Shown: positions 1 to 64,000 of the stretch, piece by piece
How the letters are laid out: every line of letters begins with the position of its first letter
How positions within the stretch are numbered: the stretch's first letter is position 1
Notes under the pieces: generated by a model
The model's database searches: none
What the model was told of the DNA's origin: nothing
Seen by the model: the letters and a program-made list of their open reading frames with translations, nothing else
Program-made: the position numbers and the translations under genes
Origin: Streptacidiphilus sp. P02-A3a
GTDB lineage: Bacteria; Actinomycetota; Actinomycetes; Streptomycetales; Streptomycetaceae
DNA length: 64,000 nt
Reading direction: 5' to 3'
Assembly: GCF_014084105.1 (NCBI RefSeq)
Contig: NZ_CP048289.1
Coordinates: 1,311,922 to 1,375,921 of the forward strand

Positions 1-218
1 CCGAGCGCCTCACCGCGCCGCGCGGGTGGGAGGTGGTCCGCCTCACCGTCGACTCCGGGCCGATCCGGCCCAGTGGCGACGACCTGGAGGCGCTGGCCAA
101 CGCCGTCCGCGAGGCGGCCAGACCGCCGGTACGCCGTCAGGACGGCGGCAGCCAGGCGGATCCGACCGAGGTCGGCCGCCGAGGCCACCTCCGCGTCCTG
201 CGCTCGCCCGACGCCTGA
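1..218 (+). CDS. DUF3499-family protein, 3' end only
   Basis: The reading frame is open from base 3 to the TGA at 216-218; the start lies outside the window. The visible 71 residues begin ERLTAPRGWEVVRL and continue with a PSGDDLEALANAVREAA stretch. From memory this is the conserved C-terminal half of the DUF3499 proteins found just upstream of the phosphomannomutase gene in streptomycetes. The last 25 or so residues are charged and poorly conserved, as is usual for the family tail. The function is not known; the part of these proteins that holds the conserved cysteines would be upstream of the window. The gap to the next gene is 125 bp, so co-transcription is possible but not shown. Confidence 0.75.
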   Translation, partial: ERLTAPRGWEVVRLTVDSGPIRPSGDDLEALANAVREAARPPVRRQDGGSQADPTEVGRRGHLRVLRSPDA

Positions 219-343
219 ATCCGGGACCCTCCGTACACGCGCACCCGGTACATTGCCTCCCGGGGCCGAGGGCTTCAGTCCCGGTAGTCCCGGTGGAAGA
301 CGAGCGTCGGAAGACGTGCGACGAGAATTGGCGGAGACCCCGA

Positions 344-1735
344 GTGCGTGACCTCAAGCAGATCGTGAAGGCGTATGACGTGCGCGGCGTGGTCCCCGAG
401 CAGTGGGACGAGTCGCTCTCCCGTGCCTTCGGGGCAGCATTCGTCCAGGTCACCGGCGCGAGTGCGATCGTTGTCGGCCATGACATGCGCCCGTCCTCGC
501 CCGGGCTGAGCCGCGCCTTCGCCGAGGGCGCCGCCGCACAGGGGACCGACGTCGTCGAGATCGGGCTCTGCTCGACCGACCAGCTGTACTTCGCCAGCGG
601 CAAGCTGGACCTGCCCGGCGCGATGTTCACCGCCAGCCACAACCCCGCCCAGTACAACGGCATCAAGCTGTGCCGCGCCGGTGCCGCCCCGATCGGCGAG
701 GACACCGGTCTGGTGGAGATCCGCGAGCTGGTGGAGTCCTGGACCGACGCCGAGGGCACGGTGACCGTTCCGGCCGCCGCCGAGGGCGTCACCGAGGGCC
801 TGATCACCCAGCAGGACGAGCTGCACCCCTACGCGGCCTATCTGCGCGGCCTGGTGGAGCTCAGCGGTATCCGCCCGCTGAAGGTCGCCGTCGACGCCGG
901 GAACGGCATGGGCGGCCACACCGTGCCGACCGTCTTCGACGGCCTCCCGCTGGACGTCGTGCCCATGTACTTCGAACTCGACGGGACCTTCCCCAACCAC
1001 GAGGCGAACCCGCTCGACCCGAAGAACCTGGTCGACCTCCAGGCCAAGGTGCGCGAGGTCGGCGCCGACATCGGCCTCGCCTTCGACGGCGACGCCGACC
1101 GCTGCTTCGTGGTGGACGAGCGCGGCGAGCCGATCTCCCCCTCCGCGATCACCGCCCTGGTCGCGGTCCGCGAGCTGGCCAAGGCCAAGGCGGCCGGGGA
1201 GCCGGAGCCGACGATCATCCACAACCTGATCACCTCCTGGACCGTGCCCGAGGTCGTTCGCGAGCACGGCGGCAAGACCGTCCGCACCCGGGTCGGACAC
1301 TCCTTCATCAAGCAGGAGATGGCCCGCACCGGCGCGGTCTTCGGCGGCGAGCACTCGGCGCACTACTACTTCCGCGACTTCTGGCGCGCCGACACCGGCA
1401 TGCTGGCCGCCCTGCACGTCCTGGCCGCGCTCGGCGAGCAGCAGGGCACGCTCTCCGCCCTGGTCGCCGAGTACGACCGTTACGCCGCCTCGGGCGAGAT
1501 CAACAGCACCGTGGACGACCAGAAGGCGCGCACCGCCGCCGTCCGCGCCGCCTACGCCGAGGTCCCGGGCGTGGTCTTCGACGAGCTCGACGGGCTGACG
1601 GTCACCGTGGGCGACTGGTGGTTCAACCTCCGGGCCTCCAACACCGAGCCGCTGCTCCGGCTCAACGTGGAGGCCCGGGACGAGGCCACCATGGCCAAGG
1701 TCCGCGACGAGGTCCTGGCCATCGTCCGCGGCTGA
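344..1735 (+). CDS. manB: Phosphomannomutase / phosphoglucomutase
   Basis: A 463-residue alpha-D-phosphohexomutase that interconverts mannose-6-phosphate and mannose-1-phosphate (and possibly the glucose pair) in the cytoplasm, feeding GDP-mannose for glycans and lipoglycans. The catalytic phosphoserine loop TASHNP is at residues 96-101 (Ser98), the metal loop DGDADR at 248-253, and the sugar-binding loop GGEHS at 334-338. The C-terminal phosphate-binding loop shows as RASNTEP. Length and domain order are normal for the family. I chose the GTG at 344 because a purine-rich GGCGGAG lies just upstream and the homology begins at RDLKQIVKAYDVRG; the frame stays open further upstream but without family similarity. 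The neighbours (SIS protein and manA) support a mannose-phosphate role over pure phosphoglucomutase. Confidence 0.93.
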   Translation: MRDLKQIVKAYDVRGVVPEQWDESLSRAFGAAFVQVTGASAIVVGHDMRPSSPGLSRAFAEGAAAQGTDVVEIGLCSTDQLYFASGKLDLPGAMFTASHNPAQYNGIKLCRAGAAPIGEDTGLVEIRELVESWTDAEGTVTVPAAAEGVTEGLITQQDELHPYAAYLRGLVELSGIRPLKVAVDAGNGMGGHTVPTVFDGLPLDVVPMYFELDGTFPNHEANPLDPKNLVDLQAKVREVGADIGLAFDGDADRCFVVDERGEPISPSAITALVAVRELAKAKAAGEPEPTIIHNLITSWTVPEVVREHGGKTVRTRVGHSFIKQEMARTGAVFGGEHSAHYYFRDFWRADTGMLAALHVLAALGEQQGTLSALVAEYDRYAASGEINSTVDDQKARTAAVRAAYAEVPGVVFDELDGLTVTVGDWWFNLRASNTEPLLRLNVEARDEATMAKVRDEVLAIVRG

Positions 1736-1886
1736 CCCCGCTCCCAGGCTCCGCCGTACCTCTGCCCGCCCACTGCGGGCCCACTGCCCGCCCACTGCGG
1801 GCCCGGGCAGAGGTACGGTAGCTTGCCGGAGGAACGCACACCTCTTCCCACCACCGACTCTTCCCACCACCGACGGAGCGACCGGA

Positions 1887-2057
1887 ATGAGCATCGACCC
1901 CGCCCTGCTGGAGATCTTCGCCTGCCCGCAGTGCCACGCGCCGCTCACCGAGACCGACGAGGAGCTGGTCTGCACCGGCGCCGACTGCGGCCTCGCCTAC
2001 CCCGTGCGCGACGGGATCCCGGTGCTCCTCGTCGACGAAGCCCGGCGCCCCGACTGA
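1887..2057 (+). CDS. Trm112-family small zinc-binding protein
   Basis: A 56-residue protein starting at ATG 1887 (MSIDPALLEIFACPQC) with GGAGCGACCGGA in front as ribosome binding site. It has the Trm112 pattern: CPQC with Cys13 and Cys16, a second pair at Cys29 and Cys34, and the RDGIPVLL tail that follows the second pair in this family. Eukaryotic Trm112 activates methyltransferases; the bacterial short forms are thought to be zinc-ribbon partners of unknown enzymes, so the role here is inferred only at family level. It sits between manB and the SIS-domain gene, an arrangement I know from other actinobacteria, and is probably co-transcribed with them. GC-rich repeats of the type CTGACACCGG fill the 76 bp to the next gene. 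Confidence 0.85.
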   Translation: MSIDPALLEIFACPQCHAPLTETDEELVCTGADCGLAYPVRDGIPVLLVDEARRPD

Positions 2058-2133
2058 CCCCGGCCCGACTGACACCGGTCCCACTGACACCAGCCCCGCT
2101 GACACCGGCCCCGACCTCGCAGGAGACCGCCGC

Positions 2134-3465
2134 ATGTTCGAGGAGTGGCTGCTGGACGACCAGGCCGCGCTGACCCGTGCCGACGAGGCCGGGCTGTTGC
2201 TCGACCTGGCCTCAGCCGGTGCCACGGTGCGCCGGGCCGTCCGCCTGGCCGGTGAGGCGGGCCTCGACCGGCTGCGCCCCGAGGGCCGCCCCCGCGCCGT
2301 CCTCGTCGCCGGACACGGCACCGGCGTCGTCGTGGGCGATCTGCTCGCGGCCCTCGGCGGCACCGTCTGCCCGATCACGGTCCTCAGTCCGAGCCTGACC
2401 GACCCGGCCCACGCCTCGGACCGCCCCGGCCGGAACACGACCGCCAGTGACCTCCGCTCGGACCTGACGCTGAGCCTCGACTGGGCCCTCCCCGGCTGGG
2501 TCGGCCCGTCCGACCTGCTGCTGGTCCTGTCCACCAGCGGAACCGAACCCGGGCTGATCTCCCTCGCGCAACTCGCGTACACCCGCGGCTGCTCCGTCGT
2601 CTCCGTCTCCCCGACGGGCAGCTCCCTCGCCGGAGCCACCCTCCAGGTCCGAGGGCTTCCCCTGCCGTTCGACGTGACGGGGGGCGCTCTGGAGCCCATC
2701 CCTGGACTCGAACGGGACCTCCCGCAGGAGGCGCCGTCCGCTCTGTGGGGGCTGCTGGCCCCGGTACTGGCCTTCGCCGACCGCGTCGGCATCATTTCCA
2801 TTCCGGTCTCCTCCCTGCAATCCGCCGCCGACCAGCTGGACGAGATGGCGGTCCGCTGCGGCCCGGCGGCCGACACCTACTCCAATCCGGCCAAGAGCCT
2901 GGCCATCCAGCTCGACGGCATGCTGCCGCTGCTCTGGTCCGACGGCCCCGGAACCGCCGCTGTGGCCCGGCGCTTCGCCGCCGTGCTCGCCGCCGAGGCG
3001 GCCCGCCCCGCCGTCACCGGCATGCTGCCGGATGTGCTGATCAGTCAGCACGGCCTGCTGCGCGGGCAACTCGGCGCGGAGCCGGACGAGGACGACTTCT
3101 TCCGCGACCGCACCGAGGAACCCGACGCCCTGCGGTACAAGATCCTGCTGCTGCGCCGGGTCCAGCCACCCGCCGGTGGCCAGCACCAGCCCGAGCTCTC
3201 ACCCGAGTCCGCTGTTCAGTCCCAGTCCCAGGCCCAGCCCCAGCCCCAGTCCGAGCCCGACACCGCGCCCGCAGCGGAGCCGCACCCCGTGCCGTACGCC
3301 GTGGCCAGGGCCCACCGCCTGGCCACGGACCACCGGATCGGTATCCAGGAGCTGACCTCGGCCCAGCCGGACACCCTCGGGGCGATGACCGAACTGCTCG
3401 CGCTGGCCGATTTCGCCGCCATCTACCTGGGTCTAGCCTCTTCCTCCAGTCCGCGCGTCCGCTGA
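2134..3465 (+). CDS. SIS-domain protein, phosphoglucose/phosphomannose isomerase-like
   Basis: A 443-residue protein with an N-terminal SIS-type sugar-phosphate binding fold (LVAGHGTGVVVGDLLAALGG around residues 54-73, then LLLVLSTSGTEPG near 130-142, where the Ser/Thr cluster binds phosphate) and a C-terminal helical half like the bacterial/archaeal bifunctional phosphoglucose/phosphomannose isomerases. It is cytoplasmic. A Gln/Pro/Ser-rich low-complexity stretch (QSQSQAQPQPQSEPD) splits the C-terminal domain near residues 365-380 and makes the protein longer than the usual 375 or so residues. The position between manB and manA suggests a role in hexose-phosphate metabolism; many actinobacterial members lack proven isomerase activity, so I do not call it pgi. 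The start is the ATG at 2134, preceded by CAGGAGACC. Confidence 0.82.
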   Translation: MFEEWLLDDQAALTRADEAGLLLDLASAGATVRRAVRLAGEAGLDRLRPEGRPRAVLVAGHGTGVVVGDLLAALGGTVCPITVLSPSLTDPAHASDRPGRNTTASDLRSDLTLSLDWALPGWVGPSDLLLVLSTSGTEPGLISLAQLAYTRGCSVVSVSPTGSSLAGATLQVRGLPLPFDVTGGALEPIPGLERDLPQEAPSALWGLLAPVLAFADRVGIISIPVSSLQSAADQLDEMAVRCGPAADTYSNPAKSLAIQLDGMLPLLWSDGPGTAAVARRFAAVLAAEAARPAVTGMLPDVLISQHGLLRGQLGAEPDEDDFFRDRTEEPDALRYKILLLRRVQPPAGGQHQPELSPESAVQSQSQAQPQPQSEPDTAPAAEPHPVPYAVARAHRLATDHRIGIQELTSAQPDTLGAMTELLALADFAAIYLGLASSSSPRVR

Positions 3466-3533
3466 TGTACGCGCCACCCTCGTCACAGACTCGCCGTCCC
3501 GCCTGCCCGGCGGCACAGATCAGGATCTGAACC

Positions 3534-4802
3534 GTGGATCGTCTGACCAATGTCATCCGTCCTTACTCCTGGGGTTCCCGGACCGCACTCCCGGAGCTCC
3601 TGGGCACCGAGCCCACCGGTGAGCCACAGGCAGAGCTGTGGATGGGCGCCCACCCCGGCGCGCCGTCCACCCTCGACCGAGGGAACGGCCCGCGACCCCT
3701 CGACGCAGTCATCGACGCGAATCCCGAGGGTGAACTCGGCACCGAGACCCTCGCCCGTTTTGGCCCCACCCTTCCCTTCCTGCTCAAGATCCTCGCGGCC
3801 GGCGAGCCGCTGTCCCTCCAGGTCCACCCGGACCTGGCCCGGGCCAGGTCCGGCTTCGCCGACGAGGAGGCACGCGGAATCCCGCTGGACGCCTTCGGAC
3901 GCAACTACAAGGACGCCAACCACAAGCCGGAGCTGATCTGCGCGCTCGGCGACTTCGTCGGCCTCTGCGGTTTTCGGCGCCCGGCGGAGACCGCCCGACT
4001 GCTGGAGGCCCTGGCCGTCCCCGCGCTGCTGCCCCTCGCCCGGGTGCTGCGGGAGCAGCCCGAGGCGGAAGCCCTCCGGGCGGCCCTCACCGCCGTGCTC
4101 ACCACCGATGCCGAGACCATGGCCACGACGGTTCGGCAGACCACCGAAGCCCTTGCCCAAGCCGCCAAGGCCGTGGAAGCCGGTGACCTCACCGGCTCCG
4201 CCCTGGCGGAGCTTCCCGCGTCCATCCAGTCCTCCCTCGGTTCCTACGCGGCGATCGGCCGCTTCTACCCTGAGGACGCCGGTGTCGTCGCCGCCCTCCT
4301 GCTGAACCACATCCGGCTCGCCTCGGGTGAGGCCCTGTTCCTGGGGGCCGGCATCCCGCATGCCTACCTGAACGGTCTGGGTGTCGAGATCCTGGCCAAC
4401 TCCGACAACGTGCTGCGTTGCGGTCTCACGCCCAAGCACGTGGACATTCCCGAACTGCTTGAGGTCGTCGACTTCCGCAGCACCGATCCGGACATCCTGC
4501 GGCCCGTGCTGCTCCCGGACGCCGATGGTGAAGAGCTCTACTCAGCTCCCATCGACGAATTCCGGCTCTCCCGGTTCACCCTGGGTGGTGCGGCACCGCA
4601 GCACCGCCGCGTCTCCGGTGCCACCCCGCAGATCCTGCTCTGCACGGAGGGGACGGCGGTCCTCACCGATGCCGAGGGATCGGCCATCACGCTCCACCCG
4701 GGCGAATCCGCGTTCGTCCCCGCCGGTGGACCCGATCCGCTGATCGGCAGCGCCGTCGCCGACACCCGCAGCACGGTCTTCCGGGCCACGGTTTCGGTGT
4801 AG
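3534..4802 (+). CDS. manA: Mannose-6-phosphate isomerase, class I
   Basis: A 422-residue type I phosphomannose isomerase that converts fructose-6-phosphate to mannose-6-phosphate, the entry step to ManB. It has the family N-terminus (NVIRPYSWGSR), the zinc-ligand segments LSLQVHPD and HKPELICAL, the GAGIPHAYL loop and the conserved C-terminal cupin-like part. The start is GTG 3534 (MDRLTNVIRPYSW); no strong ribosome binding site is visible, but the homology begins there. It lies 68 bp downstream of the SIS-domain gene on the same strand and ends immediately before a strong symmetrical terminator. With manB it makes a complete fructose-6-P to mannose-1-P route. Confidence 0.93.
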   Translation: MDRLTNVIRPYSWGSRTALPELLGTEPTGEPQAELWMGAHPGAPSTLDRGNGPRPLDAVIDANPEGELGTETLARFGPTLPFLLKILAAGEPLSLQVHPDLARARSGFADEEARGIPLDAFGRNYKDANHKPELICALGDFVGLCGFRRPAETARLLEALAVPALLPLARVLREQPEAEALRAALTAVLTTDAETMATTVRQTTEALAQAAKAVEAGDLTGSALAELPASIQSSLGSYAAIGRFYPEDAGVVAALLLNHIRLASGEALFLGAGIPHAYLNGLGVEILANSDNVLRCGLTPKHVDIPELLEVVDFRSTDPDILRPVLLPDADGEELYSAPIDEFRLSRFTLGGAAPQHRRVSGATPQILLCTEGTAVLTDAEGSAITLHPGESAFVPAGGPDPLIGSAVADTRSTVFRATVSV

Positions 4803-4825
4803 TCCCAGGAATACACCCCGCAACC

Positions 4826-4875
4826 GACAATCGCCCCGTTTTTCGGTCTTCCGACCGAAAAACGGGGCGATTGTC
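4826..4875. terminator. Bidirectional terminator, 23-bp perfect stem
   Basis: A perfect inverted repeat of 23 bp (4826-4848 with 4853-4875) around a 4-nt TTCC loop. The stem contains an A5/T5 run next to the loop, so it reads as a terminator from either side. It lies between the convergent ends of manA (plus) and the minus-strand gene ending at 4904. Confidence 0.88.
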
Positions 4876-4889
4876 ACTCCTACGAGTGA
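4874..4889. promoter_or_regulatory. 16-bp palindrome TCACT-N6-AGTGA, copy 1
   Basis: The sequence TCACTCCTACGAGTGA has two perfect 5-bp half sites around six bases. The same arrangement occurs at 25861-25876 and 34640-34655, each time between genes. This copy abuts the terminator arm and lies in a convergent gap, so it has no obvious promoter to control. The binding protein is unknown. Confidence 0.45.
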
Positions 4890-4903
4890 TGCGGTCGACC
4901 GGC

Positions 4904-5389
4904 TCAGCCGCCGAGGACCAGCTTCTCCAGAGCCGCTCGCGCCCGAGCGTCCGACTGCGCCCGCACCGCCACCGCCGTCGCCAGCTCACGGACCCACTCG
5001 TCCAGGGCCACCGGCTTGCGGGACAGGACCACCCCGCGCACCACCGTCGCCACCTCGCCCTGCGGACGCCCGTGGGCCAGCGTCAGGATCAGTCGGCGGT
5101 CGTCCAGCGAGACCTCCAGCTTCTCCACCTTGCCCTCGCGCCCGGACACCCGGTCGCTCATGCTGCGCTTGCGGTCGAAGCTGACCGAGCCCGGAGGCAG
5201 CGCGTCCGCCAGCGAGTCGGTGAGCACCTTGACGTAGATCTCCAGATCGGTCGAGTCCCGGCGCAGCGCTGCCGCCAGCATGTCCAGGGACATGTCGGGA
5301 TCGCTCAACTCGGCGTCGAGCGCGGCGCCGTCCACTGCTCGACTGACGTCCTCCGGTCGGTCCGGCAACGATTCCTGCTCGCCCATCAT
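4904..5389 (-). CDS. Conserved hypothetical protein, soluble
   Basis: A 161-residue soluble acidic protein that I recognise only as a conserved streptomycete hypothetical. It runs from MMGEQESLPDRPED through a helical segment (DPDMSLDMLAAALRRDSTDLEIYVKVLTDSL) to a beta-rich middle (SVSFDRKRS, KVEKLEVSLDDRRLIL, VVRGVVLSRKPV) and a C-terminal helix (WVRELATAVAVRAQSDARARAALEKL). There are no signal peptide, membrane segments or cysteine motifs. Two ATG codons lie in tandem at 5387-5389 and 5384-5386 with GGGGACAG upstream; I take the first. It is the last gene of a three-gene minus-strand group with the two YbjQ-like genes, 52 bp away from the middle one. A link to their function is inference from position only. 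Confidence 0.72.
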   Translation of the reverse strand: MMGEQESLPDRPEDVSRAVDGAALDAELSDPDMSLDMLAAALRRDSTDLEIYVKVLTDSLADALPPGSVSFDRKRSMSDRVSGREGKVEKLEVSLDDRRLILTLAHGRPQGEVATVVRGVVLSRKPVALDEWVRELATAVAVRAQSDARARAALEKLVLGG

Positions 5390-5441
5390 CTGTCCCCGCA
5401 CTCGTGTCGTACTGTGACCGAACCGCACTTCTTCGAGCTTC

Positions 5442-6272
5442 TCACCCGTCGAGGCTGAGGACCATGGTGGGCCGCTCGATCTCGTGGTCGGCGCGCAGCG
5501 GCCGGACCGCGGTGCCGATGGAGAAGAACTCGGTGGTGTGTCCACCCCAGCGGTGGTTGTGGGCGTTCAGCTGGACACCCACCACGCCCTCGGCGTGCAG
5601 CGCCTCGGCCTCGGCCTGCATCCGCGCCATGGCGAGCTCCCGGGCGTCGTACAGCGCCTGGGTGAACTGCTCGATCTCCACGTTCTTGCCGATGTTCGAG
5701 AACACCGCACCCATCCGCTGGTGGGCGATGTGGTAGACGCAGGTGCCCATGACCATGCCGAGCGGGGCGTAGCCGGCCCGGATCAGCGTCCAGAAGTCCT
5801 GTCCGGACAGGTCGGAGGTGAACGGCTGGCCCTTGTTGTTGCGCCAGGTCTGGTTTCCGGGCGCCGGGTGGTCCGCCTTCACGGCCGTGCCGATGGCGAT
5901 GAACTCGGCCACGTCGTTGCCGAACTCGCGGGCCTCCACGGTCAGCCGGACCCCGACGATGCCGTCCGCGCCCAGCGCGGCGGCCTCCGCCTCCATCCGG
6001 GTCATCGCCAGCTCCCGGGCGTGGTACATCGCCTGGCTGAGGGTCTCCAGCTCCTGGTTCTTGTTCCAGCGGCCGATCTGCATCCCCACGTGATAGATGG
6101 AGCTGCCGAGGACCAGTCCGATCGGTTTGAAACCGGCCTCACGGACCAGCAGGAACTCGTTCACGGACAGGTCACTGGTGAAGATCGAACCTGCCTTGCC
6201 CGGCTGTAGCTCGGCCAGCCGTCGCATTGCGTCGGCCGGGATGCCCTCAGCGGTCGGTTCCAACTTGCTCAT
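5442..6272 (-). CDS. Tandem YbjQ/DUF74-like (heavy-metal-binding-type) domain protein
   Basis: A 276-residue soluble protein made of two similar repeats. Repeat 1 is about residues 28-130 (FTSDLSVNEFLLVREAGF, IGLVLGSSIYHVG, ARELAMTRMEAEAAALGADG, AEFIAIGTAV) and repeat 2 about 150-255 (FTSDLSGQDFWTLIRAGY, LGMVMGTCVYHIA, ARELAMARMQAEAEALHAEG, TEFFSIGTAV). Each has the YbjQ-type core: a GxxxG strand-turn, a long helix with R and E residues, then a V/IGTAV strand. Single-domain YbjQ proteins form pentamers; the name heavy-metal-binding comes from database labels and is not proof of function. It starts at ATG 6272 and lies downstream of a second gene of the same architecture, so this is probably a paralogous pair in one operon. 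Confidence 0.8.
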   Translation of the reverse strand: MSKLEPTAEGIPADAMRRLAELQPGKAGSIFTSDLSVNEFLLVREAGFKPIGLVLGSSIYHVGMQIGRWNKNQELETLSQAMYHARELAMTRMEAEAAALGADGIVGVRLTVEAREFGNDVAEFIAIGTAVKADHPAPGNQTWRNNKGQPFTSDLSGQDFWTLIRAGYAPLGMVMGTCVYHIAHQRMGAVFSNIGKNVEIEQFTQALYDARELAMARMQAEAEALHAEGVVGVQLNAHNHRWGGHTTEFFSIGTAVRPLRADHEIERPTMVLSLDG

Positions 6273-6354
6273 CTCGCTACCCCTACTCGCTTACTCGCGC
6301 TCAGCACCACGGACGGAATCCCTCCGGTTCGCTCGGCGAACCGGCCAAACCTGC

Positions 6355-7377
6355 TCACACCTGGCCGTTCAGTTCGTTCAACTCCTGGGCGAGCCGACGG
6401 TATTCGCCGGCGTCCCCGTACGGGCTGGCAGCCACCGCGGCCAGGCGTCTGCGCAGCAGGTCACCCCGGTCGCCCAGCGGCATCACCGAGAGCGTCCTGG
6501 GCGCGGCCACGCCGGTCTTGAAGCGGGCGATGGTGGTCGCGACCATCGTGGACTCGGCCACGTGGTCCTCGCCCTCGCTGTTGCGGTTGCGGCTCCTGAT
6601 GCAGCCCTCGCCCCAGACCCGCAGGGCACTGCTGGCCATGATGATCCCGTCGCCGCCGTGCCGTGCCCCCTGCAGCTGCAACTGCCGCCGGGCATCGGCG
6701 CGGACGCCGTGCACAAGCTCGCTCCACCCTTTGACCTCGACGTTCTGCCAGGAATAGGTCTGCGACTGGGTCCGGTAGTCGTCGTGACGCACCCCGATCG
6801 ACATGCCCACCAGCAGTTCCACCGGGACCCAGCCCGAGGACAGCAGCTTGGCGAACCCCTGGCCGTCCAGATGTGAGGTGAACGGACGCCGGGGGCGGTG
6901 CGGACCCCGGGCCCGGACCGCTGTCCCGATGACCTTGAACTCCAGGCAGTTGGGCTGAGCCGCGAACGGCGCCATGGTCAGCTGGGCGGACACCACGCCG
7001 TCGCCGCCGAGGGCCTGGCATTCGGCGACCATCCGATCGAGGGCGGTGCGCCGCGCCTTCTCGAACACCGCGACCAGTCCGGCCGAGGGCGCTCCCTGGC
7101 CCGACAACGCGATCGGCGCGTTCCCGAGGTTGCCGTAACTGAAGCCGAACCCGGCGCCCTGGAACAGGCAGTCGTGGTAGCCCCAGTACGCTCCACTGCG
7201 GCCGACGTGGAAGACGGCGGAGCCCATGACCTGCCCCACCGGTTCGAAGCCGACCCCACGGATCGCGGCGAACTCGCCCGTGGACAGGGCGGAGGTCCAC
7301 GTTCCACTGCCCTTGATTTCGGCCATCCGCTCGGCGGCGGCCGGTGGCAACCCGACCCCGCTCCATGGCACCGACAT
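6355..7377 (-). CDS. Divergent tandem YbjQ/DUF74-like domain protein
   Basis: A 340-residue protein starting at ATG 7377 with AGGAG at 7382-7386. The first YbjQ-like repeat (WTSALSTGEFAAIRGVGF, VGQVMGSAVFHVG, then a Gly/Tyr/Phe-rich insertion QGAGFGFSYGNLG, the helix ARRTALDRMVAECQALGGDG, and LEFKVIGTAVRA) is clear. The second (FTSHLDGQGFAKLLSSGW, VELLVGMSIGVRH, RRQLQLQGARHGGDGIIM) is more diverged. A C-terminal extension of about 70 residues follows with no match that I know. No signal peptide or transmembrane segment is seen. It is first in the minus-strand group, with its promoter presumably in the gap shared with ahcY. The function is unknown. Confidence 0.78.
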   Translation of the reverse strand: MSVPWSGVGLPPAAAERMAEIKGSGTWTSALSTGEFAAIRGVGFEPVGQVMGSAVFHVGRSGAYWGYHDCLFQGAGFGFSYGNLGNAPIALSGQGAPSAGLVAVFEKARRTALDRMVAECQALGGDGVVSAQLTMAPFAAQPNCLEFKVIGTAVRARGPHRPRRPFTSHLDGQGFAKLLSSGWVPVELLVGMSIGVRHDDYRTQSQTYSWQNVEVKGWSELVHGVRADARRQLQLQGARHGGDGIIMASSALRVWGEGCIRSRNRNSEGEDHVAESTMVATTIARFKTGVAAPRTLSVMPLGDRGDLLRRRLAAVAASPYGDAGEYRRLAQELNELNGQV

Positions 7378-7888
7378 ACAGTCTCCTGATCTCGTCCCGC
7401 GGACCGGTTGAGGTGCGCCGCGTCGAACCCTAGAGCGAGGATCCGACCGCGCACACCGGGAATGTACGCCTGTGTTCCAGAACCATGACACAGGCCCCGC
7501 ACTGCGGATGTCGAGTCGTACAGCACCTTTACGAGTGGCTGGTCTCCGACCGCTTCTCGGGTACGGACGTGGCCCAGCCGTGTAGATTCGTATCCAGAAC
7601 CAGACGTCGCTGCTGATGGCGGTCGGTGGATTCGGGCGGACTCCTCGCTCATGGGCGAGGACCACCTGATCAGCCGAGGGAGAGAGGGCCTCCGACGCAC
7701 TGGGCCGGAACAGGTATGACAGTCGCGGGACGCGGTCGGGTAGGACCGAGCCGTCCCGGTCGCGCGGGCAAGGTCCCGCACGCTCTCGCACCCGCCGTGG
7801 CGGCGGGTGCTGATTGACGTACCCGATCGGCCCTGCCACTGCCCGCGCCGGATGCCACCGGCGAACAGACAGCGACGGAAGAAGAAAG
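7378..7888. promoter_or_regulatory. Divergent intergenic region and ahcY leader with hairpin
   Basis: These 511 bases without a gene separate the YbjQ-like operon (minus) from ahcY (plus). The half nearer ahcY contains a perfect 9-bp stem with a 5-nt loop at 7789-7811 (GCACCCGCC with GGCGGGTGC), not followed by a T run, and a smaller stem around 7745-7763. The arrangement resembles a structured leader, and ahcY is riboswitch-controlled in some bacteria, but I could not fit the SAH, SAM-II or SAM-IV consensus to it. Treat it as an unassigned structured leader. No coding region in it is convincing. Confidence 0.45.
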
Positions 7889-9337
<1,449 letters not shown>

Positions 9338-9363
9338 TCCGGTCCAGCAGCACAGCACGTCTT

Positions 9364-9397
9364 CGAGTGGCCGACGCCTGCGGGCGTCGGCCACTCG
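9364..9397 (+). terminator. ahcY terminator, 15-bp stem
   Basis: A perfect 15-bp inverted repeat (9364-9378 with 9383-9397) around a TGCG loop lies 26 bp after the ahcY stop. There is no T run, as is common for streptomycete terminators. Confidence 0.8.
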
Positions 9398-9421
9398 GCC
9401 ATCCGGACACAGGGACGCACC

Positions 9422-10063
9422 ATGCCCAGCGGGCGCTACTCCTTCTACGACACCCATGACGACACCCCTCTCGGTGAAGAACGCTTCAGTTGTGCGCCGG
9501 GCCCGTCGGGGTGGCGCTACACCGCGCAGACCTTCGCGACCGACGGCAGCCCCGACGGCTCCGTCGACCTCACTCTTGACTCCCGAAGCCGACCGCTGCG
9601 TCTCGAACTGCGCCACGCCGGCTGGCAGGTCCGCGGCGGCACGCTCGACGGCCTCACCTGGGTCCGCTCGCACAGCGCCGACACCGACGGCACGCGCACG
9701 CGCGAGGGCAGCGACCGGGCCCACGCCTTCTCCGGCCGTTCGCCGGCCTTCCTCATCGCGACCGCCCGACTGCTGCGGCTCCGCCCTGGCGGCAGCGCCC
9801 GCCTGCGAGTCGTCGCCCTGACCGATCCGGTGCTCGCCCCGCGCACCCTGGACCAGGGCTGGACCCTCGAAGCGATCGAATCACACCCCACTGACAGCGG
9901 ACCGCTGGACGTCGAGCGCTACCGCGTCGCCGACCTGGCCACAGGTGAGGAGGGAGTGGTTCACCTGGCCGGTGACGTGGTGCTCGCGGCCCCAGGAGTC
10001 GAACTGGAGCAGTTGGAGACGCCGCCGAGCAAAACCGTTGACGAGGGTGGGGAGCCCGGGTAG
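9422..10063 (+). CDS. Conserved hypothetical protein, beta-rich
   Basis: A 213-residue soluble protein that I do not recognise as a named family. It begins MPSGRYSFYDTHDD at ATG 9422 with GGGAC upstream. The sequence alternates short hydrophobic strands and charged turns (RYTAQTFATDG, SVDLTLDSRSRPLRLELRH, WQVRGGTL, RLRVVALTDP, VERYRVADLATGEEG), which suggests a beta-barrel or beta-sandwich ligand-binding fold. There are no cysteine motifs, signal peptide or membrane segments. The 3' end (stop TAG 10061-10063) overlaps the -10 box of the first candidate rRNA promoter. It is separated from ahcY by a terminator, so it probably has its own promoter. Confidence 0.65.
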   Translation: MPSGRYSFYDTHDDTPLGEERFSCAPGPSGWRYTAQTFATDGSPDGSVDLTLDSRSRPLRLELRHAGWQVRGGTLDGLTWVRSHSADTDGTRTREGSDRAHAFSGRSPAFLIATARLLRLRPGGSARLRVVALTDPVLAPRTLDQGWTLEAIESHPTDSGPLDVERYRVADLATGEEGVVHLAGDVVLAAPGVELEQLETPPSKTVDEGGEPG

Positions 10064-10112
10064 GTTCGAGCGGTTGCCCGGATTGGACAGTCAGCGAGGT
10101 CCGGAGTAGTCT
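10038..10112 (+). promoter_or_regulatory. Candidate rRNA operon promoters P1 and P2
   Basis: P1 is TTGACG (10038-10043), 17 bp, TAGGTT (10061-10066); its upstream part lies inside the end of the preceding gene. P2 is TTGGAC (10083-10088), 18 bp, TAGTCT (10107-10112). Both fit the vegetative HrdB-type consensus, and tandem promoters are normal for streptomycete rrn operons. Confidence 0.6.
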
Positions 10113-10231
10113 CGAACACCTCGCGCTTCAAGAGGCATCGAAATTCAGCACGCATCAGGGCAGAAATGCCGGATGAATGCTGTCCCGAAGCTGAAGGAGC
10201 GTGCACCGCGAAAGCGGTCCGGAAAGCCTGA

Positions 10232-10324
10232 TAAGGTCCTCCGGAAGGGCAGCGGAAGTTGCCTTCGACCTAAGGTTTGAAACGAAAAGCTCCGGTTCGC
10301 CGGGGGATTCGGATCTGCTAAGGT
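10232..10324 (+). promoter_or_regulatory. Three TAAGGT boxes, further candidate rrn promoters
   Basis: Identical TAAGGT hexamers occur at 10232-10237, 10271-10276 and 10319-10324. Each is preceded by a TCCGG element, and the last two continue as TAAGGTTT followed by GAACGAA or GAAACGAA. They look like -10 boxes of additional rrn promoters, but no good -35 box is present, so an alternative or activator-dependent use is possible. Confidence 0.5.
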
Positions 10325-10388
10325 TTAGAACGAAGAACGAAGCGCCTGGAGAGACCGGTGAAAGGGTCTTGAAGGAAGCGTCCGTTCC

Positions 10389-10403
10389 TTGAGAACTCAA
10401 CAG
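10389..10403 (+). promoter_or_regulatory. rRNA leader antitermination-type box
   Basis: TTGAGAACTCAACAG matches the conserved actinobacterial rrn leader element associated with boxA-type antitermination. A near copy, TTGAGAACTGCACAG, lies in the 16S-23S spacer at 12356-12370. The rest of 10404-10563 is rRNA leader with no gene. Confidence 0.6.
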
Positions 10404-10563
10404 CGTGCCAAAAGTCAACGCCAGATATGTTGATACCCCGTCCGTTGATCGGACGAGGTTCCTTTGATGCACAAAACACTAGCGAGGACGCAGTGCACGG
10501 GATCGGCTATTCCGCCGGTTGCTGTGCCGCTCAACGCGTGTGGTGACCCGATTACGGGTAATC

Positions 10564-15509
<4,946 letters not shown>

Positions 15510-15588
15510 AGTTGCTACGCGTCCACTGTGTTGTTCTGAAGGAACGACCCCCGCTCCGTGAGGAGTGGTGTGCGGTCAACTTCATAGT

Positions 15589-15708
15589 GTTTCGGTGGTC
15601 ATAGCGTGAGGGAAACGCCCGGTTACATCCCGAACCCGGAAGCTAAGCCTCATAGCGCCGATGGTACTGCAGGGGGGACCCTGTGGGAGAGTAGGACGCT
15701 GCCGAACA
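15589..15708 (+). rRNA. rrf: 5S ribosomal RNA
   Basis: A 120-nt RNA with the typical GGTGGTCATAGCG start, CCCGAACCCGGAAG loop and closing helix (GTTTCGG paired near the 3' end with CCGAACA). It lies about 80 bp after the 23S gene in the same operon. Confidence 0.95.
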
Positions 15709-15715
15709 ACCTTTA

Positions 15716-15752
15716 CTGTAGGCCCCCTGACATCACGTCAGGGGGCCTACAG
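15716..15752 (+). terminator. rRNA operon terminator, 16-bp stem
   Basis: A perfect 16-bp inverted repeat (15716-15731 with 15737-15752) around ATCAC directly follows 5S rRNA. It also lies before the end of the convergent gene at 15894. Confidence 0.88.
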
Positions 15753-15893
15753 GCATTTCCGGACCAGCACGGGACGGCAGTATCTGTGCGGTGCGAGGCA
15801 GCGGACACGCTCTGGTGCGCTCGCTCGCGGGTGCGCCAAGCCCAGGAGAACCTGGCGCACCCGCTGCCTCATCAAACAGGGGAAGGAAGAGTC

Positions 15894-17102
15894 TCAGTGG
15901 CCGTACTGGGGAATGCCGACCGCAGCGGCCAGTTCGAGGTCAAGTGCCTCGCGACGGATGCGTTGGTCCACGTACAGCAGGGCCGAGAGCGCCGAGGTGA
16001 TCGGGATGGTCAGGGTCGAACTGAGCACGCCCACAACGGCGGTGAGCAGGAGACCAGCAGTTGACGTGCTGTCACTGTTGTTCATTGCCAGGTCCGCGAT
16101 GACCGTCGGTGAGAGGAGCAGGCCTGCGGCCATGTCGACCAGCAGGGTGACCACCAACGTCAGCGCGAAGACATGCCACCACGCGCCTCGGACCAGTCGA
16201 AGTGAACGACTGATCGCTGAGCGGAGTGTCTGCCGCTCCAGGGCCAACGCCGGCCCGGCGAGGTTGAGCGAAATGTAGAGCCAGAGGACGAGCAGTCCAC
16301 CGGGAACGGTCAGCAGTGCGAGCGACAGCACTGTTGAATCCGAGGCCCCGGTCAAGTCCGCGGCCACTGCGGGGGCGGCGAAGGCGGCCGCCACGGCCGA
16401 CAACGCCACGGTCACCACCGCGGCCAGGCCGAGCGAGCGCAGCAGCTGGGGGCGGACCTCTGACCAGGCCTCGCCGAGGGTGGCGCTTCTGCCGAGCACG
16501 GCGCGGCTGACGACGGGTGCGATCAGTGCCCCACCCAGTACGGCCGTGAAGACGGTGACCGGCAGCGTGATGGCGACGACCGGGAGCAGGTCCCTCAGCA
16601 ACTGGACTTCCTGGTGCAGCAGCTGTGCCGGGTCCGAAGCCGAGGCAGAGGGGATCGTGATCGTCGTCGAGTTGTCGAGGCCGAACCGACCGGCGACGGA
16701 GATCACTGCCTGGGTGACCAGGGCGACGGCCCCGGAGAGTACGAGTACCACTCGCCAGTACCGGCGGAGTACCGCGTAGGAGGCGCCGATCAGCTCGCCG
16801 AAGCGGAGCGGGCGCAGCGCGATGACTCCGGGTTTGGGGACCCAGCCGCCAGACCACTCCCAGCCGGCGACGGGGGCGGTGAAGGTGGCGGATGGGCGCC
16901 AGCCACCGCCGGTCGGCTGGGGACGGGTGGCTCGCTGGGTCGCCCGCCCCCGGCGCCCGGGCTGTTCCGGAAGCTCGGGCCTCTTGGTGCCGTGCGGCTC
17001 TGTACGGGTTGTGGGAGTGCCGCTGTCCGCGACCGGCGTGAGTGGTGCGGCGGGTTCGGGAGCGGCCGGCTCCAAGGGGCGCCCGCTCGGGGTGTCGGTC
17101 AT
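15894..17102 (-). CDS. Polytopic membrane protein, glycerophosphodiesterase-membrane-domain-like
   Basis: A 402-residue integral membrane protein. The first 100 or so residues are a Pro/Thr/Arg-rich cytoplasmic tail (MTDTPSGRPLEPAAPEPAAP) ending in a WEWSGGWVPKPGVIALRPLR segment; then come about six hydrophobic segments (VVLVLSGAVALVTQAVISV, LLPVVAITLPVTVFTAVLGGA, LGLAAVVTVALSAVAAAF, LALLTVPGGLLVLWLYISL, VFALTLVVTLLVDMAAGL, GLLLTAVVGVLSSTLTIPI). The LRPLRFGELIGASYAVLRRYW start and the YVDQRIRREALDLEL end are typical of actinobacterial membrane proteins labelled with the glycerophosphoryl diester phosphodiesterase membrane domain, which are not the hydrolase. The start is ATG 17102 with AAGGTGG upstream. 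It is divergent from mtrA across 258 bp; the function is unknown. Confidence 0.8.
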   Translation of the reverse strand: MTDTPSGRPLEPAAPEPAAPLTPVADSGTPTTRTEPHGTKRPELPEQPGRRGRATQRATRPQPTGGGWRPSATFTAPVAGWEWSGGWVPKPGVIALRPLRFGELIGASYAVLRRYWRVVLVLSGAVALVTQAVISVAGRFGLDNSTTITIPSASASDPAQLLHQEVQLLRDLLPVVAITLPVTVFTAVLGGALIAPVVSRAVLGRSATLGEAWSEVRPQLLRSLGLAAVVTVALSAVAAAFAAPAVAADLTGASDSTVLSLALLTVPGGLLVLWLYISLNLAGPALALERQTLRSAISRSLRLVRGAWWHVFALTLVVTLLVDMAAGLLLSPTVIADLAMNNSDSTSTAGLLLTAVVGVLSSTLTIPITSALSALLYVDQRIRREALDLELAAAVGIPQYGH

Positions 17103-17360
17103 GGCTGGGAGTCCACCTTTTGTGGGTGCCGAAGCGTGGTTCTGTGCGGCCAGATCGCGATCATCGTGTCACGGTGGACCGGCTCTGGAGGCTGTGTGGA
17201 GAGTGGGTGCACAGGTGTTCGCCAAGGAGTGGAGGCAGCTGGGATATTTGTCACTTTTGTCGGTAAAGTGCCTGGTCCTCGATGTGGAAACTTGAACGAG
17301 TGGCGGATCTCTCTGCCGACTGTGCCTCAGCTCACGTTTCCGCAATGAGACCATGGGGGC

Positions 17361-18038
17361 ATGAAGGGACGCGTCTTGATCGTCGATGACGACACTGCTC
17401 TGGCTGAGATGCTTGGCATCGTGCTGCGCGGGGAGGGTTTTGAGCCGTCTTTTGTCGCTGACGGCGACAAGGCTCTGGCCGCCTTCCGCGAGGTGAAGCC
17501 CGACCTGGTGTTGCTCGACCTGATGTTGCCGGGCAGGGACGGAATCGACGTTTGTCGTCAGATCCGTGCCGAGTCCGGCGTGCCGATCGTCATGCTCACT
17601 GCCAAGACCGACACGGTTGACGTGGTCGTCGGTCTTGAGTCCGGGGCGGACGACTACATGACCAAGCCTTTCAAGCCGAAGGAGCTGGTAGCCCGGGTAC
17701 GGGCGCGGCTTCGTCGCGCGGAGGAGCCGAGTCCCGAGCAGCTGTCGATCGGCGATCTGGTGATCGACGTGGCAGGACACTCGGTGAAGCGCGACGGGCG
17801 GGGCATTCCGCTGACGCCGCTGGAGTTCGATCTCCTGGTGGCGCTGGCCCGCAAGCCCTGGCAGGTGTTCACCCGTGAGGTGCTGCTGGAACAGGTCTGG
17901 GGCTATCGGCATGCCGCTGACACGCGGCTGGTGAACGTGCACGTCCAGCGTCTGCGCTCGAAGATCGAGCGGGACCCTGAGCGGCCCGAGATCGTCGTGA
18001 CCGTTCGCGGCGTGGGCTACAAGGCGGGACCGAGTTGA
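17361..18038 (+). CDS. mtrA: OmpR-family response regulator MtrA
   Basis: A 225-residue DNA-binding response regulator of the MtrAB system, which in actinobacteria links cell-cycle and envelope state to development, antibiotic and cell-wall genes. The receiver has the acidic pair Asp10-Asp11, phospho-acceptor Asp53, Thr80 and Lys102; the C-terminal winged helix has PLEFDLLVALARKPWQVFTREVLL, with the recognition helix in TRLVNVHVQRLRSKIE and the wing GVGYK. The length is normal. The start is ATG 17361 (MKGRVLIVDDD). One base separates its stop from the mtrB start, so the two are translated together and presumably driven from the 258-bp upstream gap. Confidence 0.97.
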   Translation: MKGRVLIVDDDTALAEMLGIVLRGEGFEPSFVADGDKALAAFREVKPDLVLLDLMLPGRDGIDVCRQIRAESGVPIVMLTAKTDTVDVVVGLESGADDYMTKPFKPKELVARVRARLRRAEEPSPEQLSIGDLVIDVAGHSVKRDGRGIPLTPLEFDLLVALARKPWQVFTREVLLEQVWGYRHAADTRLVNVHVQRLRSKIERDPERPEIVVTVRGVGYKAGPS

Positions 18039-18039
18039 T

Positions 18040-20082
18040 ATGACTAGTCGGACCCCCGCCGCGCCCGAGCCGGACGGCGGGCGGTCGGCTACCAGTGATG
18101 CGGACACGGGTGGCATGCGTTCACTTCTGAGGATGATCCAGCGCCGGGTGACCCGGCCGTTTCTGCGGCTGACCGGGCTATACCGCCGGTCCATCCAGCT
18201 CCGGGTGGTGGCCACCACGCTGGTGCTCTCGCTCGCGGTGGTGCTGGTGCTCGGCGTCGTGGTGATGAGCGCGGTCCGTAACGGACTGCTCGAAGCCAAG
18301 CAGGACGCCGCGAAGATCCAGGCCCAGAGCGGCTTCGCGGTCGCGCAGCGGGCGGCGGCCCAGCAGGACAGCACGTCCGGGCGTACCACCGGCGGTGTGG
18401 CGGCGACTGGGAGCGCCCAGTCGAACGCCGACAGTCAGGTGGACATCGGCACCTGGCTGACGCAGCAGGTCAGCCAGCTGGCGAACAGTGGCACCGGTGA
18501 GTACGCCTTGGTCGGTATGGTCCCGAGCACTGACGTCTGGGCACAGGCGACCGGAGCCGCGCCGGACGCCAACGGGCCCAGGGAGGTCGGCAACGTCGAT
18601 CCGACCGCCAGCATCCCCGCCGCCTTCCAGTACCAGGTCGCCGAGCATCCGGGAGCGACCCAGGAGCAGTACACCAGGATCCATGACCTGGACGACGGGA
18701 AGACGAGTGCGGGGCTGATCGTCGCCCAGCAGTTGTCCGTGGACGGCCAGTCCTACCAGCTGTACTACCTCTTCCCGTTCACCCTGGAACAGAACACGCT
18801 GAACCTGGTCACCAGCACGCTGGCCATGGCCGGGGTGTTCGTGGTGATCCTGCTGGGGGCGATCTCCTGGCTGGTGGTCCGCCAGGTCGTCACACCGGTG
18901 CGGATGGCGGCGGAGATCTCCGAGCGCCTGGCCGACGGCCGCCTTGAGGAGCGGATGAAGGTCTCCGGAACGGACGACATCGCGCGCCTCGGCGAGTCCT
19001 TCAACCGCATGGGCAGTGCTCTGCAGTCGCAGATCCGCCAGCTGGAGGAGCTCTCCCGGGTCCAGCGGCGCTTTGTCTCCGACGTCTCGCACGAGCTGCG
19101 GACCCCGCTGACAACCGTGCGGATGGCCGCCGACCTGCTGTACGAGTCGCGCGAGGACTTCGGCGACCCGGCGGCGGAACGATCCGCCGAACTGCTGCAG
19201 AACCAGCTGGACCGCTTTGAGTCGCTCCTCGCGGACCTGCTCGAAATCAGCAGGTTCGACGCGGGGGCGGCCATCCTCGACGCCGAGCCCGCGGACCTGC
19301 GGGACGTGGTGGCGCGGGTGATCGAGGGGGCCGAGCCGTTGGCGCGGACCAAGGGCAGTGCGGTGATCGTCCGAGGCGGCGACGAGCCGGTGGTGGCGGA
19401 GGTCGATCCGCGCCGGATCGAGCGGGTGCTGCGGAACCTCGTGGTCAACGCGCTGGAGCACGGCGAGGGGCGCGACATCGAGGTGCGTCTGGCCGCGGGG
19501 GACGGTGCCGTGGCCATCGCGGTGCGCGACCACGGGATCGGGCTCAAGCCGGGCGAGGCGTCCCGGGTGTTCAACCGGTTCTGGCGGGCCGACCCGGCCC
19601 GTGCGCGCACCACCGGCGGGACCGGGCTCGGCCTGTCGATCGCGCTGGAGGACGCCGCGCTGCACGGCGGCTGGCTGCACGCCTGGGGTGAGCCCGGCGG
19701 TGGTTCGCAGTTCCGGCTGACCGTCCCGCGCAACGCCGGTGGAGAGGTGCAGCGCTCGCCGATTCCGCTGGAGCCCGAGGACTCCCGCAGCAACCGGGGG
19801 CTGGACCTCGCGGGCATGCCCTACCGGAGGTCGGCCCGGCAGGCCGAGGTCATGGCCATGAACGAGTCGCTGGACCCCGGGGCAGCCCTCGGGGTGGGCC
19901 TCGGCTCCGGGCTGGGCGGGGTCCTGGGGTACGGTTCCGTGATCCCAGGTGTGTCCGGACGGATGCCGCTTCCGCCGAGCAATCCGGCGGACCTCGGGGT
20001 GGCCTCGGGGTACGGAGCCACCGGTGCGCAGGTCGTGGTCTCAAAGGAGGGGCGGGATGAGGGTGCGGCTGCGCAGGAGTAG
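18040..20082 (+). CDS. mtrB: Sensor histidine kinase MtrB
   Basis: A 680-residue membrane kinase that phosphorylates MtrA. In order: cytoplasmic N-terminus; transmembrane segment 1 near residues 52-75 (VVATTLVLSLAVVLVLGVVVM); an extracellular sensor region; transmembrane segment 2 near 260-285 (TSTLAMAGVFVVILLGAI); HAMP; the dimerization helix with His351 in FVSDVSHELRTPLTTVR; and the ATPase domain with N box NLVVNALEHGEG, DHGIG and GGTGLGLSIA. About 100 residues of low-complexity, Gly/Pro-rich tail follow the ATPase. The start ATG 18040 is one base after the mtrA stop. The 3' end overlaps lpqB by 26 bp in another frame, which fits tight coupling of the three genes. Confidence 0.96.
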   Translation: MTSRTPAAPEPDGGRSATSDADTGGMRSLLRMIQRRVTRPFLRLTGLYRRSIQLRVVATTLVLSLAVVLVLGVVVMSAVRNGLLEAKQDAAKIQAQSGFAVAQRAAAQQDSTSGRTTGGVAATGSAQSNADSQVDIGTWLTQQVSQLANSGTGEYALVGMVPSTDVWAQATGAAPDANGPREVGNVDPTASIPAAFQYQVAEHPGATQEQYTRIHDLDDGKTSAGLIVAQQLSVDGQSYQLYYLFPFTLEQNTLNLVTSTLAMAGVFVVILLGAISWLVVRQVVTPVRMAAEISERLADGRLEERMKVSGTDDIARLGESFNRMGSALQSQIRQLEELSRVQRRFVSDVSHELRTPLTTVRMAADLLYESREDFGDPAAERSAELLQNQLDRFESLLADLLEISRFDAGAAILDAEPADLRDVVARVIEGAEPLARTKGSAVIVRGGDEPVVAEVDPRRIERVLRNLVVNALEHGEGRDIEVRLAAGDGAVAIAVRDHGIGLKPGEASRVFNRFWRADPARARTTGGTGLGLSIALEDAALHGGWLHAWGEPGGGSQFRLTVPRNAGGEVQRSPIPLEPEDSRSNRGLDLAGMPYRRSARQAEVMAMNESLDPGAALGVGLGSGLGGVLGYGSVIPGVSGRMPLPPSNPADLGVASGYGATGAQVVVSKEGRDEGAAAQE

Positions 20083-21937
20083 CGTCCGGGGGCTGTCGGC
20101 GCTGGCGCTGGGGATGGTGCTCACGGGGTGCGCGACCATGCCCGACAGCGGAGCGCCGGGCCCGGACTCCGGCAGTCAGGAGACCACCAACCAGGCCAAC
20201 AACCGGCTGGTGGTGGTCGCCGTCCCGCCCCAGGCGGGGGAGGCCCCGGCGGAGCTGCTGGTCAGTTTCCTGGACGACCTGGTCAGCGATGAGCCGGACT
20301 ACAGCACTGCCAAGGAGTACCTGGCCGACCCCGGCGCCTGGGATCCCAGCGCGCGGGTGACGGTGCTGGACGAGATACGCCAGAGCCGGACGTCCGGAAG
20401 CCTGGCCAGCGGTAAGATCACCTACACGGTTTCGGGAACGGTCGACGCCATGCTCGACGCCGACCAGGACTACGTGCAGGGCAGCAACACCGAGGTCCAC
20501 GAGCAGTTCAGCTTCGTCAGGAACGCCAAGGGGAACTGGCAGATCACCGGCCTTCCGCCAGGGCTGATCATACGATCGGGGGACTTCCAGCGGCTCTACG
20601 AATCGGCGAACCTCTACTTCCCGGCGAACGGCTCGCACAACAGCAACGGTGTGCCGCCGCTGGTGGCCGATCCGATCTGGATGCGCAGCCGCATCGATCC
20701 GTTGGAGGACGCGGCGCGAGCACTGGTCAGCGGTTTTCCGGCGCAGCTGGGGTCGGTGGTCACCTCGGCGTTTCCGGCCGGAGTCTCGGTGGGCTCGGTT
20801 CTGCCCAATAGCGACGGCACCGCCAAAGTGGTGCTGAACTCCTCGGACAGGACGCTGCTGGACGACCAGAACGCCTGTACCGAGATGGCCGCCCAGATGT
20901 ACGCCACGCTGAGTTCGGTCCCGGTGCAGCAGGGCGAGCAGAGCAGTCAGCAGGTCTCCTCGGTCGCGCTGTACCAGGGCTCCGACGTCACCCAGAAGTG
21001 CTGGGTGGGCGGCAACAGCCCCTATGCCCCGGCGCAGGGGCCGGCTTCGACCGCGTACTTTGTCGACACGTCCGGTCATCTGAAGAGCCTGAACGTGGTG
21101 ACCGAGCACGTCGCGAGCGTGCCCGGCGTGCTGGAGCCCGCGAGTGCGGCCGGGATCAGCGCCTTCGCGGTCGCTCCTGGGAACGGTGGCCAGGTGGCGG
21201 TGATTCCGCATGACGGCCAGGACCTCTATGTGGGCACGCTGGCGGGTTCGGCGAGTTCGCAGCACTCCGCGCTGCACGGAAAGGCGCTCAGCAGTCCGAG
21301 CTGGGACGGGACCGGGACGTTGTGGGTGGTCGACAGCGATCCCACGGCGCCGTCGCAGGTGATGGCTCTGACGGCGGACGGCACCCATCGGGTCCCGGTC
21401 ACCGTGGAGGGCCTGCCCCCGGGCGGCTCGGTGGAGGGACTGCGGGTCTCCCAGGACGGCGCCAGGATCGCGCTGATCATCGGTGAGGGCAACCAGAGCA
21501 CGGTGGCCGTGGGCTGGGTGGAACGCTCTGGCCCGGCCGCCTCGCCGACCCTGACGGTTATCGGGCTGCGCTACATCGCGCTCTCCAAACTGACCAGTGT
21601 GCAGGCGGTGTCCTGGGCGGACGACGACAGTGTGATCGTGCTGGGGCAGTCGACCACGTCGGCCAAGGCGCTCTCGACCTGGGAGATGGACGGCTCGTCG
21701 GTGCTGATACCCGCCCCCGCCGCGCCGCAGGCGACCAGCGGGATGACCTCGGTGTCGGCGCTGGAGGCGGATCCCGACCCGGTCAAGGAACCTCTGATCG
21801 GCGACTCCTACGACGATCCGACCGACTCGGGCAAGGTCTACGTCTGGGGGACCGGCACCAACCCGACCTGGAAGAAACTACAGGTCCAAGGGCAGACCAC
21901 CGGCTCCGGCGGTCCGATGCCGAGCTATCCCGGCTGA
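20057..21937 (+). CDS. lpqB: Lipoprotein LpqB (MtrB-associated)
   Basis: A 626-residue lipoprotein. It has an N-terminal signal with lipobox LTGC (Cys25), a GerMN-type domain in the first half (region VTVLDEIRQSRTSGSLASG to PAGVSVGSVLPNSDGTAKVVL) and a beta-propeller-like second half. LpqB is known to bind the MtrB extracellular domain and tune MtrA phosphorylation, so it acts on the outer face of the membrane. The ATG at 20057 is preceded by an excellent AAGGAGG at 20044-20050 inside mtrB, which decides the start over longer open-frame options. Its last 13 bases overlap the end of the convergent comF-like gene. Confidence 0.94.
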   Translation: MRVRLRRSSVRGLSALALGMVLTGCATMPDSGAPGPDSGSQETTNQANNRLVVVAVPPQAGEAPAELLVSFLDDLVSDEPDYSTAKEYLADPGAWDPSARVTVLDEIRQSRTSGSLASGKITYTVSGTVDAMLDADQDYVQGSNTEVHEQFSFVRNAKGNWQITGLPPGLIIRSGDFQRLYESANLYFPANGSHNSNGVPPLVADPIWMRSRIDPLEDAARALVSGFPAQLGSVVTSAFPAGVSVGSVLPNSDGTAKVVLNSSDRTLLDDQNACTEMAAQMYATLSSVPVQQGEQSSQQVSSVALYQGSDVTQKCWVGGNSPYAPAQGPASTAYFVDTSGHLKSLNVVTEHVASVPGVLEPASAAGISAFAVAPGNGGQVAVIPHDGQDLYVGTLAGSASSQHSALHGKALSSPSWDGTGTLWVVDSDPTAPSQVMALTADGTHRVPVTVEGLPPGGSVEGLRVSQDGARIALIIGEGNQSTVAVGWVERSGPAASPTLTVIGLRYIALSKLTSVQAVSWADDDSVIVLGQSTTSAKALSTWEMDGSSVLIPAPAAPQATSGMTSVSALEADPDPVKEPLIGDSYDDPTDSGKVYVWGTGTNPTWKKLQVQGQTTGSGGPMPSYPG

Positions 21938-22647
21938 GCGGCGGAGCGCTTGACGGTGGCGGCCACCACGGCCGCCACCAGGACGTCCGCGCCCGCCTCG
22001 GACAGGGCTCGGGCGCCCTCGGCCAAGGTCGCGCCGGTGGTCACCAGGTCGTCCACCAGGATGATCCGGCCGTGGCCGAGGTGCCTATGTCGATGGGGCG
22101 GCACCGACAGGGCGCCGCGGAGGTTGCGCAGCCGGTCGGCGGCGCCCAGCCCGGCCTGGTCGGCCACCCGCCGGGACTGGCGCAGCGCGGGCAGCAGCCG
22201 GGACGGCACGCCCGCACCGCGCAGCCCGGCCGCCGCCGCGCGAGCGAGCCGCAGGGTGGGGTCGTGACCGCGGGCGCGCACGGTCGCGCGGGCCGAGGGG
22301 ATGGGGACGAGCAGGAGTGGCAGGGCGCGACTGGCGGCGTCGGGTGGGACGGCGCAGCGCACCGTTGCCGCCAGAGCGGTGCCGAGTGGTCGGGCCAGCC
22401 GCAGTGCTCCGCGTTCCTTGTGGGCGAGCAGGATCTGCCGGACCGCGCCCGCATAGGGGGTGGCCGCGAAGACCTCGGGGAGCTCGGCTGGAGCTGCCGA
22501 GGGGCGCGCGGGTGCTGGTTGCGCGCCCTCAAGCAGGCCGCGGCAGTCGGGGCAGAGCTGGGCGTGCGGTTGTTCGCAGCCCACGCAGTGAGCGGGAACA
22601 AGCAGGTCCAGGGCGGTGTCGAGCATCCGTACGGGCTTGCTGGTCAT
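21925..22647 (-). CDS. ComF-family phosphoribosyltransferase-like protein
   Basis: A 240-residue ComF-type protein. A zinc-ribbon near the N-terminus has cysteine pairs HCVGC and LCPDC; the rest is the type I phosphoribosyltransferase fold with the PRPP loop ILVDDLVTTGATL near the C-terminus. In naturally competent bacteria ComF helps handle incoming DNA; in streptomycetes the role is unknown. I place the start at ATG 22647 because GGAGGAGG sits at 22653-22660; the frame is open for 12 more codons upstream without support. It is convergent with lpqB and overlaps its end by 13 bp, so the two mRNAs are complementary there. Confidence 0.9.
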   Translation of the reverse strand: MTSKPVRMLDTALDLLVPAHCVGCEQPHAQLCPDCRGLLEGAQPAPARPSAAPAELPEVFAATPYAGAVRQILLAHKERGALRLARPLGTALAATVRCAVPPDAASRALPLLLVPIPSARATVRARGHDPTLRLARAAAAGLRGAGVPSRLLPALRQSRRVADQAGLGAADRLRNLRGALSVPPHRHRHLGHGRIILVDDLVTTGATLAEGARALSEAGADVLVAAVVAATVKRSAAQPG

Positions 22648-23011
22648 GGTGGCCTCCTCCGGTCGGGCAGAGCGGCGGACCAAGCGTGGTGCCTCGGCGG
22701 GCGGCGGCGCCGGGATTTTGCTGCGAGTTCACTCAAAAGGGGGTAGGACTGACGTGAGGGCTGTACAGGCTCCTGGGTCGCCGGGATTTTGGGAGGCCAG
22801 GACGTACGGCTGCCTCACGTGTCGCTTTCCTCCCTGTCGCTGACGGGCGGAACCCCTGGAACCGTTGTTTCATGGGGTTTCAATCACTTCCAGCGGGGAG
22901 GAGGTGGTGTGAGGGGCGGCCCACCCACCCCAGGCGGGTGGTGCTGCGTACTCGATGGGCTGCGCGGACCTGCGAGTCCGCCGGCGACAGCGCAAAGGAT
23001 CGGAGATCTGC
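22648..23011. other. Divergent gap comF-hpf
   Basis: These 364 bases hold the promoters of comF (minus) and hpf (plus). I see two GGAAC elements (22849-22853 and 22858-22862) and several short T runs before hpf, but no pair of boxes that I would assign to a particular sigma factor. No credible small gene is present. Confidence 0.5.
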
Positions 23012-23635
23012 GTGGACATCGTCGTGAAGGGTCGGAAGACCGAGGTGCCCGAGCGGTTCCGCAAGCACGTCGCCGAGAAGCTGGACCACGTCCAGAAGCT
23101 CGACGGCAAGGTCATCAGCCTCGATGTGGAGCTCTCCAAGGAGCGCAACCCGCGTCAGGCCGAGCGGTCCGAGCGGGTGGAGATCACGCTTCACAGCAGG
23201 GGTCCGGTGATCCGGGCCGAGGCATGCGCCCCCGACCCGTACGCGGCGCTGGACCTGGCCTCGGCCAAGCTTGACGCGCAGTTGCGCAAGGTGGCGGACC
23301 GCCGCCGGGTGCAGAAGGGCCCGCGCTCTCCGCAGAGTGTCGCCGAGGCGACCGCCGCACTGGCGGATCTGCCCCCGGTGACCGTCGACCTGGAGCCCTC
23401 CGGGGTCAGGCGGACGAGGATCGGATCACTGGAGATCGAGGGCGACGGCCCGCTGATCGTCCGCGAGAAGACCCACGCCGCCGTCCCGATGGCGCTCGAC
23501 CAGGCGTTCTACGAGATGGAGCTGGTGGGGCACGACTTCTACCTCTTCATGGACAGCGACACCGGCCAGCCGAGCGTGGTCTATCGGCGGCACGGATACG
23601 ACTACGGCGTGATCCACCTCAAGCTGGAGGAGTAG
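23012..23635 (+). CDS. hpf: Long ribosome hibernation promoting factor
   Basis: A 207-residue long-form HPF. Residues 1-105 are the RaiA/HPF ribosome-binding domain (VDIVVKGRKTEVPERFRKHV, KLDHVQKLDGKVISLDVEL, AYAALDLASAKLDAQLRK-type helix). Residues 150-207 are the dimerization domain (PLIVREKTHAAVPMALDQAF, FYLFMDSDTGQPSVVYRR, YDYGVIHLKLEE). It binds the 30S subunit and joins two ribosomes into inactive 100S dimers in stationary phase or stress. The start is GTG 23012 with GGATCGGAG upstream; an in-frame upstream extension has no similarity. The next gene, a response regulator, starts 183 bp downstream. Confidence 0.94.
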   Translation: MDIVVKGRKTEVPERFRKHVAEKLDHVQKLDGKVISLDVELSKERNPRQAERSERVEITLHSRGPVIRAEACAPDPYAALDLASAKLDAQLRKVADRRRVQKGPRSPQSVAEATAALADLPPVTVDLEPSGVRRTRIGSLEIEGDGPLIVREKTHAAVPMALDQAFYEMELVGHDFYLFMDSDTGQPSVVYRRHGYDYGVIHLKLEE

Positions 23636-23818
23636 CCCCGACCGGTCCGGGCCGAGGCCCGGCGGTGGGTTCCAGGGGTGCGGCGCGGCGCGTCGCACCC
23701 CTGGTGCGTGCCTGTCGGACACACCCGAGAGTGAATTCGTGAAGGTTGGTTGATCGCGGGGCTCGCGGAGCGTGGAATCATATGCGGCAAGAGCCGACCA
23801 GCCGAGGGGGAGGACCGG

Positions 23819-24544
23819 ATGGGGGAGCGATGGGGCCACCGGAGCGATGACGACCTGGACGCCGGGCGTCCTCGGTACGCTGTCGAGCCGATCAGGGTCC
23901 TGGTGGTGGACGACCACGCGCTGTTCCGTCGCGGACTGGAGATCGTCCTCGCGCAGGAGGAGGACATCCAGGTCGTGGGCGAGGCCGGAGACGGCGCCGA
24001 GGCCGTGGAGAAGGCGGTCGACCTGCTGCCCGACATCATCCTGATGGATGTGCGGATGCCCCGGCGCAGCGGGATCGAGGCGTGCACCTCGATCAAGGAG
24101 GTAGCGCCCAGCACGAAGATCATCATGCTGACGATCAGCGACGAGGAAGCCGACCTCTACGAGGCGATCAAGGCGGGAGCCACCGGCTACCTGCTGAAGG
24201 AGATCTCCACGGACGAGGTGGCAACCGCCATCCGGGCGGTTGCCGACGGTCAGTCGCAGATCAGCCCGTCGATGGCGGCCAAGCTGCTGACCGAGTTCAA
24301 GTCGATGATCCAGCAGCGCTCGGACGAGCGCATGCTGCCCGCGCCCCGGCTCACCGACCGGGAGCTGGAGGTGCTCAAGCTGGTGGCCACCGGGCTGAAC
24401 AACCGGGACATCGCCAAGCAGCTGTTCATCAGTGAGAACACCGTGAAGAACCACGTCCGGAACATCCTGGAGAAGCTTCAGCTGCACTCCAGGATGGAGG
24501 CCGTGGTCTACGCGATGCGGGAGAAGATCCTCGAAATAGGGTGA
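23819..24544 (+). CDS. NarL/LuxR-type orphan response regulator
   Basis: A 241-residue response regulator. The receiver domain has Asp31-Asp32, phospho-acceptor Asp77 in ILMDVRMP, Thr105 and Lys127. The C-terminal LuxR-type helix-turn-helix is about residues 172-235 (LTDRELEVLKLVATGLNNRDIAKQL, then SENTVKNHVRNILEKL). No sensor kinase is adjacent, so it is an orphan. It is very well conserved next to hpf in streptomycetes as far as I remember, which argues for a core role, but I know no assigned one. The start ATG 23819 has GGGGGAGG at 23806-23813; an upstream in-frame start exists but lacks support. Confidence 0.9.
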   Translation: MGERWGHRSDDDLDAGRPRYAVEPIRVLVVDDHALFRRGLEIVLAQEEDIQVVGEAGDGAEAVEKAVDLLPDIILMDVRMPRRSGIEACTSIKEVAPSTKIIMLTISDEEADLYEAIKAGATGYLLKEISTDEVATAIRAVADGQSQISPSMAAKLLTEFKSMIQQRSDERMLPAPRLTDRELEVLKLVATGLNNRDIAKQLFISENTVKNHVRNILEKLQLHSRMEAVVYAMREKILEIG

Positions 24545-24572
24545 GGCCGCGCGAGGGCGGGCCGGGCTTGGC

Positions 24573-25772
24573 TCAGCCGCCCGCCAGCAGCCGGTCGAGC
24601 ACAGGGCGGAGCGATTCGTCGGGCAGGCGCTCGACCCGGACGCTGTCGCAGCCCACCCAGCGGGCGGCCTCGTTCAGCGCGGTCGCGAGCGCGTCCAGCT
24701 GCCCGGGCGAGTCGAGCGACACCTGTCGGGCGACGAGGGTCCGGCCCTCGCGAGCCGGATCGACCCGGCCCACCAGTCGGCCGCCGGTCAGCAGCGGCAT
24801 GGCGAAGTAGCCGTGCACGCGCTTCTCCTTGGGGGTGTAGGCCTCCAGCCGGTGGGTGAGGCCGAAGATCCGCTCGGTCCTGGCGCGGTCCCAGACCAGC
24901 GAGTCGAACGGGGACAGCAGGGTGGTGCGGTGGCGTCCGCGGGGCGCGGTCTCCAGCGCCGCCGGGTCGGCCCAGGCGGTGGCGGCGGCGCCGTCCCGCC
25001 CCCAGCCCTGGACCCGCACCGGGACCAGTCCGGAGTCCGCCAGCGAGGCGGTGATCTGCTGGGACTTCAGCCGGTGGTAGTCGGCGAGGTCCTTGGCGGT
25101 GGCGACGCCGAGAGCCGCGCCGGCCTGCCGCAGCAGCTGCCGCAGGCAGGCCGCGTCGTCGGGCTCGGCGTTCAGCAGTGCGCCCGGCACCGCGCGCTCG
25201 GCCAGGTCGTAGACCCGTTTCCAGGAGCGGCGCTCGGCGCAGACGACCTGACCGGTGTCCAGCAGCCACTCCACGGCGATCTTGGTCTCGGACCAGTCCC
25301 ACCACTCGCCGCCGCGCTTGGCACCGCCGAGTTCGGTGGCGGTGAGCGGGCCGTCCGCGCGCAGCCGGGCCAGGACCTCGGCGCAGGAGCGTTCGGCGTC
25401 CTGCATCCGGTGCCAGCGGTGGCCGCGGTCGAGGAAGGCGCGTCGGCGGAAGCCGAACAGCGGCCATTCCTCGATGGGCAGCACGCAGGCGGCATGGGAC
25501 CAGTACTCGAAGGCGGTGCCGGCGCCCCAGTAGGCGGATTCGACCTCGGTCCGGCCCACCGGCCCGAGCCGGGCATAGGGGACCAGTTCGTGCGAGCGGG
25601 CCAGCACCGAGATGGTGTCCAACTGCACCGCGCCCAGATGCCGCAGCACACCGCGTACCCCGGCCCGGCGATCGGGTGCGCCGAGCAGTCCCTGGGCGCG
25701 CAGGGCGAGGCGCCGGGCCTCGTCGGCGGTGAGGACGAGGGTCGGCGCGGGGACGGCGGAGTCGGTACTCAT
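24573..25772 (-). CDS. YcaQ/AlkX-type DNA glycosylase (winged-helix family)
   Basis: A 399-residue protein of the HTH_42/YcaQ family, whose characterised members unhook interstrand DNA crosslinks and excise bulky alkylated bases. It has the N-terminal winged-helix region, the catalytic Q-x-D motif as VQLDTISVLARSHEL (Gln-Leu-Asp), the WSHAACVLPIEEWPLF segment, RTTLLSPFDSLVWDRAR and the GYFAMPLLTGGRLVGRVDPA C-terminal part. All are typical of the AlkX/YcaQ branch, which uses QxD; the AlkZ branch uses QxQ. I place the start at ATG 25772; the open frame reaches 25 codons further upstream with no conservation. It is divergent from the pelF-like gene and probably monocistronic. Confidence 0.86.
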   Translation of the reverse strand: MSTDSAVPAPTLVLTADEARRLALRAQGLLGAPDRRAGVRGVLRHLGAVQLDTISVLARSHELVPYARLGPVGRTEVESAYWGAGTAFEYWSHAACVLPIEEWPLFGFRRRAFLDRGHRWHRMQDAERSCAEVLARLRADGPLTATELGGAKRGGEWWDWSETKIAVEWLLDTGQVVCAERRSWKRVYDLAERAVPGALLNAEPDDAACLRQLLRQAGAALGVATAKDLADYHRLKSQQITASLADSGLVPVRVQGWGRDGAAATAWADPAALETAPRGRHRTTLLSPFDSLVWDRARTERIFGLTHRLEAYTPKEKRVHGYFAMPLLTGGRLVGRVDPAREGRTLVARQVSLDSPGQLDALATALNEAARWVGCDSVRVERLPDESLRPVLDRLLAGG

Positions 25773-26313
25773 GGATGCCACAGTAGGACCGGGCACTGAC
25801 ACATCCGGGGCCGAGGGCCCGTGTCCCATTCGGGCGAATGCAAACACAGTCTGAGACGTCTCACTCGTATGAGTGACATAACCGGTGAAGTCCAGGAAAG
25901 GCGCCTGAACTGTCAGCCGGGGCTCCTAGCATCTGACTGCGGGCGCAGGAGTCGCGGGGGCGACAGGGGGAGGGACCGGGGCTGTGTCCCGGAGTGGTGG
26001 CGCGCACAGGGTCTGCGGACAGGGCCTGCGGACAGACCCGGTGAGGCATCGGCGAGTTCGGCAACCACCCACACACATGCCAGGTGAGCCAGGAACGGCC
26101 GCAGCCGGGGAGCAGTCATGCCCGGACCGGTCCGTGCGCGGGGGAACCGCGTCCGGACGGTCGGGGCCGGGCTTCCTGGAATCGGACGCCGGCGGATAGC
26201 CGCAGCAGTCAGTCCAGTCAGCAGCAGCCAGCGATCGCACCGCATCCGGGACGCCAGGTGGGCGGCTCGGCCACGCCATGGCGACTCGCCGAAAGCCGGA
26301 GGGGGCACACGCA
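25773..26313. other. Large divergent intergenic region before the pelF-like gene
   Basis: These 541 bases hold no convincing gene. They contain the palindrome at 25861-25876 and, 28 bp after it, a possible promoter for the pelF-like cluster: CTGAAC (25905-25910), 16 bp, TAGCAT (25927-25932). If real, the cluster mRNA would have a leader of about 375 nt. The leader has several GC-rich short repeats (for example GCGGACAGGGCCTGCGGACAG near 26014-26034) but no structure that I can name. Confidence 0.5.
25861..25876. promoter_or_regulatory. 16-bp palindrome TCACT-N6-AGTGA, copy 2
   Basis: TCACTCGTATGAGTGA, with 6-bp half sites here. It is centred about 70 bp upstream of the inferred start point of the pelF-like cluster, a position suited to an activator. 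It shares both half sites with the copies at 4874-4889 and 34640-34655. Confidence 0.5.
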
Positions 26314-27792
26314 ATGACGAACGGACCTGTCGAGGTCACCTTGCTCACCGAGGGCACCTACCCCTATGTGCACGGCGGGGTGAGCGTCTGGTGCGACCAA
26401 CTGGTGCAGGGCATGCCGGATGTGCGCTTCCATGTGCTCGGGATCACCGGCAACGGACGCGAGCCGCATGTGTGGGAGCTACCGCCGCAGGTCGCGTCGG
26501 TCAGTTCCGCGCCGTTATGGGGCCGCACCCCCGGTGGCGCGGCCCCGCGCGGGCGGGTGCTGCGCCGTTTCCTCGCGGGCTACGAGCGGTTTCTGCTCGC
26601 GCTGCTCGACCGCGACTTCGAGCACCACTTCGCCGACGAGCTCTACGAACTGGCCGAGTTCGCACTGACCGGCGGCTCGCTCACGGCCGCCCTGCGCAGC
26701 GAGGGGGCGCTGCGCTCGCTCCAGGCCCTGTGGTCCCGCCCGTTCCTGGCCACGCACGCCGCCAGACCCACCCTCCAGGACGCGCTGCAGGCCACCGACC
26801 TGCTGGAACACGCGCTGAGACCGCTGGCCCTGCAGCCGCCGAGCCGAGGGGTGGCGCACGCGGTCACCGGCGGCCTCGCGGTGCTGCCGGGGCTGACCGC
26901 GCGGCGCTTCCACGGCGTGCCGCTGCTGCTCTCGGAACACGGCATCTACCTGCGCGAGCGCTATCTCAGCTACCGCACCGCCCCCTACCGCTGGCCGGTC
27001 AAGGCGCTCATCCTCGGCTTCTTCCGGCTGCTCGCCACCGAGGGCTACCGGGGGGCTGATCTGATCACGCCGTGCAACCGCTACAACCGCCGCTGGGAGG
27101 AACGCGGCGGCTGCGACCCGCAACGGATCCGGACCATCTACAACGGGGTCGATCCCGAACTCTTCCCCTTCGCCGGTCCGGAGCCGGAGGCGCCGACGCT
27201 CACCTGGGCCGGGCGGATCGACCCGATCAAGGACCTGGAGACCCTGATCCGGGCCTTCGCCCTGGTCCAGGCGGAGCTCCCGGCGGCCAGGCTGCGCCTG
27301 TTCGGCGGGGTCCCGGCCGGGGGAGAGGCCTACCGGGAGCAACTGGACCAATTGACGGCGGAGCTGGGCGTCACCGGGCGGGTGACCTTCGAGGGCCGGA
27401 TCGACACCGTCCGCCACGCCTACGCGGCCGGGAGCGTGGTCATGCTCTCCAGCATCTCCGAGGGTTTCCCGTTCAGCCTGATCGAGGCCATGGCCTGCGG
27501 GCGGGCCACGGTCTCCACGGACGTCGGCGGGGTCCGCGAGGCAGTCGGCGACACCGGCCTGGTGGTGCCGCCGCGCGAGCCGGAGACCATGGCGCGGGCC
27601 GCCCTCGGCCTGCTCCGTGATCCGGCCCGGCGCACGGCCCTGGGCAGCGCGGCCCGCGAGCGGGTGCTCGCACAGTTCACCGTCGAGCGCACCGTCGCCA
27701 CCTTCCGCAGCCTCTACCGGGCACTGCTGGACGAGCCCGGGGCCACCAGCGTCTCGGCGATGGAGCCGACCCTGGCGGGGTGCGGCGGATGA
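26314..27792 (+). CDS. PelF-like GT4 glycosyltransferase (DUF3492 type)
   Basis: A 492-residue cytoplasmic GT-B glycosyltransferase. The N-terminus VEVTLLTEGTYPYVHGGVSVW is the DUF3492/PelF signature; the region LLLSEHGIYLRERYL and the nucleotide-sugar domain (IYNGVDPELF, WAGRIDPIKDLETLI, LFGG) follow. The GT4 EX7E motif is Glu383-GFPFSLI-Glu391. PelF polymerises the galactosamine-rich Pel polysaccharide from UDP-GalNAc in Gram-negative bacteria, and PelF-like enzymes occur in Gram-positive pel clusters. The start is ATG 26314 with GGAGGGGG at 26299-26306; 12 upstream codons are open but unsupported. The stop overlaps the next start (ATGA), so the two are translationally coupled. The substrate is inferred from family and neighbours. 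Confidence 0.85.
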   Translation: MTNGPVEVTLLTEGTYPYVHGGVSVWCDQLVQGMPDVRFHVLGITGNGREPHVWELPPQVASVSSAPLWGRTPGGAAPRGRVLRRFLAGYERFLLALLDRDFEHHFADELYELAEFALTGGSLTAALRSEGALRSLQALWSRPFLATHAARPTLQDALQATDLLEHALRPLALQPPSRGVAHAVTGGLAVLPGLTARRFHGVPLLLSEHGIYLRERYLSYRTAPYRWPVKALILGFFRLLATEGYRGADLITPCNRYNRRWEERGGCDPQRIRTIYNGVDPELFPFAGPEPEAPTLTWAGRIDPIKDLETLIRAFALVQAELPAARLRLFGGVPAGGEAYREQLDQLTAELGVTGRVTFEGRIDTVRHAYAAGSVVMLSSISEGFPFSLIEAMACGRATVSTDVGGVREAVGDTGLVVPPREPETMARAALGLLRDPARRTALGSAARERVLAQFTVERTVATFRSLYRALLDEPGATSVSAMEPTLAGCGG

Positions 27793-29222
27793 GCGCGATC
27801 CTGGAACTCCTGCCCGGACTGCGGCTGTCCCCGCTGTCCCCACCGTTGCCCCGGCCGACCACGACCGCTGCCGCCGGGGCAGCGGACGGCACCCTGCCGG
27901 ACGATCCGGCCCGGGAGGCGGCAGCCCGCTTCGGTGGGATCGCGGCGGCAGCCGTGCACCCCTTCGAGGTGGCTGCGGCCATCGAGGCCGAGGGCGTGAC
28001 AGACCGTCAAGTCCAGCGCCACTACGGCCGGATGGACGCCTTCGAACTCGCCGAAGAGCTCTACGCGGAGACCCCGAGGGACTATCCCGAGCCGGAGCCG
28101 ACACCTTCGCCGTGGAGCGCGCCGCTGTCCGCGAGCCTGCTCCGGGGGCTGGTGTACGCGCTGCCCGGGCTGGCCTTCCCGCTGGGCAGACCGATGCTCA
28201 CCGGCCCGGCCGACCGGGGCGGCCTGCCACACGGGACCATCGCGCTGGCGACCTCGCTGCTGCTGTGCTGGGCCTGGAACCAGGGGCTCGCCCACCGCGC
28301 GCACCTGTGGCTCGGGCGTGGCGGGCAGCTCTCGGCCGAACGCTGCCTGCGGCGCGGCGCCATGGCCGGGGCGGTGCTCGGCACCTGCGGCGCGCTGCTC
28401 GCGGGGCTGCTCACCGGTCGGCAGATCGACGACGTGCTGATCTTCTGTGTCGGACAGTCGGCCTACATGGGCGCCTCCTGCGTGCTGCTGGTGCTCGGCC
28501 GGGAGTCCGAACTGCTCGGCGCGCTCGCTCCGGCCGCACTCGGTGGCGCGGCGGTCCTGCTCGGGTTGCTCCCGGCGATACCCGAGCTCTCGTCGCTGCT
28601 GCTGGTTACGCTGCTGCTGGCCCTCGGCCAGGCCGCGCGGGCGCTGCGCGGCTGCCGCGACGGGAGCGAAGCCGAGGTCGATGATCCCCTGCCCCCGCTG
28701 TACGGATCGCTGCCGCACGGGCTGTTCGGGCTGGCGACAGCGCTGCTCACGCTGGGGACGGCACTGCGAGGCAAGCATGTCGAGGTGGCGCCGATGGTCG
28801 CGCTGACCCTGAGCATGGGCCCCGCCGAGTGGCTGCTCTACGGTTACCGCAGTCGTATCCACCACGCGCTGCGGACGGCGGCGAGCGCCCGGGCGTTCGC
28901 CCTGCGCTCGGTCCACTCGCTGCTCGTGGGGCTGGGCAGCTACCTGGGGATACTCGCGGCGCTGGGGGCTGTGCTCGGGATCGCCCTGGCCGGGCTCCCG
29001 TTCGGGCCGCAGCTCACCGGGCTGCTGCTGTTGGGGGCGGCGGTCTGGACCGCGCTGCTGCTCCAGGCGCTCGGATCGGCCTGGCTCGCGGCCGGGATCT
29101 GCGCCCCGGCGGCCGTCGCGACGCTGGCCGGGGTCGGCATGACGACGGTGGGCGGGGTGGCGGCGGCAGTACTGCTGCTCGTCGCCTGCGGCACCCTCGG
29201 GCGGGTGACCGTGCACCGTTGA
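27789..29222 (+). CDS. Polytopic membrane protein, candidate polysaccharide exporter
   Basis: A 477-residue protein. About 110 N-terminal residues are cytoplasmic (EAEGVTDRQVQRHYGRMDAF, AEELYAETPRDYPEPEP); about 11-12 hydrophobic segments follow (for example TIALATSLLLCWAWNQGLA, AMAGAVLGTCGALLAGLL, VLIFCVGQSAYMGASCVLLV, LLLGAAVWTALLLQALGSA). I do not recognise a named family. Its place directly after a PelF-like transferase, its length (PelG is about 456 residues) and the number of segments suggest that it takes the PelG transporter role, but I see no clear PelG sequence motif. ATG 27789 overlaps the upstream stop as ATGA, so it is coupled to it. A decisive test would be a profile comparison with PelG and the MOP superfamily. 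Confidence 0.7.
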   Translation: MSAILELLPGLRLSPLSPPLPRPTTTAAAGAADGTLPDDPAREAAARFGGIAAAAVHPFEVAAAIEAEGVTDRQVQRHYGRMDAFELAEELYAETPRDYPEPEPTPSPWSAPLSASLLRGLVYALPGLAFPLGRPMLTGPADRGGLPHGTIALATSLLLCWAWNQGLAHRAHLWLGRGGQLSAERCLRRGAMAGAVLGTCGALLAGLLTGRQIDDVLIFCVGQSAYMGASCVLLVLGRESELLGALAPAALGGAAVLLGLLPAIPELSSLLLVTLLLALGQAARALRGCRDGSEAEVDDPLPPLYGSLPHGLFGLATALLTLGTALRGKHVEVAPMVALTLSMGPAEWLLYGYRSRIHHALRTAASARAFALRSVHSLLVGLGSYLGILAALGAVLGIALAGLPFGPQLTGLLLLGAAVWTALLLQALGSAWLAAGICAPAAVATLAGVGMTTVGGVAAAVLLLVACGTLGRVTVHR

Positions 29223-29223
29223 G

Positions 29224-30015
29224 ATGACAGGAGGAACCGCAGCTGGACGATCAAGTGACATAGCGTCAGAGAGTGTCAGGAAAAGTGGAGTTGAGCACGT
29301 GGAGTTGACGGAGGACGGCGACGCCGCCGGAGCCGTCGGCGGGCGGCTGTTCGTCCCGCTGTACGCCTACCCCGGGACCGAGCCCGAGCTCTGGGCGCAG
29401 GTGGTGGCGAACGCCGGGGCGTTGTGCGGGCTGGTCCTCAATCCGCACAGCGGGCCGGGGGGCGCCGTGGAGCCGGAGTTCGCGGCGGCGGCCGAACGGC
29501 TGCGCACGGCCGGAGTGCCGCTGTACGGCTATGTGGACACCGGCTACGGCCGTCGGCAGCACCGGGAGGTGGTCGCGGACGTCGAGCGGCACCGGGACTG
29601 GTACGACGTGGACGGGGTCTTCTTCGACCAGGTCGGGTCCGCCCCGGAGCTGTTGCCGCACTACCGGCGGCTGGCGGTCGCGGCGCGCTCGCTGGACGCG
29701 TCGCGGGTGGCGTTCAACCCCGGGGTCCACCCGCACCCCGGGTTCGCCGAGGTGGCGGACCTGCTGATCACCTTCGAAGGGAGCTGGGAGCAGTACCGGG
29801 AACTGCGGGTGCCGGAGTGGACGGCGGGCTTCCCGGCGCGGCGCTTCGGGCATCTGGTGCACGGGACACCGGTCGGCCGATGCGCGGCGGTGTCGGACAT
29901 GGCACGGCGGCGCCATGCGGCGGTCAGCTATGCCACTCCGGGCAGCGGGCCCAACCCCTGGGGTGTGCTGATGCCGGAGTTGTGCCGTACTCGGCAGATC
30001 TCGGGGCAGTGTTGA
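29224..30015 (+). CDS. Spherulin-4-like glycoside hydrolase (GH135-type)
   Basis: A 263-residue protein of the spherulation-specific family 4. The core starts at GGRLFVPLYAYPGTEPELW and goes through ALCGLVLNPHSGPGG, VPLYGYVDTGYGRR, DGVFFDQVG, VAFNPGVHPHPGF and LLITFEGSWEQY, which trace a TIM barrel with the acidic residues expected near the active site. The fungal member Sph3 (GH135) cuts alpha-1,4-GalNAc in galactosaminogalactan. No signal peptide is visible, so a cytoplasmic location or another export route must be considered. ATG 29224 follows the previous stop by one base but has no ribosome binding site; GTG 29299 (HVELTEDG), preceded by AAAGTGGAG, is an alternative start. Confidence 0.82.
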   Translation: MTGGTAAGRSSDIASESVRKSGVEHVELTEDGDAAGAVGGRLFVPLYAYPGTEPELWAQVVANAGALCGLVLNPHSGPGGAVEPEFAAAAERLRTAGVPLYGYVDTGYGRRQHREVVADVERHRDWYDVDGVFFDQVGSAPELLPHYRRLAVAARSLDASRVAFNPGVHPHPGFAEVADLLITFEGSWEQYRELRVPEWTAGFPARRFGHLVHGTPVGRCAAVSDMARRRHAAVSYATPGSGPNPWGVLMPELCRTRQISGQC

Positions 30016-30887
30016 GTGTTCAGGGGTGGCCGCGCCGAGCCGCGCGGGTGCTCGACCGGTCCGGCCGGGCGGCGCTGCCGCGTGTCCTGCTGGCCTGTGT
30101 CCTGCTGCTGGCGGCGACCGCCTGCGGCGGCGGTACGAGCGGTGCCGCCCCCGGCCGCACCGCCTCGGCTGCCGGGGCCGGTGCGTGGGCTGGGTGGCGG
30201 CCGGCGGTGGGAACCAGCTGGCAGTGGCAGCTCAGCGGGCCGCTGGACACCCGGGTCGACGCCGCTGTCTACGACGTCGACGGCTTCACCACCAGCACCG
30301 CCCAGGTCGCCGCCCTGCACGCCGAGGGGCGGAAGGTGGTCTGCTACATCAGCGTGGGCGCGTACGAGGACTTCCGCCCCGACCGGCAGCGCTTTCCGGC
30401 GGTACTGCTGGGCGGGTCCGACGGCTGGCCGGGGGAACGCTGGCTGGACATCCGGCGGCTCGACCTGCTGGAGCCGATCATCGCGGCGCGGTTCGCCATG
30501 TGCCGGAGCAAGGGCTTCGACGGGGTCGAGCCGGACAACGTCGACGGCTACGCCAATGCCACCGGATTTCCGTTGACCGCCGCCGACCAGCTCGCCTTCA
30601 ACCGGATGGTGGCCCGGCTCGCGCACCAGCGGGGCCTGGCCGTGGCGCTGAAGAACGACCTCGACCAGGTGCCGCAGCTGGTCGGGGACTTCGATTTCGC
30701 CGTCGACGAACAGTGTGCGGAATACCAGGAGTGCGACGAACTGGTGCCCTTCATCGCGGCCGGAAAGGCCGTATTGGAAGCCGAGTACAACCTCCCCCGC
30801 CCGGCTTTCTGCGGTGCCGCCCGGCGGCTGCGGTTCAGTGCGATGCTCAAGCATCTCTCACTCGACGCCTGGCGTCAGGCATGCTGA
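30012..30887 (+). CDS. GH114 endo-alpha-1,4-polygalactosaminidase lipoprotein
   Basis: A 291-residue secreted lipoprotein. A signal sequence ends in the lipobox LLAATAC followed by GGG, then a Gly/Ala linker and a GH114-type TIM barrel: TSWQWQLSG, VDAAVYDVDGF, KVVCYISVGAYEDFRPDR, WLDIRRLDLL, FDGVEPDNVDGY, LAVALKNDLDQ, FDFAVDEQCAEYQECD. GH114 enzymes cleave alpha-1,4-linked galactosamine polymers (fungal Ega3). It would act outside the cell on the product of the cluster. No ATG fits; the likely start is TTG 30012, overlapping the previous stop as TTGA, with GTG 30048 as alternative. Both keep the signal sequence. Confidence 0.85.
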   Translation: MSVQGWPRRAARVLDRSGRAALPRVLLACVLLLAATACGGGTSGAAPGRTASAAGAGAWAGWRPAVGTSWQWQLSGPLDTRVDAAVYDVDGFTTSTAQVAALHAEGRKVVCYISVGAYEDFRPDRQRFPAVLLGGSDGWPGERWLDIRRLDLLEPIIAARFAMCRSKGFDGVEPDNVDGYANATGFPLTAADQLAFNRMVARLAHQRGLAVALKNDLDQVPQLVGDFDFAVDEQCAEYQECDELVPFIAAGKAVLEAEYNLPRPAFCGAARRLRFSAMLKHLSLDAWRQAC

Positions 30888-31143
30888 GGGGGAGACCCGG
30901 TCGGCGTGCCCCCGGAGCGGCCGTGCGAGGCGGCTGTTCTGTGCCGTCGGGGAGAATTCTCATGTCCGATTTGTACAAAGGTGACGGTACTGACCACCCC
31001 ACTCGCAAGGGTGATGCCAATGGTTAGTGTTGACAGGCCTCCCGGCCCGCTCGCTTCCTCGCATACGATGGCGACGCGGTGGTGTGTCTCCATCGCCACT
31101 GCACCGATCGCCCAGTGCCAGCCCAGGCAAGGAGCCAGCCCAC

Positions 31144-33912
<2,769 letters not shown>

Positions 33913-33954
33913 TCGCCGCGAGCAGGCGCGGCGAAGGCCGCACCAACGGCAGTG

Positions 33955-34000
33955 ACATGGCGGTTCACCACCTGGTTTCCAGGGCGGTGAACCGCCATGT
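33955..34000. terminator. Convergent terminator overlapping a stop codon
   Basis: A perfect 15-bp inverted repeat (33955-33969 with 33986-34000) whose 16-nt loop contains a second 5-bp stem (33971-33975 with 33979-33983). It ends secA on one strand and lies across the last codons of the Rv3235-like gene on the other (stop at 33965-33967). Confidence 0.75.
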
Positions 34001-34531
34001 GCCGTTCGGGTGGCGCGGGGCGCGGCGCCACTCCAGCCGGAACGCCAGCATCTCCAGCCGCTCGCCGATCCGGACCGACGCGGTCACCTCCAGCACCCCC
34101 GGCGCCGGGGAGTCGTCGAAGACCTTCCAGAGCACCGGCTGCGAGCCGTTCGGGCCGAGCAGGCAGCGGCGCTGGACGAGGGTCCGCACGTCGTCGTGCA
34201 CCGCCTCGGTGGCGAGCGCGGTCAGCTGTTCGCAGACCCGGTGCCCGCTGAGGACCTCCAGCAGCCGCTGGGCGTAGCGGCCGGCCAGCAGGTTGTCGCC
34301 GGTCCGGGTCGGCGTCGGGTCGCGGTGCCGCAGGCGGCCCCCGCCCACCCCGTGCACCCGCCCCAGCCTGACCGCGCCCGGGGACGGCAGCTGCGCCGGT
34401 GCCGGTACGGCGGCCGGGACCTGCCCCGGGACCTGCCCCGGTGCTTGGTCCGCCGCCGGGACCTGCGTCGGGTTCGGGTGCGGGTGCGGGTGCAGGCGTC
34501 GGACGGTCGGCTGGAGTTCGGTCTCGATCAT
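33965..34531 (-). CDS. Rv3235-family protein
   Basis: A 188-residue protein. The first 75 or so residues are a His/Pro/Gln-rich low-complexity arm (PHPHPNPTQVP, APGQVPGQVPAAVPAPAQ). The C-terminal part (NLLAGRYAQRLLEVLSGHRVCEQLTALATEAVHDDV, VLEVTASVRIGERLEMLAFRLEWR, WRFTALETRW) is the Rv3235-type domain found next to secA in actinobacteria. The compact two-layer domain suggests a protein-binding role, but no function is known to me. The start is ATG 34531 with AGGGGG upstream. A possible promoter is TTGTCG/TACCAC on the minus strand (34599-34604 and 34576-34581, 17 bp apart), with the third palindrome about 78 bp upstream of its start point. Confidence 0.82.
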   Translation of the reverse strand: MIETELQPTVRRLHPHPHPNPTQVPAADQAPGQVPGQVPAAVPAPAQLPSPGAVRLGRVHGVGGGRLRHRDPTPTRTGDNLLAGRYAQRLLEVLSGHRVCEQLTALATEAVHDDVRTLVQRRCLLGPNGSQPVLWKVFDDSPAPGVLEVTASVRIGERLEMLAFRLEWRRAPRHPNGTWRFTALETRW

Positions 34532-34639
34532 GGTGGCAACCCCCTGTCGTCGAAGCGGTGCGCTGTGTGAGCACAGTGGTACCGGCTGCCACTGACAGCG
34601 ACAAGAAGCGCCCGGCCCGCCGAGGTCACCCTGCGAAGT

Positions 34640-34655
34640 TCACTTATCCGAGTGA
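34640..34655. promoter_or_regulatory. 16-bp palindrome TCACT-N6-AGTGA, copy 3
   Basis: TCACTTATCCGAGTGA, with one extra pairing base on each side (34639-34656). It lies upstream of the Rv3235-like gene (minus) and of the DUF6912-like gene (plus). It shares both half sites with the copies at 4874 and 25861. Confidence 0.5.
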
Positions 34656-34855
34656 AAAAGGGCATATGACCTGCGGAAACGCGCGAAGCGCGGGGCTCTG
34701 GGCGTTCACTGCGCGCGATCGGGAGCCATCCGATCGGTGACTCCCCGGAGCCGTTCGGGTGATCTGCTGCCCTCGGGAGCGGGACGCCTATGCTGGGCGC
34801 AGGAGCCCAGGCTCCGGACCCCAGGCCAGCCCACCCGACCACCCGGAGCGCCCCG

Positions 34856-35371
34856 ATGCGCGTGTACGTGCCGACCACCCTGAACGCCCTCGCGCTGGCG
34901 CACGCCGAGGGGCCCCTCGGCGTGGCCCCGCTGCGCGCCTACGCGGTCACCCCCGCCCTGCGGGAGTGGTATCTCAGCGACGACATCGAGGAGTTGGAGT
35001 ACGCCGCGCTGGTACGCGCGGCCCAGTCCTCGCTGCGGCTGCTCGCCGAGGACGCCAAGGCCCCGCGCCGCCGGGTGGTGGTCGCCCTGGACGTGCCGGA
35101 CCGCGCGGTCCAGCTGCGGGTGGACGCCGAGCACGAGCACTCGGCCGAGCTCGGCGCGGTGACGCTGACCGAGCCGCTGCTGCTGGCCAAGGCCGCCGCG
35201 GTGCACGCCGACGCGGACGAGGCCGGGGTGCGCGAGGACGTCGCCGCCGCGGCCGAGGCGGTGGCCGCCGCCGACGGCGGGGACGAGGACGCCCGCTTCA
35301 CCGTGGACGGCGCCGAGGACCACGAACTGCTCTGGTACGCGGTCCAGGAGATCCCCGGGCTGTTGTCCTGA
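34856..35371 (+). CDS. DUF6912-like conserved hypothetical protein
   Basis: A 171-residue soluble acidic protein. It begins MRVYVPTTLNALALAHAEG and includes a VTPALREWYLSDDIEELEYAAL segment and VVVALDVPDRAVQLRVD, ending in ELLWYAVQEIPGLL. I know this as a conserved actinobacterial protein with a recently named DUF (6912 from memory); no activity is assigned. Glu- and Ala-rich helices make up the middle. The start is ATG 34856 with CGGAG before it; an open stretch upstream is not conserved. It lies 50 bp upstream of the HAD-family gene on the same strand and may share its mRNA. Confidence 0.78.
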   Translation: MRVYVPTTLNALALAHAEGPLGVAPLRAYAVTPALREWYLSDDIEELEYAALVRAAQSSLRLLAEDAKAPRRRVVVALDVPDRAVQLRVDAEHEHSAELGAVTLTEPLLLAKAAAVHADADEAGVREDVAAAAEAVAAADGGDEDARFTVDGAEDHELLWYAVQEIPGLLS

Positions 35372-35421
35372 TCGCACCCCTGGCGCCGCCGCTTGTCAGT
35401 GGCACCGGATAGCGTCCGAGC

Positions 35422-36090
35422 ATGCGTGCACACATCGTCTGGGACTGGAACGGCACCCTCTTCGACGACATCGACGCGGTCGTCGCGGCCAGCAACGCGG
35501 CGTTCGCCGAGCTCGGCCTCGGCCCGCTCACGGTGGAGCAGTACCGGGAGACCTACCGGGTCCCCGTCATCGACTTCTACGAGCTGCGGATCGGCCGCAG
35601 GCCCGCTCCGGACGAGTGGGAGCAGATGGACGCGTGCTTCCACCTGCACTACACCGCCCGGCGGGACAGCTGCGCGCTGACGGTCGGGGCGGAGGGACTG
35701 CTCGCGCAGTGGCCCGGCGGCGGCGACCGCTCGCAGTCGCTGCTGTCCATGTACGGGCACGACGAACTCGTTCCGTTCGTGCGCCGGCTCGGTCTGGAGC
35801 GGCACTTCCTCCGGATCGACGGCCGCGACGGCACCTCGGGTGTCTCCGGCAAGGCCGAGTACCTGGTCCGGCACCTTGAGGCGCTGGCCGGGGAGGGGGT
35901 CGTCCCGGCCGCCACCGTGGTGATCGGCGACGCGCTGGACGACGCCCGGGCCGCCGCGCACGCCGGGGCGCACGCGGTGCTGTTCGCGGGCGGATCGCAC
36001 ACCCGCCGGGAGTTGGAGCGGTTCGGGGTGCCGGTGGCCGACACCCTGGCCGAGGCCGTCGGCTATGCCCAGCGGTTGATAGCGGACTGA
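35422..36090 (+). CDS. HAD-family hydrolase (phosphoglycolate phosphatase-like)
   Basis: A 222-residue haloacid dehalogenase-type phosphatase. Motif I is VWDWNGTLFDD (nucleophile Asp8, acid Asn10 in place of the more common Asp, so the chemistry could be altered). Motif II is LLSMYGH, motif III is the Lys of GVSGKAEYL, and motif IV is VVIGDALDDARAA with the metal-binding Asp residues. The DxN variant occurs in some streptomycete HAD proteins known to me as WDWNGT. The cap is helical (C1 type). The substrate is unknown. The start is ATG 35422. Confidence 0.88.
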   Translation: MRAHIVWDWNGTLFDDIDAVVAASNAAFAELGLGPLTVEQYRETYRVPVIDFYELRIGRRPAPDEWEQMDACFHLHYTARRDSCALTVGAEGLLAQWPGGGDRSQSLLSMYGHDELVPFVRRLGLERHFLRIDGRDGTSGVSGKAEYLVRHLEALAGEGVVPAATVVIGDALDDARAAAHAGAHAVLFAGGSHTRRELERFGVPVADTLAEAVGYAQRLIAD

Positions 36091-36455
36091 GCCGGGTTCG
36101 GCCCCGCCCCGGCTGACCCGGCGTCAGCAGCGTCAGTGGCGTCGGCGCCGGCCGGTCGGCGCCCGCGTCGACCCCTACCACCAGCGCGTCCTCGGTACCA
36201 CCGGACGCACAGGCTCCACATGGACAACTCGTACACAGGGGACCAAAGATCCTGACGCACTGCTCCGATCCGGCCCCTGACAGTGCCCCATACCCCCGTT
36301 AGGCTCGGCCTGAAACCTCGTCGATGCGTGGGATTCGCCGGTTCATTCGCTTCCGTTACCGGACATGCGGGAGGATACGGACAGTCTCGGCGGTTCCAGG
36401 CAGCAGACGAACACCACCGAGTCACGCAACGGCGCGCGACAGGAGCCAGATAACC
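36091..36455 (+). promoter_or_regulatory. Upstream region and promoter of the glutamate dehydrogenase gene
   Basis: These 365 bases hold no gene. A near-consensus promoter CTGACA (36277-36282), 17 bp, TAGGCT (36300-36305) gives a leader of about 144 nt. A weak GC-rich stem (GGCGCCG with CGGCGCC, near 36145-36165) follows the HAD gene and may be its terminator. Confidence 0.6.
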
Positions 36456-39400
36456 ATGCAGACCCAGCTGGACGCAGCGAAGGCCGACCTGCTCAGCAAG
36501 GCCGCTCAGGGGGAGGCGCTCGGCGAGGGGGCCCTGGCCTCCTATCTCAAGCACTACTACCTGCACACAGCCCCCGAGGACCTGCTCGACCGCGACCCGG
36601 CCGACGTCTACGGCGCGGCGGCCTCCCACTACGCACTCGCGCTGAACCGCCCGCAGGGCACCGCCGTGGTCCGGGTGCACACGCCGACCCTGGAAGAGGA
36701 CGGCTGGTCCTGCGGCCACACCGTGGTCGAGGTCGTCACCGACGACATGCCCTTCCTGGTGGACTCCGTCACCAACGAGCTGACCCGCCTCGGACGCGCC
36801 ATCCACGTGGTGGTCCACCCGCAGCTGCTGGTCCGCCGTGACATCACCGGCAAGCTGCTGGAGATTCTGGACGCCGACCCGCGCAGCGCCGAGAAGCCCC
36901 AGGACGCCCTGCTGGAGTCCTGGATGCACATCGAGATCGACCGGGCGACCGGGCGCGAGGAGCTCACCGCCATCGAGGCCGACCTGCGCCGGGTCCTGGT
37001 GGACGTGCGCGAGGTGGTCGAGGACTGGACCAAGATGCGTGACGGCGCGCTGCGCCTCGCCGACGAGCTGCACGCCGCGCCCCCGGCCGAGCTGCCGGGC
37101 TCCGAGGTGGAGGAGGCGCAGGAGCTGCTGCGCTGGCTCGCCGACGACCACTTCACCTTCCTCGGCTACCGCGAGTACAACCTGGTCCGCTCCGAGGACG
37201 GCGAGGACCTGCTGCGGGCCGTTCCCGGCACCGGCCTCGGGGTGCTGCGCTCCGACCCGCGCGCGGACGCGCACGCCGGTGACACCATGGCCTCCGCCTC
37301 CTTCGGTCGCCTGGCCGCCCCGGCCCGGGCCAAGGCCCGCGAGAAGCGGCTGCTGGTGCTGACCAAGGCCAACAGCCGGTCCACCGTGCACCGCCCCTCG
37401 TACCTGGACTACGTCGGCGTCAAGAAGTTCGACGCCGAGGGCAACGTCATCGGCGAGCGCCGCTTCCTCGGACTGCTGACCGCCGCCGCGTACACCGAGT
37501 CGGTCACCCGGATCCCGGTGGTGCGGGTCAAGGTCGCCCAGGTCGTGGCCGACTCCGGCTTCACCCCGGAGAGCCACGACGCCCGCGACCTGGTGCAGAT
37601 CCTGGCGACCTACCCCCGGGACGAGCTCTTCCAGACCCCCGCCGACCAGCTGCTGTCGGTCGCGCTGAACGTGCTGTACCTCCAGGAGCGGCGCAAGCTG
37701 CGGCTGTTCCTGCGCCAGGACGAGTACGGCCGCTACTTCTCCGCGCTGGTCTACCTGCCGCGCGACCGCTACACCACCGGTGTCCGGCTCCGGCTGATGG
37801 ACCTGCTGATGCAGGAGCTCGGCGGCAGCGCCATCGAGTACACCGCCTGGAACACCGAGTCGGTGCTCGCCCGGCTGCACTTCCTGGTCCGGGTCCCGGC
37901 CGGGAACGAGCTGCCGATGCTCACCGACACCGACGTGGAGCGGCTGGAGGCCAAGCTCGCCGAGGCCGCCCGCTCCTGGGCCGACAACTTCAACGAGGAG
38001 CTGGCCCTCGACTACAGCGAGGAGGAGGCCGCCGTGGCCTCCCGCCGCTACGCGGGCGCCTTCCCCGACGGCTACCGCGCCGACTTCGGCCCGGTCCAGG
38101 CGGTCGCCGACATGCGCCGACTGGAGTCGCTCACCGGCCCCACCGACTTCCGACTGAACCTGTACCACGTCGACGGCGCGCCCGCCGACGAGAACCGGTT
38201 CAAGATCTACTGGGTGGGCGGCTCGGTCTCGCTGAGCGAGGTCCTGCCGGTGCTCCAGCGGCTCGGCGTGGAGGTCCTCGACGAGCACCCGTACGAGCTG
38301 CGCCGCGGTGACGGCTCCGTCGCCTGGGTGTACGACTTCGGTCTGCGGATGCGCGACGACAACGCCGAGAGCATCACCGACGACCTCCGCGAGCGCTTCC
38401 ACGAGGCCTTCGCCGCCACCTGGACCGGCAAGGCCGAGAACGACGGCTTCAACTCGCTGATCCTGCGCGCCGGTCTGAGCTGGCGGCAGGCCGTGGTGCT
38501 GCGCTCCTACGCCAAGTACCTGCGCCAGGCCGGGTCCACCTTCTCCCAGGACTACGTGGAGGACGCGCTCACCAACAACGTCCACGCCACCCGGCTGCTG
38601 GTGAACCTGTTCGAGGCGCGGCTGTCCCCGGCCCACCGGCAGGGCTCGGACGAGCTCACCGAGGGCATCGTGGAGGAGCTGGACGGCGCGCTCGACCAGG
38701 TGGTCAGCCTGGACGAGGACCGCATCCTGCGCTCCTTCCTGTCGCTGATCAAGGCCACCCTGCGGACCAACTTCTTCCAGCGCGACCCGCAGACCGGCGA
38801 GCCGCACTCCTACGTGTCGATGAAGTTCGACCCGCAGGCCATCCCGGACCTCCCCGCGCCGCGCCCGGCGTACGAGATCTGGGTCTACTCGCCGCAGGTC
38901 GAGGGCGTGCACCTGCGCTTCGGCAAGGTCGCCCGCGGTGGCCTGCGCTGGTCCGACCGCCGCGAGGACTTCCGGACCGAGGTGCTGGGCCTGGTCAAGG
39001 CGCAGATGGTGAAGAACACCGTGATCGTGCCGGTCGGCTCCAAGGGCGGCTTCGTCGCCAAGCAGCTGCCCGACCCGGGGGTGGACCGCGCCGCCTGGCT
39101 GGCCGAGGGCATCTCGTCCTACAAGACCTTCATCTGCGGTCTGCTGGACATCACCGACAACCTCATCCCCGGCGGCGGCGTGATCCCGCCGAAGGACGTG
39201 GTCCGGCACGACGGCGACGACACCTACCTGGTGGTCGCCGCCGACAAGGGCACGGCCACCTTCTCCGACATCGCCAACGAGGTCGCCCAGTCGTACGGCT
39301 TCTGGCTCGGCGACGCCTTCGCCTCCGGCGGCTCCGCCGGATACGACCACAAGGGCATGGGCATCACCGCCAAGGGCGCCTGGGAGTCCGTCAAGCGGCA

Positions 39401-41387
39401 CTTCCGCGAGCTCGGCCACGACACCCAGACGGAGGACTTCACCGTCGTCGGCATCGGCGACATGTCCGGTGACGTGTTCGGCAACGGGATGCTGCTCAGC
39501 GAGCACATCCGGCTGGTCGCGGCGTTCGACCACCGGCACATCTTCATCGACCCCGCCCCGGACGCGGCGAGCTCCTTCGCCGAGCGCAGGCGGCTGTTCG
39601 ACCTGCCGCGCAGCTCCTGGGAGGACTACGACAAGGCGCTGATCTCGGCGGGCGGCGGGATCTTCCCGCGCTCCGCGAAGTCCATCAACATCACCGCGCA
39701 GATGCGCGGGGTGCTCGGGCTCGACGCCGGGGTCTCCCGGCTGACCCCGGCCGAACTGATGCGGACGATCCTGCTCGCGCCGGTCGACCTGCTGTGGAAC
39801 GGCGGCATCGGCACCTACGTCAAGGCCACGGCGGAGAACAACGCCGAGGTCGGCGACAAGGCCAACGACGCGATCCGGGTCAACGGCGCCGACCTGCGGG
39901 TCAAGGTCCTCGGCGAGGGCGGCAACCTGGGCGCGACCCAGCTCGGCCGGATCGAGTTCGCCACCAGCGGCGGCCCGGTCGGTCCGGACGGCGAGCGCAC
40001 CGGCGGCGCGGTCAACACCGACGCCATCGACAACTCGGCCGGGGTGGACACCTCGGACCACGAGGTCAACATCAAGATCCTGCTCAACCGGGTCGTCGGC
40101 GACGGCGAGATGACGGTCGAGCAGCGCAACGCCCTGCTCGCGGAGATGACCGACGACATCGGCGAGCACGTGCTGCGCAACAACTACGCGCAGAACGTGG
40201 CGCTGGCCAATGCCTGCGCCCAGGCACCGAGCATGCTCAACGTCCACGCCCGGATGATGCGCAAGCTGGTCGCCGACGGCCACCTCAACCGGGCGCTGGA
40301 GTTCCTGCCGAGCGGCGCGCAGCTGCGCGAGCGGGCGGCGGCGGGCCGGGGGCTGACCCAGCCGGAGATGGCGGTGCTGCTCGCCTACACCAAGATCACC
40401 CTCTCCGACGAGATCCTGGCGTCCGACCTGCCCGACGACCCGTACCTGCGCGGCAAGCTGCACCGGTACTTCCCGGAGCAGTTGCAGCAGCGCTTCGGCG
40501 CGCAGATCGACGCCCACGCGCTGCACCGCGAGATCATCACCACCGTGCTGGTCAACGAGACCATCAACCGGGGCGGTTGCACCTTCGCCTTCCGGCTGAA
40601 GGAGGAGACCGGCGCGACGTACGAGGAGATCGTGCGCTCGCACACCGCGGCCCGGGCGATCTTCGACCTCAAGGGCATGTGGGCCGCGATCGAGGGTCTG
40701 GACAACGCCGTTCCGGCCGCGCTGCAGACCCGGATGCGGCTGCACAGCCGCCGTCTGGTCGAGCGCGCCACCCGCTGGCTGCTCAACAACCGCCGTCAGC
40801 CGCTGGACATCGCCGGGACCATCGAGGTGTTCCGCGAGCGCTGCAACCAGGTCTGGGACATGCTTCCGGACGTGCTGCGCGGCGCCGACCGCGAGTGGTT
40901 CGACGGCGTGTACGCGGAGCTGGCCTCGGCCGGGGTGCCGGTCCAACTGGCGGTGCGGATGGCCGGGTTGTCCTCGGTCTTCCCGACGCTGGACATCGTC
41001 GAGGTCGCCGACCGCACCGAGCAGGACGTGCGGGCCGTCGCCGAGGTGTACTACGACCTGGGCGACCGGCTGCAGATCACCGACCTGCTGGACCGCATCA
41101 TCGAGCTGCCGCGGCAGGACCGCTGGCAGTCGATGGCGCGCGCGGCGATCCGCGAGGACCTGTTCGCGGCGCACGCCGTGCTCACCATGGACCTGCTCGG
41201 CCACGGCGGTCCCGGGGCGGACCCGGTGCGGCGGTTCGAGGCCTGGGCCGAGGACAACGCGACGCTGGTCAACCGGGCCAAGGCCACGCTCGACGACATA
41301 AGGGGTGCGGAGTCCTTCGACCTGGCGAACCTCAGCGTCGCCATGCGGGTGATCCGCACCCTGCTGCGGACCGGATCGATGCGCTGA
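36456..41387 (+). CDS. gdh: NAD-specific glutamate dehydrogenase, 180-kDa class
   Basis: A 1643-residue enzyme of the large NAD-GDH class first described in Streptomyces clavuligerus. It oxidises glutamate to 2-oxoglutarate and ammonia, a mainly catabolic reaction. The long N-terminal regulatory region (MPFLVDSVTNELTRLGRAIH, FTFLGYREYNL) leads to the catalytic core near residues 800-1200: FGKVARGGLRWSDRREDFRTEVLGLVKAQ, VKNTVIVPVGSKGGFVAK, YDHKGMGITAKGAW, GIGDMSGDVFGNGMLLS and ILLAPVDLLWNGGIGTYVK. A C-terminal helical part follows. The length matches the class. The start is ATG 36456 with AGGAG at 36441-36445. It is monocistronic, between its own promoter and a hairpin at 41438-41475. Confidence 0.95.
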   Translation: MQTQLDAAKADLLSKAAQGEALGEGALASYLKHYYLHTAPEDLLDRDPADVYGAAASHYALALNRPQGTAVVRVHTPTLEEDGWSCGHTVVEVVTDDMPFLVDSVTNELTRLGRAIHVVVHPQLLVRRDITGKLLEILDADPRSAEKPQDALLESWMHIEIDRATGREELTAIEADLRRVLVDVREVVEDWTKMRDGALRLADELHAAPPAELPGSEVEEAQELLRWLADDHFTFLGYREYNLVRSEDGEDLLRAVPGTGLGVLRSDPRADAHAGDTMASASFGRLAAPARAKAREKRLLVLTKANSRSTVHRPSYLDYVGVKKFDAEGNVIGERRFLGLLTAAAYTESVTRIPVVRVKVAQVVADSGFTPESHDARDLVQILATYPRDELFQTPADQLLSVALNVLYLQERRKLRLFLRQDEYGRYFSALVYLPRDRYTTGVRLRLMDLLMQELGGSAIEYTAWNTESVLARLHFLVRVPAGNELPMLTDTDVERLEAKLAEAARSWADNFNEELALDYSEEEAAVASRRYAGAFPDGYRADFGPVQAVADMRRLESLTGPTDFRLNLYHVDGAPADENRFKIYWVGGSVSLSEVLPVLQRLGVEVLDEHPYELRRGDGSVAWVYDFGLRMRDDNAESITDDLRERFHEAFAATWTGKAENDGFNSLILRAGLSWRQAVVLRSYAKYLRQAGSTFSQDYVEDALTNNVHATRLLVNLFEARLSPAHRQGSDELTEGIVEELDGALDQVVSLDEDRILRSFLSLIKATLRTNFFQRDPQTGEPHSYVSMKFDPQAIPDLPAPRPAYEIWVYSPQVEGVHLRFGKVARGGLRWSDRREDFRTEVLGLVKAQMVKNTVIVPVGSKGGFVAKQLPDPGVDRAAWLAEGISSYKTFICGLLDITDNLIPGGGVIPPKDVVRHDGDDTYLVVAADKGTATFSDIANEVAQSYGFWLGDAFASGGSAGYDHKGMGITAKGAWESVKRHFRELGHDTQTEDFTVVGIGDMSGDVFGNGMLLSEHIRLVAAFDHRHIFIDPAPDAASSFAERRRLFDLPRSSWEDYDKALISAGGGIFPRSAKSINITAQMRGVLGLDAGVSRLTPAELMRTILLAPVDLLWNGGIGTYVKATAENNAEVGDKANDAIRVNGADLRVKVLGEGGNLGATQLGRIEFATSGGPVGPDGERTGGAVNTDAIDNSAGVDTSDHEVNIKILLNRVVGDGEMTVEQRNALLAEMTDDIGEHVLRNNYAQNVALANACAQAPSMLNVHARMMRKLVADGHLNRALEFLPSGAQLRERAAAGRGLTQPEMAVLLAYTKITLSDEILASDLPDDPYLRGKLHRYFPEQLQQRFGAQIDAHALHREIITTVLVNETINRGGCTFAFRLKEETGATYEEIVRSHTAARAIFDLKGMWAAIEGLDNAVPAALQTRMRLHSRRLVERATRWLLNNRRQPLDIAGTIEVFRERCNQVWDMLPDVLRGADREWFDGVYAELASAGVPVQLAVRMAGLSSVFPTLDIVEVADRTEQDVRAVAEVYYDLGDRLQITDLLDRIIELPRQDRWQSMARAAIREDLFAAHAVLTMDLLGHGGPGADPVRRFEAWAEDNATLVNRAKATLDDIRGAESFDLANLSVAMRVIRTLLRTGSMR

Positions 41388-41437
41388 CCGCGTAGTCCGC
41401 GCCGGATGCGCCGGGCACACCGGGCATATCGGGCACA

Positions 41438-41475
41438 CCGTTGGGCCGCTCCCGCTCCCGGGGGTGGCCCAACGG
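41438..41475. terminator. Convergent terminator after glutamate dehydrogenase
   Basis: A perfect 10-bp inverted repeat (41438-41447 with 41466-41475) with a GC-rich 18-nt loop that can pair further. It lies between gdh (plus) and the ABC transporter operon (minus). Confidence 0.65.
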
Positions 41476-41518
41476 CTTCAGCGCCGGGGCTGGTTCAGCG
41501 GAACTCCCCGGAAGGTAC

Positions 41519-42598
41519 TCAGGGCAGGCGGCGGCCGGTCGCCGCGTCGAACAGGTGGACCCGGTCCAGGTCGGCGCCGACCACGAAGCTCTCGCCGAGC
41601 AGCGGCACCGGACCGCTGGTCCGCCGGATCACCAGGTCGGCGGTCCCGCCCGGGACCTCGGTCCTGGCGTGCACCAGGTACTCCCGCCCGGAGTCCTTGA
41701 CCAGCACCGCGGTCGCCCGGATGCCGCCCGCGCCGTGGCCGATCAGCAGGTCGTCCGGGCGCAGTCCGACCAGGATCCGGTCGCTGCTGAGCGCCGCGAG
41801 CCGGTCCGGTCCGACCGGCAGCAGCAGGTCACCGATCCGCGCGCGGCCGTCGCTGACCACCGCCGGGACCAGGTTCATCGGCGGTGAGCCGACGAACTCG
41901 GCGACCGCGACCGTGCCCGGCTCCTCGAACACCTGGTGCGGGGTGCCGACCTGGTGCAGCACGCCCCGGTCCAGCACCGCGATCCGGTCGGCTATCGCCC
42001 AGGCGTCGGTGGAACTGCAGGTGGCGTAGAGCAGGGTGATCCCGGCCTCCCGTTGCAGCGAGGCGATCGGAGCGCGGTCGCGGGGCAGCAGCGGCACCGA
42101 GGTCCCGGCCATGGGCTCGTCCAGGCAGATCACCCGGGGCCGGGGGGCCATCGCCCGGGCCATGATCGCGCGCTGCCGCAGGCCGACCGGCAGTGCCTCG
42201 GGCCGGGCGCCGAGGTGCTGGTCCAGGCCGCACAGTTCGGCCAGTTGGGCCACCCGGCTGCTGACCGCCCGGGCCGAGGCGCGGCGCATGGTGAGCGGGA
42301 AGGCGATGTTCTCGGCCACGGTCAGGTGCGGGATCAGCGAGAAGCCCTGGGCCAGCAGGGAGACCCCGCGCTTGTCCGGGGCGACCCGGGCCAGATCCTG
42401 GCCGTCGATCAGGATCCGGCCCCGGTTCAGTGGTTCGAGTCCGGCCAGCATCCGCAGCAGGGTGGACTTGCCGCTGCCGGAGGGGCCGCTGAGCACCATC
42501 AGCTCGCCGTCGCGGACGTCGAGGCGGACGTCGGTGACGGCGGGTCGCCAACTGCCCCGGAACACGCGGGTGGCATCGATGAACCGAATCTCGGCCAC
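41519..42598 (-). CDS. Sugar ABC transporter ATP-binding protein with degenerate motifs
   Basis: A 359-residue MalK/UgpC-type ATPase with a C-terminal regulatory (TOBE) domain (VGLRPDDLLIG near the end). Walker A GPSGSGKST is intact at residues 38-46, Gln84 is the Q-loop, and Walker B VICLDEP is at 156-162. The signature LSGGQ is LPVGL in LPVGLRQ (136-142), the D-loop SNLD is replaced by AGTS (164-167), and the switch His expected in YVTHD is Cys194 in YATCSS. Such changes predict weak or no ATP hydrolysis, or use as a partner in a heterodimer. The start GTG 42598 has AGGAGGAG upstream. It is last in the order binding protein, permease, permease, ATPase, after a 148-bp gap, so it may belong to that operon. 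Substrate unknown. Confidence 0.85.
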   Translation of the reverse strand: MAEIRFIDATRVFRGSWRPAVTDVRLDVRDGELMVLSGPSGSGKSTLLRMLAGLEPLNRGRILIDGQDLARVAPDKRGVSLLAQGFSLIPHLTVAENIAFPLTMRRASARAVSSRVAQLAELCGLDQHLGARPEALPVGLRQRAIMARAMAPRPRVICLDEPMAGTSVPLLPRDRAPIASLQREAGITLLYATCSSTDAWAIADRIAVLDRGVLHQVGTPHQVFEEPGTVAVAEFVGSPPMNLVPAVVSDGRARIGDLLLPVGPDRLAALSSDRILVGLRPDDLLIGHGAGGIRATAVLVKDSGREYLVHARTEVPGGTADLVIRRTSGPVPLLGESFVVGADLDRVHLFDAATGRRLP

Positions 42599-42746
42599 CT
42601 GCGCGCTCCTCCTGGCTGCTGGCGTCCTGTCCCGGCCGGGCCGCCGCGGGCCCCGGCCGGCGTCCCCCGACCGGCGTCCCCCGTGCGTCAAGTATGGCTG
42701 ATTGCCTGGCCGGATCCGCCTGGTGGGATCCGGCCGGGCGGGTGCC

Positions 42747-43640
42747 TCAGCCCTTCATCGATCCGGCCATCAGTCCCTGGACGAAGTAGCGCTGGAAGGA
42801 GAAGAACACGATCAGCGGGATCACCAGCGACAGGAAGGCGCCGGGCGCCAGGATGTCGATGTTGCTGCCGAACTGCCGCATCTGTCCCTGCAGTTCCACG
42901 GTGAGCGGCTGGGTGCTGGTGTCCGAGAAGACCAGCGCGACCAGCATGTCGTTCCAGACCCAGAGGAACTGGAAGATCGCCAGCGAGGCGATGGCGGGCA
43001 TCCCCAGCGGGACCACCACCTTGCGGAAGATCACCCACTCGGTGCCGCCCTCCATCCGCGCGGCCTCCAGCAGCTCCCGCGGGATGCCCGCGAAGAAGTT
43101 GCGCAGCAGGAAGATCGCGAACGGCAGCCCGAAGCCGATGTGGAACAGCACCACCCCGGGGATCGAGCCGAACAGGTGGGTGTACTTGTACATCTTCGCC
43201 ACCGGGATCAGCGCCACCTGGACCGGGACCACCAGCAGCCCGATCACCGCGACGAACAGCCAGTCCCGGCCGCGGAAGTCGATCCAGGCGAAGGCGTAGG
43301 CGGCGAGCGAGGCCAGCACCACCACCCCGACCGTGGCCGGTACGGTGATCAGCACGGTGTTCCACAGCGACTGCATCATGCCCTGGTCGTGGAACAGGTT
43401 GACGTAGTCGCTCAGGGTCAGCTGCGAGGGGTGGGTGAACGCGGTCCACCAGCCGCTGCCGCTGATGTCGACCGGGGTGCGCAGCGAGGAGACGAACAGG
43501 CCCAGGGTGGGGACCAGCCAGAGCACGCCGACCAGCAGCAGTAAGGCCTGGACCACCCCGCCGGCCAGCCGCGAGGCCAGCCGGGCGGCCAGCGGCGGGC
43601 GCCCGTCGCCGGTGGGCTTGGCGACTCGGAGCAGGCTCAT
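42747..43640 (-). CDS. Sugar ABC transporter permease (MalG-like)
   Basis: A 297-residue inner-membrane permease with six predicted segments, beginning MSLLRVAKPTGDGRPP. The cytoplasmic EAA loop is EAARMEGGTEWVIFRKVVVP, which docks to the ATPase. The C-terminus SFQRYFVQGLMAGSMKG is typical of the MalG/CUT1 family. The start ATG 43640-43638 overlaps the stop of the preceding permease gene (ATGA), so the two are translationally coupled. It works with the MalF-like partner as the transmembrane channel for a sugar delivered by the lipoprotein encoded upstream. Confidence 0.93.
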   Translation of the reverse strand: MSLLRVAKPTGDGRPPLAARLASRLAGGVVQALLLLVGVLWLVPTLGLFVSSLRTPVDISGSGWWTAFTHPSQLTLSDYVNLFHDQGMMQSLWNTVLITVPATVGVVVLASLAAYAFAWIDFRGRDWLFVAVIGLLVVPVQVALIPVAKMYKYTHLFGSIPGVVLFHIGFGLPFAIFLLRNFFAGIPRELLEAARMEGGTEWVIFRKVVVPLGMPAIASLAIFQFLWVWNDMLVALVFSDTSTQPLTVELQGQMRQFGSNIDILAPGAFLSLVIPLIVFFSFQRYFVQGLMAGSMKG

Positions 43641-45052
43641 GATTCCCGCCGTTCTCTGCGGATCCGCCGGATGTTGACGTACATCGCCGGGAGCACCAGC
43701 AGGTAGAGGAAGACGCCGATGGCGCTGCCGAGGCCCTGGTTCTGGGCGCCGCCGAAGGAGACGCTCCACATCTGCACCGCCAGCACGTTGGCGGTGGACA
43801 GGGTGGAGCCCGGGGCGATGATGTAGACCAGGTCGAAGATCTTCAGCACGTTGATGGCCAGGGTCACCAGCACCACCAGCAGCACCGGCGCCAGCAGCGG
43901 GATGGTGATCTTCCGGAAGATCTGGAAGTCGGAGGCGCCGTCCACCTTCGCCGCCTCCTGGAGCTCCCGGGGGATCCCGCTCAGCCCGGCGGCGATCAGC
44001 ACCATGGCGAAGCCCGCCCAGATCCACAGGTAGGCGACGATGATCGACGGGGTGACCAGGTCCGGGCCGAGCCAGGAGAGACCGGCGTAGGGCTGGCTGA
44101 AGTCCGAGGCGGGCAGCGCCAGGTGGTAGGCGGTGCCGGGGCTGAGCCCGCGCAGGGCGAAGGTGCCGTCGGTCCCGGCGGTGGCGTGGGCGACCACGGT
44201 GCGGCCGTCCAGCGCGTCCACGGTGATGCCGGGGGTGCCCTTCTTGCCCGGGTCGATCCGCCCGGGGGTGCCGCCCCCGCCGTAGACCAGGTCGAGCCAG
44301 ACGGTGCCGGTGATCTCACCCGGGACGGGTTTCGCGGCGACGGCCTGGGCGGCGGCCTTGGGCAGCTTCAGCACCGAGTAGCCGGTGAGCGGGACGGTGA
44401 CCGTGGAACCGGCGGTGTAGCTGCCGGGGCTGGTGTATCCGGCCTGCTCGGAGCGGTAGCCGAGGGTGTCCCTGGGCTGGGCGTCGGGGTAGTGGGAGGC
44501 GGGGGCGAAGGCGTCGTGCACGCCGACCACGACCGCGTTGGCGACGCCGATGTTCGGGTCCGCCTGGTAGACCAGCTCGAAGATCACTCCGGCGGCCAGG
44601 AAGGAGATGGCCATCGGCATGAAGATCACGATCTTGAACGCGGTCGCCCACTTCACCCGCTCCGACAGCACCGCGAACACCAGACCCAGGGCGCAGGCCA
44701 GGGTCGGCGCGGTGACCAGCCAGATCACGTTGTTCTTGAGCGCGGTCAGGGTGGCCGGGTCGGTGAAGATGGAGACGTAGTTGTGCAGGCCGACGAAGCT
44801 GCTGCCGTCGGCGTTGCGCAGGCTCAGCCAGATCGAGAACAGGATCGGCCAGCCGATGATCGCCAGCAGGATCAGCACCGCCGGGGTGAGGAAGCCGAAC
44901 CGGACCCGCAGCGGGATGTGCAGTGCGCCCTGGCTGCTGGGGTGGTGCGGGCGGCCTCGTCGGTGGCGGGCGACGGGCGCGGACTGTCCCCCGGGGAGCG
45001 GCGGGTCTGGTGACTCGCCGGACCCCGGGGCCGCGGCTGCGGGGGTTTCCAT
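43637..45052 (-). CDS. Sugar ABC transporter permease (MalF-like) with extracellular insertion
   Basis: A 471-residue permease, long for a CUT1 MalF-type protein (usually about 300 in actinobacteria). A Pro-rich cytoplasmic N-terminus leads to segments near 55-75, 110-130 and 140-162. Then residues about 180-325 form an insertion on the outer side before the helices that start at TPSIIVAYLWIWAGFAMVL. Within it, residues about 245-312 (ITGTVWLDLVYGGG, GITVDALDGRTVVAHATAG, DGTFALRGLSPGTAYHLALP) look like a CnaB or carboxypeptidase-regulatory beta-sandwich. The EAA loop EAAKVDGASDFQIFRKITIP is intact. The start is ATG 45052 with GGAGG upstream. Its role is sugar import with the coupled MalG-like protein; the extra domain may contact the binding protein or the substrate. 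Confidence 0.9.
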   Translation of the reverse strand: METPAAAAPGSGESPDPPLPGGQSAPVARHRRGRPHHPSSQGALHIPLRVRFGFLTPAVLILLAIIGWPILFSIWLSLRNADGSSFVGLHNYVSIFTDPATLTALKNNVIWLVTAPTLACALGLVFAVLSERVKWATAFKIVIFMPMAISFLAAGVIFELVYQADPNIGVANAVVVGVHDAFAPASHYPDAQPRDTLGYRSEQAGYTSPGSYTAGSTVTVPLTGYSVLKLPKAAAQAVAAKPVPGEITGTVWLDLVYGGGGTPGRIDPGKKGTPGITVDALDGRTVVAHATAGTDGTFALRGLSPGTAYHLALPASDFSQPYAGLSWLGPDLVTPSIIVAYLWIWAGFAMVLIAAGLSGIPRELQEAAKVDGASDFQIFRKITIPLLAPVLLVVLVTLAINVLKIFDLVYIIAPGSTLSTANVLAVQMWSVSFGGAQNQGLGSAIGVFLYLLVLPAMYVNIRRIRRERRES

Positions 45053-45111
45053 GGGTGTCAGAGCCTCCGGCTGTAGGTGCCTGGCGGGGTGGTCGGCGCG
45101 GGGGCGGGGGC

Positions 45112-46485
45112 TCAGGACCACCGCACCTTGGCCGCGTCCGCCTCCAGCTGCGCGGCGGTGCCCTGGACGTCCGCGGGGTTCTTCAGGAAGGCCTGCATGT
45201 CCTTCCAGTAGCCGGCGCCCACGGTGCCGCCGAAGGCCGCCGGGGACAGGTCGTCGAGACTGAAGTCGACGTTGGTCCCGGCGCTGATCAGCATCTGGGC
45301 TTCCTGCTGGGTGGTGGCGTCCGGGTAGTCCGAGACCGGTACCAGCCTGTTCGGCGTCAGATAGCCGCCCTCGTGCGCCCAGATGGCGTCGGCGGCGGGG
45401 GAGGCCAGGAACTGGATCAGCTCCATGGTGGCGGCGTTGCTGTTCAGCGCCGTCGCCATGTCCCCGGCGACCTGGACGAAGTTCGAGCTGCCGCCGGTGG
45501 CCGGTCCGGGGAAGGGGAAGAACTTGGCGCCGGTACCGATCTTGGCGGTGGTGGTGCTGGTGATCTGGGTGGCGGAGAAGTCGCCCTCGAACACCATCGC
45601 GGCCTTCGGCGGGGTGGTGAAGGTCTGCGTCACCGAGTTGTTGAACGAGGTCTGGAGCGCCCCGGAGTCGCCCCCGGCGATGAACTTCTGATTGCCCAGC
45701 AGCTGGCCGAAGGTGGTCAGTGCCTTGATCACGGACGGGTCGGTCCAGTGGATCTGGTGGTGCGCCAGCTTGTTGTACATCGCCGGGCCGGCTTCGCTGA
45801 GGTAGATGTTCTGGAACCAGTCGGCCAGGGTCCAGCCGTCCGAGCCGCCGATGGAGACCGGGGTGATCCCGGCGTCGGACAGGGTCTGGCAGTCGGCCAG
45901 GAACTGGGTCCAGTTGGTCGGCGGGGTGATCCCGGCCTGGCTGAACTGGGCGGTGTTGTACCAGAACGTGGTCTTGTTGGACGCCTTGTAGACGACCGAG
46001 TAGAGCTTGCCGTCCACGGTGCCCATGGACTCCCAGCCGGGGCCGTAGTCGGCGGCCACCTCCTGCTGGATGGCCGGGGTGAGCGGCTTGAGGGCGCCCT
46101 GCTGGGCCAGGGTGTTGATCAGCCCCGGCTCCGGCAGCAGCGCGACGTCCGGCGGCGAACCACCGGCGATCTTGGTCTGCAGTACCGTGCCGGTGTTGGA
46201 GCCGCCGGACTGGTAGGCGACGCTGGCGCCGGTCAGCGAGTCGAAGCGGTTCAGCACGGCCTGGAAGTCGGCCTGTTCGGCGCCGGTCCACTCGGCGAGG
46301 ACGGTCAGGTGCTGGCCCTTGAGCGAGGGCAGCGCCGCCGCGTTGGCGCCGCTGGACGAGGCCGCCGGGGCGGAGGCGGTGCCGGAGCCGCTGCCGCCGC
46401 CGGAGCTGGAGCAGGCGGCGAGAAGGAGGGCGGCGGTCGCCGCGAGCGCTGTTCCGGCGATCCTTGATCTTTTGTGCGCAGTCAC
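45112..46485 (-). CDS. Sugar ABC transporter substrate-binding lipoprotein
   Basis: A 457-residue extracellular solute-binding protein of cluster 1. The signal sequence ends in the lipobox LAAC (Cys25), followed by a Ser/Gly/Ala-rich linker to about residue 50. The body has the family features LTVLAEWTGAEQADFQAVLNRF, GSPPDVALLPEPG, FWYNTAQFSQAGITPPTNW, AAMVFEGDF and the C-terminal WKDMQAFLKNP. Gly and aromatic residues (GGSDGWTLADWF) could line the sugar site. The substrate cannot be read from sequence. The start is GTG 46485 with AAGGGG upstream. It is first in the transporter operon and divergent from the ROK regulator. Confidence 0.93.
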   Translation of the reverse strand: MTAHKRSRIAGTALAATAALLLAACSSSGGGSGSGTASAPAASSSGANAAALPSLKGQHLTVLAEWTGAEQADFQAVLNRFDSLTGASVAYQSGGSNTGTVLQTKIAGGSPPDVALLPEPGLINTLAQQGALKPLTPAIQQEVAADYGPGWESMGTVDGKLYSVVYKASNKTTFWYNTAQFSQAGITPPTNWTQFLADCQTLSDAGITPVSIGGSDGWTLADWFQNIYLSEAGPAMYNKLAHHQIHWTDPSVIKALTTFGQLLGNQKFIAGGDSGALQTSFNNSVTQTFTTPPKAAMVFEGDFSATQITSTTTAKIGTGAKFFPFPGPATGGSSNFVQVAGDMATALNSNAATMELIQFLASPAADAIWAHEGGYLTPNRLVPVSDYPDATTQQEAQMLISAGTNVDFSLDDLSPAAFGGTVGAGYWKDMQAFLKNPADVQGTAAQLEADAAKVRWS

Positions 46486-46696
46486 GATGGGCCCCTTCGA
46501 TGGACTGTCGGCGGACTCTCGGGATCGGGCCGCGAAGCTTGCCGCGTTTTTCGAAAGCTAACGACGACGAAATGGGCCGTCAATAACGCTGGCATTTCGA
46601 AGTAAATGAACAAATTCCATCGAACTAATAGCCCGTCCACCGGGCCCATTTGTTCGGTACTTGACTAATAGCGCCACCGGATTGATTCTGTCGGAC
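46486..46696. promoter_or_regulatory. Transporter-ROK divergent operator region
   Basis: An AT-richer gap with several symmetrical elements: TTTCGAAA at 46549-46556; CGAAATG (46568-46574) inverted as CATTTCG (46593-46599); the 16-bp CATTTCGAAGTAAATG (46593-46608); and a direct repeat ACTAATAGC at 46624-46632 and 46664-46672, 40 bp apart. These are natural candidates for the ROK protein operators controlling both directions. Confidence 0.55.
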
Positions 46697-47890
46697 ATGG
46701 CCACGCTTCCCCGGGACTCCCGCTCCGAGCGCACCAGGCAGAACGTGGTCCGGCTGCTCCGCGAACGCGGGACGCTCAGCCGGGCCGATATCGCCCGAGC
46801 CACTGGAATGTCCCGCTCCACCATTTCCGGCCTGATCAGCGAGCTGGTGGCGGACGACATCGTGATGGAGCTCGGCACCAAACTGCCGCCGGTCGGCGGC
46901 CGGGCCGGGCGGCCGGCGGCCGCGGTCATGCTGAATCCGGCCACCGGTGAGGCCATCGGCGTGGATTTCGGCCACCGGCATGTCCACGTGATCATCGCGG
47001 ACGTCGCGCACGAGGTGCGGATAGCCAGGTCGGCCGAACTGCCGCCGCGCTACGAACCGCAGCAGGGGCTGCACGCCGCCGCCGGACTGGTGCAGTCGGC
47101 GATGGACGAGATCGGCACCAGGCGCTCGCGGATCCTCGGCGTCGGCGTCAGCCTGCCCTGCACCGTCGACCGCCGCACCGGCCTTCCGGCCGCCCGGCGC
47201 TACTCCCCGTGGTCCGGGGTGCCGGTCGCGGCGGAGCTCGGCGAGCGGTTACGGATGCCGGTGCTGGTGGACAGCGACGCCAACCTCGGCGCGCTGGCCG
47301 AGCGCCAGTGGGGCGCCGGACGGGACCACGAGGATCTCGTCTACCTCAAGCTGCACGCGGGGGTGAGTGCCGCCTTCATCAGCAACGGGAAGCTGGTCCG
47401 GGGCGTGGCCGGGACCGCCGGGGAGATCAGCCACCTGGTGATGGACCCGGGCGGCCAGCTCTGCCGCTGCGGTCGGCGCGGCTGCCTGGAGTCGTACATC
47501 GGCCTGCCCGCGGTGATGCGCGGCCTGGAGCACGGGTACGGCGACCGGGTGAGCCTGCGGAACGTGATCACCATGGCCTGGCAGGGCGACCGGGGCTGCC
47601 AGCGGGCCCTGGCCGAGGCCGGGGCGATGGCCGGGCGGGTCGCCGGGATGCTCTGCGGCCTGCTGAACCCGGAGCGCGTGATCGTCGGCGGCGCGCTGGC
47701 GGCGGCGGGCGAGCTGGTACTCGGCCCGCTGCGGGAGGCGGTCGCCGCGGCCGACCCGGACGCGCCGCCGGGCAGCCCCCCGGCGGGCACCACCGTCACC
47801 GCCGCCGCGCTCGGCCCGCAGGCCTGCGCGCTGGGCGCGGTGGCGCTGGTCCTCGGCCAGACCGGCGAGCCGCTGCCGGTCGCCGAGTAG
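46697..47890 (+). CDS. ROK-family transcriptional regulator
   Basis: A 397-residue regulator. The N-terminal winged helix-turn-helix is about residues 10-60 (RTRQNVVRLLRERGTLSRAD, then GMSRSTISGLISELV). The ROK sugar-binding domain has VDFGHRHVHVII, the active-site region VGVSLPCTVDRRTGLP, the GVSAAFISNGKLVRGVAGTAGEISH segment and the zinc motif CRCGRRGCLESY. Such proteins repress sugar uptake genes until the sugar or its phosphate binds. It is divergent from the sugar transporter and is its likely regulator; the operator candidates are in the shared gap. I choose ATG 46697 (MATLPRDSRSERTRQN); a TTG start 12 codons earlier is possible. No strong ribosome binding site is visible for either. 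Confidence 0.92.
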   Translation: MATLPRDSRSERTRQNVVRLLRERGTLSRADIARATGMSRSTISGLISELVADDIVMELGTKLPPVGGRAGRPAAAVMLNPATGEAIGVDFGHRHVHVIIADVAHEVRIARSAELPPRYEPQQGLHAAAGLVQSAMDEIGTRRSRILGVGVSLPCTVDRRTGLPAARRYSPWSGVPVAAELGERLRMPVLVDSDANLGALAERQWGAGRDHEDLVYLKLHAGVSAAFISNGKLVRGVAGTAGEISHLVMDPGGQLCRCGRRGCLESYIGLPAVMRGLEHGYGDRVSLRNVITMAWQGDRGCQRALAEAGAMAGRVAGMLCGLLNPERVIVGGALAAAGELVLGPLREAVAAADPDAPPGSPPAGTTVTAAALGPQACALGAVALVLGQTGEPLPVAE

Positions 47891-47932
47891 GCCGCCCGCG
47901 CCCGGCCCCGCGAGCCCGGCCCCGCGGTGACC

Positions 47933-48066
47933 CAGAGCGGCGGCCCCAAGCGGCGGCCCAAAGCAGCGGCCCCGAGCGGCGGCCCAGAGCAGCGGCCCCG
48001 AGCAGCGGCCCCGAGTGGTGGCCCAGAGCGGCGGCCCCAAGCAGCGGCCCAGAGCGGAGACCCGGG
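47933..48066. repeat. Tandem 12-14-bp GC repeat array
   Basis: About ten head-to-tail degenerate copies of a 12-14 bp unit close to AGAGCRGCGGCCCC fill the gap between the ROK gene and the convergent FHA/EccC-like gene. The units vary by a base or two in length (AAGCGGCGGCCC, AAAGCAGCGGCCCC, GAGTGGTGGCCC), so no fixed reading frame is kept. A run of palindromic GGCC cores could fold into stems and may act as a terminator for both genes. Confidence 0.75.
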
Positions 48067-48077
48067 GCAGCGCGTGC

Positions 48078-50921
48078 TCAGAGCAGCGGGGCCGGGGGCG
48101 CGGCGTCCAGGGTCGCGGCGGCCCGTTGCAGCGCGCTCGCCAGCAGGGCCAGGTCGGTCGGCCCGTTGCCGAGCTCGCGGACCGGACGCCGGGCCGGGGG
48201 ATCGCCCATGGCCGACCAGTCGAGCGGGGCCACTGTCGGCCGCAGCGTGGCGGTACGCGGGATCCGCCCGCTGATCCGCGCGCCCTGGAAGCCGGTCACC
48301 CGCCCGTCGGCGTAGCGGACATAGCCACGCCCCGGATGCTCCTCGGTGACCCCGGCGGCGTCCTCGACGTGGATCAGCAGCGCGGACAGGCGCGGGTCGT
48401 CCACCCGCAGCGCCACCCGCAGCTGCGCCGCCTCGTCCAGCTCGCTGCCGCTGCTGCGGTCCGGATGGGCGGTGCTCACCGCCAGATGCACGCCCAGCCG
48501 CGGGCCGCGCACCGCCACCGCGTCCAACGCGGCGGCCAGGGCTGCGCGTTCGCGCCCCGGGAGCAGCAGCTCGTCATGGTCGTCGACGACCACCAGCAGC
48601 CGTGCGGGCGGCGCGGTGTCCACCGCGAGCTGCCCGCTGCCGGGCTGTTGGCCCGGGTAGTCGTGCGGGACGCGGCGCTGCTGGGGCGCCAGCCGGGAGA
48701 GCGCGCCCTCGGCGTGCCAGGAGGTGAACGAGCGCCCCTGCAGCAGCATGTCGCGCCGGTCCAGCTCGGCTGTCAGCGCATGCGCGGCATGCAGCAGCCG
48801 CAGCTCGTCCGAACCGTCGACATGGCCGGTGACCTGCGGCAGCTCCAGACAGGGGAGCAGCCCTCGGGCCTGGTCCTGCGGCGGACGGCCCTCGATCAGC
48901 AGTACCCCGAGCTGGTCCGGCCGTTCGGCCACCGAGAGCGAGGCGAGCAGAGTGCGCAGCAGCTCGGTGCGGCCGGAGCCGGGGGCGCCGCCGACCAGCA
49001 GGTGGCCGGTCAGGTCGAAGCCGCAGGCGCCGTCCCGGTCCGCGCCGACCAGGGCGGCGGGCAGTGCGCCGGAGGTCACCTGCAGGTCGGTCCAGCGGCT
49101 GGAGATCTGGGCCGGGGTGACCACGTCGAGCCCGAGCAGGTCGAGCAGCCGGGGGGCGTTCGGCAGTGCGCCCCGGCCCGCGCGGTGCCCGCTGTCGGCC
49201 TCGCGCAGCGGGGCGAGGGCCCGGGCCAGCCCCTCGGACCAGGCGGTGGAGACCGCGTCCAGGGCGACGCCCTCGATCAGCTCCCGCGCCGGGTGCGCCC
49301 GGTGGTGGCCGCCGGAGGCGGACGGGTGCGGCGAGGCGACCGGACGCTCCAGCGTCAGCAGGGTGGCGACCTCGCCGGTGATCGCGGCGGTCGCGCCGCA
49401 GCCGCGCGGCAGCAGGTCCGGGTGCTCGGCCAGGCAGATGGTGTGCACGCCGGTGGCCGGGCCCTCGGCCAGTATCCGGGCCAGGGCCTCCCGGGCGGCG
49501 GGGCTGCCCGGGTCGCCGTCGACCAGCAGCACGGTGGCGCCGCCCGCGCGCGGCACCGGCCGGTCCAGCTCGGCCAGCCGGGCCAGGGCCTGCTCCGGGT
49601 CGAGCGCGGTGAGCAGTCGGCAGGGCTGCCCCCGGTTCGGCCGCAGCTGCGGCAGCCAGTACATCCAGGACCAGTCCGCGCCGCGCTCCCGCGCCGGGCG
49701 TCCCGGGTCGGCCGAGACCAGGACCAGCTCCAGCGCGCTGGGGCCGTGCAGTACCGCGAGCTGGGCGAGCAGGACCCGGGCCAGGCCGGTCAGCCGGTGC
49801 CGCGGACCGCTCAGGCCGAGGCTGCCCACGGAGCGCAGGTCCAGCACCACCGGACCGGCCGGGCGCTCGCCGGAACCGAGGCGCAGCACCAGGGTGTCGG
49901 GGTGGTCCAGGCCGCGCTCCCACAGCCGCGGGCCCGGGCCCAGCGCGGTGAGCAGCAGCTCGGCCGGGTCCGGCCAGCGAGTGGAGCGCACGGCCGGGGT
50001 GAGCGCCGGGAGGCGTACGCCGGTGGCCGGGGTGGGCACCGAGTCGCCGAGGGCCGGCGGCGGCTGGTCGCCGGGCCCGTCGGGGCGGGCGGAGCGGCCG
50101 CGCAGCGTCAGCAGGCCGCGTGCCCGGGAGGAGAGCGGGCGCGCGGCGGGCTCGGGCGCGCCGCCCGCGCCGGTGCCGGTCGCGGTGCGGCCCCGGGGGC
50201 CGCCGGCCGGGGCCGCCGCCGGGCGGGGCACCAGCTGCACCTGGCCCTGGCCGTCCGGGATCAGGTCGGTCCGGTCGAAGTGGCCGGGGGCGATCCGGAT
50301 CACCGTCTCGCCGAGGCCGATCAGCGCCCCCGGCGGCACCGGGCGCGGTTCCGCGCCGACCGGGCGGCCGTCCAGGGTGGTGCCGTTGGTGGAGCCGCTG
50401 TCGGCCACGTTGACCCGGCCGTCGGCGGAGACGTCGAGCACCAGGTGGAACCGGGAGACGTCGGGGTCGTCCACCGGGACGTCGGCGCCGGAGGAGCGGC
50501 CGACCCGGACCAGCCCGGCCCGCAGCAGGTGGATGCCGCCCGCGTCGGGGCCGCCGACCACCCGCAGCTCGGCGGGGGAGTCGGTGAGCGGGATCGGCAC
50601 GTGGTCCGGATCGGGCTCGTCCAGCCGCAGCAGCGCGCCGTCGACCAGCGGCGGGTGGCCGAGCACCGCGCGCTCGTCGAGCCGCTGGTCGCCGACGAAG
50701 AGCTGGACCTGGGTCGCGGCGCGGCCGGTGCGCGCGCCCGGGCGGGCGCCGACCGCGCCCGCCAGCGCGCCCGCGACCGCCCCGAGCTGCGTTCCCGCCG
50801 GTGCGGTCACCAGCACGTCCACGGCCTGCGCGGACGCCGGTGCGGCCGCCCGTTCCCGGCCATGCGTCGGGAACGGCGGTCCCCCCTCGTGGGGGCCGCA
50901 CACGCTCAGCCGGATCTGCAT
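48078..50921 (-). CDS. FHA domain and EccC/FtsK-like ATPase-type protein
   Basis: A 947-residue cytoplasmic protein. An FHA phosphothreonine-binding domain lies near residues 135-200 (VRVGRSSGADVPVDDPDVSRFHLVL, DSGSTNGTTLDG). Residues 240-340 are low complexity. The rest resembles the N-terminal two thirds of EccC/FtsK-type ATPases of type VII secretion, with GFDLTGHLLVGGAPGSGRTELLRTL as the P-loop; the Walker A Lys is Arg651, and LLVVVDDHDELL provides a Walker B-like Asp pair. There are no membrane helices, unlike true EccC. It is divergent from pkaA, so an FHA-kinase partnership is likely: the FHA domain may bind the autophosphorylated kinase. The start is ATG 50921, after GGGGCGG. Confidence 0.85.
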   Translation of the reverse strand: MQIRLSVCGPHEGGPPFPTHGRERAAAPASAQAVDVLVTAPAGTQLGAVAGALAGAVGARPGARTGRAATQVQLFVGDQRLDERAVLGHPPLVDGALLRLDEPDPDHVPIPLTDSPAELRVVGGPDAGGIHLLRAGLVRVGRSSGADVPVDDPDVSRFHLVLDVSADGRVNVADSGSTNGTTLDGRPVGAEPRPVPPGALIGLGETVIRIAPGHFDRTDLIPDGQGQVQLVPRPAAAPAGGPRGRTATGTGAGGAPEPAARPLSSRARGLLTLRGRSARPDGPGDQPPPALGDSVPTPATGVRLPALTPAVRSTRWPDPAELLLTALGPGPRLWERGLDHPDTLVLRLGSGERPAGPVVLDLRSVGSLGLSGPRHRLTGLARVLLAQLAVLHGPSALELVLVSADPGRPARERGADWSWMYWLPQLRPNRGQPCRLLTALDPEQALARLAELDRPVPRAGGATVLLVDGDPGSPAAREALARILAEGPATGVHTICLAEHPDLLPRGCGATAAITGEVATLLTLERPVASPHPSASGGHHRAHPARELIEGVALDAVSTAWSEGLARALAPLREADSGHRAGRGALPNAPRLLDLLGLDVVTPAQISSRWTDLQVTSGALPAALVGADRDGACGFDLTGHLLVGGAPGSGRTELLRTLLASLSVAERPDQLGVLLIEGRPPQDQARGLLPCLELPQVTGHVDGSDELRLLHAAHALTAELDRRDMLLQGRSFTSWHAEGALSRLAPQQRRVPHDYPGQQPGSGQLAVDTAPPARLLVVVDDHDELLLPGRERAALAAALDAVAVRGPRLGVHLAVSTAHPDRSSGSELDEAAQLRVALRVDDPRLSALLIHVEDAAGVTEEHPGRGYVRYADGRVTGFQGARISGRIPRTATLRPTVAPLDWSAMGDPPARRPVRELGNGPTDLALLASALQRAAATLDAAPPAPLL

Positions 50922-51285
50922 GGTGGTCCGCCCCTTCCGCCCAGCCAACTCCCGGACCTGGTGTCGCCCACCCGCGCTCAGGCACAACGGATCACCCCCG
51001 TACGCGGGGTGGGCGCAACGGTGCTGAAGGCATCCTCCCATCCGCCACCGACAACGCGCCCACGGCACCCGATGCAGTGATCTTGGGAACTTACCTTCCG
51101 GTGGCCGCGTCCACCGGGTGTAGGCATGTGGTGGCCGCGCCGCGCACCGGGCTCGCGGTCGGGGAGGCCGCGCGGTTCGAACGCCATTAGAGTTGCCGAA
51201 CACGCAGACAGGAACACGCAGACAGCTGGAGCGGGGCCGGGGGGACCGGTACCCAACGGCGCAATGCATGACGAGGAGCCCACGG
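50922..51285. promoter_or_regulatory. Divergent gap FHA/EccC-like gene and pkaA
   Basis: These 364 bases contain no gene. A perfect 14-bp tandem duplication GAACACGCAGACAG occurs at 51198-51211 and 51212-51225, within the presumed pkaA leader, just after a possible -10 box TAGAGT (51188-51193). A convincing -35 box is not visible. Confidence 0.5.
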
Positions 51286-53202
51286 GTGCGTCCGGTTGGC
51301 AGTAAGTACCTGCTGGAGGAGCCGCTCGGGCGCGGCGCCACCGGGACGGTCTGGCGCGCCCGGGTCCGGAACGAGACCGGGCAACCGGGGGAGCAGACCG
51401 TCGCCATCAAGGTCCTCAAGGAGGAGCTGGCGACCGACCCCGACATCGTGATGCGCTTCCTGCGCGAGCGCTCGGCGCTGCTGCGGCTGGTGCACCCCAA
51501 CATCGTCCGGGTCCGCGACCTGGTGGTCGAGGGCGAGGTGCTGGCCCTGGTGATGGACCTGGTCGACGGCCCCGACCTGCACCGCTACCTGGCCGACCAG
51601 GGCCCGCTGAGCCCGGTGGCGGGAGCGCTGCTGATGGCGCAGGTGGCCGACGCGCTCGCGGCCAGCCACGTCGACGGCATCGTGCACCGCGACCTGAAGC
51701 CGGCCAACGTGCTGCTGGCCACCCGGGCCCAGGCCGACGGCGCCGAGCAGATGCACCCGCTGCTGACCGACTTCGGCATCGCCCGACTGGCCGACTCGCC
51801 CGGCATCACCCGCACCCACGAGTTCGTCGGCACCCCCGCCTACGTCGCCCCGGAGTCCGCCGAGGGCCGCGAGCAGACGGCGGCGGTGGACGTCTACGGC
51901 GCCGGCATCATGCTGTACGAGCTGGTCACCGGTCGGCCGCCGTTCCACGGCGACGGACCGTTGCAGATCCTCCAGGCGCACCTGTCGCAGGAGCCCGAGC
52001 GGCCCCGGAACCTGCCCGAACCGCTGTGGACGGTGATCGCCCGCTGCCTGGAGAAGGACCCGGCCCGGCGGCCGACGGCGGTGACCCTGGCCACGGCGCT
52101 GCGCACGGTCGCGGCGGGCGTCGGTGTGCACGCCTCCCCGGCGGCGATCGACGCGGCCTTCGCGGTGGGCGAGCTGCTGACGCCCGCGGTCGACCCGCGC
52201 GGCGCGACCCTGCCGGACGGCCGACGGTACGACCCGGCGGCGACCACGCTGCTCGCGGGCAGCGTGGCGGCGCCGACCCAGTCGGTGCCGACCGCGCAGG
52301 CGGACCGGTTCGGCGCGGCCGACCCGACCCAGCTGCTGCCCCCGGGCTCGGCCGACCCCACCCAGCTGCACCCGCGGACCCCCCAGCCGACCACGTTGCA
52401 GCCCACCGCCGTGCGGCCGACCGCGCCGCAGCCGGGCCAGCAGCAGTGGCCGGACCAGTGGAGCCAGCCGCAGGAGGGCCAGCAGCCCGAGGGTCAGCAG
52501 CCCGAGGGCCCGCACCCGTGGGAGAGCCAGCTGCGCGCCGCGCGCAACCGCAACGAGCAGACCCAGCTCGGCTACCAGGAGCCGGTGGAGCAGCCGCAGC
52601 CGCGCGCGCGGCCGCAGGTGGCGCCCCCGCCGTACCGGCCGGGCCCGCGGGACTACCAGCAGCCGTACCAGCCCGACGGCTACCGGCCCGACCCGTACCA
52701 GCAGGACTCCTACCAGCAGGACTCCTACCAGCAGGACCAGTACTCGCAGGACCAGCAGTACCAGCGTGAGCAGCACCGGCCCGGCCAGTACGCGCAGGAC
52801 CAGTACCGGCCCGACCCGCACCAGCCCAGGTCCTACCAGCCCGAGCCGGAGCCGGAGCGGCCCGCCCCGCGCCCCGCGCCCCGCGCCGCGCCCCCGCGCG
52901 AGGAGCCGCGCGAGCCGGAGCCCGAGCCGCGCCCGAGGCGCGAACCGCGTCCGCCGCGCCGCAGGATGCGCATTCCCGGCGGCGGCTGCCTGCGCAGCCT
53001 GCTGATCCTCGCCGTCATCCTCGCGGTGATCTGGTACTTCACTCCGGTGCAGCACTGGATCCACAACGTCGAGGGCTGGTGGCACCAGGTCGCGCACTGG
53101 TGGGACAGCATCACCGGGACCGCCAACAAGATCAAGAACGACGTCCCCAAGGTGTCCAGCACCTCGCTGCTGCCCAGCTCGCTGCCGACTCTCGGCAACT
53201 GA
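51286..53202 (+). CDS. pkaA: Serine/threonine protein kinase PkaA-like
   Basis: A 638-residue eukaryotic-type kinase. The catalytic domain is residues 1-265: glycine loop GRGATG 15-20, ATP Lys42 in AIK, catalytic HRDLKPAN (Asp136), DFG with Asp162, and the PAYVAPE substrate segment. A long Pro/Gln-rich linker (370-560) contains tandem YQQD-type repeats (DSYQQDSYQQDQYSQDQQYQ). A single transmembrane helix LLILAVILAVIWYF lies near residues 570-590, with a short outer tail of about 50 residues and no PASTA domains. I prefer GTG 51286 because AGGAG at 51274-51278 is seven bases away; ATG 51268 is the alternative. It is followed after 153 bp by a second kinase gene on the same strand. Confidence 0.9.
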   Translation: MRPVGSKYLLEEPLGRGATGTVWRARVRNETGQPGEQTVAIKVLKEELATDPDIVMRFLRERSALLRLVHPNIVRVRDLVVEGEVLALVMDLVDGPDLHRYLADQGPLSPVAGALLMAQVADALAASHVDGIVHRDLKPANVLLATRAQADGAEQMHPLLTDFGIARLADSPGITRTHEFVGTPAYVAPESAEGREQTAAVDVYGAGIMLYELVTGRPPFHGDGPLQILQAHLSQEPERPRNLPEPLWTVIARCLEKDPARRPTAVTLATALRTVAAGVGVHASPAAIDAAFAVGELLTPAVDPRGATLPDGRRYDPAATTLLAGSVAAPTQSVPTAQADRFGAADPTQLLPPGSADPTQLHPRTPQPTTLQPTAVRPTAPQPGQQQWPDQWSQPQEGQQPEGQQPEGPHPWESQLRAARNRNEQTQLGYQEPVEQPQPRARPQVAPPPYRPGPRDYQQPYQPDGYRPDPYQQDSYQQDSYQQDQYSQDQQYQREQHRPGQYAQDQYRPDPHQPRSYQPEPEPERPAPRPAPRAAPPREEPREPEPEPRPRREPRPPRRRMRIPGGGCLRSLLILAVILAVIWYFTPVQHWIHNVEGWWHQVAHWWDSITGTANKIKNDVPKVSSTSLLPSSLPTLGN

Positions 53203-53355
53203 GCCGCCGCGCTGTCCGGATTGGCGCTTTGTCGACTTCAAGTAGGCAGTAACCGCACCTGGTTCACCCAAGCGGCCGTACTCCGCGTACGTTGGTCCTC
53301 GCGTCCTTCGGTCGCAGGCAGACGGCCAGACCCCTCATCCGCGCACGGAGCAGCC

Positions 53356-54696
53356 TTGGCACGCAAGATCGGTAGCCGCTACACCGCGCACCAGGTGATC
53401 GGCCGTGGCTCGGCGGGCACGGTCTGGCTGGGCGAGGGCCCGGAGGGACCGGTGGCCATCAAGCTGCTGCGCGAGGACCTGGCCTCCGACCAGGTCCTGG
53501 TCGGCCGCTTCGTCCAGGAGCGCACCGCGCTGACCAGCCTGGACCACCCCCGGGTCGTCGGCGTCCACGACCTGGTGGTGGACGGGGACGACCTGGCGCT
53601 GGTGATGGAGCTGGTCCACGGCGCGGACCTGCGCTCCCGGCTGGAGCGCGAGGGCCCGCTGGCCCCGCAGGCGGCCGTCTCCATCGCCGCCGACGTGGCC
53701 GAGGGCCTGTCCGCCGCGCACGCGGCCGGAATCGTCCACCGGGACGTGAAGCCCGAGAACATCCTGCTCGACCAGGCGTCCTCGCCCGGAGCCGGTGGCG
53801 CGCCGCGCGCCAAGCTCTCCGACTTCGGCATCGCCCGGCTGGTGGACGCCCCCCGGCGGACCCGGGCCACTCGGATCATCGGCACCCCCGACTACCTGGC
53901 GCCGGAGGTGATCGAGGGCCTGGAGCCGCGCGCGGCCGTCGACATCTACGCGCTGGCCACGGTGCTGTACGAGCTGCTGGCCGGGTTCACCCCCTTCGGT
54001 GGCGGCCACACCGGGGCGGTGCTGCGGCGGCACGTGACCGAGGCGGTCGCCCCGCTGCCGGGTCTGCCCGAGGACCTCTGGAAGGTCATCGCGCAGTGCC
54101 TGGCCAAGGCCCCGGCCTCGCGGCTGCGCGCCGCCGAGCTGGCCACCCGGCTGCGCGAGCAGTTGCCCTCGCTGACCGGACTGCCCAGCCTGGACGTGGC
54201 ACACCCGGCCGTGCCGCCCGCCGCGCTGGACTACCAGCCGGAGGAGGACGACGAGTTCGAGCAGCGGTCGGTCTCGCGTCGGCACGGCCCGGCGGTGCCG
54301 CTGGTGCCCGGCGCGCCGCCCGACTCCACCAGGGACACCCACACCAGCCTGCGCCGCCCCAGCGCCGAGGAGTTGGCCTCGTTCGCGGCGGCCTCGCGCG
54401 CCGAGCACGACGGCTCCCGCAGCGGCCGGTCCGCTCGGGAGCGGACCGGTGGCGGCGGGCACCGGCCGGGCGGCGCCGGGCGCGGCGGTGCGGGCCGGGC
54501 GGTCCGCAGGCGGCGGCTGCTGGTCGCGGCGCTGCTGACGGTCCTGGTCGGCGCCGGGGCGGTGGGCGCCTACGAGGCGACCGCGAGCGGCGACGGCGGC
54601 CAGTCCCCGGGCAGCAGCGTCAGCACCCCGCCGAGCCCCTCCGCCTCCGGCCCCTCCGCCGACGGGCTCCTCCCGCTCGCCCCGCCCACCGCCTGA
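53356..54696 (+). CDS. pkaB: Serine/threonine protein kinase PkaB-like
   Basis: A 446-residue kinase. Catalytic domain: glycine loop GRGSAG 16-21, Lys36, HRDVKPEN with Asp130, DFGIARL, TPDYLAPE. Then comes a linker rich in Glu, Arg and Gly, a predicted single membrane helix near residues 387-405 (LLVAALLTVLVGAGAVGAY) and a short Ser/Pro-rich outer tail. The N-terminus ARKIGSRYTAHQVIGRG is typical of the streptomycete PkaB group as I remember it. The start is TTG 53356 with GGAG at 53347-53350; the open frame runs 45 codons further upstream without conservation. It ends before the phased repeat and prfB. Confidence 0.88.
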   Translation: MARKIGSRYTAHQVIGRGSAGTVWLGEGPEGPVAIKLLREDLASDQVLVGRFVQERTALTSLDHPRVVGVHDLVVDGDDLALVMELVHGADLRSRLEREGPLAPQAAVSIAADVAEGLSAAHAAGIVHRDVKPENILLDQASSPGAGGAPRAKLSDFGIARLVDAPRRTRATRIIGTPDYLAPEVIEGLEPRAAVDIYALATVLYELLAGFTPFGGGHTGAVLRRHVTEAVAPLPGLPEDLWKVIAQCLAKAPASRLRAAELATRLREQLPSLTGLPSLDVAHPAVPPAALDYQPEEDDEFEQRSVSRRHGPAVPLVPGAPPDSTRDTHTSLRRPSAEELASFAAASRAEHDGSRSGRSARERTGGGGHRPGGAGRGGAGRAVRRRRLLVAALLTVLVGAGAVGAYEATASGDGGQSPGSSVSTPPSPSASGPSADGLLPLAPPTA

Positions 54697-54714
54697 CCGC
54701 CGCACCACCGCCCA

Positions 54715-54792
54715 GGGACGCCCTTGGGACGCTCTGGGACGTCCCAGGGACGAGCTGGGACGACATGGGACGAGCTGGGACGACGTGGGACG
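54715..54792. repeat. Phased GGGACG repeat, 10-11-bp period
   Basis: Eight copies of GGGACG start at 54715, 54726, 54736, 54747, 54757, 54767, 54777 and 54787, so the spacings are 11, 10, 11, 10, 10, 10 and 10 bp. The spacing is close to one DNA turn, which puts all copies on the same face of the helix. It occupies the pkaB-prfB gap, from 18 bp after the pkaB stop to about 115 bp before prfB. Confidence 0.8.
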
Positions 54793-54906
54793 GACGGAAC
54801 GTCCCAGGGGGCGGGGGCCGGTCCGGGGCCGCCCCCGGGCGCCTCGGTGCGCCCCCGGGCGGAACCGGGGGCGGAGGTCGCCGGTCGGAACCATTAGGCT
54901 GGTGGC

Positions 54907-56025
<1,119 letters not shown>

Positions 56026-56071
56026 CCGCTGGTGGTGGCTCGGCCCCGGTTCCGGACCTGGGTGCATATTT

Positions 56072-56127
56072 CGGAACGGTAACGGCGATTTGCCCGCAAA
56101 AGCGGACAGATCGCCGTTGACGTTCCG
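56072..56127 (+). terminator. prfB terminator-like hairpin
   Basis: A stem of about 26 bp (56072-56097 with 56102-56127) closed by an AAAA loop, with three mismatches and a G-T pair. It lies 46 bp after prfB and before the wall-anchored protein gene. Confidence 0.7.
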
Positions 56128-56195
56128 GGTCGCTCTTGACCATGCTGACCGCGCAGTGCCCGCGCCAGCGGGCACCCGTGCGGAGAGGGGCCGTT

Positions 56196-56804
56196 GTGCG
56201 AAGCGGACACCGGAGGAAACCCGGGGGCATACGCTCCCGGGCGGCGAGAATCGCCGGAGCGGCGCTGGTGCTGTCCGGCGCGGGCCTGACCGTGACGGGT
56301 GTGGCCGAGGCGGTCTCCGTCCCCGGGGTGTCGCCCAACCAGACCTTTACCGCGGTGCCGCAGAGCGCGGACACCGCCGGCGACGCGCCGACCACGGCCT
56401 CCGCCGCGCCCAGCGACCCCGCGTCCGACCCGGCCACCGGTGCGGACACCGCGGACGCCGCCCCCAGTGACAGCGCGGGCGACACCGCGCCGCCCGCGTC
56501 CACGCCGCCCACCGGCAGCGCGACGCCGAGCGGTGCCGCCTCCTCGGCGACGGCCTCCGCCACCGGCGGTGCCGGTGCCAGCAGCGCGCCCGCGGGCGGA
56601 GCGTCGGCGTCCGGCTCGGCCGCGCCCACGACGCCCGGAGGCGGCCAGACCGCCCCGGTGGCCCAGCCGCAGCCCCGGCAGACCCTCGCCGAGACCGGGA
56701 CCGACCAGAGCGTCCCCTGGCTGCTGTCCGGCAGCGCGACCCTGATCGCGGGCGGACTGGTGTTCCGCTTCGGCCCCCGGCGGACCCCGCGCCGCAGCCA
56801 CTGA
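56196..56804 (+). CDS. LAETG-type sortase-anchored wall protein
   Basis: A 202-residue secreted protein. The signal peptide is VRSGHRRKPGGIRSRAARIA followed by GAALVLSGAGLTVTGVAEA; then a short ordered part (VPGVSPNQTFTAVPQ), about 100 residues of Ala/Ser/Thr/Pro/Gly low complexity (wall-spanning linker), the sorting motif LAETG at 164-168, a membrane segment WLLSGSATLIAGGLVF and a basic tail RRTPRR. LAxTG is the class E sortase pattern used in streptomycetes. The start is GTG 56196 with GGAGAGG at 56182-56188; other in-frame starts lie 54-60 bp upstream. The function is unknown beyond surface display. Confidence 0.82.
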   Translation: MRSGHRRKPGGIRSRAARIAGAALVLSGAGLTVTGVAEAVSVPGVSPNQTFTAVPQSADTAGDAPTTASAAPSDPASDPATGADTADAAPSDSAGDTAPPASTPPTGSATPSGAASSATASATGGAGASSAPAGGASASGSAAPTTPGGGQTAPVAQPQPRQTLAETGTDQSVPWLLSGSATLIAGGLVFRFGPRRTPRRSH

Positions 56805-56849
56805 CCCGGGCGGGGCTGACCTGAGCAGGGCCGATCCGGGACGGACAAA

Positions 56850-56905
56850 CGCACGGGGGCGGGCAGACGGACCTCTCGGTCCGTTGATCTGCCCGCCCCC
56901 GTGCG
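56850..56905. terminator. Strong bidirectional terminator
   Basis: A 17-bp perfect outer stem (56850-56866 with 56889-56905), then a 7-bp inner stem (56867-56873 with 56878-56884) around TCTC, with a 4-nt TGAT bulge. It lies between the convergent LAETG gene and the small zinc-ribbon gene. Confidence 0.82.
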
Positions 56906-56974
56906 GGTGACGGTGACGTGCCCAGCTCAAGCTCGGCTGGAGCCAGGCCGCTCAGGCCTCAGGGACTCCGTGCC

Positions 56975-57169
56975 TCAGGCGAACGCGTGCCGGGCTATCA
57001 GCACGCACGCGACCAGGGCCGTGATCAGTGCGATCAGTGCGGCGGGGGAGATCGAGCCGAACAGCTTCTGCTGCTCCTCCATCTGCCGCCGACTCGCACG
57101 ACAGGTGGGGCAGCGCCCCTCGCTCACCGGTCCTGAACAGTTGGCGCACACCAGACGGTCGAACGTCAC
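56975..57169 (-). CDS. Small zinc-ribbon membrane protein
   Basis: A 64-residue protein with two cysteine pairs, CANC (Cys8, Cys11) and CPTC (Cys20, Cys23), followed by a basic/Gln helix (RASRRQMEEQQKLFG) and one C-terminal membrane helix (AALIALITALVACVLIA). It is likely a tail-anchored zinc-ribbon protein; the function is not known. GTG 57169 has AGGAGGAG just upstream, which decides the start; an in-frame upstream ATG at 57244 gives an extension without support. Confidence 0.78.
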   Translation of the reverse strand: MTFDRLVCANCSGPVSEGRCPTCRASRRQMEEQQKLFGSISPAALIALITALVACVLIARHAFA

Positions 57170-57556
57170 AACGATCTCCTCCTTCGACCTGCCCAACGAG
57201 ACACCATGCCGGGTGGGTTCCCTCCACTGTGCCACGTCGAACACGATTCGGCCGGGTTCCGGTTCCGCGCGTGATCGCCCTGCGTCACCGAGCCTGAGAA
57301 TCCACGGCTCGACCCCTATTATTTTTTGGCTTTTGTTCTTGTATGTCCGTTAACTCCCGCAGGATTCCCGGTCCGAGACTGCGATCCGGTGGCGGCTTCG
57401 CGTAAGGTCGGCCAGACCTGGGGGTGCTGTGCGGCGTGCCGCGGCGCGGTTCCGCCGACTGCCCTGTCCCTGCCCGCGCAGAGGGTTGTGAAGGTTCCGG
57501 TCATCCGGTGAACCGCACGCCGCCCTCCACCTAGACTGGCCGACCGTGATGCAGCC
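57170..57556. other. Divergent gap before ftsE
   Basis: These 387 bases without a credible gene include an unusual AT-rich block at about 57318-57348 (CTATTATTTTTTGGC and TTTTGTTCTTG). A possible ftsE promoter is GTGAAC (57508-57513), 18 bp, TAGACT (57532-57537), which would place the start point only about 13 bases before the GTG of ftsE. Confidence 0.5.
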
Positions 57557-58246
57557 GTGATCCGATTCGACAATGTCTCCAAGACCTATCCCAAGCAGAA
57601 CCGTCCGGCGCTGGACAACGTCTCGCTCGAAATCGAGAAGGGCGAGTTCGTCTTCCTGGTCGGCTCCTCAGGTTCCGGCAAGTCGACGTTCCTGCGGTTG
57701 ATCCTGCGCGAGGAGCGGCCGAGCACCGGTGACGTCCACGTGCTCGGCAAGGACCTGGCCAAGCTGTCCAACTGGAAGGTCCCGCAGATGCGGCGCCAAC
57801 TGGGCACCGTCTTCCAGGACTTCCGGCTGCTGCCGAACAAGACCGTGGGCCAGAACGTCGCGTTCGCGCTTGAGGTCATCGGCAAGCCCCGGTCCGTCAT
57901 CGGCAAGGTCGTGCCCGAGGTGCTGGAACTGGTCGGCCTGGCCGGCAAGCAGGACCGGATGCCCGGCGAGCTCTCCGGTGGTGAGCAGCAGCGCGTCGCC
58001 ATCGCCCGCGCCTTCGTGAACCGTCCGATGCTGCTGATCGCGGACGAGCCGACCGGAAACCTCGACCCGCAGAACTCCGTCGGCATCATGAAGCTGCTGG
58101 ACCGGATCAACCGGACCGGAACCACCGTGCTGATGGCCACCCACGACCAGGCGATCGTCGACCAGATGCGCAAGCGCGTCATCGAGCTCGACCAGGGCCA
58201 CCTCGTCCGCGACCAGTCCCGTGGCGTGTACGGCTACCAGCACTGA
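57557..58246 (+). CDS. ftsE: Cell division ATP-binding protein FtsE
   Basis: A 229-residue ABC ATPase of the FtsEX complex. Walker [10 protein letters not shown], signature [15 protein letters not shown], Walker [13 protein letters not shown] and the switch [14 protein letters not shown] are all intact. FtsEX controls peptidoglycan hydrolases at the division site or tip. The start is GTG 57557 ([15 protein letters not shown]); no ribosome binding site is evident, and the putative promoter is so close that a very short leader is likely. ftsX follows after 61 bp in the same direction. Confidence 0.96.
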
Positions 58247-58307
58247 CCTGGAGCCCGCCGCCACTCGGCGTCCGCACCAGGCCGACGCCCCAACCAGCTA
58301 GGAAGTC

Positions 58308-59228
58308 ATGCGAGTACAGTTCGTCATGTCGGAGATCCTTGTAGGTCTCCGACGCAATCTGACGATGACCATCGCGGTCATCGTGAGCGTGGCGCTCTCG
58401 CTGGCGCTGGCGGGAGCGGCGATCCTGCTGAACACCCAGGTCGGCAACATGCGCGGCTACTGGGACAGCCGGGTCGAGGTCTCGGTGTTCTTCTGCAACA
58501 AGACCGACGCCGGCAACGTCAAGATGTACCCGGGCTGCGCCTCGGGACCGGCCACCACCTCGCAGATCGCGGCGGTCCGGCAGCAGCTCCAGTCCAGCGG
58601 CCTGGTCCAGCAGATCTACACCGAGGACCAGGCACAGGCGTACGCCAACTTCAAGGAGCAGTCGCCGAACAACCCGATCCTGGTGAACCTCACCCCGGAC
58701 CAGATGGAGTACTCGCTGCGAGTCAAGCTCTACAACCCGCAGAAGTACGACTCGATCACCAGCATGGTGGCCGGCCAGCCCGGCGTCAGTGAGGTCCAGG
58801 ACCAGAGCGAGGTCCTGAAACCGCTGTTCAACCTGTTGAACGGGGCCCAGGTGGTGGCCTGGACGATCATGGCGATCATGGCCTGCGTGACGGTGCTGCT
58901 GGTGGTCAACACGGTCCGGGTGTCGGCCTTCAGCCGAAAGCGCGAGACCGGGATCATGCGCCTGGTCGGCGCCTCCAACTTCTACGTGCAGATGCCGTTC
59001 ATCGCCGAGGCGGCGTTCGCGGCGGTGGTCGGCGCGGTGCTGGCCTCGGGGATGCTGGCGATCGGCAAGTACCTGCTGGTCGACCAGTTCCTGAGCAAGC
59101 AGATCTCGCTGATCAACTTCATCGGCTGGGGCCCGGTCTTCCAGGTGATGCCGCTGATCCTGGTGTTCGGTGTGGTGATGTCCTCGATCGCGGCCTTCCT
59201 CACCCTGCGCAAGTACCTGCGGGTCTGA
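58308..59228 (+). CDS. ftsX: Cell division permease-like protein FtsX
   Basis: A 306-residue membrane protein with four segments (LTMTIAVIVSVALSLALAGAA, VVAWTIMAIMACVTVLLVV, FIAEAAFAAVVGAVLASGML, MPLILVFGVVMSSIAAFL). The extracellular loop of about 130 residues (RVEVSVFFCNKTDAGNVK, PGCASGPATTSQIAAVRQ) carries two cysteines that could form a disulfide. The MRVQFVMSEILVGLRRN start and FSRKRETGIMRLVGASN loop are characteristic. It pairs with FtsE. A hairpin terminator follows, and no hydrolase gene lies between it and smpB. Confidence 0.96.
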   Translation: MRVQFVMSEILVGLRRNLTMTIAVIVSVALSLALAGAAILLNTQVGNMRGYWDSRVEVSVFFCNKTDAGNVKMYPGCASGPATTSQIAAVRQQLQSSGLVQQIYTEDQAQAYANFKEQSPNNPILVNLTPDQMEYSLRVKLYNPQKYDSITSMVAGQPGVSEVQDQSEVLKPLFNLLNGAQVVAWTIMAIMACVTVLLVVNTVRVSAFSRKRETGIMRLVGASNFYVQMPFIAEAAFAAVVGAVLASGMLAIGKYLLVDQFLSKQISLINFIGWGPVFQVMPLILVFGVVMSSIAAFLTLRKYLRV

Positions 59229-59247
59229 CCCCCGGCCCTCGCCGCGC

Positions 59248-59279
59248 ACGCCCCGGGTACCGCACGGTGCCCGGGGCGT
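59248..59279 (+). terminator. ftsEX terminator
   Basis: A 14-bp stem (59248-59261 with 59266-59279) with a GCAC loop and one T-G pair, 20 bp after the ftsX stop. Confidence 0.75.
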
Positions 59280-59332
59280 CCGCATAACCTCAGTGCCGAC
59301 CGGCCCTCCCGAGTGCGACAATGGCCCGCATC

Positions 59333-59818
59333 ATGGCGAAGGTAAAAGAACCCGGACGTAAGCTCGTCGCGCAGAACAAGAAGGCGCGGCACGACTACAA
59401 CATCCTGGACGAGATCGAGTGCGGGCTGGTACTGACCGGTACCGAGGTGAAGTCACTGCGCGCCGGCCGGGCCTCACTGGTGGACGGTTTCGCGGAGATC
59501 ACCGGCGGCGAGGCCTGGCTGCACAACGTCCACATCATGGAGTACGCGCAGGGTACGTGGACCAACCACGCCGCCCGGCGCAAGCGGAAACTGCTGATGC
59601 ACAAGGAGGAGATCCGCAAACTGGAGTCCAAGCTGCGCGAGTCCGGCTTCACCCTGGTCCCGTTGTCGCTGTACTTCAAGGACGGCCGGGCCAAGCTGCT
59701 GCTGGCGCTGGCCCAGGGCAAGAAGCTGCACGACAAGCGGCAGACCCTGCGTGAGCAGCAGGACCGTCGGGAGACCGACCGGGTGCTGGCGGCCGTGCGT
59801 CGCCGCTCCGGCGGCTAA
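59333..59818 (+). CDS. smpB: SsrA-binding protein SmpB
   Basis: A 161-residue tmRNA partner that delivers tmRNA to stalled ribosomes. It shows the oligonucleotide-binding barrel ([51 protein letters not shown]) and the C-terminal tail that reads the empty mRNA channel ([19 protein letters not shown]). I prefer ATG 59333 ([11 protein letters not shown]), which matches the usual start of the family; ATG 59321 is four codons upstream in frame. Neither has a clear ribosome binding site. It lies 117 bp upstream of ssrA, the conserved pairing in many bacteria. Confidence 0.95.
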
Positions 59819-59823
59819 TGAAC

Positions 59824-59853
59824 TGGACCCCCGCCTCAGCGGGGCCGTAGGAT
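59824..59853 (+). promoter_or_regulatory. Candidate ssrA promoter
   Basis: TGGACC (59824-59829), 18 bp, TAGGAT (59848-59853). The start point would be near 59860, giving a precursor with a leader of about 76 nt that is trimmed to the mature 5' end at 59936. The spacer includes a 6-bp stem CCCCGC/GCGGGG. Confidence 0.5.
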
Positions 59854-59935
59854 GAAGGTGTTCCGCAGGACCCCCCAGGTCCAGGCGGGACGGCGGGTGC
59901 TGGAAGCCCGCCTTGACAAATGAACAGCACCCCAT

Positions 59936-60305
59936 GGGGGTGATCGGTTTCGACTGGGGATGTCGATCCAGGGGAAGCGAGCCGAGAAACGCGGCAATGA
60001 TCTCGTTAACCACGTGTCGCAAAACATAATCGCCAATTCCAAGCGCGATTCCTTCGCCCTCGCCGCCTGAGCGAGTAAACGAAGGTGTCAGCCCGGGCGC
60101 GTTCCCGTCCCGGACCCTGGCATAATCTAGGGAACTCAACCGTCGCGCCCGGTCACGGGGAGCGGCGGGAAATCAAACAGTGACTGGGCCTGTCGGCGGC
60201 TTGTCCGTGTGACTGCCGGGGCCGAGAAAAGCACAGCGGACTGCGCTCGGAGAAGCCCTGGTTCCGCACCACAGGACGCGGGTTCGATTCCCGCCACCTC
60301 CACCA
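59936..60305 (+). ncRNA. ssrA: Transfer-messenger RNA (tmRNA)
   Basis: A 370-nt RNA. The 5' GGGGGUG pairs with CACCUCC at 60295-60301, followed by the discriminator A and an encoded CCA (60303-60305). The T arm GGGTTCGATTCCC is at 60279-60292. The 5' part has the conserved GGTTTCGACTGGGG. The tag frame is 60032-60070: GCC AAT TCC AAG CGC GAT TCC TTC GCC CTC GCC GCC TGA, giving ANSKRDSFALAA. With SmpB it rescues stalled ribosomes and marks the product for proteolysis. Confidence 0.95.
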
Positions 60306-60322
60306 CACCCCATGGATCCACC

Positions 60323-60359
60323 CCTTCGCCCGCGCCGGGCTCCCCGGCGCGGGCGAAGG
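60323..60359 (+). terminator. ssrA intrinsic terminator
   Basis: A perfect 17-bp stem (60323-60339 with 60343-60359) with a CTC loop, followed by C and TTTT at 60362-60365. This is the most classical rho-independent terminator in the window. Confidence 0.9.
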
Positions 60360-60501
60360 CGTTTTGCTCCGCTGACCTCGGCGGTTCCGGCAGCCGACCG
60401 GCCCGCTGCCCTCACCTCGGGGCCGGGAATGGCGTAGGGTTGCCCGTCCCCCATTTCGTGACGGGGCAGAACAGCAAGAGATGACGTACGACAGGGGGCA
60501 C

Positions 60502-62865
60502 ATGTCCGCGCCCAGCAGGACCAGCGGGACCAGCAACGACGCGCACACAGACAGGCAGGCCGGGAAAACGGAGAGCGAAGCGCAGGCGCAGACCCAGGCG
60601 GAGACGCTGCGGGACCGCGAGATCGCGGTGGAGCAGCATCATCTCGACCAGGTGTACCACCGGCTGGAGGAGAAGCTGGCCGAGGCCGAGTTCATCCTCG
60701 ACGACGCCAGCCGCAAGTTCCAGGTGGGCACCCCCGGGGCGCTCGCCGAGCGCGACGCCCAGGTGTTTCAGGCCGGAGCGCACCTCCAGCGGCTGAACAG
60801 CGAGTTCGAGGACTTCCTGTTCGGCCGGATCGACCTCCAGCAGCCGGACAGCCCCGAGGAGGATGGTTTCCCCTCGCAGACGCCGCTCGACCCGGCCGAC
60901 CCGGCCGTCGCCGAGTCGCTGCACATCGGCCGGATCGGGGTGCTCGACGCGGAGTACGGGCCGCTGGTGATCGACTGGCGGGCGCCGGCCGCCGCGCCCT
61001 TCTACCGGGCCACCCCGCTACAGCCCGGCCGGGTGCTCCGCCGCCGGGTGATCCGCTCGCGCGGACGCCGGGTCCTCGGTGTCGAGGACGACCTGCTGCG
61101 CCCCGAGCTGGAGCCGGTCCTCGACGGCGAGCCGCTGGCGGTCATCGGCGACGGCGCGCTGATGGCGACGCTGGGCCGGGCCCGCGGCCACACCATGCGC
61201 GACATCGTCTCCAGCATCCAGCAGGAGCAGGACATCGTGATCCGGGCCGCCGCCACCGGCGCGACCCTGGTCAGCGGCGGTCCCGGTACCGGCAAGACCG
61301 CCGTGGCGCTGCACCGCGCCGCCTTCCTGCTCTACCAGGACCGCCGCCGCTACGCGGGCGGGATCCTGGTGGTCAGCCCGACCCCGCTGCTGGTCTCCTA
61401 CACCGAGGGGGTGCTGCCCGCGCTGGGGGAGGAGGGGCAGGTCGCGATCCGCGCGGTCGGCAGCCTGGTGGAAGGCATCGAGGCGGACGCCTACGACAGC
61501 CCGGAGGCGGCCCGGGTCAAGGGCTCCTCGCGGATGGTCACGCTGACCCGCCGCGCCGCCCGGGCCGCGGTGGACACCGACGACACGCCGACCGAGCTGC
61601 GGGTGACCGCTCTCGGCGAGGTGCTGCGGCTGGACGCCAACGCGCTGCGCAACCTGCGGCGGACCGTCCTGGGCACCGGCGGCACCCCGATCAACCTGCT
61701 CCGCCCGCGTGCCCGGCGACTGCTGCTGGACGCCCTGTGGTCGCTGCTGCTGCGCACCCGGCCCCGGCCGACCGACCGGCTGGACCGCGAGCAGCAGCAG
61801 CGCGAGCGGGAGGCCTTCGACGAGTACGTCAGCGACGAGGAGGGGTTCCTGGCCTTCCTCGACGCCTGGTGGCCCGCGCTCACCCCGCGCCGGGTGCTGG
61901 CGACCCTGCGCGACCAGCGCCGGATCGCCCGGCTGGCCCGCGGCGAACTGAGCCAGCCGGAGGTCCGGCTGCTGGCGGGCTCCTGGCGGCAGCTGGACGA
62001 CGCCGGGCGCGGCAGCGTCACCGCGCACGATGTGGCGCTGCTGGACGAGCTGACGGTGCTGCTCGGCGAGGCCGCCCGGCAGCGCAGCCGCGAGGTGAAC
62101 CCGATGGACCTGCTGACCGGCCTGGACGAGGTCACCACCTTCGCCGAGCGCTCCCGCCGCGCCGAGTCCCGGCGGGAGGCCGACGAGCGCCGCGACTACG
62201 CCCACATCATCGTGGACGAGGCGCAGGACCTGACCCCGATGCAGTGGCGCATGATCGGCCGCCGGGCCCGGCAGGCGACCTGGACCATCGTCGGCGACCC
62301 GGCGCAGAGCTCCTGGATCGACCCGGCCGAGGCGCAGGCGGCGATGGACGAGACCCTGGGCAGCAAGCCGCGCCGGAGCTACACGCTGACCACCAACTAC
62401 CGGAACCCGGCCGAGATCGCCGAGGTGGCGGCGCGGATCCTGGCGCAGGCCGCCCCGGGCACGCTGCCGCCGAACGCGGTGCGCTCCACCGGCGTGCACC
62501 CGCGCTTCGTGTCGGTGGCGGCCGAGGACCGGGTCGGTCCGGCGGCGCGGGCCGAGGTGGAGCGGCTGCTGGCGGAGGTGGACGGCACGGTCGGCATCGT
62601 CGTCCCGATGGACCGCCGGGAGGAGGCGGCCGGCTGGATCGACGGGCTCGGCCGCCGGGCGGTGGCGCTGGGCAGCCTGGAGGCCAAGGGCCTGGAGTAC
62701 GACGCCACGGTCGTGGCCGACCCCTCCGGGATCGCGGGCGAGTCGGACGCCGGGCTGCGGGTGCTCTACGTGGCGCTGACCCGGGCGACCCAGCGGCTGA
62801 CGGTGCTGTCGGGACCGCTGGACCTGCCGGACGCCGACGGAGTCCCGGCGCTGCTGCGGGACTGA
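60502..62865 (+). CDS. HelD-type UvrD-like ATPase (RNA polymerase recycling factor)
   Basis: A 787-residue superfamily 1 ATPase of the HelD/HelR group. The N-terminal arm is a charged coiled coil (LDQVYHRLEEKLAEAEFIL); then come ESLHIGRIGVLDAEYGPLVIDWRAP (the conserved HelD core start), the P-loop GGPGTGKTA (Lys265), Walker B HIIVDEAQDLTPMQWRMI, DPAQSSW, the motif TTNYRNPAEI, and the C-terminal LEAKGLEYDATVVADP and LYVALTRATQRL. HelD proteins pull RNA polymerase off DNA; the actinobacterial HelR also gives rifamycin tolerance. I choose ATG 60502 with AGGGGG before it; ATG 60481 is an in-frame alternative. A possible -10 box is TAGGGT at 60435-60440. Confidence 0.9.
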   Translation: MSAPSRTSGTSNDAHTDRQAGKTESEAQAQTQAETLRDREIAVEQHHLDQVYHRLEEKLAEAEFILDDASRKFQVGTPGALAERDAQVFQAGAHLQRLNSEFEDFLFGRIDLQQPDSPEEDGFPSQTPLDPADPAVAESLHIGRIGVLDAEYGPLVIDWRAPAAAPFYRATPLQPGRVLRRRVIRSRGRRVLGVEDDLLRPELEPVLDGEPLAVIGDGALMATLGRARGHTMRDIVSSIQQEQDIVIRAAATGATLVSGGPGTGKTAVALHRAAFLLYQDRRRYAGGILVVSPTPLLVSYTEGVLPALGEEGQVAIRAVGSLVEGIEADAYDSPEAARVKGSSRMVTLTRRAARAAVDTDDTPTELRVTALGEVLRLDANALRNLRRTVLGTGGTPINLLRPRARRLLLDALWSLLLRTRPRPTDRLDREQQQREREAFDEYVSDEEGFLAFLDAWWPALTPRRVLATLRDQRRIARLARGELSQPEVRLLAGSWRQLDDAGRGSVTAHDVALLDELTVLLGEAARQRSREVNPMDLLTGLDEVTTFAERSRRAESRREADERRDYAHIIVDEAQDLTPMQWRMIGRRARQATWTIVGDPAQSSWIDPAEAQAAMDETLGSKPRRSYTLTTNYRNPAEIAEVAARILAQAAPGTLPPNAVRSTGVHPRFVSVAAEDRVGPAARAEVERLLAEVDGTVGIVVPMDRREEAAGWIDGLGRRAVALGSLEAKGLEYDATVVADPSGIAGESDAGLRVLYVALTRATQRLTVLSGPLDLPDADGVPALLRD

Positions 62866-62887
62866 CACCGCCACGGTCGGCGACAGC

Positions 62888-62924
62888 ACTGAGGCTCCCC
62901 ACCAGTCAGGTGGGGAGCCTCAGT
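62888..62924 (+). terminator. Terminator after the HelD-type gene
   Basis: A perfect 16-bp stem (62888-62903 with 62909-62924) around AGTCA, 22 bp after the stop codon. Confidence 0.85.
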
Positions 62925-63252
62925 TGACGATCAGTGCGACACCGACCCGCCATGCTCGCCTCGCGGCAAGTGGTCGCTCGAAGCGACTAAGGTTGGGCCC
63001 GGGGGCTTGGATCGAGCCGGTGCCGCACACCCAGACTAACAAAGCCTCCCGGAAACGCATTCCCTTCGCCGGAGAAACTTCCGCCCCCGGCCGCCCGGTG
63101 ACCCGTCCCGGGGCCCGCCCCAGCTGCGGCTATCCGCGCAGTGGAACAATATTTCCACCTACTGGCTGGTAGGTGGGATCATCGAAGCGGAAACCGGCGA
63201 ACCAGCGCACGGCGAACAGCGCACAACGAACGTGCTCACGGAAGAAGGAACG
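62925..63252 (+). promoter_or_regulatory. Upstream region of malic enzyme with inverted repeats
   Basis: These 328 bases have no gene. They contain GTCGCT-CGA-AGCGAC at 62973-62987, immediately before a TAAGGT box (62988-62993). Nearer the gene, GTGGAA-N6-TTCCAC (63141-63158) overlaps a second stem CCACCTAC/GTAGGTGG (63155-63162 with 63169-63176). The two cannot form at the same time, so they could be an operator or a simple switch. Confidence 0.5.

Positions 63253-64000
<748 letters not shown>

Follow-up and report, generated by a model that had tools for sequence, protein, structure and literature searches.

The question raised by this locus is whether four tightly packed genes beside secA in Streptacidiphilus sp. 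P02-A3a encode a Pel system, a bacterial counterpart of the fungal galactosaminogalactan (GAG) cluster, or something else. The window analysed here is the whole stretch of 64,000 nucleotides from contig NZ_CP048289.1. It is probable that the genes form a GAG-type exopolysaccharide operon, mostly homologous to the fungal galactosaminogalactan cluster, which would produce an amino-sugar polymer, carry it out of the cell and trim it. The positions of the glycosyltransferase (GT), membrane protein, spherulin-4 and GH114 genes were confirmed by open reading frames and family searches (Table 1). The membrane-protein gene overlaps the GT gene by 4 bases, and an in-frame GTG at 29299 is an alternative possible start of the spherulin-4 gene. 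An ORF at 24813-25799 (+) was rejected as a gene, as it is an antisense frame of the AlkZ-like gene. The compact make-export-trim cassette by secA, as first proposed, is retained as a GAG-type one, with the catalytic Asp and Glu of both hydrolases kept. The preliminary description had placed it in a core position beside secA; the adjacency is real but limited to Streptacidiphilus, as secA was found in only two of the 80 named loci, both from this genus, and the adjacency is a Streptacidiphilus trait.

Table 1. Features of the cluster and its surroundings (positions in the window).
Feature	Position	Strand	Remark
GT4 glycosyltransferase, DUF3492 family, GAG-type clade (NCBIfam: PelF)	26314..27792	+	putative cytoplasmic polymer synthase
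12-helix membrane protein, MATE/MOP exporter fold	27789..29222	+	putative polymer exporter
Spherulin-4 / GH135-type hydrolase	29224..30015	+	without signal peptide
GH114 hydrolase, Ega3-like	about 30012..30887	+	lipoprotein signal; first codon uncertain
Gap	25848..26313		site of agd3-like gene in 10/14 Streptacidiphilus genomes
Left neighbour, AlkZ-like DNA glycosylase family	24573..25847	-	context only
Right neighbour, secA	31144..33912	+	context only

Relatives of the cluster were studied in 40 family loci fetched via the membrane protein and in a separate set of 80 named loci, while the membrane protein itself was surveyed at the order level in 60 genomes. GT and membrane protein occur together in all 40 fetched loci, a set picked via the membrane protein. 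The spherulin gene is present in 31 of these and in 74 of the named loci, and the GH114 gene in 32 and 66, respectively. The four-gene association is not chance. The cassette is common in Streptomyces, and versions of it are found in Kocuria, Deinococcus and Thermus. The system had also been described as minimal, which is not so by ancestry, as relatives carry agd3 and about half of them a sugar-nucleotide module.

A linked Agd3-like (CE18) deacetylase gene is found in 38/40 fetched and 77/80 named loci, and it is missing in the window and in loci L032, L033 and L199. Neither this sublineage of Streptacidiphilus without linked agd3 nor the His substitution in its unlinked Agd3-like protein (see below) was found in the literature searched. 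No convincing agd3 remnant was detected in the gap, the best tblastn hits having E 0.036 in the window and 0.005 in a sister locus. An unlinked Agd3-like protein of about 1220 aa, identified by profile search (searches with single Agd3 sequences gave no match), is present in the four genomes without linked agd3 and in none of ten with it. A simple replacement of the cluster Agd3 by this protein is weakened by a Thr in place of the second His of HxxxH in 4/4, as the corresponding His514 is needed by Agd3. Because the linked gene is gone and the remaining Agd3-like protein carries this Thr, we predict that the polymer of the window's sublineage keeps most of its acetyl groups and remains neutral, although other deacetylases (CE4) may serve instead. 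The retention of GH114 fits poorly with the loss of the deacetylase, because the known fungal GH114 relative prefers the deacetylated chain.

Which sugar is polymerised is a separate matter. In 22/40 fetched and 35/80 named loci the cluster includes a module of a LegB-type 4,6-dehydratase, a nucleotidyltransferase and an NAD-dependent reductase-type gene. The dehydratase scores 453-478 bits on TIGR04180 (cut-off 475) and 132-141 bits on the galE model, below its cut-off of 262, and the dehydratase-type motif TSE[TV]YG is found in 27/27. On a GT tree of 112 rows, 54 with the module and 58 without, its distribution takes one change; because the tree splits in this way, the sequences suggest two polymer chemistries across the GT clades, a division that was not found in the literature searched. 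These observations would suit the same machinery working on another HexNAc or on a mixed sugar, such as one containing 6-deoxy-HexNAc in clusters with the LegB-type module; the system would then be GAG-like in mechanism but not in composition. We consider this unlikely for the window, the clade of which is module-free, as 11/14 Streptacidiphilus genomes have no close LegB-type relative anywhere, and the fungal Agd3-, Sph3- and Ega3-type enzymes act on GalNAc/GalN chains. The window locus has no sugar-nucleotide epimerase gene; GalE genes are found elsewhere in the genome, four of them above the cut-off.

At an E-value threshold of 0.01, neither Pfam nor NCBIfam has a family that matches the membrane protein. 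In its structural model, residues 113-469 form 12 long helices, which narrows the earlier count of 11-12 segments to 12, and an extra helical domain lies at the N-terminus (residues about 26-94). Compared by one structural aligner, the model has the 12-helix MATE/MOP exporter fold and also matches the structures of WzxE and MurJ; the protein is accordingly a putative polymer exporter by the fold of its model. The PelG check suggested in the preliminary description came out negative: PF16933 was absent from the window protein and four relatives, with PelG controls at 498 and 192 bits, and profile comparison by hhalign gave kinship a probability of 0.1, so that a PelG identity was rejected. As the MOP fold is common to WzxE and MurJ, the protein might instead flip a lipid-linked oligosaccharide rather than export a growing chain, the product being a cell-wall glycan or glycolipid. 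A short paralogue near moeZ, accompanied by another DUF3492 GT and an SDR gene but by no hydrolase genes, is in line with such a role. Yet the cluster has no gene for an initiating phosphosugar transferase, polymerase or ligase, and two endo-hydrolases imply a long chain, which makes lipid-linked flipping quite improbable here.

Both hydrolases passed the proposed profile checks. The spherulin-4 protein scores 113 bits on PF12138, and its nearest solved structure is Sph3 (5d6t, 5c5g; E 5e-11). In the alignment, D135 and E185 fall on the two catalytic positions of Sph3, and both are kept in 32/32 copies. The residue following D135 is Gln in the window (Gln in 26/32 and Arg in 6/32 copies) and Glu in Sph3, where we take this Glu to be catalytic. 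No secretion signal was found in any of the 32 copies examined: in the 27 scorable ones the N-terminus has no hydrophobic stretch (maximum mean hydropathy 1.45), and 5 further copies have just 2-8 residues ahead of the core. Sph3 is membrane-bound and acts outside; because this protein has no export signal, it probably acts inside the cell, and an intracellular GH135 was not found in the literature searched. An alternate loss of Agd3 and GH135 within Streptacidiphilus was considered and discarded, as each of the 7 genomes without linked spherulin-4 has exactly one elsewhere. The GH114 protein reaches 280 bits on PF03537 and E 7e-59 against Ega3 (6ojb, 6oj1), carries a lipobox with Cys38, and its D175 and E233 fall, by spacing, on Asp189/Glu247 of Ega3. 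It belongs to the endo-alpha-1,4-galactosaminidase family, and cleavage of a galactosamine chain is predicted from its sequence. Family membership fixes no substrate, because a fungal GH114 failed to cut Pel (PMC12054363). Of the exporting and trimming originally proposed, trimming outside the cell would fit GH114 with its lipoprotein signal but not spherulin-4. The close relation of GH114 to Ega3 could also point to a scavenging or attack system in which the hydrolases would break down the galactosaminogalactan of fungi in the soil, but this is very improbable, as every locus with PelF called also holds the GT and exporter, GH135 has no export signal and the window GH114 bears a lipoprotein signal.

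The GT matches DUF3492 with 192 bits and the NCBIfam PelF model with 172 bits, above the cut-off of 100, and its EX7E motif was confirmed as E383/E391. Three PelF proteins from Pel operons score 777, 834 and 349 bits on the same model. In a GT tree with Pel-operon PelF, which includes long-branch rows that raised a warning, the window-type clade (support 99/98) is separate from the Pel-operon PelF clade (100/97). The earlier assignment as a PelF-like GT4 thus holds for the DUF3492 family but not for a grouping with Pel-operon PelF. Such a separation had been named beforehand as a refutation of the whole proposal; it counts against Pel, not against GAG. Because the membrane protein is not PelG by sequence and the GT clade is apart from Pel-operon PelF, the cluster is, as judged from sequence, GAG-type and not Pel. 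A canonical Pel operon of the Gram-positive type, despite the automatic PelF name, is scarcely credible and largely refuted already, as PelD, PelE and PelA models also match none of the four window proteins and the flanking genes are AlkZ-like and secA. The automatic model thus gives the name PelF to a sister clade outside Pel operons.

For the GAG-type operon, we propose that the DUF3492/GT4 enzyme, working on the inner side of the membrane, would join units of a UDP-activated amino sugar into a chain with alpha-1,4 linkages. The substrate would most likely be UDP-GalNAc, supplied by one of the GalE enzymes of the genome. The MOP-fold protein may move the chain outward. The GH135-type protein, presumably on the cytoplasmic side as it bears no signal, would cut the acetylated chain, either setting its length or clearing stalled chains, and the GH114 lipoprotein, of which the signal and catalytic residues are evident, would trim the chain at the outer face. 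In relatives, a secreted Agd3-like enzyme would deacetylate it. The full version, in which GH135 cuts inside and GH114 trims outside, the clade without the module builds a GalNAc chain and the clade with it a chain containing a 6-deoxy-HexNAc from the LegB route, and the chain of the window's sublineage is neutral and acetylated, is possible but for now doubtful.

In fungi, galactosaminogalactan, the sticky coat of Aspergillus, serves in virulence and in biofilms, and its cluster is thought to be of bacterial origin. Fungal Gtb3 is described as one transmembrane protein joining the synthase and the membrane part, whereas here these are two proteins, and the GH135 looks cytoplasmic. In Streptacidiphilus and Streptomyces, both harmless and soil-dwelling, the synthase, exporter and hydrolases could thus be studied apart, and the natural variants (agd3 present or absent, GH135 linked or moved, LegB-type module present or absent) allow deacetylation, inside cutting and sugar type to be compared. 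Pel operons, with the layout pelABCDEFG in Gram-negative and pelDEADAFG in Gram-positive bacteria (PMC7112168), likewise encode a 12-helix exporter-like protein after a DUF3492 GT4, but the window has another GT clade, no sequence kinship to PelG and no PelD/PelE/PelA-type genes. The pairing of GH135 and GH114 had been thought to be otherwise fungal; however, agd3-homologue operons with GH114 and spherulin-4 genes were reported in Actinobacteria in 2020 (PMC7229062). Those operons have the same parts (glycosyltransferase, multi-spanning membrane protein, GH114 and agd3, with spherulin-4 in some Actinobacteria), and the window copy differs in being without agd3. The fungal GAG cluster of Aspergillus fumigatus consists of uge3, gtb3, agd3, sph3 and ega3 (PMC4817252). 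Compared with it, the window locus is without an epimerase gene and agd3, and it has in common the GH135-type and GH114 hydrolases and the GT4 synthase, to which its bacterial relatives add the Agd3-type deacetylase.

The four-gene cluster was borne out in the window (G000:C1:1311922-1375921, from a genome of 9.33 Mb), and its genes read as in the preliminary description. The glycosyltransferase (GT) has DUF3492 (192 bits) and GT4 domains in Pfam and its EX7E motif at E383/E391, and the GH114 protein, with a lipobox at Cys38, scores 280 bits on PF03537 and matches the fungal Ega3 (E 7e-59). The spherulin-4 protein scores 113 bits on PF12138 and matches the fungal Sph3 (E 5e-11), and for the membrane protein no Pfam or NCBIfam family was found at E 0.01. 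D135/E185 of the spherulin-4 protein and D175/E233 of the GH114 protein fall on the aligned catalytic positions. PMC12054363 gives the Sph3 catalytic residues as Asp196/Glu222, where Asp196 is probably a misprint, because the aligned Sph3 spacing of 56 fits Asp166/Glu222. The gene observation stands, and the earlier interpretation is supported in part; the grouping of the GT with PelF is not. In a 32-row tree (14 of the 41 family GTs including the window's, 7 plasmid GAG-type, 8 Pel-operon and 3 other GT4), GTs of the galactosaminogalactan (GAG) type form one clade (99/98) and Pel-operon PelF another (100/97). The tree program flags long branches in the Thermus, Kocuria and Cetobacterium rows and in the 3 outgroup rows. 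On the NCBIfam PelF model (NF038011, cut-off 100), which labels GAG-type GTs pelF in public records, the window GT scores 172 bits and GAG-type GTs 141-172, compared to 777, 834 and 349 for Pel-operon PelF. A second DUF3492 GT in the same genome scores 74 bits, under the cut-off, and hydrolase genes are absent from its group with a short membrane protein and an SDR beside moeZ. In the family and order surveys, many Streptomyces genomes give weak matches to this kind of membrane paralogue. A separate stretch of the window has hardly any long ORFs (one of at least 150 aa) and perhaps holds rRNA genes.

Coordinates of the features discussed
Feature	Location	Positions	Match	Length
Four-gene cluster	window	26314-30887		
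ORF-poor stretch	window	10063-15606		
Second DUF3492 GT	L185 (G000:C1:1158001-1177000)	7235-9010	PF11997, 104-107 bits	
Shortened membrane-protein paralogue	L185	about 9007-10014		
SDR, NAD-dependent epimerase-type	L185	10145-11056		
MoeZ	L185	11181-12359		
Unlinked Agd3-like gene of G000 (window's genome)	L075 (G000:C1 about 8.704-8.708 Mb)	8031-11675 (-)		1214 aa
Five-gene cassette	L163, Kocuria rosea plasmid NZ_CP126484.1	5514-14582		
Protein without Pfam match	L165, Thermus brockianus plasmid	11662-12366		234 aa

The membrane protein was matched in 170/200 family genomes (E 0.001), a count that takes in weak matches to the short, distant paralogue, and in 42/60 genomes of the order survey, all within 2/6 genera, with none in the 15 genomes of the two other families. 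Among 40 family loci picked from the membrane-protein matches listed, all have the GT, 38 an Agd3-like gene (L032 and L033 are without), 31 spherulin, 32 GH114 and 22 a sugar-nucleotide module, a 23rd (L068) having a distant SDR only. An independent set was the best 80 of 177 relatives (77 Streptomyces, 2 Streptacidiphilus, 1 'Actinobacteria bacterium'), of which 77 have an Agd3-like gene at a 150-bit threshold, a 78th reaching 147 bits and the last two lying at contig ends; spherulin is found in 74, GH114 in 66 and the module in 35. For the 68 loci whose two flanks each extend 6.5 kb or more, the counts are 67, 63, 61 and 30, and secA is present in 2. In these 80 the commonest order is agd3-GT-membrane-spherulin-GH114 (32 loci), followed by the same order with the module before spherulin (26). 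The Kocuria plasmid, typed mobilizable, has the five-gene order between two transposase genes of identical protein accession and is likely to carry a mobile form of the cluster. On the Thermus plasmid, the gene in the usual place of spherulin-4 lies between the membrane-protein gene and a GH114 gene, the latter being reversed.

The Agd3-like protein of relatives is secreted and roughly 680-780 aa, its gene lying upstream of the GT. Single sequences gave no Pfam, NCBIfam or PDB match; a profile of 19 matches Agd3 (6nwz, E 1.6e-9), Asp-Asp, HxxxH and a late His are kept, and Kocuria and Deinococcus relatives match the Pfam Agd3 models, Kocuria under the curated cut-off. Ten of the 14 Streptacidiphilus genomes have one Agd3 match each, at the cluster, and no cluster-linked match was found in the window's genome, G058, G050 and G070. 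These four carry an unlinked homologue in conserved surroundings, about 1220 aa where intact (three genomes) and fragmented in G070 (76% complete), with Ig-type (He_PIG) domains in the window's genome. Its CM2-type motif is HTYDT in 4/4, Thr replacing the second His, and Agd3 H514A had undetectable activity according to PMC7229062. We infer that the window's lineage lost this kind of deacetylation. Against loss, the unlinked protein occurs in 4/4 genomes without linked agd3 and 0/10 with it, a pattern from related genomes and few independent events, and might be a replacement of the cluster agd3.

The GH135-type protein probably acts inside the cell, judging from its N-termini. No secretion signal was seen in any copy examined. 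Besides a set of 32, these were four unlinked copies from Streptacidiphilus and, inspected visually, those of Kocuria and S. californicus. In the set of 32, 27 were scored (highest mean hydropathy 1.45) and 5 have only 2-8 residues ahead of the core. For comparison, 22/35 GH114 proteins with guessed starts gave a lipobox, the other 13 showing that such starts may miss a signal, but GH135 copies starting directly at the core are unable to conceal one. Spherulin-4 is single-copy in each of the 14 Streptacidiphilus genomes; the gene lies within the cluster in 7 of them and outside it in the other 7. The residue after the catalytic Asp is Gln/Arg in GH135 copies compared to Glu in Sph3, which speaks against simple equivalence with Sph3.

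The module consists of LegB-type 4,6-dehydratases (458, 478 and 454 bits against a cut-off of 475), a nucleotidyltransferase and a NAD-dependent reductase-type protein. All 27 module dehydratases have TSE[TV]YG, which we take to be a mark of dehydratases. In a quick-method tree of 113 GTs, 41 come from the window and the 40 family loci and 72 from the independent set of 80, of which eight were left out because their flanks were short or they had no GT. Here the module is present in 54 and absent in 59, with 2 changes, L068 included. Without L068 (112 rows, same method) there is 1 change (SH-aLRT 88, not starred) against a shuffled mean of 37.6. The split supports donor specialisation but does not show it, because any cluster passed on by inheritance should show such grouping of labels. 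A close LegB-type gene was absent in 11/14 Streptacidiphilus genomes and present in G050, G074 and, in pieces, G070; in the window's genome, 4 genes pass the GalE cut-off.

Among the open-licence PMC papers listed in our searches, none described experimental work with a Streptomyces or Streptacidiphilus cluster of this type, agd3 loss, an inside GH135 or the module split. The literature consulted also included PMC7112168 on Gram-positive Pel operons, PMC4817252 on the fungal cluster and PMC11356417. PMC7229062 gives Agd3 homologues in 45 bacterial species. Of the 35 that its tree covers, 30 lie within or close to carbohydrate operons, and each of these operons also encodes a multi-spanning membrane protein and a GT of the cytoplasm. 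There GH114 is common in the bacterial Agd3 operons, spherulin-4 occurs in some Actinobacteria, and horizontal transfer to fungi is proposed.
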